In this document: positions 1 to 36,007 of the stretch, piece after piece | Numbering within the stretch: the stretch's first letter is position 1 | How the letters are laid out: every line of letters starts with the position of its first letter | Origin: Prochloraceae cyanobacterium | Lineage (GTDB): Bacteria; Cyanobacteriota; Cyanobacteriia; Cyanobacteriales; JASJDA01 | Assembly (NCBI GenBank): GCA_030065755.1 | Contig: JASJDA010000027.1 | Span: 1-36,007 of the forward strand | DNA length: 36,007 nt | Direction of reading: 5' to 3' | Translations under genes and position numbers: made by a program | Notes under the pieces: generated by a model | The model's database searches: none | Seen by the model: only the letters and a program-made list of their open reading frames with translations | Told to the model about the DNA's origin: nothing

Positions 1-22
1 CACAAGTGCTGTTTTTCAATGT

Positions 23-541
23 TTAGTGTTCAGTGCTGGGGGGTAATTGTTTCTGGTCAGCCAGTCTGGTAGAATAAATACGCTCGCTATTAGCGCTTAT
101 AAATTCTGCTAATTGTTTGATTCTTTTTTCTTCGTTATTAGTCGCAGAAAATTCGACAGCAAAGTAGGTTCCATAATCATTGACTCTCTTTGCCATTTGG
201 GCGGTAACGATACATGTTCCTAGTTGTAATTTAGCGATTGTCAACTTTCTTACTAACTCTAAAAAATTCCCAATTGACTCCGTTTTAAATAAAATATGGG
301 AGACAACATTTTCTCGATCGATAAAGAAAATCTCCAACCAATCTTGGTATGGATAGTTAAACAAAGTATCAGGAAATTCTCGACAACTTAGTATTTCTAA
401 ATCTAATGAACTACCAATTATTTCGGATTCCCCAATCTTGAAAACTCCTGATTTGCAATCGGCTCTGTAGCTTCTTGGATGCCCTGGAAAAAACACAAAA
501 CCATTGTTATCCTCTGGCAAGTCAAATGCATTTATGTACAT
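23..541 (-). CDS. Hypothetical protein, 172 aa
   Basis: I do not recognise this protein. It is 172 residues long, mixed alpha/beta in character, with no signal peptide and no convincing membrane segment. The ATG start is supported by AAAGGAC about seven bases upstream on the minus strand. The middle is rich in hydrophobic strands (LEIFFIDRENVVSHILF), followed by a likely helix and a polar, charged C-terminus. It is on the same strand as the next gene, 83 bp away, and could share its transcript. The 3' end lies close to the window edge but the stop codon is inside the window, so the gene is complete. Function is unknown. Confidence 0.7.
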   Translation of the reverse strand: MYINAFDLPEDNNGFVFFPGHPRSYRADCKSGVFKIGESEIIGSSLDLEILSCREFPDTLFNYPYQDWLEIFFIDRENVVSHILFKTESIGNFLELVRKLTIAKLQLGTCIVTAQMAKRVNDYGTYFAVEFSATNNEEKRIKQLAEFISANSERIYSTRLADQKQLPPSTEH

Positions 542-623
542 TGTTTTTGTCCTTTATTAATGTGTCGTTGTTGAGTGTCAAATGCTTAAATTCCCCTGCC
601 ACGTTTGACAGGAGAATATTTTT

Positions 624-1097
624 CTAGAAGAGTAAGTCTTCGTCTATTTCTGCTTCTGGCTGCCAATAGCCACCTATTTCAAACTCGTGCAAGTATGCTG
701 ATAAGGCTTCGCGCACTGCTTCCTCTGTAGGGCTTAGAGTTTTGACATTGACGAAAATTACTCGTGCTGGAACGGGATAGCCGCGATCGTCTGCTTCTTG
801 CTCTTTTGAATAGAGTTCTACCCTAATGTGGTATATTCTAGGTATATTTGAGGCAATACATAAAGCTTGTTTCGGAAAGCCATGTACGACCAAATCGTGG
901 GCTAATCCTTCAAGTTCGCATATGGTGCGACAGCGATTGTAAAGTTCGCGATCGATCGCTAAAGTAAGTTTGTTATACTGAAATTGCTCAAGACCAACTT
1001 GAGTAAACATAAGCGTAAAATTCAAAGATTTTGATTCCAAAAGACGATTGGCAGGGCTTGAATTCTGAACGATCGTCTTTTGATTTACGCTTACCAT
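624..1097 (-). CDS. Hypothetical protein, 157 aa
   Basis: Family not recognised. I place the start at the ATG at 1097 (MVSVNQK), because the longer reading frame would need a TTG at 1124 and neither site has a good ribosome binding site. The protein has a polar N-terminus, a central part with Cys residues (RCRTICELEG) and an acidic C-terminal tail ending in EIDEDLLF. There is no signal peptide or membrane segment. It is transcribed away from the small gene at 1201, so the roughly 100 bp between the two starts should hold both promoters. The open frame and composition support a real gene; function is unknown. Confidence 0.6.
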   Translation of the reverse strand: MVSVNQKTIVQNSSPANRLLESKSLNFTLMFTQVGLEQFQYNKLTLAIDRELYNRCRTICELEGLAHDLVVHGFPKQALCIASNIPRIYHIRVELYSKEQEADDRGYPVPARVIFVNVKTLSPTEEAVREALSAYLHEFEIGGYWQPEAEIDEDLLF

Positions 1098-1200
1098 TAT
1101 AATGTGGCGACAAATTAAAAACAAGCTTTATATATAAAAAATTTACAATTATAATGAGTCCCCATGCTAAAATCAAAAGTGAGAATTAGATTGAAGGGAA

Positions 1201-1422
1201 ATGGCAGGTAATAAAAATAGTGGTCGTCCAGGCGGAAACCCTGATATCAAAAATTATGGGTTTAAAACAGATAGAGACGAGCCTTTACGGGCAAGTCTTC
1301 ATATTAGATTAACTCCGTCAATAAAAAGTAAACTTAAAACAAAAGAAAACTGGCAAGAACGAGTGAGAGACGCTATTGCTCAAATAGCTTTAGAAGAAGA
1401 AGAAAATATCAAGTCCGCATAG
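1201..1422 (+). CDS. Small basic protein, 73 aa, possible ribbon-helix-helix type
   Basis: The protein starts MAGNKNSGRPGG, a Gly/Arg/Asn-rich opening seen in many small plasmid and phage proteins. It continues with a stretch that alternates like a beta strand (ASLHIRLTPSIKSKL) and then a helix. That order, strand then helices, resembles ribbon-helix-helix DNA-binding proteins, but I cannot confirm the fold. The start is well supported: GAAGGGA lies just upstream of the ATG. The gene is divergent from the one at 1097 and is followed at once by a GATCCGC-type palindrome. A role as a small regulator of neighbouring genes is possible but is inference only. Confidence 0.65.
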   Translation: MAGNKNSGRPGGNPDIKNYGFKTDRDEPLRASLHIRLTPSIKSKLKTKENWQERVRDAIAQIALEEEENIKSA

Positions 1423-1464
1423 GTGCGATCGCTCCACCGATCCGCCGTGCGGATCCTTACGCAC
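1423..1464. repeat. GATCCGC palindromic repeat, copy 1
   Basis: GTGCG...CGCAC arms enclose an inner GATCCGC-CGT-GCGGATC palindrome and a HIP1 octamer GCGATCGC. It lies immediately after the stop of the small gene at 1201. It is one of nine related palindromes in the window. Confidence 0.7.
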
Positions 1465-1608
1465 ACCATTAATATCTATGGTTGCCTTGAGAAAATCTTT
1501 CTTTGCCTAGTGTCCGAGTGTTGTTGCGATCAAGACGAGAGACAATTCAGAGTTTTGACATCTTGCTCTACATTGGTGTTATGTCTGTAGTATAGTTGTT
1601 GATATGTA

Positions 1609-1680
1609 GCTACCCGTGAGTTTTGTTGCTCGACTTTAATGAATGAACCGTCTAGTTTAAATGTGTGGTGTAGAAGGGCG
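1609..1680 (+). repeat. 72-bp direct repeat, left copy
   Basis: This segment matches 3892-3963 at 69 of 72 positions by eye, in the same orientation. The two copies bracket 2.2 kb that contains the membrane/PDZ/pentapeptide gene and the GGCAAA array. It contains a spurious ATG that opens a short frame, which I do not accept as a gene. The rest of 1465-1843 shows no gene and is AT-rich just before the 1844 start. Confidence 0.85.
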
Positions 1681-1843
1681 CTTCTTAAAAAGATCTATTG
1701 TCAATCTGAATTTGAGATTTGTTTCAGAAATTACAAGAGAAAAATTCTAATAATTACAATTAAGTTAAAGGAATATAAAAACATAACATTAAATCTATTC
1801 CACTGCAAATTAGGTTTAAGATATCCGTTTGGGTTCTGGATAG

Positions 1844-3490
1844 ATGTGGATTTTTAATCGCTCGCTGTTCCAATCTAAATCCCCTCATGCTGACGAGCAA
1901 AAACAGCCAACATCTGTCAAAGAAGAGGAGATAAAAGAATTAGCTGAAAAGCTTTGGAAAGCTGAAGGCTCCATAAAGATACTTAAAGATTCTTATTACC
2001 ATCGAGCGCGACAAAAATTAGAAACTGATTGGAGAGAACAAGCTAGAAGAACATTGTTTAATATAGGGAATCGAGCTAAAAGATCTCTTCAAAGTTTATA
2101 CAATTACAGCTCATTAAGAATCATTTGGGAGAAAATTTGTCCGCCAAAGGATGCAAGTGGTAAGCGAGGAGCTTCAACGTTTATTTTGTGGATTCTGGGA
2201 ATTCACTTTGCCACTTTTGGTATTGCCAGTGGTCGATATGAAAATCGGAAAGATACTTTGGAAACTGGTATAACTGTTGTTGCTACTCAGTTAGGTACTA
2301 ATAGGAAAGCAGCTAATCGTTTAGTTAATATTCAACAAACACCAATCCCTATACCTCCACAAATTCCTACATTTCAAGAGATCTTTAATATTAAAAATAT
2401 TGAAGATCTTGAATATTTTTGGTCAAAATCTACGTCGCCTTATTACTCCCTTTTTGGAGATCTAAAACTAAATCAAGAGATTATTATCGAGGTCAAAGAT
2501 CTGATAGTTAGTGAAAAAGAGAATCTAAAGGAAGTTAACTTAAGTAAAATCGACCTCAGTTTTGCCGACCTGAGAGAAGCCAAACTCAGTTTTGCCAACC
2601 TCAGTAGTGCCAACCTCAAATATGCCGACCTGAGAGAAGCCAAACTCAGTAGTGCCGACCTCAGTTTTGCCAACCTCATAGGTGCCAAACTCAGAAGTGC
2701 CAACCTCAGTTTTGCCGACCTGAGAGAAGCCAAACTCAGTTTTGCCAACCTCAGTAGTGCCAACCTCAAATATGCCGACCTGAGAGAAGCCAAACTCAGT
2801 TTTGCCAACCTCAAATATGCCGACCTCAGAAGTGCCAAGCTCATAGGTGCCAACCTCAGTAGTGCCGACCTGAGAGAAGCCAAACTCAGAGGTGCCAACC
2901 TCAGAAGTGCCAACCTCAGAAGTGCCAACCTCAGTTTTGCCGACCTGAGAGAAGCCGAACTCAGAGGTGCCAACCTCAGTAGTGCCGACCTCAGTAGTGC
3001 CAACCTCAAATATGCCGACCTCAGTAGTGCCAACCTCAAATATGCCGACCTCAGTAGTGCCAAACTCATAGGTGCTTACCTTGAAAAAGCTGATTTTACG
3101 AGTAAGGAGGAAACTGGAGTTGGTTTGACAATTGTTAGATCGTATTCGGGTCGATTCTTCGTCAGCATAGTTTATGAAAACACTTCAGCCTCTGAGAAAG
3201 GCATCAAGAAAAGGGATATGATCGTCAAAATTAACGGCAAAGAGACTAAGAAAATAAATATAGATGAAGCTAATAAGCTCCTTTTTGATAAAGAAGGCAC
3301 TGAAGTAACATTAACAATCCAACGAAACGATCAGCAAAAGGATTATGTTCTAGTTAGCGATCGCTTTACTATATCCGTCCAAGGTTTAACCCCAGAGCAA
3401 ATAAAGAAAGCTAAGAACTGGGAAAAAGCCAAATACGACCCAGAGTTCCGCCAACTACTTGAATCAACTGAAGAAACTGAATCGAATTGA
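1844..3490 (+). CDS. Membrane-anchored pentapeptide-repeat protein with C-terminal PDZ domain
   Basis: The 548-aa protein has four parts. Residues 1-100 are charged and helical, probably coiled coil. Residues about 111-130 (STFILWILGIHFATFGIASG) form one likely membrane segment. Residues about 230-418 are some 37 pentapeptide repeats of the A(D/N/K)Lxx type, which fold as a right-handed quadrilateral beta helix. Residues about 424-505 look like a PDZ domain (GVGLTIV at the carboxylate-binding loop position, then KRDMIVKINGKET and TVTLTIQRN-like strands). PDZ domains bind protein C-termini, so the likely role is a membrane scaffold or sensor; that is inference. Repeat units are nearly identical at DNA level, which suggests recent expansion. 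A terminator-like hairpin follows at 3654. The gene converges on another pentapeptide gene at 3972. Confidence 0.85.
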   Translation: MWIFNRSLFQSKSPHADEQKQPTSVKEEEIKELAEKLWKAEGSIKILKDSYYHRARQKLETDWREQARRTLFNIGNRAKRSLQSLYNYSSLRIIWEKICPPKDASGKRGASTFILWILGIHFATFGIASGRYENRKDTLETGITVVATQLGTNRKAANRLVNIQQTPIPIPPQIPTFQEIFNIKNIEDLEYFWSKSTSPYYSLFGDLKLNQEIIIEVKDLIVSEKENLKEVNLSKIDLSFADLREAKLSFANLSSANLKYADLREAKLSSADLSFANLIGAKLRSANLSFADLREAKLSFANLSSANLKYADLREAKLSFANLKYADLRSAKLIGANLSSADLREAKLRGANLRSANLRSANLSFADLREAELRGANLSSADLSSANLKYADLSSANLKYADLSSAKLIGAYLEKADFTSKEETGVGLTIVRSYSGRFFVSIVYENTSASEKGIKKRDMIVKINGKETKKINIDEANKLLFDKEGTEVTLTIQRNDQQKDYVLVSDRFTISVQGLTPEQIKKAKNWEKAKYDPEFRQLLESTEETESN

Positions 3491-3493
3491 AAT

Positions 3494-3528
3494 GCGATCT
3501 CGCGCCCGATCCGCGTAGCAGCGCGAGA
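3494..3528. repeat. GATCCGC palindromic repeat, copy 2
   Basis: TCTCGCGC...GCGCGAGA arms flank a CCGATCCGCGTAGCA centre. It begins four bases after the stop codon of the gene at 1844, so it lies in its 3' untranslated region. Confidence 0.75.
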
Positions 3529-3653
3529 AATCAGTGTTCTTACTGTTGTTTGGTGGTAGAGAGAAAGATATTCTTGACTTATACGGAAATTCTATTAACT
3601 TCGATTTTATTCACACCAGTTTTACACCTTCAACCTAATATTTGTTTCCCTTA

Positions 3654-3679
3654 AACCAGTCAGGCGGCTGGTTATTTTT
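3654..3679 (+). terminator. Rho-independent terminator after the 1844 gene
   Basis: AACCAG and CTGGTT form a 6-bp stem with an 8-base loop, followed by ATTTTTG. It is about 165 bp after the stop of the gene at 1844 and in the right orientation to end its transcript. Confidence 0.55.
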
Positions 3680-3694
3680 GTTTCTTCTTCTGGT

Positions 3695-3880
3695 GGCAAA
3701 GTAAGACTTTAAAAAAAAACTTATCGGCAAAGTCAGACTTTAAAAAAACTTTGCGGCAAATTCAGACTTTAAAAACTCACGGCAAAGTTATGCTTCCTCT
3801 GCGGCAAACTTATGCTTTCATTTTTTGGACTTACGGCAAATTTATGATTCCATTTCCTACTTACGGCAAGTTTATGCTTT
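3695..3880 (+). repeat. Seven-copy GGCAAA repeat array
   Basis: Seven imperfect copies of GGCAAAGTCAGACTTT begin at 3695, 3726, 3755, 3781, 3803, 3835 and 3865, spaced 22-32 bp. The first three carry CAGACTTT or AAGACTTT; the last four drift to TTATGCTTT. No reading frame covers them. The array stops 11 bp before the second 72-bp repeat. Arrays of this style act as transposase-binding sites at Tn7-like or Tn5053-like ends, or as iterons. No transposase or replication gene is adjacent, so the role is unknown. Confidence 0.75.
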
Positions 3881-3891
3881 CAATTTGATTT

Positions 3892-3963
3892 GCTATCCGT
3901 GAGTTTTGTTGCTCGACTTTAATGAATGAACCGTTTAGTTTAATTGTGTGGTGTAGAAGGGCG
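3892..3963 (+). repeat. 72-bp direct repeat, right copy
   Basis: Second copy of the repeat at 1609-1680, with three differences by eye. It directly follows the GGCAAA array and ends 8 bp before the stop codon of the pentapeptide gene at 3972. Confidence 0.85.
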
Positions 3964-3971
3964 ATTGCTAT

Positions 3972-6032
3972 TTACTCAGCGTCTTGCCAGCCTTCTAAAA
4001 TAGCAACTCCTACATTTACGTAAGGGTTATCTAAGAACTCTTTCATTGCTTCCTTCCAACCTGCTTGTAAAGCACTCACGAATCTTGCCTTTAAAGTTGG
4101 GGAAAGTGCTGCATTTACAAAAGCTTCTTGCTGCTCCACAGTCGCAGTAGGATTGCTTTCTTCTAACTGTTTCAATAACTTTTGAATTTCTGCTGCTGCG
4201 TCAGCGAGGGTTTGTTTTTGTTCTGGGGAGTAGGTGATTGAATGGTCATTAAACGTGCCTCCAGTTTGTGTGCCACCTTCAGCCGCGAAACCTCCGCCAA
4301 ACTTAGAACCACGAAGATCGTATTTTGTATTTTCTTTTTCTGCCATAGTTTCAATAATTCCTATTAATCTAGTATTATCCTTACGTATAATTTCTACTTG
4401 TTGGTAATAAAAATCTTTTTGTTCGTCTAAAAGTTTTATTTTTTCATCTTTAGCTTCCAACTGTAACTCATATTTCTGCCGAAATTTTTGTTCGTACTCT
4501 CCTTCATCTACATCATTTGGTACTTTGACCCGAATAACAAAAGCGCCATCGCCTTTATTTTCTATTGTCTGTACAACAGGTAATTCTCCTGTATCGCTCT
4601 CTACCCGAAGCTCTTGGAACGTTTTAAGGAATATTTGCCAATCTATACCATCTTTAAAAATTAGATCTACTGTTTCTGTTATCTTTGTGAATAACTTGGT
4701 AAATTCTCCTGGCTGAAAGTTTTTTGTCGAATCTGCGGGTCTACGTTCTTGTTTGTTTTCTTTTAAATAAATGTAATCACAAATTACACCATTTAAATTA
4801 GTTTCACTGTTAATATTCCAATCTTCTATGCAAGCTCCAGTAAGTATGGCATTTTGAAAATTAGTTCCTAGTGCTTGAATTCTTGTCAGGTTAACTTCAG
4901 TTAAATTAGCCTCACTTAGATTTTGTGAGTTGAAGTTTCTCTCTTTTAAGTCATTTCCGCTTAGATTTACCCCTTTTAAATCGATTTTCCTCAAGTCGAT
5001 ATTACTTAGATCGATGTGTTTGAAGCTGCTTCCTCTTAACTTGGCACCACTCAGGTTGGCCTCTCTCAGGTGGGCACCACTCAGGTCGGCATTACTCAGG
5101 TCGGCATTACTCAGGTTGGCCTCTCTCAGGTGGGCACCACTCAGGTCGGCCTCTCTCAGGTTGGCCTCTCTCAGGTTGGCCTCTCTCAGGTTGGCCTCTC
5201 TCAGGTCGGCACCACTCAGGTTGGCCTCTCTCAGGTCGGCACCACTCAGGTCGGCATTACTCAGGTTGGCACCACTCAGGTTGGCCTCTCTCAGGTGGGC
5301 ACCACTCAGGTGGGCCTCTCTCAGGTTGGCACCACTCAGGTTGGCCTCTCTCAGGTGGGCACCACTCAGGTGGGCCTCTCTCAGGTTGGCCTCTCTCAGG
5401 TTGGCCTCTCTCAGGTAGGTACTACTCAGGTTGGCACCACTCAGGTCGTGACTTACTCCACCTTGGTTGACAATCTCCCATACTCTACGCCATTTCGCAT
5501 TTATTCTGGTTTTTTCATTAATTTGAGTGTTTTTTAAATTAGCGCTACTGAGGTCGGCATTTCTCAGGTCGGCATTTCTCAGGTCGGCATTTCTCAGGTC
5601 GGCATTTCTCAGGTCGGCATTTCTCAGGTCGGCTTCTGTGAGGTTAGCACCACTCAGGTCGGCCTCTCTCAGGTCGGCATAACTCAGGTCGGCATTTCTC
5701 AGGTGGGCACCACTCAGGTCGGCATTTCTCAGGTGGGCACCAATCAGGTCGGCTTCTGTGAGGTGGGCACCACTCAGGTCGGCCTCTCTCAGGTCGGCAC
5801 CAATCAGGTCGGCACCACTCAGGTGGGCATAACTCAGGTCGGCTTCTGTGAGGTGGGCACCAATCAGGTCGGCATAACTCAGGTAGGTACTACTCAGGTC
5901 GGCACTACTGAGGTCGACTTCTGTGAGGTCGGCACCACTCAGCTTAGGCTTAATAGCAGGATTCTCTTTACGCCACTGATTCCACTCCTTTACACTTCGC
6001 CTTAGAATTTTTAAATGCTGAAGGTTAGCCAT
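3972..6032 (-). CDS. Pentapeptide-repeat protein with C-terminal coiled-coil and conserved tail
   Basis: A 686-aa protein. After a short basic N-terminus (residues 1-30) come two blocks of pentapeptide repeats, roughly 31-170 and 205-395, split by a non-repeat linker containing KWRRVWEIVNQGG. Then follow a helical region, a VIRVKVPND-like strand segment, a coiled coil (about 500-570), a Gly-rich stretch (KYDLRGSKFGGGFAAEGG) and a C-terminal helical domain starting near SPEQKQTLADAAAEIQKLL. That tail is shared by many cyanobacterial pentapeptide proteins, and its function is not known to me. No signal peptide or membrane segment is seen, so it is probably cytosolic. The start is supported by CGAGG upstream of the ATG. 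Repeat units are almost identical at DNA level. A long open frame on the opposite strand is only a by-product of the 15-bp period. Confidence 0.85.
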   Translation of the reverse strand: MANLQHLKILRRSVKEWNQWRKENPAIKPKLSGADLTEVDLSSADLSSTYLSYADLIGAHLTEADLSYAHLSGADLIGADLREADLSGAHLTEADLIGAHLRNADLSGAHLRNADLSYADLREADLSGANLTEADLRNADLRNADLRNADLRNADLRNADLSSANLKNTQINEKTRINAKWRRVWEIVNQGGVSHDLSGANLSSTYLREANLREANLREAHLSGAHLREANLSGANLREAHLSGAHLREANLSGANLSNADLSGADLREANLSGADLREANLREANLREANLREADLSGAHLREANLSNADLSNADLSGAHLREANLSGAKLRGSSFKHIDLSNIDLRKIDLKGVNLSGNDLKERNFNSQNLSEANLTEVNLTRIQALGTNFQNAILTGACIEDWNINSETNLNGVICDYIYLKENKQERRPADSTKNFQPGEFTKLFTKITETVDLIFKDGIDWQIFLKTFQELRVESDTGELPVVQTIENKGDGAFVIRVKVPNDVDEGEYEQKFRQKYELQLEAKDEKIKLLDEQKDFYYQQVEIIRKDNTRLIGIIETMAEKENTKYDLRGSKFGGGFAAEGGTQTGGTFNDHSITYSPEQKQTLADAAAEIQKLLKQLEESNPTATVEQQEAFVNAALSPTLKARFVSALQAGWKEAMKEFLDNPYVNVGVAILEGWQDAE

Positions 6033-6259
6033 ATATCATAACCTCGGAGTGCAGATTGCGGGCTTAAATCAATCTTTAAGGTCAAATGTAATTAGCGATC
6101 GCCTATAACATCAATTATATTTATTGTTCAAATTAACTATACTAATTATCGGTAGAATTTCTGATGCTTTTATAGGCAAGTCAAAGTAATCTGATATGGA
6201 TGAGTTTAAATCTCTTATTTTGCTTATTGACGTTAAGTAGATATTTGTTGTACTGAAAG

Positions 6260-6286
6260 CCAACCATTGAGTTGGTGTTTTTTTTT
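6260..6286 (+). terminator. Terminator-like hairpin with T-run
   Basis: CCAAC and GTTGG form a 5-bp stem with a 6-base loop, followed by TG and nine T residues on the plus strand. Both flanking genes are on the minus strand, so it may end antisense transcription, or it may be chance. I see no gene in 6033-6304. Confidence 0.3.
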
Positions 6287-6304
6287 GCTTAAACCAGTCA
6301 AATA

Positions 6305-6760
6305 TTAAACGGTTTTAATTGACAAGTTTAAATAACCCGTTCCCACTTCTAGATCGGGGTTGGCGGTTAATTCGTCTCTAATGTTTCTAACAGTCCAATC
6401 TAGATTAATCCAGTTTTCAATCCCGCCATTCAACCAACTATTATTAAGATTTATTTCCTCTCTAACGCCATTAATACTTACTTTTATTTTGTCCAGTTTG
6501 CGCAAACTTAAAATAGTAGGATAAGTATAGATGTTGTTGCCATCAACTACGCCATTAGTAAGGAGATTGGTGGTAGTCCCGTCTCGTTCTAAGGAGATGG
6601 TAAAGTTAATAGGAAACTCGATCGCATTGGAGATAACTAGATCGGAAACTATTAATTGTTCTAAATCTGCACCTTGATACTGTTCTAGAGCCTGATAAAC
6701 TTCTAAGTCTGGCTTTACCTGTAATGTAAATAATTCTGTAGCAATTGGAAGTCTTGGCAT
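6305..6760 (-). CDS. Hypothetical protein, 151 aa
   Basis: Start chosen at the ATG at 6760 (MPRLPIATELF); the longer frame to 6835 adds an AT-rich, unlikely N-terminus. The protein is rich in beta-strand-like segments with regular Asn/Asp turns (LVISNAIEFPINFTISLERD, VSINGVREEINLNN), which suggests a beta-sandwich. It has no signal peptide or membrane segment. A short beta-rich remnant on the same strand at 8725-8889 has a similar style but I could not align the two. Function unknown. It diverges from the CoiA-like gene at 6921. Confidence 0.6.
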   Translation of the reverse strand: MPRLPIATELFTLQVKPDLEVYQALEQYQGADLEQLIVSDLVISNAIEFPINFTISLERDGTTTNLLTNGVVDGNNIYTYPTILSLRKLDKIKVSINGVREEINLNNSWLNGGIENWINLDWTVRNIRDELTANPDLEVGTGYLNLSIKTV

Positions 6761-6920
6761 TATAATAATCTTAATATCTTTGATTATAACAATATTATCT
6801 TTTAAAAGTTTTTTTTGTAACGAACATAATATCAATCGACTTTAGGTTGGCTAGAAAAAATTCTAGAGATGTGTTTTGTCGCTACAATTTGATTAGCAAC
6901 TGTATCAAAAAAGGGTTTAA

Positions 6921-7952
6921 ATGTGGTTAGAATACGCTCTAGGCAAAGATGAGAGTCTAGTTTCGATTGATGATGTCAAGCGAGGCAGAAACAATTATTA
7001 CTGCCCATATTGCCAAGGAGAATTAGTTGCTAAAAAAGGCAAAATCAAAGCCCATCATTTTGCTCATATTGGAGAAACCTGTAATCCTGTCAAAAATAAA
7101 ACTGTTAATCTGCCGCTATTTTGGGGCTTTGATTTGATATTATCGCGAGATAAGCTAAACTATTTAAAACAGCTTGAATCAAATTCTTTTGAACCTAAAA
7201 TATATTACAAGTATAGCTTAAAAGGAATACCAGACAAAAGATGTAGCTTTCTCAAAGAAAAAGGTATAATCGATAATATTTCCTCAAATAAATATGAACT
7301 AACAAATTTGGGAAAAGTCATCCTTAAAAAACTTTCTTTATTGCAGTTTAGTGAAGTACAAGAACTTTTATGCCAAAAAAAACTTGAGGAATTAAAAAGC
7401 TGGATTTTAGGAATAGCTAACTTGCTCGAACACGACATTAAGTATAAAAAAACAAAAAACTATCTAAATAGCTCTATTGAATCTAAAGAATATCTTGATT
7501 CAAGCATCAAAAGAAAAGAAAAACTTTTACAAGAAACTATTGTAGACCTTAAAATTTACTGCGCTCAATATAGAAAAGTTTTGATTTCAAACTTATATTT
7601 TTTACGCATAACAACTCATAATGAAACATTTTATAAAATTGGTGTTACAAGCAGAGACATTGAAGAAAGAATTAAAAAGATAAGTTCCGATCTATCAAAA
7701 CTATTCAATGATTTGTCAGTTGTTTTGTTGGGTATATGGCAGCACAGAAGTAATGTCGAGCATTATTTTAAATATCGTTATGAAAATTTCAAGTATCCTC
7801 TGGGGAGCCTAACGGAATATTTTAAATTCTCAGACCCCGCGCCTGTTCTACAAGATTTAAACACTCTAAAACCAAAACAACTTTCTCAATTAGAAAAAGA
7901 GATTATAGACGGAAAAACAGCAGATAATTTTGTTATACCTTCACAATTTTAA
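6921..7952 (+). CDS. CoiA-like zinc domain plus GIY-YIG-like nuclease domain (paralogue 1)
   Basis: A 343-aa protein with two recognisable ends. Residues 1-60 carry a metal-binding pattern, C28-P-Y-C31, H45-H46-F-A-H49 and C54, matching the N-terminal part of CoiA-like proteins. Residues about 225-310 look like a T5orf172/GIY-YIG-type nuclease domain: LYFLRI, then FYKIGVTSR, an ER pair, and NVEHYFKYRY ending in LTEYFKF. The middle is helical and Lys-rich. CoiA acts on incoming DNA in competence in other bacteria; here a nuclease role on DNA is the reasonable inference. The gene is clearly homologous over its whole length to the gene at 27589. Translation is AT-rich compared with that paralogue, so the two copies have diverged in base composition. 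Confidence 0.75.
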   Translation: MWLEYALGKDESLVSIDDVKRGRNNYYCPYCQGELVAKKGKIKAHHFAHIGETCNPVKNKTVNLPLFWGFDLILSRDKLNYLKQLESNSFEPKIYYKYSLKGIPDKRCSFLKEKGIIDNISSNKYELTNLGKVILKKLSLLQFSEVQELLCQKKLEELKSWILGIANLLEHDIKYKKTKNYLNSSIESKEYLDSSIKRKEKLLQETIVDLKIYCAQYRKVLISNLYFLRITTHNETFYKIGVTSRDIEERIKKISSDLSKLFNDLSVVLLGIWQHRSNVEHYFKYRYENFKYPLGSLTEYFKFSDPAPVLQDLNTLKPKQLSQLEKEIIDGKTADNFVIPSQF

Positions 7953-7987
7953 CCAAAATATCAAGTATAATAATAATAATAGCATTT

Positions 7988-8101
7988 ATTGAAAAAGTTC
8001 AGTTTTATTATGTAACCCTTTATAAAGCAGTTAAGTTATTGGTTAAAGCAAAAAAAGTTATCGGAAAAGGGTTACATAATAAAAATAAAAACATCTTTTT
8101 T
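7988..8101 (-). mobile_element. Small palindromic element, copy A
   Basis: Perfect 19-bp inverted arms at 8003-8021 and 8066-8084 enclose a core that, on the minus strand, contains CCGATAACTT and AACTTAACTGCTTTAT. The same core occurs at 16.8 kb and 22.2 kb. The outer end reads AAAAAGATGTTTTTATTTTT on the minus strand, matching GAAAAGATGTCTTTATTTTT of copy B. Outer limits are approximate and set by that alignment. It lies just upstream of the Uma2 gene and may displace or supply its leader. Confidence 0.7.
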
Positions 8102-8110
8102 CTCAAAATT

Positions 8111-8728
8111 ATGAGTAAAATACTTAATAAAAGTAGTTTTGTAGATTTTGAAGAGTTTATAAATTGGTATCCAGAAAACTCCGAATATCACTATGAATTA
8201 CACAATGGAGTTGTTACTCAAATGCCTAAACATAGAGGTAAACATTCTCAAATTGCTGGTTTTGCGATCGCAGAGTTGAGTATAGAAATTAGGCGTTTGG
8301 GTTTACCCTACTTTATCCCTAGAGAATGTCTTATTAAAACAGATAATTTATCGGGTTACGAACCAGATGTAATTGTTATTAATCGAGAGTTTCTTGAGAA
8401 CGAACCTCGTTGGGAAAAAGAATCTACCTTAATTAATGGTCAGTCAATTAAATTAGTAGTTGAAGTCGTAAGTAGCAATTGGAGCGATGACTATGCCCTT
8501 AAATTAGATGCTTATGAAACTATGGGCATAGAAGAATATTGGATTGTGGATTATTTGGGGTTAGGTGGGAAAAAATTTATTGGTTATCCAAAAGAGCCTA
8601 CTTTTACAGTTTATACTTTAAAAAACAATGAATATAAGCCTAACCAATTTAAAGGAAATCAATTAATTAAATCTAGTATTTTTTCTGAATTAGAATTAAC
8701 TGCTGTGCAAATATTTAAAGGATTTTAA
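8111..8728 (+). CDS. Uma2-family endonuclease (DUF820)
   Basis: This is a Uma2-type protein, a cyanobacterial family with a restriction-endonuclease-like PD-(D/E)xK fold. Candidate active-site residues in order are E29 (YELHNG), D86 (EPDVIV), E118 (VVEVV) and K131 (KLDAY), with the usual EEYWIVDY strand afterwards. The start is placed at the ATG at 8111 (MSKILNK), which gives 205 aa, typical for the family; the frame extends upstream to a TTG at 8039 but that part lies inside the small palindromic element and is not expected to be coding. The biological role of Uma2 proteins is uncertain. They are often present in many copies and linked to mobile DNA. Confidence 0.85.
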   Translation: MSKILNKSSFVDFEEFINWYPENSEYHYELHNGVVTQMPKHRGKHSQIAGFAIAELSIEIRRLGLPYFIPRECLIKTDNLSGYEPDVIVINREFLENEPRWEKESTLINGQSIKLVVEVVSSNWSDDYALKLDAYETMGIEEYWIVDYLGLGGKKFIGYPKEPTFTVYTLKNNEYKPNQFKGNQLIKSSIFSELELTAVQIFKGF

Positions 8729-8889
8729 CCAGCAGCTTGTTCAAAAATATCTACGCTCGCGCTAATAGTTTTCTGGGTAATTGCACTAGAACCATTAATT
8801 TTCACTGCGGTTAAAACCGCTAGATCGCCCAAACCCGTGTTCTCTGTATTATAGTTGTTTATAGGCAACAGGACAAAGATGCCTAGGTT
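8725..8889 (-). pseudogene. Possible C-terminal remnant of a beta-rich protein
   Basis: On the minus strand an open stretch of 54 codons without a start reads, in part, NTGLGDLAVLTAVKINGS and ends EQAAG-stop. An in-frame TAG lies just upstream at 8890. The alternating hydrophobic pattern and absence of a start suggest the tail of a decayed gene, of the kind seen in structural or secreted proteins. The family is not recognised. The rest of 8890-9139 shows no convincing gene. Confidence 0.3.
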
Positions 8890-9139
8890 CTATTCCGTCT
8901 CGCTGTGCAAAGTATTTGATTGATTTTAGCTTAACTCGCAGGTTGGCGAATGACGAGCAAATTCCTTAAAAAGCAGGGTGATTGGAAAATAGGCGACAGT
9001 TGTTTGGAGCGGGGCATTCACCACGTAACCATCGTTCGATTTGCCTGGTGTAAAAACGTCAACTCAGTACTGCCTATAGTCAGGGAAAACGGCATAGAGA
9101 GGTTTGCTCATTTTCGGGCATCTCTCTTCCAGTAACGGG

Positions 9140-10123
9140 ATGTCGATCGAGCCGCCAAAACCACTGTCAGATGAGCCACCAGACCCAGACGACCTACTCA
9201 AAAACGATATTAACCGAAGCATTTACAGATATCTCAAGAAGAATCCAGGCTGGCACGACGAAATAACTATATCCAACCGCGTCGGCACTCCTTTGCTAAC
9301 TCTGAGAAAATACCTCGCCCAATTAGAAGGGCATTTAATCGAGAAACAGGGAGATTCCTTGTGGAGATTGGAGACCTCGATCGAACAACAATTATATAAG
9401 CCTAAGCAGCTATCGCTCTCCGTCGAGTCCTCTACCTCAACTCAATTACTGGGGGATGAAAAATTCCTAGGGTATAAGAGTGAAGACGAGCAAGTTATGG
9501 AAAACCCTAGGAAAAAAAGTCACCCCAGTATAAAAAACCCTAGGAAAACGCGACGGAAAAAAGGGCTTGGAAACGGCTCGATCTATTACCGTACCTCGGT
9601 TAAGAATGGAAAAGAGTATACGGACGCTTATTACCACTACACTGAGAACGGTAAAAAGCGGACTAAATATATCCCCAAGTCACTGCTAGATAAAGTTAAA
9701 GAGGCAGAATCTCTCAAGCTTCCCGTAGCCGACATTTTAGTTTTACTGGGGGGAAATAATAAAAACCCTAGGAAAAAATCTGACATTCCCAATGAAGCGA
9801 TCGCTGAAACTAATAATAATGAGATCGACTCAGAGCTTAATTACCCTAGGAAAAAAAGTCCCCCCAGTACAAAAAAGCGCCAACAAGGATACGGCGGGGG
9901 ATACGTCGAGTACAAACCTATAAAACGTAGTGGCAAAACCTACCCTCAATATTGGTATCACTACGAATTTTGGGAGAATGGCGATCCCGCAGGGATCCGC
10001 GTAGCGGCACGCCTAATCAAATCTTCCAAATACATTCCTAAAAGACTTCTAGCTAAAGTACAAAAGCTAGATGCTCAAAAAGCCCCTGTGGTACAGATTC
10101 TAGAGTTATTAGGAATTAAATAG
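9140..10123 (+). CDS. Winged-helix-like protein with a duplicated C-terminal domain
   Basis: Start chosen at the ATG at 9140 (MSIEPPKP), giving 327 aa. Residues about 20-80 look like a winged helix-turn-helix (IYRYLKKNPGWHDEITIS, then LTLRKYLAQLE). Two copies of a roughly 70-residue domain follow: copy 1 runs from GNGSIYYRTSVKNGKEY to VADILVLLGG, copy 2 from GGGYVEYKPIKRSGKTY to VVQILELLG. Both share Y(H)YE/TEN-G, then KYIPK(S/R)LL and a closing helix. The domain is common in cyanobacterial proteins but I know of no function. A GATCCGC palindrome is inserted in frame in copy 2 and adds PAGIRVAA relative to copy 1. Each domain is preceded by a basic NPRKKS-type linker, itself a DNA repeat. A DNA-binding role is inferred from the winged helix and basic linkers. 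Confidence 0.75.
   Translation: MSIEPPKPLSDEPPDPDDLLKNDINRSIYRYLKKNPGWHDEITISNRVGTPLLTLRKYLAQLEGHLIEKQGDSLWRLETSIEQQLYKPKQLSLSVESSTSTQLLGDEKFLGYKSEDEQVMENPRKKSHPSIKNPRKTRRKKGLGNGSIYYRTSVKNGKEYTDAYYHYTENGKKRTKYIPKSLLDKVKEAESLKLPVADILVLLGGNNKNPRKKSDIPNEAIAETNNNEIDSELNYPRKKSPPSTKKRQQGYGGGYVEYKPIKRSGKTYPQYWYHYEFWENGDPAGIRVAARLIKSSKYIPKRLLAKVQKLDAQKAPVVQILELLGIK
9504..9876 (+). repeat. Paired 34-bp linker repeats with CCTAGG
   Basis: 9504-9537 and 9843-9876 match with two differences. They begin ACCCTAGGAAAAAAAGTC, include CCCCAGTA, and encode the (N/Y)PRKKS linkers before each duplicated domain. Shorter CCCTAGGAAAA copies occur at about 9538 and 9766. The repeat reflects the internal duplication of the gene. 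Confidence 0.75.
9981..10012 (+). repeat. GATCCGC palindromic repeat, copy 3 (in frame)
   Basis: Sequence starts GCGATCCCGCAGGGATCC and continues CGCGTAGCGGCACGC. It is translated inside the gene at 9140 as DPAGIRVAAR, residues 282-291. The first copy of the same protein domain lacks it, so it was inserted without breaking the frame. Confidence 0.8.
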
Positions 10124-10168
10124 GCTAAATTCAGTGATTAAATAGGTTTTGAAGGAGGTGAATTGCGC

Positions 10169-10864
10169 TTATTTATTAAGCTGTAAAATTTTCTCCTCTG
10201 AGAAATTAGCCCAAAAATCCCGCCATAATTGCTTGGCATTATTGTATCCTTTAAGGACTAAATCGGGGTCAATCTTCTCAGATTGAATTAATTCTGATAC
10301 CGCTTTCCTAATTAATTCCTTATGGGCAATATCTACCCCACCCGTATGAATATCCCAAAATTCCCAATCGATAGATTGATTATTTTTAATAAAAGGATGA
10401 GCGACCAAATGCTTTCTAAATAAATCTAAGTAAACTTGACAAATGCACTCTACTCCAACCCCTTCTAAACCAATGATGAAATCTACAGGCTCATTAATCA
10501 AGAGAAAAGACATCGGTTTAAAGAGTTCTTCATTAATTTTATGAGGTCGAGCGGGAATTTGCTCTACCCCAATTGACTTAAGAAAATTATCCCATAAGAC
10601 CAAGTGGCTTTTCTCATACAAACCATTTCCTAATTCATCGTTTAAAACCTCAGCAATCAGACATTTAAACTGACTTTCAGGCAATCTTGAGACCAACAAA
10701 GCCAGGTGATTAGCATGATTTTTAACTAACCAGCGATATTCAATACAAACCCTTTGAAGCTTTTCTAAATTCCAATTAGGAATGGATTGAAAAGATGAAT
10801 TAATCAGAATCTCTTCTGTTAACTTAGCATCGTCAAAAAATGCCCAAAAATTTGATAATTTCAT
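10169..10864 (-). CDS. Haem-oxygenase-like diiron protein (iron-containing redox enzyme family)
   Basis: A 231-aa all-helical protein that fits the TenA/haem-oxygenase-like fold used by iron-dependent oxidases and oxygenases. Putative iron ligands are spaced as in this family: E77 and H87 (NDELGNGLYEKSH), a Glu in the next helix (GLEGVGVE), and the cluster around DWEFWDIHTGGVDIAH with Asp/His residues. Members of the superfamily cleave C-C bonds, oxidise amines or make N-oxides, so the substrate cannot be named from sequence. The start at 10864 fits the family; the gene stands alone on the minus strand, divergent from the gene at 11089. Family placement is fairly secure, function is not. Confidence 0.75.
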   Translation of the reverse strand: MKLSNFWAFFDDAKLTEEILINSSFQSIPNWNLEKLQRVCIEYRWLVKNHANHLALLVSRLPESQFKCLIAEVLNDELGNGLYEKSHLVLWDNFLKSIGVEQIPARPHKINEELFKPMSFLLINEPVDFIIGLEGVGVECICQVYLDLFRKHLVAHPFIKNNQSIDWEFWDIHTGGVDIAHKELIRKAVSELIQSEKIDPDLVLKGYNNAKQLWRDFWANFSEEKILQLNK

Positions 10865-10988
10865 GGTTATGTCGAACCCATCTTTGAAAGAATGTGAGGG
10901 AAAATAAATATTACAAATCTGAAGGAATTATCCAATTACTTCGTAACATCTTCTTGCTTTTTATTATTGACCTCTTTTCTGAATTTGT

Positions 10989-11046
10989 CAGTGAGAAAAA
11001 GTAAGAAAAAGTATAGAAAAAAGTAAGAAAAAGTATAGAGAAAAAT
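10989..11046 (+). promoter_or_regulatory. Phased A-tract repeat upstream of the 11089 gene
   Basis: Four to five copies of GTAAGAAAAA or GTATAGAAAAA recur every 10-13 bp. Helically phased A-tracts bend DNA. A very similar block occurs at 27434-27472 upstream of an unrelated gene. A role as regulator-binding or bent promoter DNA is inference. The remainder of 10865-11088 shows no gene. Confidence 0.5.
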
Positions 11047-11088
11047 GATTAGGGTTTAATATTTGAGTGGGGTAGTGGGAAAATACAA

Positions 11089-11973
11089 ATGACGGATGCC
11101 GCTCAAAAAGTAACTGTTCGAGTAAAAGACTTTTCTGTCGAAGCTTATCAACTAACTATTGACGATCGAGATCTAATATTATTCACTCACCGTCAAATAG
11201 GGGAGATTATCGGTAAAACCAAAGCTACAGCTCAAAAATTCCTCAAACAACACGCTCCTGATTTGCCAGAACCCATAAAAGCCAAGATTCCAGATCGCAG
11301 AGGTCAAATACCTCTAACACCACCCACAGGAGCAATAGCTTACTGGCAGAAACAAGCTGAACTCGGTAATAGAGAAGCGATCGCTCTCATTGCTGCCTTA
11401 GATAATAAGTCAATAGAAGAATTTGAGGTTGTAAAAGCTTCTGAAACCTCCGATACGCCAGCTCAAGAAACTCCCAAGGCTAAGAGTGAATTAAAGCTCA
11501 TTGCCTCTGGAATTGAAATCGCTTCTAATTGGATGAAGGAAGCGGGAATAGACCCAATGGCAGTAGCCCACTGGCAGCTAAACGAGCTACAGAAGAAAGT
11601 TCCCGAACTTCATGACGTAATAACCTCAGCTCAAGCCGTAATTGCTCAGAATAGCGATTCTCCTACTGGCAAGATTGCCTCTCAACTAGCAGCCGACGTC
11701 TCGAAACAGGTTGGTGAAAAAGTTACTGCTGCTCAAATCAATAAAGCTTTACACGAACTGGGCTTTCAGGATTGGGCAAATCCTGGGAAAAATAGAGAAC
11801 GGAAATTAACTGAAATAGGAAAGCAGTATGGGGTAGCACTACTAACTACATCTGCTGATGGTTGGCAAGGGGCGCAGTTACGCTGGTTTGATTCTGTTAT
11901 TCCTTTGTTGTGCCAATATTTTTTCCGAAGCGCGCCGCGAAGCGGATCTCAAAGCGCTCGAACGAGCGCATGA
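11089..11973 (+). CDS. Plasmid/phage antirepressor-like protein, C-terminus altered
   Basis: A 294-aa protein. The N-terminal 60-70 residues contain a helix-turn-helix-like segment (THRQIGEIIGKTKATAQKFL). The middle is helical. The C-terminal part (VTAAQINKALHELGFQ, then RERKLTEIGKQYG and SVIPLLCQYF) resembles the terminal domain of phage antirepressor-type and plasmid proteins. A GATCCGC palindrome at 11929-11969 sits at the end of the gene and supplies the last residues (FRSAPRSGSQSARTSA). In the +1 frame just downstream, the codons LTTKELLELLDEKKN-stop (stop at 12025-12027) look like the original tail, and that stop overlaps the ATG of the next gene. The insertion has therefore replaced about 15 C-terminal residues. 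A role in plasmid gene control is inference. Confidence 0.7.
   Translation: MTDAAQKVTVRVKDFSVEAYQLTIDDRDLILFTHRQIGEIIGKTKATAQKFLKQHAPDLPEPIKAKIPDRRGQIPLTPPTGAIAYWQKQAELGNREAIALIAALDNKSIEEFEVVKASETSDTPAQETPKAKSELKLIASGIEIASNWMKEAGIDPMAVAHWQLNELQKKVPELHDVITSAQAVIAQNSDSPTGKIASQLAADVSKQVGEKVTAAQINKALHELGFQDWANPGKNRERKLTEIGKQYGVALLTTSADGWQGAQLRWFDSVIPLLCQYFFRSAPRSGSQSARTSA
11929..11969. repeat. GATCCGC palindromic repeat, copy 4 (frame-breaking)
   Basis: GAAGCGCGCCGCGAAGCGGATC followed by AAAGCGCTCG and AACGAGCGC. Two nested inverted repeats are visible. It overlaps the 3' end of the gene at 11089 and shifts its frame. Confidence 0.7.
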
Positions 11974-12026
11974 GCGTTGCTTACCACTAAAGAATTGCTG
12001 GAACTTCTTGACGAGAAGAAAAACTA

Positions 12027-12404
12027 ATGACACCAGAACAAATTCGCTCTCTTATCCAACAAGCAGCTAACGCCTGGATAAGTGGAAATGCAGATGCTTT
12101 TGCTTGTCTATTTCTGCCGGAGGGAGAATTTATCGTTCCCAACAACTGCTGGGTAGGAGCTGCACAAATTCGGCAAGTTACTGCTGATTTTGTTGCTTCT
12201 TACGAGGTAAAAATTGAAATCCGACGCATTATTGTTGAAAGAAATCAAGCAGTGGTGGAGTGGCATTGGCAGGACAAAGAAAAAGCAACGGGCAAGTCCA
12301 CCCTTGCAGATGATGCCATTGTTGTTGATTTTCAATTTGGTCGAATTAGCCGTTGGCGGGAATATATTGATGCTACCTCACCTAAGTGCCAATCTCGCAC
12401 TTAG
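12027..12404 (+). CDS. SnoaL-like/NTF2-fold protein
   Basis: A 125-aa protein typical of the nuclear transport factor 2/SnoaL-like superfamily. It starts with a helix (MTPEQIRSLIQQAANAWISG), then ADAFACLFLPEGEFIVP with the usual Trp/Gly turn, and ends in curved-sheet strands (AVVEWHWQDKE, ADDAIVVDFQFGRISRWREY). Such small cone-shaped domains act as isomerases, cyclases or binding modules, so the substrate is unknown. The ATG overlaps the TAA that I take as the original stop of the upstream gene (TAATG), so the two genes were once translationally coupled. Length and fold markers are complete. Confidence 0.8.
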   Translation: MTPEQIRSLIQQAANAWISGNADAFACLFLPEGEFIVPNNCWVGAAQIRQVTADFVASYEVKIEIRRIIVERNQAVVEWHWQDKEKATGKSTLADDAIVVDFQFGRISRWREYIDATSPKCQSRT

Positions 12405-12473
12405 CGAAAAGTCAGTTTGAGACAAGCGCTCGCAATCATGCGCGGCGAAAAGTGACTGCGAAAACCGCTTCTT

Positions 12474-13024
12474 TTACTCGCTCAGTGGTGGCAATGAGAG
12501 AGCATTTTCCCACTCGGAGATAGTCAGAGAAAGCAAATCGGCTGGTTGGTAGTGGGGTGGAATTGATTTCTGAGCTAGGGTCACGTAGGGAGCGCAGGTT
12601 AAGGCGCAACCGACTCCTCCAGGGGGGATAGTCAACTCTTTGCAGCCGACAAAAATTTCTTTGTAAAGTACGTTCTGATAGGAATTTCTACCCCGTCGTG
12701 ACGTTTTTCCACGCTCGGAGGCTGACTTTTTCTATTTGCCAGTTCGTCAGCCAACGCTAAGTCATAGCCCCAAATTGCCCCGTTGAGACCGCAGAACGAG
12801 GATGCAGTCACCATGTTGATTTGACCTATGTATGCGTCGTTTTTCTCTGCTCGATCGTAAGAAACAATCCCCTCAAGCACGAAATCCATATCCGCTATCA
12901 AATGCCCTACCGAGAGTTTGAGCGTGGCAATATAACCAAGCCCACTGGCACCTGGGTTGAGATATCCAGCACAGTGAGAGGGAAAAGCGCCAATAGCTCC
13001 ATTAACTACCTCAGCTAATTCCAT
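12474..13024 (-). pseudogene. hdcA: Pyruvoyl-dependent histidine decarboxylase, internally deleted
   Basis: The intact family (about 310 aa) is made as a proenzyme that cleaves itself between two serines, the second becoming the pyruvoyl cofactor that decarboxylates histidine to histamine. From the ATG at 13024 the frame matches the N-terminal third: LNPGASGLGY, DFVLEGIVSYDRAEKNDAY, IGQIN and the cleavage motif TASS at residues 73-76, then GYDLA and DGVEIPI. It stops at 12632. Just downstream, in the +2 frame, codons read PPGGVGCALTCAPYVTLAQ, KSIPPHY and LTISEWENAL before a stop at 12474, which matches the family's C-terminus. The central catalytic part is missing. This is a gene with a large internal deletion and a frameshift, so no active enzyme is expected. 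Confidence 0.85.
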
Positions 13025-13165
13025 AATTGTTCTTTTCTGACTCCACAAACCAACTCCGATAAGCACATTTGATTACTACTATTAAATTTTTTTGTCAACC
13101 TTTATTGCCATAATGTAACAAAAACGTTATATTTATTTACATAAGGTAACAAAAAGAAGTTAAGA

Positions 13166-13364
13166 ATGTTCGCACCTATCGTCGTACTAGCTCGCACTTT
13201 TACAGGAAAAGCCAAATTCAATAAGATTCGCGGTCAAGCTATTGCACTGCACTTCTTTTGCGATTACTAATTTTTGCAATAGCGTTGGTATCGAGCGCAC
13301 TACCAGACAGAACCTCATCAGAACGGCTCGCGACAACGGTAAGAGGTTAGGTTTCCTCGCTTAA
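13166..13364 (+). pseudogene. pgr5: PGR5-family protein with a +1 frameshift
   Basis: The frame from ATG 13166 reads MFAPIVVLARTFTGKAKFNK, then IRGQAIALH, the hallmark start of PGR5, a roughly 65-aa protein that helps cyclic electron flow around photosystem I in cyanobacteria and chloroplasts. After ALH the match moves to the +1 frame: SFAITNFCNSVGIE, RQNLIRTARDNGKRLGFLA and TAA at 13362. The extra base is a T near CACTTCTTTTGC (about 13255). Total length without it is 66 codons, the normal size. A purine-rich ribosome binding region (AAAAAGAAG) precedes the ATG and a terminator follows at 13489. It is either a pseudogene, a sequencing error or, less likely, a programmed shift. Confidence 0.85.
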
Positions 13365-13488
13365 GTTTCACCCTTCAAGAAAGCAGATTGAATTTCTATG
13401 GGTAATTGTTAACAAAAACTTTTAAGATAGATTTTTTCTAGCATCAGCATCGGCATCTCTCATTGACATTGAATTTCTCCTAATACAG

Positions 13489-13519
13489 AACCTCGGTTTG
13501 ATAGCTGAGGTTTTTTGTT
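13489..13519 (+). terminator. Rho-independent terminator after the PGR5 gene
   Basis: AACCTCGG and CTGAGGTT form an 8-bp stem (one G-T pair) with an 8-base loop, followed by TTTTGTTT. It is 125 bp downstream of the PGR5-like stop codon, on the same strand. Confidence 0.7.
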
Positions 13520-13554
13520 TGCAAGGATAGGAGCGCTCATGGCAATAAATTTGT

Positions 13555-13598
13555 AGGTCGGGCAACTGTTAGGCTTAACCTAGCAAGCTACCCGACCT
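13555..13598 (-). terminator. Long hairpin at the end of the par operon
   Basis: AGGTCGGG and CCCGACCT form an 8-bp stem around a 28-base loop that has its own TAGG/CCTA hairpin. It overlaps the end of the 44-codon frame downstream of parB. There is no T-run, so termination is only possible. Confidence 0.35.
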
Positions 13599-13709
13599 GG
13601 GTTGATTTTCGCGCTTCGAGCGCCACCAAACCAACAAGTCCAAAGTCTCGTCAACTTGAGCCACTAACTTACCAACGAATTCGAGCGGGCGCTCGACAAC
13701 ACTTAGCAT
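13575..13709 (-). CDS. Possible 44-aa protein downstream of parB
   Basis: An ATG at 13709 opens a 44-codon frame beginning MLSVVERPLEF and including VDETLDLLVWWRSKR. It starts 22 bp after the parB stop, on the same strand, and would be the third gene of the par operon. It has an amphipathic helix with Trp residues and a basic tail. I recognise no family. The frame also overlaps a strong hairpin, so it may be non-coding. Weak support. Confidence 0.3.
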   Translation of the reverse strand: MLSVVERPLEFVGKLVAQVDETLDLLVWWRSKRENQPRSGSLLG

Positions 13710-13731
13710 CAAACTATTTTTTAACGCTATT

Positions 13732-14619
13732 TTACGATGATTCAGTGAGACTTTTTAATTGCTCCAACAAACTCTCTATTTTTTTCCTATTTTTCCGCTC
13801 GGACCAAAGTTTTTTACTCCTGGTAAATTTTTGATATGTTTGTCGAATATCGCTAATTAGTTCTTCTGTAGACAATTGGGAGTAATCTTTACGACACTGT
13901 CCTTTATGCCGAGCAATTTTAGCTTTAATTTCATTGAGGGATAATTGCTGAGCGATCGTCTCTTCTAGCAATTGTTCTCTAAACTCTTCATCCTTAACGC
14001 GAGCTATAGTCGAACCTTTAGTGTATTCTATTTGTCCTTGCTTTATAGCTTCTAGTATCGAGGAGGGAAGATTGAGCAAACGCAAACGATTAACGACAAA
14101 AGACTCCCATTTAAGCTTTCCCAAGCTTTCAAACGTATCTTTAACGATTTGAACTTCTTGGATGATAACGTTATCATCTCCCTTATTCATTTTATAAAGC
14201 AAAGAGATAACGTCCTTTTTAGAGCGATTCAACTTCAATCGAAGCAGCTCCAATATCCCTTCAGTTTCTTCAACTGGGTTTAAATCTTCGCGCTGGAGAT
14301 TTTCGACAATAGCTATGGTTTTAGCAATTTCTGGAGAAACATCTAAAAATTTAACTGGTACCTCTGTCAAACCAGCCATTTTAGCTGCTCGAAGTCTTCT
14401 TTCTCCAGCAATCAATTCTTTCTTTCGCGTGAGTAGTAGAGGTTCTAAAACTCCGTGCTGCGCGATCGAGGAAGCTAATTGCTTTAGTTTTTCGACATCG
14501 AAGTAATGTCTGACTTGCGTTGCCGGAACAATAATTTCTTCTATAGGGATTGAGGATTCACTACTAGTTTCTGGCTCGGAATCCAGAAAATCTTTAAATT
14601 TAAGAATTTTTCTCGTCAT
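13732..14619 (-). CDS. parB: ParB-family partition protein
   Basis: A 295-aa ParB/Spo0J-type protein. Residues about 25-125 form the ParB N-terminal CTPase domain: it has PATQVRHYFD, then GVLEPLLLTRK, the GERRLRAAK motif and ENLQREDLNPVEE. A helix-turn-helix region follows (SKKDVISLLYKMNKG and the segment around NRLRLLNLPSSI), then a basic C-terminus likely for dimer or DNA contact. ParB binds parS centromere sites and loads ParA for plasmid segregation. The ATG at 14619 overlaps the parA stop by four bases (ATGA), so the two are translationally coupled. Its length and motifs are normal. Confidence 0.95.
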   Translation of the reverse strand: MTRKILKFKDFLDSEPETSSESSIPIEEIIVPATQVRHYFDVEKLKQLASSIAQHGVLEPLLLTRKKELIAGERRLRAAKMAGLTEVPVKFLDVSPEIAKTIAIVENLQREDLNPVEETEGILELLRLKLNRSKKDVISLLYKMNKGDDNVIIQEVQIVKDTFESLGKLKWESFVVNRLRLLNLPSSILEAIKQGQIEYTKGSTIARVKDEEFREQLLEETIAQQLSLNEIKAKIARHKGQCRKDYSQLSTEELISDIRQTYQKFTRSKKLWSERKNRKKIESLLEQLKSLTESS

Positions 14620-15251
14620 AGGTTTGGCAAAGCTTCTTTAAATAAGGACTGATAAAGTTCGGCTACTTCCACTGCTGCTGCGCCATCCAAAGTAAAAGCA
14701 GTCGCACGACTAGCAGGAGCATCTTGGATTAACTGTCGCTGATAAATTATCGTCTTAGCGAGACCTACGTGAGTATATTGTCGTAAATATTCCTTTGCTT
14801 CTTTTAATGCTCGCGTCCTTTTGGTAGCTCGATTAATAAACGCTAAACCATAAGGAGTACCGTCTTTTCTAACTTTTTGAGCGTGTTTGATATGACGAAA
14901 AGTTTTAGACGCACTATCTACATCTAAAACTCCAGGCTGCACCGGTACTAAGACTAATTCGGCACAATAAATTGCTGCTTTAGTAACTTCACCCAAACTA
15001 GCCGGACAATCAATAATCACGTACTGATAATTTTCTGCTGCATCAATAGCTAATTCAAAAAGGTTTTCTGGATCTCGCTCGACTTGGCAATTATAACCCT
15101 GTCCTTCCAACCACCGCGTACTACTTTCTTGAGAATCAGCATCAATCAATAAACTTTTACCTTTCTGACTGCACCAATGAAGTAAATGTACCGCACAAGA
15201 AGTTTTTCCCGTCCCGCCCTTTTGATTAGCTACAGCAATAACCTTTCCCAT
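14616..15251 (-). CDS. parA: ParA-family partition ATPase
   Basis: A 211-aa ParA/MinD-type ATPase. It begins MGKVIAVANQKGGTGKT with the deviant Walker A lysine signature at residues 11-17, then LLIDADSQ (Walker A' region) and YVIIDCPAS (Walker B). The short length and absence of an N-terminal DNA-binding extension place it in the small type Ib-like group. It forms a nucleoid-bound gradient that moves ParB-parS complexes, so daughter cells inherit the plasmid. It is the first gene of the parA-parB operon; the promoter and any operator should lie in 15252-15553. All motifs are intact. Confidence 0.95.
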   Translation of the reverse strand: MGKVIAVANQKGGTGKTSCAVHLLHWCSQKGKSLLIDADSQESSTRWLEGQGYNCQVERDPENLFELAIDAAENYQYVIIDCPASLGEVTKAAIYCAELVLVPVQPGVLDVDSASKTFRHIKHAQKVRKDGTPYGLAFINRATKRTRALKEAKEYLRQYTHVGLAKTIIYQRQLIQDAPASRATAFTLDGAAAVEVAELYQSLFKEALPNL

Positions 15252-15553
15252 AGCTTGTATATAAAAGTAGATTCATTAACTCTACACAGCGTTAATATAC
15301 TCGAATATTTTATCTGCGGACAATTAAATATTGAGTCGCTCCCGCGAGTCTGGTTTTCTGACTCTTTTGGACGCGCCAAACAATTGAAATAAAAAGCTCA
15401 TATTGGAGCGCGCGCTTTAGTTATGAGTCAGGCTAGAGAAATTAAACACAATTAGTGCAGATTATCGCCTTTTGTTAACTATAGAGAAATAAATCTTCCT
15501 TCTACGTGAATTCATGTAAAGATAAATCTTGAGAACAGAACTTTCCAATACTT
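15252..15553. other. Gene-free region between parA and the recombinase
   Basis: About 300 bp between divergent parA and the recombinase. It holds small inverted repeats: GTAGA/TCTAC at 15267-15271 and 15281-15285, and TTAAC/GTTAA at 15276-15280 and 15291-15295, close to the parA start. These could be a ParA/ParB operator or a centromere. No repeated parS-like motif stands out by eye. Confidence 0.4.
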
Positions 15554-16504
15554 ATGCCCTTGATCTCATCGGAGGAAATAGCAGCTCTTTCACTTCAATT
15601 GCCAGTTCCTCTGACCCAACATCCAGCGGCTGTTTATCTCGGCTCTTTGAGTGAGGGTAGCAAGCGGACTATGGGCAGTTCTTTGAATGCGATCGCCCAT
15701 TTACTCACGGATGGTCAATGCGATGCAATGACTCTAGATTGGTCGAAACTGCGCTACCGTCACACTGCTGCTATTCGCACTGCTCTAGCTCAGCGATTGG
15801 AACCCGCTACGGTTAATAAAATGTTAGTGGCTTTGAGGAGGGTTCTTAAAGAGGCTTATCGGCTCGATTTAATGGACGCTAATGATTGTGCTAAAGCAAC
15901 GGATTTAAAGAGTTTGAGAACGTCGGGAGCGCTAAGAGGTCGCGCTTTGAGTAGGGAAGAAATCAATCGTTTAGTTGAAAGTTGTATTTCTCTTAGTGCG
16001 ATCGACCTTCGGGACGGGGCGGTAATTGCCATTCTAAGAGGTGGGGGGATAAGAAGAGACGAATTAGTAAAATTAACCACAGACGACCTCGACTTGTGTG
16101 ATGGAGAATTGATTGTACGTCGGGGGAAAGGAGGCAAACAGCGCACCGTTTATCTCAATGAAGAGGCACTAACTTTTGTTAAAAACTGGTTGAAGATTAG
16201 AGGGGACGCTCCTGGAGCTTTGATTTGTCCCGTTACTAAAGGCAATAGGGTTATCGTGCGACATTTTGCCTCTGATGGGGACGGGATTTATAAGTTGTTG
16301 AAAAGACGAGCAGAAAAGGCGGGGGTGGTCGATTTTTCTCCCCACGACTTTCGACGCACGTTTTGCTCGGAACTGTTAGATGACGAAGATTTATTTACCG
16401 TGCAGGATTTGGCTGGTCACGTCTCTTCTGTAACTACTAAAAAGTACGATCGTCGAGGAGAAGCGAGGAAGCGAAAAGCAGTGAAGAAGTTAAAGTTGAG
16501 GTAG
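15554..16504 (+). CDS. Tyrosine recombinase (XerC/XerD-like integrase)
   Basis: A 316-aa site-specific recombinase of the lambda-integrase family. The N-terminal 110 residues form the SAM-like core-binding domain. The catalytic domain has all expected residues: R167 (GGIRRDEL), the beta-hairpin lysine in RGKGGKQRTVYL, H264 and R267 (HDFRR), H289 (LAGHVS) and the nucleophile Y298 (KKYDRRG). These enzymes cut and rejoin DNA at short inverted sites through a 3'-phosphotyrosine bond. Placed beside parA-parB, resolution of plasmid multimers is the likeliest job, with integration as the alternative. The ATG at 15554 gives the normal family length. A GATCCGC palindrome begins directly after its stop. 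Confidence 0.92.
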   Translation: MPLISSEEIAALSLQLPVPLTQHPAAVYLGSLSEGSKRTMGSSLNAIAHLLTDGQCDAMTLDWSKLRYRHTAAIRTALAQRLEPATVNKMLVALRRVLKEAYRLDLMDANDCAKATDLKSLRTSGALRGRALSREEINRLVESCISLSAIDLRDGAVIAILRGGGIRRDELVKLTTDDLDLCDGELIVRRGKGGKQRTVYLNEEALTFVKNWLKIRGDAPGALICPVTKGNRVIVRHFASDGDGIYKLLKRRAEKAGVVDFSPHDFRRTFCSELLDDEDLFTVQDLAGHVSSVTTKKYDRRGEARKRKAVKKLKLR

Positions 16505-16505
16505 T

Positions 16506-16538
16506 GGCGCACAGCGAAGCGGATCGTGCGCGAGATCG
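16506..16538. repeat. GATCCGC palindromic repeat, copy 5
   Basis: GGCGCACAGCGAAGCGGATC followed by GTGCGCGAGATCG. It overlaps the region right after the recombinase stop and is an imperfect palindrome (GCGCAC/GTGCGC arms). Confidence 0.7.
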
Positions 16539-16563
16539 TCTGTTGTGTATGTTAGAAGAAATA

Positions 16564-17264
16564 TTAGGATAGTTTTTTAAGAAGTGCGTTACTTTTAATA
16601 TACAGAGGATGGCGGGGATGACCCTTTTTGGTAATTCCCAGACAATAGAGGTTGGAGAAATTAGCTAGTTGTTCGAGTACGGTTTGATTTCGAGCGTTCA
16701 AACTGCCTGCGTTACCCGAAAAGATGTCTTTATTTTTTATAGAGAAGCCCTTTTGTTTTAACCGAGGTCCCGAGAGATGTATTTATTTTTTATAAAGTAG
16801 CCCTTTTACGATAACTTTACTACTTCGTTTATGACTTAACTACTATGAAGGGCTACTTTATAAAAAATAGAATTATTGTAACCCTTCGCAAATAACTTAT
16901 CGGTATAGAGGGCTTCTCTATAAAAAATAGAATCATTGTGACCCCAAGCCAAAACCACCACTTTAGCTTCTGATACAGCTCGTTGAATGTAGCGATCGTT
17001 ATCTTGACCTACAGGATCTTCTACCAGATGCAGTTTTTTGGGGTCAGAAGTACGATAAGCAAATAGGTTGACTACTTCGAGGAAACCATAACTCCAAGAA
17101 GAAGCGAAATTAATGCAGCGTCTAATAGTTGGGTCGTCAACGGTAGCATCAGCGCGGCTGGGATTGAGCATGATAAAAGTTATTTTGGGAGCATTAGCAT
17201 CCCACTCTCGCCATAAAGAGTAGCGGTAAAGTCCTGTTGGGTCTATTAGCGCACCTTTTTTCAC
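16564..17264 (-). pseudogene. DUF1643-family gene split by a nested palindromic insertion
   Basis: From the ATG at 17264 the frame shows DUF1643 features: GLYRYSLWREWD, ITFIMLNPSRADA, DDPTIRRC, GFLEVVNLFAYR, VVVLAWG. After AWG it runs into a 227-bp insertion and stops at 16836 with foreign residues. On the far side the true C-terminus resumes: NAGSLNARNQTVLEQLANF, YCLGITKKGHPRHPLYIK, ending LLKKLS-stop at 16564. The whole span is 701 bp; removing 227 bp leaves 474 bp, exactly 158 codons. So an intact 157-aa gene was broken by the insertion. The function of DUF1643 proteins is unknown. Confidence 0.92.
16718..16940 (+). mobile_element. Small palindromic element, copy B (outer), carrying copy B' (inner)
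   Basis: The insertion is flanked by ACCC at 16714-16717 and 16941-16944, a likely 4-bp duplication. Outer arms TTATAGAGAAGCCC and GGGCTTCTCTATAA lie at the two ends. In its loop sits a second element at 16772-16880 with arms TTATAAAGTAGCCC and GGGCTACTTTATAA, flanked by TCCC and ACCC. The inner is 109 bp and the outer, without it, 110 bp. Outer ends GAAAAGATGTCTTTATTTTT and inner GAGAGATGTATTTATTTTTT correspond, as do AATAGAATCATTGTG and AATAGAATTATTGTA. No coding capacity; if mobile, it needs a transposase from elsewhere. Confidence 0.85.
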
Positions 17265-17313
17265 GTTAATGAATAGAATCGTCTATCCACCCACAGCGAT
17301 CGCATTTCAAATA

Positions 17314-17727
17314 TTATAAGTACAGCCGACGACCATAGCGGTTAAAAACATAATGACGACCGTAACGATCGATAAATATTCTTCGACCCTCGCGATCGTA
17401 TCTAACTCGTCCCGTTGGATACCGATATATTCTTCGACCGTAACGGGAAGGATACCGATATATTCTTCGACCGTAACGAGAAGGATACCGATATATTCTT
17501 CGACCGTAACGGTTAAAAACATAACGGCGACCGTAACGATCGACAAATACTCTTTGATGAGCAATTAAAGTAGTAGAATTTAACAAGGGCGAAAAATTTT
17601 CTTGCTCGTTAATTTGAGGAGCTTTGGCTAATACTGATGTTGAAAATAGAGTAACAAACAGAAGAATAAATCCAATAAATTGGCTAGTTTTTAAAGAAAA
17701 GTGGGATAAAGACGGATTAATTTTCAT
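17314..17727 (-). CDS. Secreted basic protein with RYGRR repeats
   Basis: A 137-aa protein with a Sec signal peptide (hydrophobic residues 17-33, probable cleavage after SVLA, A34). The mature part is dominated by repeats: three copies of the 11-residue unit RYGRRIYRYPS (the third ends PT), flanked by related units such as DRYGRRYVFN and DREGRRIFI. The 33-bp repeats are almost identical at DNA level, which suggests recent expansion. The mature protein is very rich in Arg and Tyr and would be strongly positive. I recognise no family. A role in the envelope or in binding acidic polymers is possible but unproven. Confidence 0.75.
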   Translation of the reverse strand: MKINPSLSHFSLKTSQFIGFILLFVTLFSTSVLAKAPQINEQENFSPLLNSTTLIAHQRVFVDRYGRRYVFNRYGRRIYRYPSRYGRRIYRYPSRYGRRIYRYPTGRVRYDREGRRIFIDRYGRHYVFNRYGRRLYL

Positions 17728-17889
17728 TTTCTTTCCTCCCTTTATTCATATAAGTGCTTCAACATTATTCGCAGAGAGAAAGTCTCGTAGAGCAAAACTT
17801 TCTACCCAACGTGGATGAGGAATTTATTGGTAACAACACTTATATATTTATAGAGAACTTTCAACACTAAAAAGTTCCAGGCTTTTAGA

Positions 17890-18261
17890 TTAAACAGAAT
17901 CGTCTATCCAGCCACAACGAGGGCAATCCCAGTGAACCAGAGGAGGATTGTTTCGCGCCGCGAAGCGGATCTCTTCGAGATCGAATTTATAGCTGCATTG
18001 AGGACAAACACCCGTAAAGAAGGGATGATTATCTAATATTTCTAATTGTTCTTCTTTTGTGTATCGAGAAGGTTTATTGGGAATAAGTTGTCCGTCGTAG
18101 AACGAATAACCTTCTGGTGTCCATAATTCCTCTTCGGCTGCATTAGGATCTGGTCTGAAGTCCAAACAGCGATCGGTACTAACGCCATTAGGATGTACTG
18201 CGCAGATTAGATGTGGGTTGTGGGCGTAGAGGAGGCATCGATCGCACTCAGGAATCTTCAT
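17890..18261 (-). CDS. Zinc-ribbon protein with an in-frame palindrome insertion
   Basis: A 123-aa Cys-rich protein. The N-terminal half has CDRCLLYAHNPHLICAVHPNG, with C at 6 and 9 and another Cys pair later; the C-terminal half has CPQC and CPRC, a typical zinc-ribbon pair. The family is common in cyanobacteria but its role is not known to me. Between the two ribbon knuckles the protein reads DLEEIRFAARNN, encoded by a GATCCGC palindrome at 17953-17983; similar peptides appear in two other proteins in this window, so this is an insertion. It lengthens the loop between knuckles and may be tolerated. It is three bases from, and probably co-transcribed with, the phosphatase gene upstream. Confidence 0.75.
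   Translation of the reverse strand: MKIPECDRCLLYAHNPHLICAVHPNGVSTDRCLDFRPDPNAAEEELWTPEGYSFYDGQLIPNKPSRYTKEEQLEILDNHPFFTGVCPQCSYKFDLEEIRFAARNNPPLVHWDCPRCGWIDDSV
17953..17983 (-). repeat. GATCCGC palindromic repeat, copy 6 (in frame)
   Basis: On the minus strand CGATCTCGAAGAGATCCGC followed by TTCGCGGCGCGAAA. It is read as DLEEIRFAAR within the zinc-ribbon protein at 17890. Confidence 0.8.
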
Positions 18262-18263
18262 AT

Positions 18264-18587
18264 CTATATGCTGACGTACTTCGGTACTCGCGATTTTAAT
18301 AACTTAACCAGTTCTGGATCCATATATTCGTACTTGTCTGGTATGTCGAGAACTGCGAGCTTCTTTCCCTTCAGTTGCTCCTTAAATTTCTGGGCGATTT
18401 TGTGGCGATGGGATTTTTCCATTACGAGTATAGCGTCAGCCCATTCGATTAAGTCTCCAGTTACAGGTGTTTCTGCATCTTTATTGGTTCCCGCTGAAAT
18501 CGCTTCAACATTAGGATATTCTGCAAACACTATTTCAGCCGTCGGGCTGCGCAGGCGATTTTCGCTACAAACGAAGAGGAGGTTCAT
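18264..18587 (-). CDS. Low-molecular-weight tyrosine-phosphatase-like protein
   Basis: The protein begins MNLLFVCSENRLRSPTAE with the phosphatase signature C7-x5-R13-S. It continues through GTNKDAETPVTGDLIEWADAIL-type segments (broken here) with VMEKSHRHKI, and ends with LDIPDKYEYMDPELVKLL, where an Asp can serve as general acid. At 107 aa it belongs to the short form of the family found as stand-alone proteins in many bacteria. I chose the ATG at 18587 because the signature should start the protein; the frame extends further upstream only by chance. Activity on phosphotyrosine is inferred from the family. It is followed three bases later by the zinc-ribbon gene. Confidence 0.8.
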   Translation of the reverse strand: MNLLFVCSENRLRSPTAEIVFAEYPNVEAISAGTNKDAETPVTGDLIEWADAILVMEKSHRHKIAQKFKEQLKGKKLAVLDIPDKYEYMDPELVKLLKSRVPKYVSI

Positions 18588-18649
18588 ATTATGTCGAGCG
18601 CATAGTAGATGGAAGAGGAGACAGCGATAAGCCTTCAGTATAGCTTCGT

Positions 18650-19640
18650 TTACTCGCTCGGATAATTTACGATCGTTGGCTCGATCCATATCTCTTTGGT
18701 TTGGGGATTTGCTCTCGTACCTATTGGTTGGGAGCGCCAATGTCCTCTTCTATAACCGACTTTTATTTTATAATTTCTTTGCTTTCCAGAAGCATTAATT
18801 CTATTCGACCTTTTAACAGAATAATGTTTTCCTATCCACAAAGGTCTTCTTTTCGCATTAGAAGTATTATTACCAAAGCCTTTAACTTGAGAAAAACTCT
18901 GAGTTTCTATTTCCTTAAAATCTTTGAAATGATAAGAGTACAATAAGACTTGATAGCACAAAGAAGTTATCGTATCTGTAAACAAAGTTTCAGAGTCATG
19001 CTCGAAACTACCGTCAAACAAATAAACACTATCATCAACAGAAAACTCGCCTATATTATTAAGATCTGATGGTTCAAAAGTTCGAGCATAAACTGAACCA
19101 TCATCTAGCACGGCGACCCAGTTTACCTTATCAATATCTTGCGTACCTGCCATGTCTAAATTGATTGTAGTTGCTCCATTCCTAATCGTTAAATCTTCTC
19201 TGATTTCTCCAGCATAAAGATAGTCGAAATAGAGCCACTTCAAATCTTGTCCGTCTGGAGACTCAATTAGACCTGTTGGTATCATTATTATTCCCCTAGG
19301 AACGAACGGTCTAAATTTAAATTCTGACCCTTGGTAGCTGGGTCATTAAAAGAGATTCGGCAAGGCTTTTTTCTAACCAATAAATGGGGACAATTTCCGA
19401 AAATATATAACCAGCAGCAATAGAAGCACAACTTTGGGCGAAATCTTCAGTTTTTCCTTTGACTAAGATTTCTATACCGTAAAGCTGAACTGCCATCCAT
19501 TTGCCAACATTTTTAACGTCCGCATATCCTTTGACGCGGGGATAATTTAACTTATTAGTTATTTTTTTATAGTAATTGGTCTTCTTAATTTCGGTAAAAA
19601 AAGCTCTTTCTTTCAGATCGCGCCCTGCGGGATCCGCGTA
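18650..19640 (-). pseudogene. Frameshifted paralogue of the gene at 33320
   Basis: The C-terminal half is open from 19285 to 18650 and ends GYRRGHWRS then IWIEPTIVNYPSE, matching RRGHWARR and WIEPTLVNYVE of the intact gene at 33320. The N-terminal half is found upstream in another frame (about 19335-19620): IKKTNYYKKITNKLNYPRVK, AQSCASIAAG, VPIYWLEKSLAESLLMTQLP, parallel to IKKTKAYKAIGKNINYRSVK and CYWLASELSESL. The frames meet near 19340, where a single-base shift gives KFRPFVPRGI, parallel to LKPFVNRGI. A GATCCGC palindrome at 19616-19650 lies at the N-terminal end and an in-frame stop just beyond it removes the start. The gene is therefore broken twice. Upstream, 19651-19807 shows no gene. 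Confidence 0.8.
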
Positions 19641-19650
19641 GCGGATCGCT
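19616..19650. repeat. GATCCGC palindromic repeat, copy 7
   Basis: GATCGCGCCCTGCGGGATCC followed by GCGTAGCGGATCGCT. It sits at the N-terminal end of the broken gene 18650-19640 and appears to have removed its original start. Confidence 0.75.
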
Positions 19651-19807
19651 CTTTTTTATCCCAATATTGATTAATTGGTTGGTCGGGAAGGTAATGTCAT
19701 TAAAATTTGATGTTAGTATTCTACAGTAAAGAATATAATTACTACATAAAGAATGGAAAAAATTAACTTCATCTGAGTTAACGATCGTCCAGTTATCTTT
19801 TAGAAGT

Positions 19808-20560
19808 ATGGTAACAACTCAACAAAAAACTTCCACTATTAAAGCCCTCTTTATGGGACAAACCGATCTTCGTACAGGACTGTGGTTTCCCATTAAAAAA
19901 ATGACCTGGAAATATATTAATGGGGAATATCTCGATTGTGTAACTAGGTTTACTGTTGGCGCACAGAAGTTGCAAAGTATGTACCCAAACGATCCCTATT
20001 TGATTACTTTTGGGAGTTTGGAGCGGGTGAGAGTCGCTCGAAATCTAAGTAGTTGTTCCTTCGCTAATAGAATGCCCGTCAATCGTCCTGTCGAGCCACA
20101 AATGCTAGAAGTTTTAGGACTAGACCCTAACTCCCCTGTCGATCCAGTAGAGTACGTATCTCGCAGTGGTGGCTACCGTCACGGAGATAACAACGATTTG
20201 TTTCCAGAGGTAAGAGCCGATGAGAATGGGAATTATAATTTTTATTTCCGACCCGTGAGTTCTTATCAATTTGCCAGTTTGACAAAGCCCGATCTAAATA
20301 GTGTGGTTAAAGGCGATCGAGTAAGAGCGATTATTGGTGAAAGCAAAACAAAGCTTCAATGTCAAAGTGAAATAATTGGTTCGACACCAGGTTACATTAA
20401 CGAACTAATCAAGCAATATCAGGATGCTTTAGAAATAACTATTGAGAAAGTCAATCGTAATGTACCTGTTGAATATCAATTTTTATGCAAAGCTAGACTA
20501 GATAATTTGAAAGGTAAGCCTTTTAGCGAGATGGAATATCAACCAATTATTGCTCGCTAG
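19808..20560 (+). CDS. HIRAN-like protein partnered with a HipA-like kinase gene
   Basis: A 250-aa protein. The N-terminal part (MGQTDLRTGLWFPIKKMTWK) and the central FANRMPVNRP and SRSGGYRHGDNNDLFPEV segments match a bacterial family that carries a HIRAN-like region near the C-terminus, here VKGDRVRAIIGESKTKLQC to PGYINELIKQY. HIRAN domains are linked to DNA and nucleic-acid processing. The gene is 12 bp upstream of the HipA-like gene on the same strand, and the pair likely forms one operon. I infer that the two proteins work together, perhaps in a toxin-antitoxin or stress role, but the sequence does not prove it. Family assignment is moderate. Confidence 0.65.
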   Translation: MVTTQQKTSTIKALFMGQTDLRTGLWFPIKKMTWKYINGEYLDCVTRFTVGAQKLQSMYPNDPYLITFGSLERVRVARNLSSCSFANRMPVNRPVEPQMLEVLGLDPNSPVDPVEYVSRSGGYRHGDNNDLFPEVRADENGNYNFYFRPVSSYQFASLTKPDLNSVVKGDRVRAIIGESKTKLQCQSEIIGSTPGYINELIKQYQDALEITIEKVNRNVPVEYQFLCKARLDNLKGKPFSEMEYQPIIAR

Positions 20561-21064
20561 TCGTGGCGAGCGATGGAATCCTACACTATTTATCAATTCG
20601 ATCTCGATCGAGTTCGGTGGAATGAAGAACTAGATGGAATCCTCCCTAAAGGTTGGACAGAAACAGAATTGGGAAGAGCTTTATTCAAACAAGCCAGTAC
20701 TAGTGAAAGCAAATTCACTGCTAATAGAAGTGACTGGAGCGAGAAAGTAGTTTGGGAATTGACTAAACTATTAAAACTACCTGCTGCTAGATACGAATTG
20801 GCTGCGGTGATAGATGGGGACAAAGAAATTCCAGGATCTATCTCCATAGATTGCTCGCTCGTCGGAGATGAAAAACGCTATCCAATAGAAGAGCTGCTCG
20901 TCAGTACCATGCCTAAATACGATTTTCCTGAAGATTACACCATTGGCAATACAATTAAAGCCTTAGCAAAGATCGATGTTCGATTGCCGCCTAATTACGA
21001 AAGACCTCTTTCATAAATATTTTGTGATATACTTAAAGATTGTTTCGTTCAAGTAGAAGGGCGG

Positions 21065-21344
21065 GCGATCGAGGGCTGGAGTTAGCGATCGAGGGCTGAA
21101 ACTGGCGATCGAGGGCTGGAGCTAGCGATCGAGGGCTGAAACTGGCGATCGAGGGCTGAAACTGGCGATCGAGGGCTGAAACTGGCGATCGAGGGCTGAA
21201 ACTGGCGATCGAAGACTGGAACTGACGATCGAGGGCTGGAGTTAGCGATCGAGGGCTGAAACTGGCGATCGAAGACTGGAACTGGCGATCGAAGGCTGGA
21301 GCTGGCGATCGAGAGCTGGAACTGGCGATCGAGAGCTGGAACTG
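21065..21344 (+). repeat. Fourteen tandem 20-bp HIP1-containing repeats
   Basis: Fourteen head-to-tail units of the form GCGATCGAGGGCTGAAACTG fill exactly 280 bp. Variants differ at a few positions (GAAGACTGG, GAGAGCTGG, GGAGTTA, GGAGCTA). Each unit carries GCGATCGA, one base from the HIP1 octamer. They lie inside the insertion sequence between its end and the transposase stop. Since 20 is not a multiple of 3, coding is unlikely. Confidence 0.92.
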
Positions 21345-21372
21345 GCGATCTCGGAGCACCGTGCGGCGCGCC
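21345..21372. repeat. GATCCGC-type palindromic repeat, copy 8 (degenerate)
   Basis: GCGATCTCGGAGCACCGTGC followed by GGCGCGCC. It directly abuts the last 20-bp tandem unit and shares GCGATCTC with the other copies but lacks the central GATCCGC. Confidence 0.5.
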
Positions 21373-21709
21373 AGGGAAGAAAAATTGACATCAAAAATTG
21401 ATTCAGTCATTGATTAATTCCTGAATTTTATCGATATATTTAATTTTTTGTTTCAATTTATCTGGCTAATTCGTAATTATAAATACCCGCAATTAAATTA
21501 CTTCTCAAGCCAAATCTGCGATGACGATTTCTATATGTATCGGATAAGATTTTAAAGATTTTTAAACAACGATTAACGTGCTCAACAACAATTCTTAAGC
21601 GATTTAATTCACGGTTATATTTTTTTTGTTCTTTCGTTAATTTAGCCCCTCGTGGTTTTTTAATAGGAGTTTCACTTAAATGATGAATTTTAGCTATTCC
21701 TTGATAGCC

Positions 21710-21916
21710 GAATGCCGCTAAGTTAACCTCAAATCCTTAATTTATGGAGGGGAGTAGGCAGTGGGGAGTAGGGAGTGGTGATAGGAAGTTGTCGGGGCTA
21801 AAATTTATATCCAGAGTACAATTTAAGCAGTTTCTTCCCCACTCCCCACTCCCCACTCCCCACTCCCCAAACACCAACTAATTCAATGCTTGCAACGATA
21901 ACTTAGCGGCATTCCC
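21710..21916. mobile_element. 207-bp fold-back element in the transposase gene
   Basis: GAATGCCGCTAAGTTA (21710-21725) and TAACTTAGCGGCATTC (21899-21914) are perfect 16-bp inverted repeats. The flanks both read CCTTGATAGCC (ending 21709 and 21925), a 9-11-bp direct duplication. Without the element and one flank copy, the transposase reads DKGYQGIAKIHH without a break. Inside are two GC-rich short repeats, GGGGAGTAGG-type on the left and four ACTCCCC units on the right, which could pair in a longer stem. No gene inside. Confidence 0.85.
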
Positions 21917-22195
21917 TTGATAGCCTTTATCGGCTATCATTCTAATTGTTTTCCCGAGTTTTATATTACTATTTTTAAAAATCTTAAAATCATGAATTCT
22001 TCCTCTTCCATGCTCTAAACATATTATTTTCTTTGTTTGTCGGTCAATTAAAACTTGAATCTTTAAAGTATGTTCTTTTTGTTTTCCACTGTAAAAATCT
22101 TTTTGATTAGAAGATGGTCTTTGGATAGAACACTCCATTACATCAACAACAACATCCCGAGCGCCAAGAGAGGGAGCTAATAATTCTTTCCTTGT

Positions 22196-22298
22196 GGAAA
22201 ATATTATTTATATTAAGGAAGTCCTTATCGATAACTTATTTACTTCGTTTTTAACTTAACTGCTTTATGAGGACTTCCTTAATATAAATATATTCAGT
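22196..22298 (+). mobile_element. Small palindromic element, copy C
   Basis: Perfect 18-bp arms TTTATATTAAGGAAGTCC (22207-22224) and its complement (22271-22288) enclose the conserved core CGATAACTTATTTACTTCG and AACTTAACTGCTTTATGAGG. Deleting 22196-22298 joins CTTGT to TCCTGG and gives a continuous LPGTRKELL in the transposase. Exact ends are approximate by one or two bases. Confidence 0.8.
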
Positions 22299-23162
22299 TC
22301 CTGGCAAGCTAAATTTTCTAGATTTTATTAAAATATTTTCAATTTTTTTAACAATTCTAAAAGCAGTACTTTCTGATATTTTATAGCTGATAGCCAAACG
22401 TAGATATGTGGGATATTCTCGCAAATATTGTAATGTTAATAATATCTGTTTTTTAACCCCTAATTTTGGAGGAGCACCTGATTTTTTTTGTTTTTTTTAT
22501 TTTTTTATATTCTTTTTTTACTAATCGAACCATTTCTTGAAAAGTTTGACGTTGAACACCAATTAATCGTTTAAAATCTGAAGCTGATAGTTTGCGCAGT
22601 TGTTTATCTTCCATTTAAACCTCAATATATAAAATTTACTATTATAACATAAAAAAATTATGAAAGAGGTCTGAAGTACCCGATGGCATCAAAGATGGGG
22701 TCGATATGTTTGTTGGAATAGTCATGCTCGATGCTTGGATTGGAAATAGCGACCGTCACGACCGCAACTTAGAAATAGTCAAAAGCGCGGATGGTAGTGT
22801 TTATTTATCTCCAGTTTTCGACAATGGAAATAGTTTAGGAGCAACAGAAAAACCAGAAGTTAGGGCATCTATATCAGTATCTGATTACAGTAAAAGATAC
22901 AATGAAGCTTGTTTTACATCTGGAGAAAGAGAGTTAACGGGATTTGATACCTTTGAAATAGCAGCTATGATTAGACCGCAAGCATCAATAGTTTGGCTCG
23001 AAAAACTTTCATTAATAACCTCTCAACAGATCGACCGAATATTTGAAAAAATTCCGAACGAGCGCATAAGTATAGATGCCAGGTTATTTGCTAAACAGTT
23101 ATTAAAATACAATTCATACGAGCTTTTGAATTTGTCTCGATAACTAATGAGGAATGACCCTT

Positions 23163-24098
23163 ATGTGCGATACTTTTGTTGCTTTACCAGATGCAACTAT
23201 CAATGGAGACGTAATTTTTGGGAAGAATAGCGATCGACCCTCTGGGGAAATTCAAGATGTAGTCGTCATCCCCTCTCAAACTCATCCCACTGGAGCAACT
23301 CTCGAATGCACCTACATTACAATTCCCCAAGTAGAGAAAACCTTAGCCGTAATTCTTTCCGTACCTAAGTGGATGTGGGGTGCGGAAATGGGGGCTAATG
23401 AGTGTGGAGTAGTTATTGGTAATGAGGCTGTTTGGACGAAGGAACCATTACGAAACAGCGGTTTATTGGGCATGGATTTGGTAAGGTTGGGTCTGGAAAG
23501 GGGGAAAACAGCGCTCGATGCTTTGAAAGTTATTGTCGAGTTGTTGGAGAAGTACGGGCAAGGGGGTAACTGCGCCGAACACTTCTCGATGAACTATCAC
23601 AACTCTTTTTTGATAGTCGATCGTACTGTTGCTTGGGTACTGGAAACTGCTGGGTTATATTGGGTTGCCGAACGAGTAACTAGTGGCACGAGATCTATTT
23701 CTAATAACCTCAGTATTAGGAATGCTGGTACTATTAGACATCCCCAAGTAATTCAATATGCGATCGATAACCAATGGTGTAAAAGCGAAGATTTTGATTT
23801 TGCGAGGGATTTTAGCGACGGAGAAGTTAGTGACGTGCCATCGCCAAATTCTAGGGAAGGTAGGGTCAGGCAATTATGTCAATTTAATAGAGGAAATTTT
23901 TCTGTAGAAACTGCTAAGTCAATTTTACGGAACCATGAAGGCAACATTTGTATGCACGGGGACTTTGTAAGTGCAGCAAGTCAAATATCTTCTTTATCTG
24001 AAGCTGGAGACTTTCACTGGTTTGTCGAGCGACCAAATCCCTGTCAGCACGAGTACAAACAAATATCTTTTCCAACTATATCGTTAGTTAATCGATAA
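23163..24098 (+). CDS. Secernin-like C69-family amidohydrolase
   Basis: The start is taken at the ATG at 23163, so the protein opens MCDTFVALPDAT with Cys2, the nucleophile exposed when the initiator Met is removed in N-terminal nucleophile hydrolases. Family markers follow: GDVIFGKNSDRPSGE, GANECGVVIGNEAVWT, GLLGMDLVRLGLERGKTA, GGNCAEHFSMNYHNSFLI and, near the end, GNICMHGDFVSAASQISSL. Family members are dipeptidases or amidases. At 311 aa it is shorter than the roughly 400-aa eukaryotic secernins; the last conserved block ends close to its stop. It sits 11 bp upstream of the cupin gene and both may form an operon with the nuclease gene after it. Confidence 0.85.
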   Translation: MCDTFVALPDATINGDVIFGKNSDRPSGEIQDVVVIPSQTHPTGATLECTYITIPQVEKTLAVILSVPKWMWGAEMGANECGVVIGNEAVWTKEPLRNSGLLGMDLVRLGLERGKTALDALKVIVELLEKYGQGGNCAEHFSMNYHNSFLIVDRTVAWVLETAGLYWVAERVTSGTRSISNNLSIRNAGTIRHPQVIQYAIDNQWCKSEDFDFARDFSDGEVSDVPSPNSREGRVRQLCQFNRGNFSVETAKSILRNHEGNICMHGDFVSAASQISSLSEAGDFHWFVERPNPCQHEYKQISFPTISLVNR

Positions 24099-24109
24099 AA
24101 GCGATCGCT

Positions 24110-24433
24110 ATGGCTAACATCTTTAACTTACCTGCATCCCTTCCTGACGAGGAATTATTCGAGACTCTGCTGAAGAGTGAGAATGTTCTAATCGAGCGTA
24201 TTATCTCAACGGGACAAACTACGCCACCAGGCAAATGGTACGACCAAGAAAAGGATGAATGGGTGATTCTTTTACAAGGAGAAGCCGAGCTATCTTATGC
24301 TGACGGTTCTACAATTAAACTTTCAGCAGGAGATTATATTTTTATCCCAGCTCGTCAGAAACACCGCGTTGACTACACCAGCTCTGAGCCTCCTTGTATC
24401 TGGTTAGCAGTTCACGACAACAATAGGACATAG
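24110..24433 (+). CDS. Cupin-domain protein
   Basis: A 107-aa single-domain cupin. The two cupin motifs are visible: around EWVILLQGEAELSYADGS (motif 1, with the conserved Glu and Gly) and GDYIFIPARQKHRVDYTS (motif 2, with the His). The first metal-binding His pair of motif 1 is not obvious (KDEW in place of H-x-H), so metal binding may be altered. Small cupins of this kind are sugar-isomerase or dioxygenase relatives, or binding proteins; the substrate is unknown. The ATG lies 11 bp after the secernin-like stop, and the next gene begins within about 30 bp, so one transcript is likely. Confidence 0.8.
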   Translation: MANIFNLPASLPDEELFETLLKSENVLIERIISTGQTTPPGKWYDQEKDEWVILLQGEAELSYADGSTIKLSAGDYIFIPARQKHRVDYTSSEPPCIWLAVHDNNRT

Positions 24434-24462
24434 TAGTGGGAGTTATTTCTCTGGTGCAACAG

Positions 24463-25404
24463 ATGAATCTTAAAATCCTTTCTGCTGCGATCGCCTTCAT
24501 CCTACTTGCTTGTCAACAGACTAATTTGCCAGAATGTACCAAAACTGACTGTAATTGCTCGGATTTCGCTACCCAAGAAGAAGCTCAAAAAGTCCTCGAT
24601 AAATTCCCCAAAGACCCATATGGACTGGATAGAGACGGTAACGGCGTTGCTTGCCAATCTTTACCGAGGGCGAAGGAAAAGACAAACGCTCCTTTTCAAT
24701 TCGTCGAACCCAACCCGCATCTAAAGTTTGGCAATCCTAGCGATGCTAACGATAAGGACTTGAACAACTATCTGATGAAAAAGCCCCAGTACGCCTTATC
24801 TTATAACTGCGATCGACGAATTCCGAATTGGGTGAGCTGGCAGTTAAATAAAACGTGGTTGGGAAGTGTCGATCGCTCTAACGATTTCAGACCAGACCCA
24901 GGTTTACCCCAGAGCTGTTACGCCGTTACTCCTAATGACTACAGGCGTAGTGGATACGATCGAGGACACATGACCCCCAGTGGCGATCGAACCTCAAATA
25001 AAGAAGATAACAGCGCTACGTTTTTGATGACTAACATAATTCCCCAATCTCCTCCTAATAACAGGGAAGTATGGAGAGAATTGGAAACATATAGCCGAGA
25101 ATTAGTCGATCGAGGGAAAGAGCTTTATATTATTGCTGGATGGGAAGGTAAACAGAAAGCGATCGCTGGTAAAGTTACAGTTCCCAAATACAACTGGAAA
25201 GTTATTTTGATACTGGATAAACCAGGCGGCAAAGTAACAAAAACCATTGGCTTTTGGATTCCTAACGACAATAGCGTAGCTAGAAGTGATTGGAAAGATT
25301 ATATAGTTTCGGTAGATGATATTGAGAGAAAAACTGGCTATGACTTCTTTTCTAGCGTTCCTAAGTCAATACAAAGTCAAATAGAGAGCCAAGTTTATAA
25401 ATAA
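24463..25404 (+). CDS. Lipoprotein DNA/RNA non-specific endonuclease with Excalibur domain (NucA-like)
   Basis: Start chosen at ATG 24463 (MNLKILSAAIAFILLACQQ), giving a lipoprotein signal with lipobox LLAC, Cys17 as the lipid site; a GTG at 24436 would add ten residues. Residues about 24-68 form an Excalibur calcium-binding domain (DCNCSDF, then YGLDRDGNGVACQ with a DxDxNG loop). Residues about 90-310 are the DNA/RNA non-specific endonuclease domain: GYDRGHMTPSGDR with catalytic His169, then a conserved Asn (NNRE region) for Mg binding. NucA of Anabaena is the known relative. It would degrade nucleic acid outside the inner membrane. Both domains look intact, and the function is well supported. 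Confidence 0.9.
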   Translation: MNLKILSAAIAFILLACQQTNLPECTKTDCNCSDFATQEEAQKVLDKFPKDPYGLDRDGNGVACQSLPRAKEKTNAPFQFVEPNPHLKFGNPSDANDKDLNNYLMKKPQYALSYNCDRRIPNWVSWQLNKTWLGSVDRSNDFRPDPGLPQSCYAVTPNDYRRSGYDRGHMTPSGDRTSNKEDNSATFLMTNIIPQSPPNNREVWRELETYSRELVDRGKELYIIAGWEGKQKAIAGKVTVPKYNWKVILILDKPGGKVTKTIGFWIPNDNSVARSDWKDYIVSVDDIERKTGYDFFSSVPKSIQSQIESQVYK

Positions 25405-25481
25405 GAAAGATTGAGATAATTCATGGTTTTTATATTCTCAAAAATAATTAGGAAAATATTTCTGCCGCTAATAAATAATTG

Positions 25482-26897
25482 ATGAATAACAAAATAACGA
25501 TCGCTATTGCTTTTATATTTTTTTCCCTATCATTTACCGTAGTAGGAATTTTTTCTGCCAGATATAAGAAAAACACCACCGCCGATTATTTATTGGCAAG
25601 TCGAAATGTGAATCCTTGGTTGACGGCGCTATCAGCAATGTCTACTGGACAAAGCGGCTTTTTGTTTACCGGACAAGTTGGTTATGCCTATGTTAAGGGT
25701 ATTTCTGCTATTTGGCTGGTAATTGGGTGGGCGCTCGGCGATTATCTCGCTTGGTGGTTGGTGTTTAAAAAATTACGACAAATTTCTGAAGAAACCAATT
25801 CGGAAACGGTTTCGGCTTTTTTGGAGCCAATTCCAAGTGGTTTTCCCTGGATTAAGACAATAACAGCCCTAATTACTCTGGCTTTTTTGGGTTCTTACGC
25901 TGCGGCCCAGTTGGTGGCGAGTAGTAAAACACTTCATGCGGTATTTGGTTGGAATTATTACTGGGGAGCAATTGTTGGGGCGGCGATTGTGGTTATTTAC
26001 TGCTTTTCTGGGGGAATTCGCGCTGATATTTGGACGGATGCTATCCAGTCGGTGGTGATGATTGTTTCTTTGATCTTGCTGTTGGTAACGCTTATTTCTA
26101 ATAGTGGCGGAATCGAGAATATTTGGACCCAATTAGAAGCGCTCGATTCCAACCTAGTTCGAGTTTTTCCGTCGAATTTAGCTTGGGGTTTTAGCGCTTT
26201 TTTTGTCGGTTGGTTAGTAGCGGGGTTTGGGGCTGTGGGACAACCTCACATTGTTGTTAGAGCCATGGCGATCGATTCGGCAGAAAATATGGGTTTGGCT
26301 CGAAATCTTAAGACTTTATGCGGTTTGATAACTTCAATAACTGCTATTTCTATTGGACTTGCAGCAAGAGTGTTTTTGCCAGAATTGGCAGAAGGAGGCG
26401 ATCCAGAATTGGCACTGCTGTATTTATCTGCCGACTTGTTACCAGCCGTTTTGGTGGGATTGATGCTGGCGGGTTTATTTGCGGCTATTGTTTCAACTGC
26501 TGATTCTCAAATTCTTTCTTGTTCGGCAGCGCTAACGCAAGATCTGTTTCCCAAAATGGCTAAATCCCATAAATTTGCTAAGTTAGGGACTTTAACGATT
26601 ACCGCAGTTGTTTTAATTATTGCTCTATCGGAGAATGAAAGCGTTTTTTCTTTGATTATTTTTGCTTGGTCGGTATTAGCTTCGGGCCTCGGTCCGTTAT
26701 TGGTAATTCGCGCTTGGCAAAAACCAATCGATACTCCTGTAGCTGTCGCCACGATCTTTGCTGGAACTGTTACTGTTTTAATCTGGAATTTGGTTTTAAA
26801 ACTATCGAATGCCCTTTATGAAGTCTTACCAGGTATGGCTGCTGGTTTTTTAGTTTATGCTTTAGCTTTATTACTTTATCCTAAATTAAGGAAATAA
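25482..26897 (+). CDS. Sodium:solute symporter (SSS family, PutP-like)
   Basis: A 471-aa membrane protein with about 12-13 hydrophobic segments. It matches the sodium/solute symporter family: ADYLLASRNVNPWLTALSAM and STGQSGFLFTG near the N-terminus, FSGGIRADIWTDAIQ in the middle, then FGAVGQPHIVVRAMAI and IVSTADSQILSCSAAL. These are hallmark regions of proline transporters such as PutP, including the Ser/Thr sodium-site residues in the last one. Substrate is most likely proline or another small solute, taken up with Na+. The ATG at 25482 is used; a TTG lies one codon earlier. It follows the nuclease gene by about 80 bp on the same strand; no strong terminator is seen between. Confidence 0.88.
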   Translation: MNNKITIAIAFIFFSLSFTVVGIFSARYKKNTTADYLLASRNVNPWLTALSAMSTGQSGFLFTGQVGYAYVKGISAIWLVIGWALGDYLAWWLVFKKLRQISEETNSETVSAFLEPIPSGFPWIKTITALITLAFLGSYAAAQLVASSKTLHAVFGWNYYWGAIVGAAIVVIYCFSGGIRADIWTDAIQSVVMIVSLILLLVTLISNSGGIENIWTQLEALDSNLVRVFPSNLAWGFSAFFVGWLVAGFGAVGQPHIVVRAMAIDSAENMGLARNLKTLCGLITSITAISIGLAARVFLPELAEGGDPELALLYLSADLLPAVLVGLMLAGLFAAIVSTADSQILSCSAALTQDLFPKMAKSHKFAKLGTLTITAVVLIIALSENESVFSLIIFAWSVLASGLGPLLVIRAWQKPIDTPVAVATIFAGTVTVLIWNLVLKLSNALYEVLPGMAAGFLVYALALLLYPKLRK

Positions 26898-27033
26898 TGG
26901 TTCTGTTGTAAAAACTATTCAGTTCGGAATTGAGCTGGCTCAGAAGGTCAATAAAATTAATTTTAAGACTATACATAAAAAAATTCCCCCTGTCCTGCAG
27001 AGAGAGGGATTAATCTACTGGAGAAGACATCTT

Positions 27034-27327
27034 TTAGTTTTTTGAATTCAGAGTATCTGAAGTTTTTTGTGTAGCTAGAACCAAAGCAAAAGCACCTAAG
27101 AATCCTATAAATATGAAGGGAGCTACAGTATCTATTAAATCTAACTCTTTTTTGTTTTCTTCGACTTTGAGATTATTATTTTGAGCGAATTCTATTGTTT
27201 TTGTTTTATTTTGGATTAAATTTTTATTTGTAATTGTTTCTGCTTTGACTGAAGAAGTAAAGGCTCCAGTCCATAAAGTAATGCCAGTTAAAGTTAAAAT
27301 TAGTGAGTTAGTTAGTTGCTTTTTCAT
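27034..27327 (-). CDS. Small secreted or membrane protein, 97 aa
   Basis: It starts with a clear Sec signal peptide (MKKQLTNSLI followed by hydrophobic residues, likely cleavage after SVKA, A29). A polar, Lys/Asn/Glu-rich middle follows. One probable membrane segment lies near residues 66-90 (VAPFIFIGFLGAFALVLATQ) before a short polar tail. If the signal is cleaved, the protein would be a single-pass protein with its middle in the periplasm. I recognise no family. It is convergent with the symporter gene; between them 26898-27033 holds only a weak G/C-rich inverted repeat near 26985-27010. Confidence 0.65.
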   Translation of the reverse strand: MKKQLTNSLILTLTGITLWTGAFTSSVKAETITNKNLIQNKTKTIEFAQNNNLKVEENKKELDLIDTVAPFIFIGFLGAFALVLATQKTSDTLNSKN

Positions 27328-27433
27328 TTTTTTATTCCTCTAGATTTTTTATTATTTGTTTTATCTAAGGTTTGGTTTTGAGCTGGTTTTCTCTTCTCTT
27401 GTTTCTTATTATTCATCTATTTCTTTGGTTTGT

Positions 27434-27472
27434 AAGTAAGAAAAAGTATAGAAAAGTATAGAAAAAAGTATG
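27434..27472 (+). promoter_or_regulatory. Phased A-tract repeat upstream of the 27589 gene
   Basis: AAGTAAGAAAAAGTATAGAA and further GTATAGAAAA units repeat at about 10-12 bp. It matches the block at 10989-11046 and lies about 115 bp before the start of the CoiA-like gene. The rest of 27328-27585 shows no gene. Confidence 0.5.
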
Positions 27473-27588
27473 GTCTCTGAAAGCAGAATAATATCTGACG
27501 CTTTTGGTATCGAATGCTACTTTCTGCAAGATTATTTCGGCACAATACAGATATACTGTGGTTTGGTCAGTATATTAGTTCTAATATG

Positions 27589-28518
27589 ATGTGGTTAAAA
27601 TACGGTGTTGCCAGAAATGGAAGTCTTTTAACGATCGAGGAAGTATCTTCAGGAAAAACCGATCTCCTCTGTCCGTTCTGCCTCAGTCCCCTAATAGCCA
27701 AGAAAGGGAAAATTAAGCAGCATCACTTTGCTCATTTAGGAGGACAAACCTGTTTGAGAGTTAAAAGGGGTCAAATTCCTTCCCTGCCACTTTACGATAA
27801 TTTCCACCTTCAACTCAATGCCCAGCATTTTCAACTGGTAAAACAGCTTTGGCGAGAATATGCTGACAGTCCTCACGCGATCGTCTACGTACCTTTTGCT
27901 TTGCAGCTCAAAAAGTTGTTTGAGAGAGTGGAGGGCGGTTATCGGTTTACAGATCTCGGAAAAATTCCAGTTGGCGGACTGTCTTTGTCTAGTTTTAACC
28001 AGGTACAAGAACCGATGATAGTCGATCGACTGACTGAATTAACTAATTCTGTTGCCGTTGCTTCTGGCATTAACTCTGTCAGGTTACAAGAGAAATTAGG
28101 AGACCTAAAAATATATCAACTTCAGATACAACGCATTCTCCAACTATCTCTATACTTTTTGGAAATTAAAGCAGACGGTCAAACATTTCACAAGATTGGC
28201 GTAACTAGAAGAACGATGGGCGAGCGTATACCAGAAATAGAACGAGATTTAAAACAACATTATCGAGCGATTTCGATCTTCGTGCTGGGAACGTGGAAAC
28301 ATAGAGGAAATGTGGAGCTATATTTCAAACATCGCTACAAAGACTTTAATTATAAAATTGGTAAATTAACTGAATATTTTAAGTTTAAAGACATCGAGCG
28401 AGTCAAATACGATCTAGAACAAATGCAGCCGAAGATATTAAGCGATCTCGCAGAGATCCGCTTCGCGGCGCGAGAATTAACTATTTACCAAAGTTCGGCA
28501 ACGCCTGTTTTAAATTGA
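27589..28518 (+). CDS. CoiA-like zinc domain plus GIY-YIG-like nuclease domain (paralogue 2)
   Basis: A full-length paralogue of the gene at 6921, about 20 kb away. Start taken at the second of two adjacent ATGs (27589; the other is 27586) because the protein then begins MWLKYGVARNG, parallel to MWLEYALGKDE. Metal-site residues are C28, C31, H45, H46, H49 and C55. The C-terminal nuclease-like domain has LYFLEI, TFHKIGVTRR, a GER turn and NVELYFKHRY ending LTEYFKF. The middle TDLGK-to-VQEPMIVDRL part also aligns. A GATCCGC palindrome is read in frame near the C-terminus as SDLAEIRFAARE (from residue 285). It is followed about 75 bp later by the RecD2-like helicase gene, so a DNA-processing function for both is plausible. 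Confidence 0.78.
   Translation: MWLKYGVARNGSLLTIEEVSSGKTDLLCPFCLSPLIAKKGKIKQHHFAHLGGQTCLRVKRGQIPSLPLYDNFHLQLNAQHFQLVKQLWREYADSPHAIVYVPFALQLKKLFERVEGGYRFTDLGKIPVGGLSLSSFNQVQEPMIVDRLTELTNSVAVASGINSVRLQEKLGDLKIYQLQIQRILQLSLYFLEIKADGQTFHKIGVTRRTMGERIPEIERDLKQHYRAISIFVLGTWKHRGNVELYFKHRYKDFNYKIGKLTEYFKFKDIERVKYDLEQMQPKILSDLAEIRFAARELTIYQSSATPVLN
28442..28474 (+). repeat. GATCCGC palindromic repeat, copy 9 (in frame)
   Basis: GCGATCTCGCAGAGATCCGC followed by TTCGCGGCGCGAG. It is the best-formed copy. Read by eye, it has no stop codon in any of the six frames. Its frame here gives DLAEIRFAAR within the CoiA-like gene at 27589. Confidence 0.85.
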
Positions 28519-28594
28519 GAATAGATTTATTGTTTAAGTATAATTGTACTCATATTATAAATTAATATTAATTTTCAAGTCTTTTGTTTTTCTT

Positions 28595-30802
28595 ATGTCC
28601 AAAACCTTAGAAGTAATGGGACTAACTGGAGTAGTAGAGCGATTAACATATCACTCGACTGAATCTGGGTATACAGTTGCCCGCCTAAAAGTACCTAAAT
28701 TCTCCGACCTAGTAACGGTAGTAGGTAGTTTTGCCAATATCCAGCCAGGACAAACGCTTAGAATCAAAGGTTATTGGAAAGAACATCCTCAATACGGGCA
28801 GCAGTTTAACGCACTCGAATATACCGAAACCTTACCCGCAACAATCACTGGAATCCAGAAATATCTCGGTAGCGGATTAATAAAAGGTGTTGGACCAGTT
28901 TATGCAAAAAGGATAGTCGAGCATTTTGGGTTAGAGACTTTAGAAATAATTGAAAATGAAACGACGCGCCTAATCGAAGTTCCAGGTATTGGTAAAAAGC
29001 GGGTCGAGACAATATCAAAAGCTTGGGTAGAACAACTTGCTATCAAAGAAGTGATGGTCTTTCTAACCAGCCATAATGTTTCTACTACTTACGCAGTCAA
29101 GATCTATAAAAAGTATGGAGACAAATCGATCGCCACTGTCACCAACAACCCTTACCAGCTATCCGAAGATATATTCGGGATTGGCTTTCTCACTGCCGAC
29201 AAAATCGCTACAAACATCGGCATATCTCCGTGGTCTAAATTTCGCTATCGTGCTGGCATACTCCACGTACTAAAAGAAGCAGCAGAAAACGGACATTGCT
29301 TTTTACCCCAGCCAGAATTAATTACTGGTGCTTTAGATAAATTAACCACCACGGAACATACCGCTGAAGCGAATGGTATTACTGCTGTAATCGAAGACTT
29401 AAAATCCACAGAAGACTTAATTGTGGAATTGGCAGGAGATATGCCCCTATGTTATCAACCAACCTACTACCATACAGAAAACAATTTATCTAAATTAGTA
29501 CTAAAGTATCTAAATAATCCAATTACAGTAGATATCGAGCGCGTCCGTAACTGGATCTCTAGATTTACTGCTAGCCGTAAAATTTCCTTATCTCCACAAC
29601 AACAAACCGCAGTAGAAATGGCGGCGAAATCGAGAATAATGATACTGACTGGCGGTCCAGGTGTAGGAAAGACTTTTACGACTAAAACGATCGTCGCTCT
29701 ATGGAAAGCAATGGGGAAGTCGATCGCCGCTGCAGCACCCACAGGAAGAGCAGCACAAAGGTTGTCCGAACTAACTGGAATAGAAGCACTTACCTTACAT
29801 CGGTTGCTGGAATTCGATCCGAAAACTATGAGCTTCAAAAGGGATAAGCACGATCCTTTACCTCAAAATGCGATCGTTATTGACGAAACCTCAATGCTGG
29901 ATTTATTTCTAGCTCATTCTCTATTGAAAGCTATATCCAAAGAAGCTCAAATCCTTATGGTTGGAGATGTGGATCAACTCCCCTCTGTGGGTCCAGGTCA
30001 AGTATTAAAAGACTTGATAGATTCAGGTGTTATTCCACTAGTACGGTTAACTCAGGTTTTCCGTCAAGCATCAAATAGCGCGATCGTTACCGTGGCTCAC
30101 CAAATTAATTCCGGTACATTTCCTAATATCGAAGTTATTTCCGATAACCCGAGTAGCAATTGTTTGCTCCATAGTGGCGGGACATTACCAGAACATGGTG
30201 TTCAATTAATTGGGGAATTGGTTAGAAGTTTTATCCCCAAACAGGGTTTTAATCCCACTACAGATTTAATGGTGTTGTCTCCCATGACCAGAGGTGTAGT
30301 AGGAACGAGAAACTTAAATAAAGTCTTGCAAGAGTTAATTAATCCTCCCCATGTGAACAAAGCTCAAGTTACTAGGGGCGATCTAATTTTTCGAGTAGGC
30401 GATCGTATTATCCAGCTCAAGAACGATTACCAGAGGGAAGTTTTCAACGGCGACTTGGGAATAATTGATACGATCAATACTGAAGAACAAGAAGTTATTG
30501 TTGACTTTGAGCGTCGAAAAGTTAAATACGATTATGCAGATTTAAATGAAATTAACTTAGCGTTCAGTACGAGCATACATAAGTCGCAAGGCTCAGAATA
30601 TCCTGTGGTGATTCTCCCTCTGTATATGAGCCATTACATGATGTTATCGAGGAACTTGTTTTATACCGGTTTAACCAGAGCTAAAAAGTTAGGCATTATT
30701 ATTGGGAGTAATAAAGCGATCGCTATTGCCACTAAAAATTATCAACAGCAGGAACGCTATACTCGCTTAGCATTGAGATTAATCGAAAAAGATACTTTTT
30801 AG
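28595..30802 (+). CDS. recD2: RecD2-like ATP-dependent DNA helicase
   Basis: A superfamily 1 5'-to-3' DNA helicase of the RecD2 (RecD-like/TraA-related) type. I chose the ATG at 28595 (MSKTLEVMGLTGVVERLTY), giving 735 aa; a TTG at 28544 only adds a hydrophobic extension. N-terminal OB-like part (GYTVARLKVP, VVGSFANIQPGQTLRIKGYW) and helix-hairpin-helix region (EVPGIGKKRVETI) come first. Then Walker A GGPGVGKT (353-360), Walker B DETSMLD (from 430), GDVDQLPSVGPGQVL, RLTQVFRQ, and the late motifs STSIHKSQGSEYPVV and YTGLTRAKK. All motifs look intact. RecD2 unwinds DNA in repair and recombination outside RecBCD. It follows the CoiA-like gene closely. Confidence 0.93.
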   Translation: MSKTLEVMGLTGVVERLTYHSTESGYTVARLKVPKFSDLVTVVGSFANIQPGQTLRIKGYWKEHPQYGQQFNALEYTETLPATITGIQKYLGSGLIKGVGPVYAKRIVEHFGLETLEIIENETTRLIEVPGIGKKRVETISKAWVEQLAIKEVMVFLTSHNVSTTYAVKIYKKYGDKSIATVTNNPYQLSEDIFGIGFLTADKIATNIGISPWSKFRYRAGILHVLKEAAENGHCFLPQPELITGALDKLTTTEHTAEANGITAVIEDLKSTEDLIVELAGDMPLCYQPTYYHTENNLSKLVLKYLNNPITVDIERVRNWISRFTASRKISLSPQQQTAVEMAAKSRIMILTGGPGVGKTFTTKTIVALWKAMGKSIAAAAPTGRAAQRLSELTGIEALTLHRLLEFDPKTMSFKRDKHDPLPQNAIVIDETSMLDLFLAHSLLKAISKEAQILMVGDVDQLPSVGPGQVLKDLIDSGVIPLVRLTQVFRQASNSAIVTVAHQINSGTFPNIEVISDNPSSNCLLHSGGTLPEHGVQLIGELVRSFIPKQGFNPTTDLMVLSPMTRGVVGTRNLNKVLQELINPPHVNKAQVTRGDLIFRVGDRIIQLKNDYQREVFNGDLGIIDTINTEEQEVIVDFERRKVKYDYADLNEINLAFSTSIHKSQGSEYPVVILPLYMSHYMMLSRNLFYTGLTRAKKLGIIIGSNKAIAIATKNYQQQERYTRLALRLIEKDTF

Positions 30803-30853
30803 GAGATCATAAAGGTAGAGGACTGCTTACTGACTAGGACAGGGAGGTTTCTT

Positions 30854-31162
30854 ATGATAATTAACAACTCTCCCCATGATTTATGCTGTATCGATCTAGA
30901 AATGGAAGCAATTGCCAGATTTCGCTCCTTAGTTCCATTTTTACCCAAACAATGTCGGGTGTTTCGGGTGCTAGAGAAAGAATGCCCGATACTTTGCCTG
31001 GATTTTACAGATTGTCCCGCAGAACTGCCCAGTAATTTGACCGATTTTGCTTTTTTACTAGCATTATCTTCTCATTACCTGAGATTGGCAGACATCTTAA
31101 TGTTTAAGGTCAATGATGAGATTGTAGCAAGAACAACCAGATCTGAATTTGAAGCCAATTGA
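30854..31162 (+). CDS. Hypothetical cyanobacterial protein, 102 aa
   Basis: Family not recognised by function. A strong ribosome binding site, AGGGAGG, lies about seven bases before the ATG. The protein has a Cys-containing N-terminus (HDLCCIDLEMEAIARF), a run with CRVFRVLEKECPILCLDF, and a C-terminal helical half (FAFLLALSSHYLRLADIL). Its composition suggests a compact cytosolic alpha/beta protein; there is no signal peptide. It is about 50 bp after the RecD2-like gene on the same strand and may be in the same transcript. Confidence 0.65.
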   Translation: MIINNSPHDLCCIDLEMEAIARFRSLVPFLPKQCRVFRVLEKECPILCLDFTDCPAELPSNLTDFAFLLALSSHYLRLADILMFKVNDEIVARTTRSEFEAN

Positions 31163-31191
31163 AAGTTTAAGGGCGCTTCTGAATAAGAGAG

Positions 31192-31620
31192 TTACTCTGG
31201 TTCGGAGATTGGAGATATATTTAACTCTTTATATCCAGTTTCACAATCAAATATCCGTTTGAATCTTAATTCGGGTATCGAGACAACGATTAACTCAAGG
31301 GTTGTATACACTTGACATCCATAGACGAGATGACCCCCAATACACTCGCCTTGGGAATTAGCAACGGAAAGATGCAAATGAACACCATCTTCCCCAATAG
31401 TTCCCGAAAGCGTCAAAAGTTCGTGCTTGCCTGACAATTCCGTACTCGTTTTTTCGTTTGCCAATCGCAAACATACTTTGGATAAACTACCAACCGCACC
31501 AATTACGGCACCAGCACAAATCTTTTCTCTCTTGGCAAAATCTTCGAGTTCTCGTCGAACATCTGAGCCAGGTCGTAGTCTCAAAGCTAAGGTTTCAAGC
31601 GTCCCTCTTTCATTCATCAT
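31192..31620 (-). CDS. PPC-domain (DUF296) protein
   Basis: A 142-aa protein made almost wholly of the PPC (plants and prokaryotes conserved) domain. Markers are LALRLRPGSDVRRELEDFAK, then AGAVIGAVGSLSKVCLRLA, DGVHLHLSVANSQGECIGGH and the closing LVYGCQVYTTLELIVV. In plants this domain is joined to AT-hooks and binds DNA; bacterial single-domain forms are trimers of unsettled function. Ligand residues such as the two His of HLHLS and of GGH are present. The ATG pair at 31618-31620 and 31615-31617 are equal candidates. The protein is complete. Confidence 0.88.
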   Translation of the reverse strand: MMNERGTLETLALRLRPGSDVRRELEDFAKREKICAGAVIGAVGSLSKVCLRLANEKTSTELSGKHELLTLSGTIGEDGVHLHLSVANSQGECIGGHLVYGCQVYTTLELIVVSIPELRFKRIFDCETGYKELNISPISEPE

Positions 31621-31726
31621 TTTTTCGTATTGGTTTTTACCGATACAAGCCTCTCAACTACAGAGCTAGTAACGAGTAAAGTTATTTCCAAATAGCCGAA
31701 TTTTAGCTCAATCGAGCGAGATAAAA

Positions 31727-32176
31727 ATGAAAAGATTATCTATTGTTTTGTTTGTCTTTGTATTTACGATCGTAGTAGCCAGTCCCGTTCAAGCGCAGAT
31801 GGCAGATGTGCCTAATTTTGATAGCTTTGGCAATTTTCGCTCAGCTTTTGTTATGGGAAATGCTGGCAGGTATCAACATCGCCAGTGGCTTGTAGTAGAT
31901 ACAGATTCAGCAGGACTAAATTGTCGCGATTCTAGAAACAACGTTATTTTAACTCTTAGTTATGGTTCGGTGATTGATTCTGTTTTCGATCGTCCTCGCT
32001 CGGATGCCATCACAGTACGAAGTGGTCAGCCTTGGTTAAAAGCCGAGGTCAGCTTACTAGATGTACAGCGTCGGATTACGGATGAAATTGCCGAAACTTA
32101 CATATGTTATGTTCGCGCCAACACTAAATACATTGCTCCAATCAATCTTGATTCACAGTTAAATCGAGTCAATTAA
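31727..32176 (+). CDS. Secreted protein, probably SH3-like
   Basis: A 149-aa protein with a clear signal peptide (MKRLSIVLFVFVFTIVVAS, likely cleavage after VQA, A23). The mature part contains WLVVDTDSAGLNCRDSRNN, then VILTLSYGSVIDSVF and later TVRSGQPWLKAEV, a pattern close to bacterial SH3-like domains, where GLNxR is the usual start of the domain. Two Cys (C in LNCRD and in YICYV) could form a disulfide in the periplasm. It probably acts in the cell envelope; ligand unknown. A perfect 20-bp palindrome follows the stop codon. Confidence 0.75.
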   Translation: MKRLSIVLFVFVFTIVVASPVQAQMADVPNFDSFGNFRSAFVMGNAGRYQHRQWLVVDTDSAGLNCRDSRNNVILTLSYGSVIDSVFDRPRSDAITVRSGQPWLKAEVSLLDVQRRITDEIAETYICYVRANTKYIAPINLDSQLNRVN

Positions 32177-32197
32177 CTATTTTTAATGGAAAGAGAA

Positions 32198-32217
32198 ATT
32201 TCGCCCATGGGCGAAAT
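32198..32217. repeat. Perfect 20-bp palindrome
   Basis: ATTTCGCCCATGGGCGAAAT is its own reverse complement. It lies 22 bp after the secreted-protein stop and before the convergent GIY-YIG gene end. It may act as a two-way terminator hairpin (without T-run) or as a protein site. Confidence 0.6.
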
Positions 32218-32252
32218 CTGTAACAAAGGGTCAACTCTCTTCAGTGTGAGAT

Positions 32253-32831
32253 TTATTTGCCAAACGGCTGCCCGTACCACTGCCAGCATTCTTTATTAAA
32301 TGGCGATCGCCACTTGAGAATTAATTCTTTTTCCCATTGTCTGAGGATTTTCTTGTTTGGCGGTACTCGATGCCAGAAAGCAGATACAATCGCTTCCTCC
32401 AGATCGTAGCGGCGATGTAACTCAATATATTTTAAGATGTAATCTTTAACGTAATGTACTCCCTTCCACCTTTTAGCTGCGGTAAGTTTGGTTTCTCCCA
32501 CGTATAGCAATAGTGGCACGGCATTATCGATAACAAAATAGATACAGCCAGTATCGATATTATCTACTAATCCCTGTGGTTCTGGCATTCGGTAGAATAA
32601 GGCACTGTGCAGTTTCAAGGAGAATGGGTCAATATCGTCAGGACTGCCATAGGCTTGAGGAAGATTAAACAGTTCGTTCTGCTGCGGTTGTTGAGTATTT
32701 CTTACCTGCTGCTGGTACTTGAAGATGCGAGACTTCCAACGCACTAAGGCATCTTTATCCATCACCAGTTGTTGTTGTCTGGGTGGGAGTACGCGGTCTT
32801 TAGTCTCGAAGAGATTGAGTTGTTCGGACAA
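32253..32831 (-). CDS. GIY-YIG nuclease-family protein
   Basis: A 192-aa protein with a C-terminal GIY-YIG domain. The signature strands are GCIYFVIDN (GIY position) and LLLYVGET (YIG position); they are followed by the conserved Arg (AAKRWKG), and the metal-binding Glu lies in WEKELILKWRSPFNKECW. The N-terminal 90 residues are Gln-rich and polar (RNTQQPQQNE). GIY-YIG enzymes hydrolyse DNA strands; this group is common on cyanobacterial accessory DNA, with unknown targets. The start is the ATG at 32831. The protein is distinct from the two CoiA-like/GIY-YIG proteins in the window. Confidence 0.82.
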   Translation of the reverse strand: MSEQLNLFETKDRVLPPRQQQLVMDKDALVRWKSRIFKYQQQVRNTQQPQQNELFNLPQAYGSPDDIDPFSLKLHSALFYRMPEPQGLVDNIDTGCIYFVIDNAVPLLLYVGETKLTAAKRWKGVHYVKDYILKYIELHRRYDLEEAIVSAFWHRVPPNKKILRQWEKELILKWRSPFNKECWQWYGQPFGK

Positions 32832-32915
32832 GTTTGTGTTTCGGGGAAAAGAGGTTTGTTTATTTTATTATGATTTTGCCTGGTCGATCGCTAGTGCTAC
32901 CTGATTACTTTCCAA

Positions 32916-33236
32916 CTATTCTCGATCTTGTTCGTACCCAATGACATTACCTTTTTCATCCGTTATAGCAATTTTGCCATCTTGGTTTATTAAAATCTCA
33001 TTACCATTTTCATCTTCTTCTACTCTCAGCACGACTACATTATCAACACTTTCCCATTCTTGAACTGTAAAACCTGCTTCAGTTTCATCGGGATACCTTT
33101 TCGCCATCTCTTCCCATGCTTCCTCAGCACAGTTAGCTCTGATGTAATATCCTTGGCGGGGAACTAAATCGTCACGACCAATGCAGTCATGCTGGTAAAG
33201 AGCGTTGCGAGTACACCTGTATTCTTTCTTTTCCAC
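32916..33236 (-). CDS. Hypothetical protein, 106 aa
   Basis: The protein opens MEKKEYRCTRNALYQHDCIG and continues RDDLVPRQGYYIRANCAEEA, a type found in cyanobacteria. It has three Cys and a strongly acidic C-terminal half with repeated short turns (DENGNEILINQDGKIAITDE). No signal peptide or membrane segment. Function unknown. The ATG at 33236 lies after a purine-rich AGAGGT-like region (AAGAGGTAAAAC on the minus strand), which supports the start. It is divergent from the gene at 33320. Confidence 0.65.
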   Translation of the reverse strand: MEKKEYRCTRNALYQHDCIGRDDLVPRQGYYIRANCAEEAWEEMAKRYPDETEAGFTVQEWESVDNVVVLRVEEDENGNEILINQDGKIAITDEKGNVIGYEQDRE

Positions 33237-33319
33237 GAGTTTTACCTCTTAAAAGCCCTTACCGTATTCTAAAGTGGTAAGCCAGAAACTAATGCTGCAC
33301 TGGTCGTTAGGGAAGGAGT

Positions 33320-34258
33320 ATGTCACCGACTACTAATTTAGACTCAATTAAAAAACCAATCAAAAAAACAAAAGCTTACAAAGCGATCGGCAAAAACATT
33401 AATTATCGCTCGGTAAAAGGTTATCCTAATACCCAAAATATAGCTGTTAATTTAGCAGCTCAAGTTTTCTTAGCTGAAGAATATGTACGTCGAGGTTTAC
33501 CACAAGAATTTGCTAAGACAGCAGAAAGTAATCCAGCTCAAATCTTGTTATACGCCGCTAAAAAGGTAGAAAGAGAGCTTACTCCTTGCTACTGGTTAGC
33601 CTCAGAATTGTCAGAGTCTTTAAAAGTAACAGATATTCCCGATAACTGGTCGGGTTTAAAGCCTTTCGTCAATAGAGGGATTTTCTTGTTGCCTAAAAAC
33701 TGTCTCGAATATTCTGAATTTGGAGAAAATGAAGGAATAGACTGGTTATATTTTGAAGTATTAACAGCTCTAGAAAATCTGAATATTAGTAAATTTTCGC
33801 CAGGGGATACTACAATTCTTTGGTGTTCTAGTAGCGAGAGATTGAGTATTTTCTACGGAACGATCGATCTTCACAGCCAAGATAATTCTTTAGCAATCGA
33901 AGGGCAACATTCAAAAGACTATAAAGAGCTAGTCGAACAAGTTAATAAACTTTTACTCAATACAATGCTCGTGCTTAACTATAAACCAGATTTACTTGAA
34001 ATTGGAGAAAGTGAGTCATTAGGCGTAGGATTTGGTAACTTAGGTAAACTCCCCTCTTCTGTTCCTAGAAACCCTGTTTGGATAGGGAAATCCTATTCTG
34101 GGGTCAAAGAATATCTTCAGCGAGAGAAGAAACTAGTAAGAGACCCAAGAGCGCATATTAGACGAGGACATTGGGCAAGAAGAAGACACGGAACTAAAGA
34201 AGACTGGCAATATCAATGGCATTGGATTGAACCTACTTTAGTTAATTATGTTGAATAA
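33320..34258 (+). CDS. Hypothetical protein with RRGHW...WIEP C-terminal motif
   Basis: A 312-aa protein of unknown function. The N-terminal part (IKKTKAYKAIGKNINYRSVK) is basic; the middle is helical (QEFAKTAESNPAQILLYAAK) with mixed strands; the C-terminus has RRGHWARRRHG and WHWIEPTLVNYVE. The RRGHW then WIEP motif also occurs in other bacterial accessory proteins, often at the very C-terminus. The broken gene at 18650-19640 is a paralogue over its full length, so this is the intact copy in the window. A GGAAGGAG ribosome binding site precedes the ATG closely. The last codons overlap a possible 37-aa frame. Confidence 0.75.
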   Translation: MSPTTNLDSIKKPIKKTKAYKAIGKNINYRSVKGYPNTQNIAVNLAAQVFLAEEYVRRGLPQEFAKTAESNPAQILLYAAKKVERELTPCYWLASELSESLKVTDIPDNWSGLKPFVNRGIFLLPKNCLEYSEFGENEGIDWLYFEVLTALENLNISKFSPGDTTILWCSSSERLSIFYGTIDLHSQDNSLAIEGQHSKDYKELVEQVNKLLLNTMLVLNYKPDLLEIGESESLGVGFGNLGKLPSSVPRNPVWIGKSYSGVKEYLQREKKLVRDPRAHIRRGHWARRRHGTKEDWQYQWHWIEPTLVNYVE

Positions 34259-34361
34259 AGCGCTCGAGATAGCAAAAATAGCTCAAGCTCATAAAGGACA
34301 AGTCGATCTGATAAGGATAGAGAAAGGATTAGGATCTACAAAAAAACTATTCCAAAACTAA
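34248..34361 (+). CDS. Possible 37-aa protein overlapping the 33320 gene end
   Basis: An ATG inside the last codons of the upstream gene opens 37 codons starting MLNKALEIAKIAQAHKGQ. The overlap would allow translational coupling. The peptide is basic and helical, resembling antitoxin-sized proteins, but nothing more supports it. Confidence 0.3.
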   Translation: MLNKALEIAKIAQAHKGQVDLIRIEKGLGSTKKLFQN

Positions 34362-34380
34362 AGAAGAAAGCGCGAAAACT

Positions 34381-34767
34381 ATGACTAGAAAAAGAAGAAC
34401 AAAACAAGAAAAAGAACAGCAAAAAAAAGAGGCGGTAGCTGTTGCTCAAGCTAAGTTTTTTGGTGGCATCACTTATCAAGAAGCGTCGGAAGTCTTCAAA
34501 ACTTTAGCAATATTAGCTCAATTTCCTGGTGCGAACCCTCCAGAACCACTTCAAGGTAAGACGGTAACTTGGTCTTCTGTAATGCACGTTGGAGACAGCA
34601 AAGAAGACCAGGTTTTTAACATACAAGTAGTTTATAAAGGATTACTTTTTCAATATACAGCAAAGAAAGACAGGGTAATTCAATTGCCAGATAGTACCTT
34701 TATGAATTTTGAATCTTGGCACTATCAAGCTCTTTTAATTGCCAATCAATTTGAAATTGATAAATAA
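34381..34767 (+). CDS. Hypothetical protein, 128 aa
   Basis: Family not recognised. It begins with a highly charged Lys/Glu/Gln helix (TRKRRTKQEKEQQKKEA), then AQAKFFGGITYQEASEVFKT, and has a beta-rich second half (VFNIQVVYKGLLFQYTAKKD). The basic N-terminus may contact nucleic acid, which is only a guess. The start follows a purine-rich AAGAAGAAAG stretch. It lies in a run of same-strand small genes from 33.3 to 35.9 kb. Confidence 0.6.
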   Translation: MTRKRRTKQEKEQQKKEAVAVAQAKFFGGITYQEASEVFKTLAILAQFPGANPPEPLQGKTVTWSSVMHVGDSKEDQVFNIQVVYKGLLFQYTAKKDRVIQLPDSTFMNFESWHYQALLIANQFEIDK

Positions 34768-34857
34768 ATAAAACTTTCAGTTTGGGTGAATTTTATATCA
34801 ATAATCTACTCTTTAAGAAAGTAGGTCGAGCGCTTAAACAAGAACAAGGAGAAGAGC

Positions 34858-35034
34858 GTGTATTTTTACTGTTCGGTCAATGAAAATAACTGCGATGCTG
34901 TTGTAGATCACCTTAAAAACAGAGCATTAAAAAACAAGATAGATCCAGAAATAACCAACGATATTATGGTCAATTGGATTGAGGAAAATAACGGTCAGGT
35001 GTTTGTTTCAAAACGGCTTCTCGAACTAGTTTAA
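34858..35034 (+). CDS. Small protein, 58 aa, GTG start
   Basis: A GTG start with a strong ribosome binding site (AAGGAGAAG six bases upstream) opens 58 codons beginning MYFYCSVNENNCDAVVDHLK and including MVNWIEENNGQVFVSKRLL. The stop at 35032-35034 is one base before the ATG of the next gene, so the two are almost certainly co-translated. It looks like a compact alpha/beta protein; family unknown. A role tied to the papain-like protein downstream is likely from the spacing. Confidence 0.65.
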   Translation: MYFYCSVNENNCDAVVDHLKNRALKNKIDPEITNDIMVNWIEENNGQVFVSKRLLELV

Positions 35035-35035
35035 A

Positions 35036-35518
35036 ATGTTACAACAATATCTTCAAAAACACGCTGACTTCATGAAAATAATCCACCCTCAACCCGACTG
35101 GAAATATGAAAGTTTTGAGGAATTAGTTTTGGATTGTGGTCTTGAGGTAGAGGCGATCGAACTTCCGTCAAATATAGAGCAAGGTATAGCCAAAAGCTGT
35201 TACTGGAACTGCCAGCAAATAATTAAAAAGCAACCCGATCTAATCTACTGTGAAGGATACGCGCTTATTAATGAAGCACCCATTCCTTTGCGTCACGCTT
35301 GGTTGCTAAACTCAGAGCGAAAAGCGCTCGATCCGACCTGGGTTCCTCCTGGAATCAAATATATAGGGGTTCCGTTCGTTACTGAATGGGTAGAGTCTTT
35401 TTTGGAGAACCGATCTCATAAGGATAATGGCGAACACATAAGCATATTTGAAGGCAACTTTGTGGAAGATTCCAGTCTTTTGAAAAAAGGGTTGCCCAAT
35501 GGTGCGTGCTTTAAATAA
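35036..35518 (+). CDS. Possible papain/transglutaminase-fold protein, 160 aa
   Basis: The sequence shows a Cys-His-Asp order that fits a papain-like fold: C55 in KSCYWNCQQ, H87 in LRHAWLL, D99 in ALDPTW, with YCEGYALI between them. HAW followed by DPTW is the pattern of transglutaminase-like and related phage/plasmid proteins. If active it would hydrolyse or transfer amide bonds; substrate unknown. The start overlaps closely with the stop of the 58-aa gene upstream (one-base gap). No signal peptide is present. Family placement rests on these motifs only. Confidence 0.6.
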   Translation: MLQQYLQKHADFMKIIHPQPDWKYESFEELVLDCGLEVEAIELPSNIEQGIAKSCYWNCQQIIKKQPDLIYCEGYALINEAPIPLRHAWLLNSERKALDPTWVPPGIKYIGVPFVTEWVESFLENRSHKDNGEHISIFEGNFVEDSSLLKKGLPNGACFK

Positions 35519-35541
35519 GATAATAATTACTAGTTAAGAAA

Positions 35542-35874
35542 ATGAAACTTCAACACTTTTCTTTTAGAGCTAATAATGCTTGCCGATTATTTGATAATGA
35601 CGGTAAATTTATTTGGAATTTAACAGTAAATTTAGCTAATCTTCCCAAAGATTTTACACTAGTTTATCCTTATTTTGAGTTAAGAAGACAACCAGAGCCA
35701 GACAAGGAATTGTTAAATCTCTTACTTGCTAAACCATCAAGTTTTATCTTTTACGATCTAAATATTGCTTTATTAGCAGAGCGTTTGAAAACCAAAAGGT
35801 TCAAGAAGTCAGAAGTCAGAAGTCAGAAGTCAGAATTACCAGTTTACTGGGGGATTGAACCCGCCAGTAACTGA
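35542..35874 (+). CDS. Hypothetical protein, 110 aa
   Basis: Not recognised. The N-terminal 80 residues look like a genuine small domain (MKLQHFSFRANNACRLFDND, LPKDFTLVYPYFELRRQPEP). From about residue 86 the coding sequence is made of the AGAAGTC heptamer repeat, giving KKSEVRSQKSEL, so the C-terminus has been extended or replaced by repeat expansion. The hairpin at 35874 follows directly. It is on the same strand as the genes before it. Confidence 0.6.
   Translation: MKLQHFSFRANNACRLFDNDGKFIWNLTVNLANLPKDFTLVYPYFELRRQPEPDKELLNLLLAKPSSFIFYDLNIALLAERLKTKRFKKSEVRSQKSELPVYWGIEPASN
35804..35835 (+). repeat. AGAAGTC heptamer tandem repeat
   Basis: Four exact AGAAGTC units plus AGAA. The complementary units recur at 35963-35994 in inverted orientation (CTTCTGA type). 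Heptameric short tandem repeats are well known in cyanobacteria. Confidence 0.85.
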
Positions 35875-35903
35875 AGACCGCTAAAAACTTTAGCGGGGGT
35901 CTT
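35874..35903 (+). terminator. Strong hairpin after the 35542 gene
   Basis: AAGACCGCTAAA pairs with TTTAGCGG and, past three extra G residues, TCTT; the loop is three to four bases. It starts at the stop codon of the 35542 gene. No T-run follows, so it may be a terminator or an mRNA-stabilising hairpin. Confidence 0.5.
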
Positions 35904-35962
35904 AAACCCAATTTCTTCGTCTAGAAATAGAAAGTCAACCAATTAATTTGTTAGTGAAAAAA

Positions 35963-35994
35963 CTTCTGACTTCTGACTTCCTATTTCTGACTTC
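35963..35994 (-). repeat. Inverted heptamer repeats
   Basis: CTTCTGA units, the reverse complement frame of the AGAAGTC repeat at 35804, with one drifted unit (CTTCCTA). Together with 35804-35835 it could form a long stem around the hairpin at 35874. Confidence 0.75.
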
Positions 35995-36007
35995 GAGCCG
36001 AAGGCGA

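Follow-up and report, generated by a model that had tools for sequence, protein, structure and literature searches.

New REPIN-like mobile hairpins of narrow distribution in a cyanobacterium, with arms that change together and loops in both orientations

The palindromic repeats in the window (the whole stretch of 36,007 nucleotides that was analysed) belong to a family of mobile hairpins that is new, resembles REPINs and has a narrow distribution; it is notable for the concerted evolution of its arms with inversion of its loop and for the complementarity between its ends and its target sites. The explanation that we consider probable as a whole is that of a non-autonomous mobile hairpin family, in which the arms would be kept matched mainly by template switching, with contributions from selection and from a transposase acting in trans.

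An earlier note on this DNA had named four copies with exactly complementary arms, and all four are indeed present with arm pairs that are exact complements. Copy 1 (7991..8104, minus strand) is intergenic, upstream of a Uma2-like ORF, and its hairpin (8003-8084) has 19-bp arms (8003-8021/8066-8084; TTTTATTATGTAACCCTTT), a 44-nt loop and the outer ends GAAAAAGTTCAG / ATAAAAACATC. Copy 3 (22193..22304, plus strand) lies within an IS transposase gene of the DDE_Tnp_4 type (21878..22614, minus strand), which it breaks (protein ...RKFSLPG | KELLAPSLGARDVVVDVMECSIQRP...). The hairpin of this copy (22206-22289) consists of 20-bp arms (22206-22225/22270-22289; ATTTATATTAAGGAAGTCCT) around a loop at 22226-22269, with AGGAA/TTCCT either side. 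The other two copies are nested in a DUF1643 gene (16566..17264, minus strand). The whole insertion covers 16714..16944 (minus strand), counting the target repeat ACCC at 16714-16717 and 16941-16944, which reads GGGT on the coding strand. The outer element (16718..16940, minus strand, on which its ends read CACAATGATTCT / AAAGACATCTTTTC) has arms at 16732-16751 and 16909-16928 (ATTTTTTATAGAGAAGCCCT), and its loop is split at GCGAAGGG|ACC by the inner element (16772..16880, minus strand). The latter has arms at 16785-16805 and 16848-16868 (ATTTTTTATAAAGTAGCCCTT), a class-1 loop (16806-16847), the ends TACAATAATTCT / AAATACATCTCTC and GGG on either side. A core shared by all four copies had also been claimed; this holds for the other named copies, but the loop of the outer one (16718-16940) is of a second class (ATACCGATAAGTTATTTGCGAAG / ACCTCGGTTAAAAC). 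Without the insert, the conceptual DUF1643 protein, which is interrupted at ...VVVLAWG | NAGSLNARNQTVLEQ..., gives an unbroken alignment with intact cyanobacterial homologues (57-68% identity); the homologues of this gene point to filamentous cyanobacteria, e.g. Microseira and Tychonema. Folding of three window copies as single-stranded DNA gave z = -5.1, -6.8 and -6.8 against dinucleotide shuffles, and 0 of 200 shuffles were as good.

The window contains several other features. A match to PsrR1, a cyanobacterial photosynthesis regulatory sRNA (Rfam RF02701, 55.3 bits), is found at 13428-13515 (plus strand), and two 15-bp periodic repeat blocks in opposite orientation (2446-3150 and 4849-5945) probably encode pentapeptide-repeat proteins. 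A 20-bp direct-repeat array (21004-21403) adjoins the broken transposase gene within a low-complexity ORF. There is also a second small repeat family, the GC-rich dispersed GATCCGCGTAGCGG / CCGCGAAGCGGATC, with sites at 3506-3533, 9992-10012, 11930-11948, 16507-16525, 17953-17971, 19629-19649 and 28453-28480.

The search of this and related genomes that had been proposed as a check revealed more than 150 copies in the own genome of 8.46 Mb, a draft of 455 contigs with some copies at contig ends. The three window copies gave 94, 52 and 65 blastn matches there, and models of the hairpin and of the loop alone both gave at least 150. The genus contains just one other genome, that of the sister species, in which three or four copies are present. 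Outside the genus the family was not detected: among the 391 genomes of the order, the model matched two at E <= 1e-7, both in this genus, and none of the other 389, and blastn across 292 genomes of the phylum gave matches in the own genome only. Searches of plasmids, phages and viral contigs gave zero matches to the hairpin family, and nothing in Rfam exceeded the threshold at the elements.

The element is about 110 bp long and forms a single long hairpin with a stem of 18-23 bp, a loop of 42-45 nt and unpaired, conserved ends of 10-13 nt. The outer part of the stem is AT-rich (ATTTTTAT...) and the inner part GC-richer. In its inner half each arm forms a mini-palindrome of its own (AAGGA-AG-TCCTT, AGGG-AA-CCCT, AAAG-TACC-CTTT), and this arm-internal stem averages 3.57 against 2.33 ± 0.13 in shuffles. 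The loops fall into a few classes, of which the main one, TTTACGATAACTTATCTGC-TTCGTTT-ATAACTTAACTGCTATAG, contains two near-repeats. Beyond the stem there are several end families (TACAATGATTCT...AAATACATCTTTC, TACAAAAAGTTC...AAAAACATCTCTC, GTAACGAATAATTC...AATTTTCTTCC), and there is partial complementarity between the outer ends (ATG/CAT, ATT/AAT). Nesting is not restricted to the window: 9 of 155 copies are enclosed by another pair of inverted arms, and seven of the nine occupy a loop of their own kind. The nested arrays may stem from separate insertions into the middle of the loop or from copying of a single composite. At L102:1500 and L191:524 the enclosing palindrome is an unrelated one (CTCGCGATTCATCTCAC...), which would fit a general preference for hairpin loops as targets.

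A first finder demanded perfect stems and was thus biased, and therefore the loop-only model was used to gather 122 copies, in the selection of which the arms had no role. Truncation or nesting has left 20 of them without an arm or badly decayed, and 102 retain both arms. Pairing is complete (18/18) in 92 of these and at least 17/18 in 97, whereas exchanged arms (5' and 3' arms taken from different copies) reach at least 17/18 in 10.7%; as the copies are related by descent, the 102 are not independent tests, but the contrast within versus between copies is unaffected by kinship. The covariation first noticed in the window is thus far above chance. RNAalifold on a plain MAFFT alignment had recovered 5 pairs only, because arms of unequal length slip out of register, and was replaced by this direct pairing test. 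The matching does not come from many copies with identical arms either: 58 distinct 21-nt arms occur across 74 copies, and in 70 pairs of copies the loops are at least 92% alike but the arms differ, are matched internally and are in some cases of unequal length. A few copies carry single mismatches such as T-G that resemble intermediates (L178 compared with L046).

Two causes of the covariation had been put forward, namely selection of the folded form and repair of the arms against each other. The comparison of copies favours arm-to-arm copying as the main cause, because loop inversion is random, mismatched intermediates are rare and one stem has been extended. Relative to the outer ends, the loop has one orientation in 28 copies and the opposite one in 32. 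Loci L003 and L005 share their ends and arm with L002 and the inner window copy, and the loops become near-identical once inverted. In L177 one entire outer end has given way to the complement of the other; both are identical in inverted form (GGTAACGAATAATTC...GAATTATTCGTTACC), and the stem, which now runs through them, measures about 35 bp. Template switching between the arms of inverted repeats is known to homogenise the arms and to invert the spacer (PMC8604942), and in comparative terms this signature is present in the family. A polymerase stalled at the hairpin would switch template and copy one arm, and at times an outer end, from the other; each mutation would in this way be passed to the partner arm and the loop would occasionally be flipped.

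Alternatively, selection on the folded form alone, as an RNA or a single-stranded DNA hairpin, could have fixed compensatory mutations one after the other. The near-perfect stems of more than 95% of the two-armed copies could result from strong purifying selection, the T-G-type mismatches look like the expected intermediates and the mini-palindrome is retained in every arm. Selection alone does not, however, predict the random loop orientation, the changes of length that both arms share or the symmetric outer ends of L177, and intermediates are very scarce given the number of arm types. We therefore regard it as a rather unlikely sole cause. Next to arm-to-arm copying, selection for a foldable unit is a likely helper, to which the mini-palindromes point: it may remove broken stems, the foldable unit being the substrate of transposition.

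That the repeats are small and mobile, as had been suggested, is supported by paralogous empty sites in the same genome, which show clean insertion at L005, L185, L047/L056, L020, L010 and others, with flanks of 78-97% identity. At L005, GAAGGG|element|GGGAAG corresponds to the empty site GAAGGGAAG, and at L185, AAAGCC|element|GCCGTA corresponds to AAAGCCGTA (95/93% identity, 117 nt per side). TGAC flanks the element on both sides at L047/L056, and L030 has no target duplication (empty site 100%/93% identical). The duplicated target is mostly 2-4 bp and ranges from 0 to 5 bp overall (about 0-1 at L030 and L191, 3 at L005 and L185, 4-5 at L047). Among 84 independent insertions the right-hand 3-mer recurs at the left in 62, with 24 expected. 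Such two-sided sequence could be a copy of the target or a cleavage site carried by the element.

The ends of the element are related to the sites in which they are found. The dinucleotide directly before the final TC of the element complements the target, with Watson-Crick pairs in 68 of 168 positions against 35 expected. When shuffling was confined to the end families the expectation rose to 49 (z 5.0, 0 of 2000 shuffles), although shuffle p-values are optimistic here, as related copies are not independent. Ends in GGTC precede GCC in 12 of 13 cases and ends in GATC precede GTC in 2 of 2, CTTC/TTTC is mostly followed by GGG, and TCTC is mixed. The combinations GGTC/GCC and GATC/GTC were each found in two separate end families (TACAAAAAGTTC, TACAAATC). 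Pairing of the end dinucleotide with the target (e.g. GGTC|GCC, GATC|GTC) may, with less certainty, help in target choice. We tentatively propose, at less than even confidence, a mobile palindrome with its own evolutionary engine: template switching would renew both arms, flip the core and keep the element foldable, and a tip dinucleotide complementary to the target would set the insertion site and, in separate subfamilies, vary in step with the target.

Less certain than the copying of the arms is the enzyme that moves the elements, which may be a single-strand (HUH/Y1, IS200/IS605-like) transposase provided in trans. The own genome encodes 16 Y1 transposase genes or fragments. Ten of the 16 proteins were scanned and all were of the IS200/IS605 type, below the REP_Tyr_transpos cut-off; the other six are mostly fragments. 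A Y1 enzyme in trans is our preferred guess for the mobiliser, if at slightly less than even probability, and a DDE enzyme seems distinctly less probable. A full-length IS that shares the ends, which had been suggested as something to look for, was not found: a model search at the 16 Y1 loci, four of which were read, gave none, and the nearby elements are insertions with their own ends. In a genome-wide scan with one end motif for an autonomous copy, six end-only matches were read several kb outwards and lacked a second end; protein-coding elements with these ends were absent from the regions read. A REPtron was considered for four Y1 genes that have an element at most 90 bp away, but when read out the elements proved to be insertions at differing places in IS605 units. 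One IS605 unit (L253, contig C13 of the own genome) carries two hairpin elements, one between the left-end palindrome and tnpA and one in tnpB.

It could also be argued that a DDE transposase moves the copies as classical MITEs, with arms that are terminal inverted repeats kept complementary by the needs of transposase or folding and with loop flips that are ordinary inversions. Short two-sided target repeats at many sites, the partly complementary outer ends and the wealth of DDE transposases in the genome are in line with this. The most variable stretch of the element (AGGGAACCC, AAGGAAGTCC, AAAGTAGCCC) can, however, not be a fixed protein-binding repeat, the identity of the target tracks the end dinucleotide of the element, and the scan with one end motif found no autonomous copy. 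Instead of fixed terminal inverted repeats and a constant target duplication, the family has variable arms and a target repeat of 0-5 bp that is absent in L030, and we consider DDE-driven MITEs unlikely. Another alternative is that the copies are REPINs that a RAYT mobilises and belong to REP families already described from cyanobacteria. The elements do have two inverted repeats in one hairpin and many dispersed copies, and the inverted doublet, hairpin, compensatory changes and intragenic copies have all been described for REPs/REPINs (PMC3116915, PMC3733652). On the other hand, inspection of the ends of about 150 copies revealed no GT[AG]G (or CGTC) tag beside the arms (CTCTC|GTC is confined to targets that start with GTC), all ten Y1 proteins scanned fall below the RAYT cut-off and the loop is conserved here, while in REPINs the spacer is the less conserved part. 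These points weaken the REPIN reading to the degree that we find it improbable. Finally, that the copies are decayed ends of a once-resident IS or assembly artefacts, as the fragmented draft and the copies at contig ends might imply, is refuted for the bulk of them, which lie internally between unique flanking sequences and have empty counterparts at paralogous sites; with copies in the sister species as well we give it almost no credence.

Some of the copies lie in genes. Among 139 copies with sufficient flank, 31 lie between long same-strand frames; 24 of these shift the frame or bear a stop, several by chance and the rest mostly in transposase genes. The other seven are in frame and free of stops, and further in-frame copies in shorter ORFs bring the total to about 7-10. 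Examples are found in a 758-aa telomere-resolvase-like protein (L114), in TnpB (L159, with an empty paralogue in L247), in a PemK/MazF-like protein (L172), in an IS607-type resolvase (L077) and in a 525-aa ORF of the sister species (L129), and the translated inserts resemble KENIIFNKEVLNSSQVKNEVNKLSGKDFLIKNKN. Intact downstream frames (e.g. at L018) raised the possibility that gene-borne copies are spliced out of the RNA or bypassed, which was rejected; relaxed selection explains these frames, because most broken genes are transposases. The telomere resolvase itself (L114:341-2614, minus strand) has a ResT/TelK catalytic domain (E 1e-28) and a long tail, with the in-frame element after the catalytic domain, and it suggests a linear replicon or a phage with hairpin telomeres.

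The closest known systems are REPINs and IS200/IS605-type MITEs. REPINs, or REP doublets, are single hairpins of about 100 nt with two inverted repeats and a spacer that occur in hundreds of copies, also in cyanobacteria (PMC3116915; PMC3733652). They share with the present family the compensatory stem changes, the location of some copies in genes and arms that are each a small hairpin. Besides lacking the arm-defining GTAG/CGTC tag and conserving its loop, the present family differs in about 58 arm types, random loop orientation, conserved ends of 10-13 nt outside the stem and the lack of a RAYT among the ten Y1 proteins tested. The ends of IS200/IS605 elements and of their non-autonomous derivatives resemble it in hairpins just within the ends, a short target kept alongside and possibly a target that base-pairs with element DNA. 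IS608 picks its target through such pairing and can be reprogrammed (PMC5934647). The guide of IS608 lies 5' of the hairpin foot, however, and the guide-like dinucleotide here at the very tip, so that the end-target pairing is a likeness to IS608 and not membership; short target sequence is also present on both sides here, and the action of TnpA is putative. If confirmed, this pairing would be a further natural case in which DNA guides a minimal mobile element to its target. Rickettsia palindromic elements (100-150 bp) reside in frame within protein-coding genes and are read through (PMC3733652, PMC10969869). Some copies here are alike by such residence, but only a minority is in frame and up to 24 break genes, mostly those of transposases; the in-frame copies show how palindromes of this kind supply genes with coding inserts in organisms other than Rickettsia. 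Lastly, quasipalindrome correction by template switching (PMC8604942, PMC7202029) shares arm homogenisation and spacer inversion with this family, but it is known as scattered mutations, whereas here it would shape an entire mobile family. In a single genome the family offers over 100 natural replicates of arms evolving in concert, and it lets arm correction and spacer inversion by template switching be measured in nature, apart from selection on the hairpin.

Follow-up and report, generated by a model that had tools for sequence, protein, structure and literature searches.

A paired-hairpin repeat of 24 to 27 nucleotides inserted within HIP1 sites of a Prochloraceae cyanobacterium, and the peptides it adds to proteins

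A pair of hairpins, 24 nt and sometimes 27 nt in length, has been inserted into HIP1 (GCGATCGC), between its fifth and sixth letters, at many CGATCG sites of the genome that holds the window, the 36,007-nt stretch of DNA analysed here. HIP1 is an eight-letter palindrome that is highly over-represented in cyanobacteria; insertion point 5|6 on one strand is 3|4 on the other. We assign the repeat, with a probability of about 0.85, to the SDR5-like, HIP1-targeted mini-insertion elements. The copies avoid genes, and where one resides in a gene the added peptide is set by the host gene's reading frame through HIP1.

The genome comprises 8.46 Mb in 455 contigs. The core of the element, GATCCGCTTCGCGGCGC, matches it 251 times at three or fewer mismatches compared with 5 times for the reversed pattern, and the pattern with a GTA loop matches 162 times at no more than one mismatch compared with none for the control. 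A 1.36-Mb sample of the genome was used, consisting of the window and 100 stretches, nearly all of which were picked for holding a copy. The element is formed by two abutting hairpins with loops mostly of 3 nt: hairpin A, GATCTC-NNN-GAGATC, and hairpin B, CCGC-NNN-GCGG. A majority consensus built from 70 distinct 24-nt copies reads GCGATCTCGNAGAGATCCGCGTAGCGGCGCG, and in its HIP1 setting the element is written GCGAT[CTCGAAGAGATCCGCGTAGCGGCG]CGC. The grammar CGAT, hairpin A, hairpin B and NNCG is followed at 129 sites of the 1.36-Mb sample and at one in the reversed sequence. Other hairpin B modules occupy 5 of these 129 sites, including the intergenic copy at 19619–19648 (−) of the window, which follows the full grammar with swapped modules, a long hairpin A (GATCCGC-TAC-GCGGATC) and the hairpin B CCC-GCA-GGG. 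The copies at L127:609 and L083:13405(−) have CTGAGC-TTC-GCTCAG as their second hairpin, or the same hairpin with its loop inverted. From these two sites the hairpin modules seem interchangeable.

For the length analysis 131 of 140 hairpin pairs were kept (stem of at least 5, hairpin A of 15–18 nt). The insert is 24–27 nt long in all 131 and exactly 24 or 27 nt in 125, in a set that admits only a hairpin A of 15–18 nt; the grammar scan also yields one 28-nt and one 30-nt insert. Lengths divisible by three make up 125 of the 131. Among the 88 intergenic copies they number 84, so this feature belongs to the element itself and does not stem from selection within genes. The two arms of stem A covary. 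In the fairer count, which uses 125 copies selected on hairpin B, both variable pairs are kept in 96% of the copies compared with 45% when the arms are shuffled; pair 5 is T-A in 70 copies and C-G in 52, with a single T-G between the two states. The formal covariation count used the 70 distinct 24-nt copies, in which stem A pairing is 100% by construction because the finder demanded at least 5 perfect pairs. Stem B shows no variation. Three copies with a 44-nt spacing occur within a tandem repeat at L117:7385–7501.

A search with 166 elements in three genomes yielded 23 distinct pairs of filled and unfilled sites. The filled partner is longer by 24 nt in 18 pairs, by 27 nt in 4 and by 20 nt in 1. 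CGATCG resides exactly at the junction in 12 of the 23 empty sites, for example TCAGCGAT|CGCTTTCT, which in both L032 and L056 is interrupted by 24 nt. The 11 empty partners that lack CGATCG at the junction are diverged paralogues or repeats, among them the partner (L058) of the window copy at 28442. The setting is thus GCGAT, insert, CGC, with CGATCG as the core target, and no clear target duplication is seen at empty paralogous sites. When 140 hairpin pairs were collected with no requirement on their flanks, a C preceded GATC in 136 and CG followed the two-base tail in 135. Of 125 copies, 89 have the 5' G of HIP1, compared with 46% of CGATCG sites. On L036, two places with flanks matching at 80% over 341 nt, near 6696 and 11013, carry the element at the same HIP1 site but in opposite orientations.

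Three ORFs of the window read a copy in the same register, as the earlier note had stated, giving DPAGIRVAAR (9981), DLEEIRFAAR (17953) and DLAEIRFAAR (28442). The copy at 28442–28473 (+) in ORF 27514–28518 comprises GCGAT at 28442–28446, the 24-nt insert at 28447–28470 and then CG; its target half is GCGAT|CGA, and it adds 8 amino acids near the C-terminus of the protein. A paralogue of this protein (L058, same place as L015) is exactly 8 amino acids short at the copy site. The protein matches CoiA_N, and window ORFs 6921–7952 and 27514–28518 are two paralogues with 37% identity. The copy at 9981–10011 (+) in ORF 9140–10123, with its insert at 9986–10009 and the loop GTA, is read as GDPAGIRVAAR; the protein's own first, inner repeat is free of the peptide, and a homologue (L037) has the same insertion. 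The copy at 17953–17984 (−), with its insert at 17956–17979, is located between two CxxC pairs (FDLEEIRFAARN) in ORF 17890–18261. In agreement with the insertion proposed in the earlier note, the peptide occurs in 0 of 11 informative alignments of this protein with orthologues from 10 genomes, a count that omits L203, which did not align clearly at its 26% identity, and fragments ending short of the site. The orthologue is exactly 8 amino acids shorter in 8 of the 11 alignments, and the missing 8 residues are those between the two CxxC pairs.

The 28442 copy had also been described as free of stop codons in all six frames. Recomputation gave zero stops for its 33-mer, and the 17953 copy is likewise open in six frames; the 9981 copy is not, its GTA loop creating TAG in one frame. 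Taken on its own, six-frame openness is weak evidence, being shared by 25% of shuffles of the 28442 33-mer and by 2.8% of all 33-mers in the window. In general, the GTA loop leaves five frames open and the TTC loop all six. Since almost every insert is divisible by three in length and leaves at least five of the six frames open, insertion into a gene usually adds 8–9 residues without breakage. At its lowest energy the 28442 copy folds into a three-way junction that has an outer GCG/CGC stem, and the folding energies of the three window copies are ordinary for their composition (z of −0.17, −1.30 and 0.54).

Rickettsia palindromic elements are ~100–150 bp in length and have a favoured coding frame. 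The parallel drawn with them by the earlier note survives in part: the window copies are in-frame palindromic repeats, and their peptides are missing from orthologues or a paralogue, whereas the length and the frame preference do not carry over. A selfish repeat of this type, selected for a preferred coding frame with proteins as its niche, would agree with in-frame insertions that orthologues lack and with nearly all frames being open. However, no frame is preferred beyond those of HIP1. CGATCG within genes is in phase 2 at 1166, phase 1 at 896 and phase 0 at 196 of 2258 sites. The 39 in-gene copies span all six classes of register and orientation (2, 12, 11, 2, 2 and 10), and the 30 with a GTA loop are distributed over the five open classes as 2, 7, 2, 10 and 9, which fits the CGATCG phase frequency times open frames (p = 0.79; equal use, p = 0.047). 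The frame class closed by the GTA loop holds 0 of 30 GTA copies compared with 9 of 25 non-GTA copies (genomes G000, G292 and G312 pooled). The enrichment for one coding frame expected by the earlier note was thus absent once the frames of CGATCG were taken into account, and the common frame of the three window copies results from HIP1's favoured frames plus chance. Genes are moreover avoided, with 39 copies in genes and 88 between them compared with 2258 and 798 CGATCG sites (odds ratio 0.157, p = 4e-23; genes called with a simple purpose-made gene finder), and the multiple-of-three length extends to the intergenic copies. Coding selection of the Rickettsia type is mostly refuted by these frame and location counts and is very improbable; a length of just 24–27 nt, the confinement to HIP1 and the mostly intergenic location set the element apart from the Rickettsia-type palindromes.

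In the wider genome sample, the copy falls within a Pfam domain in L095 (precorrin methylase), L121 (flavin monooxygenase) and L070 (gluconolactonase-like propeller). In L104 the copy precedes the domain, and in L040 the copy is positioned between kinase and FGE-sulfatase domains; the copy-bearing proteins L032, L118, L080, L093 and L085 gave no family match. When L070 is aligned with the solved relative 7plb, the peptide is surrounded by gaps of 3 and 6 residues, and the alignment with 4gn7 passes through the peptide with little gap. The stretch shown in the structure alignments of L095 and L121 did not cover the peptide.

Six further copies between or at the ends of genes of the window had been listed earlier. 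We count five, with a weak match at 35330 as a possible sixth, and one of the five is inside a gene. Apart from the copy at 19619–19648, they are degenerate or partial. The in-gene copy (11948(−); 11931–11962, minus strand), near the 3' end of ORF 11089–11973, combines an intact hairpin B with a degenerate hairpin A; its gene reads it as SAPRSGSQSAR, in a frame and orientation unlike those of the three copies above. A variant copy (3508) at 3494–3528 (+) is directly downstream of ORF 1844–3490 (GCGATCTCGCGCCCGATCCGCGTAGCAGCGCGAGA), a degenerate one (16525(−)) at 16508–16538 (−) is directly downstream of ORF 15554–16504, and a partial copy at 1439–1455 consists of the hairpin GATCCGC-CGT-GCGGATC adjoining a GCGATCGC. 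The window also contains repeats of other types. Long pentapeptide-like repeats, named by reading (A(D/N)LXX, 15-nt period), extend over 2473–3069 and 3972–6032, and the pentapeptide-like genes 1844–3490 (+) and 3972–6032 (−) produce the window's largest inverted repeats. A near-identical 75-nt pair (95%) at 1609–1683 and 3892–3966 flanks the first of these genes. Approximately 14 copies of a 20-nt tandem repeat occupy 21004–21410, and a 125-residue minus-strand ORF crosses them though the period is not a multiple of three.

This genome has 105 occurrences of the 18-base motif GATCCGCNNNGCGGCGCG; of the other 291 genomes sampled from the phylum, 6 contain it, each once or twice. With NGCG, the motif is present in 12 of 60 relatives, this genome included: the one congener has 37 copies, two genomes from a different family have 67 and 23, and eight others have 1–8. 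Most copies in the carrier relatives share the GCGAT..CGC setting. The favoured loops vary by lineage, with GTA in this genome, TTC and TAC in the congener, and TTC, GGA and TCC in G312. A search of a contig database with the exact 29-mer returned a single record, the Prochloraceae MAG contig L131, of which 3 kb match this genome (G000) with 69–83% identity in the longer pieces. Among 20 same-site pairs in which both partners are filled and differ, the loop is exactly inverted in 4 (GGA/TCC, TAC/GTA, AA/TT and TCT/AGA). Since a differing loop drawn from the pool would be the inverse with a chance of 12% (A) to 29% (B), loop inversion in place is a lead and not proof; it is only suggestive, and fits strand switching within the hairpins. 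Such switching might conceivably copy one arm onto the other while inverting loops, which would keep the stems perfect.

An immobile origin, in which strand-switch mutagenesis at HIP1 palindromes creates the repeats in place and similar copies are convergent, would account for hairpin A extending the GATC of HIP1, for the near-perfect stems and for the loop inversions. We regard it as extremely improbable, because hairpin B and the tail are not copied from the flanks and yet are nearly identical at ~250 places, and because the favoured loops are lineage-specific. A binding site, terminator, mRNA stabiliser or other functional site selected between genes would agree with the mostly intergenic copies and the covarying stems, but the element is present or absent between paralogues, occurs in both orientations and is placed by HIP1, and Rfam gave no match for 28300–28620, the region of the 28442 copy; such a site is very unlikely.

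The remaining alternative concerns the mover and is compatible with an SDR5-like element. A REP/REPIN-type palindrome moved by a Y1 transposase (RAYT or IS200/IS605-like) would combine hairpins with a fixed target and no target duplication, Y1 transposases likewise using fixed short targets without duplication, and the genome encodes 16 Y1 genes (PF01797). However, a canonical copy is found within ~1.5 kb on either side of 0 of the 16 Y1 loci, and no mobilising enzyme was identified by this search; one locus (L138) has a near-match of the element at its edge. The sequence GTAG spans the common loop, and in the consensus this overlap is its only occurrence, with no unpaired GTAG/CGTC tag at the hairpin foot; other loops (TTC, TAC) are also common. 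Movement by a Y1 transposase is thus unlikely, and was set aside as no Y1 gene adjoins the canonical copies. REP/REPIN palindromes with GTAG tags are described as short, high-copy and hairpin-forming repeats that occur in cyanobacteria as well (PMC3733652, PMC3116915). The present element shares these traits and differs in having a fixed octamer target, no terminal unpaired foot tag and no adjoining Y1 gene. For the SDR5-like element we propose a mode of spread that, taken as a whole, we hold at somewhat less than even odds. A DNA or RNA hairpin would enter a HIP1 site that carries a cut or nick at CG^ATCG, where the GATC-complementary arm of the hairpin would match the target, and selection would purge most insertions in genes while harmless ones stay.

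The element seems to be akin to a known class of very small mobile repeats in cyanobacteria and not to the Rickettsia elements. Elhai et al. reportedly described SDR5 in 2008 as a class of 21–27 nt, with paired stems that show compensatory changes, and are said to have claimed a limited host range for it. The 24–27 nt of the present element fall within that reported class, and its stem A is similarly backed by compensatory changes. SDR5 is a small dispersed repeat of Nostoc inserted precisely within HIP1 at position 3|4, equal to 5|6 on the other strand, which is the fixed position seen here (PMC4390886). The present element differs in its lengths of 24 or 27 nt, its carriers in several families and the peptides it adds to proteins, and the likeness to SDR5 drawn here is one of insertion site, size class and compensated stems. 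A further repeat, GCGAT(GTCTACGACGGGCTACGCCTA)CGC, which we take to be a Nostoc-type HIP1-embedded repeat, numbers 73–156 copies in three genomes that belong to a single other genus and has 0 matches in G000, G292 and G312. Like the present element, it resides in GCGAT..CGC, forms two small hairpins whose loops are 3 nt long and has an insert length that is a multiple of three (21 nt), whereas its stems differ from those of the present element.

Searches of a literature collection that lacks most subscription journals yielded no account of a HIP1-embedded repeat that adds peptides to proteins. Apparently new are the peptide insertions proven against orthologues, the swaps of hairpin modules, the possible loop inversions and the carriers in several families. 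Exact pairs of filled and empty sites are now available for the element, and puzzling in-frame peptides are tied to a class of the smallest mobile DNA that is known but has been little followed up. A coding outcome arises here without coding selection: it is enough that an insert of a multiple of three nucleotides enters a target that has a reading frame of its own. The question of what cuts HIP1 becomes testable. In a broader and more doubtful reading, HIP1 may be a landing pad for codon-length hairpin cassettes (21, 24 or 27 nt) with interchangeable modules and loops that invert in place, which write peptides into proteins. If that is true, a single CGATCG cutting activity would link HIP1, its methylation and the mobility of the cassettes.
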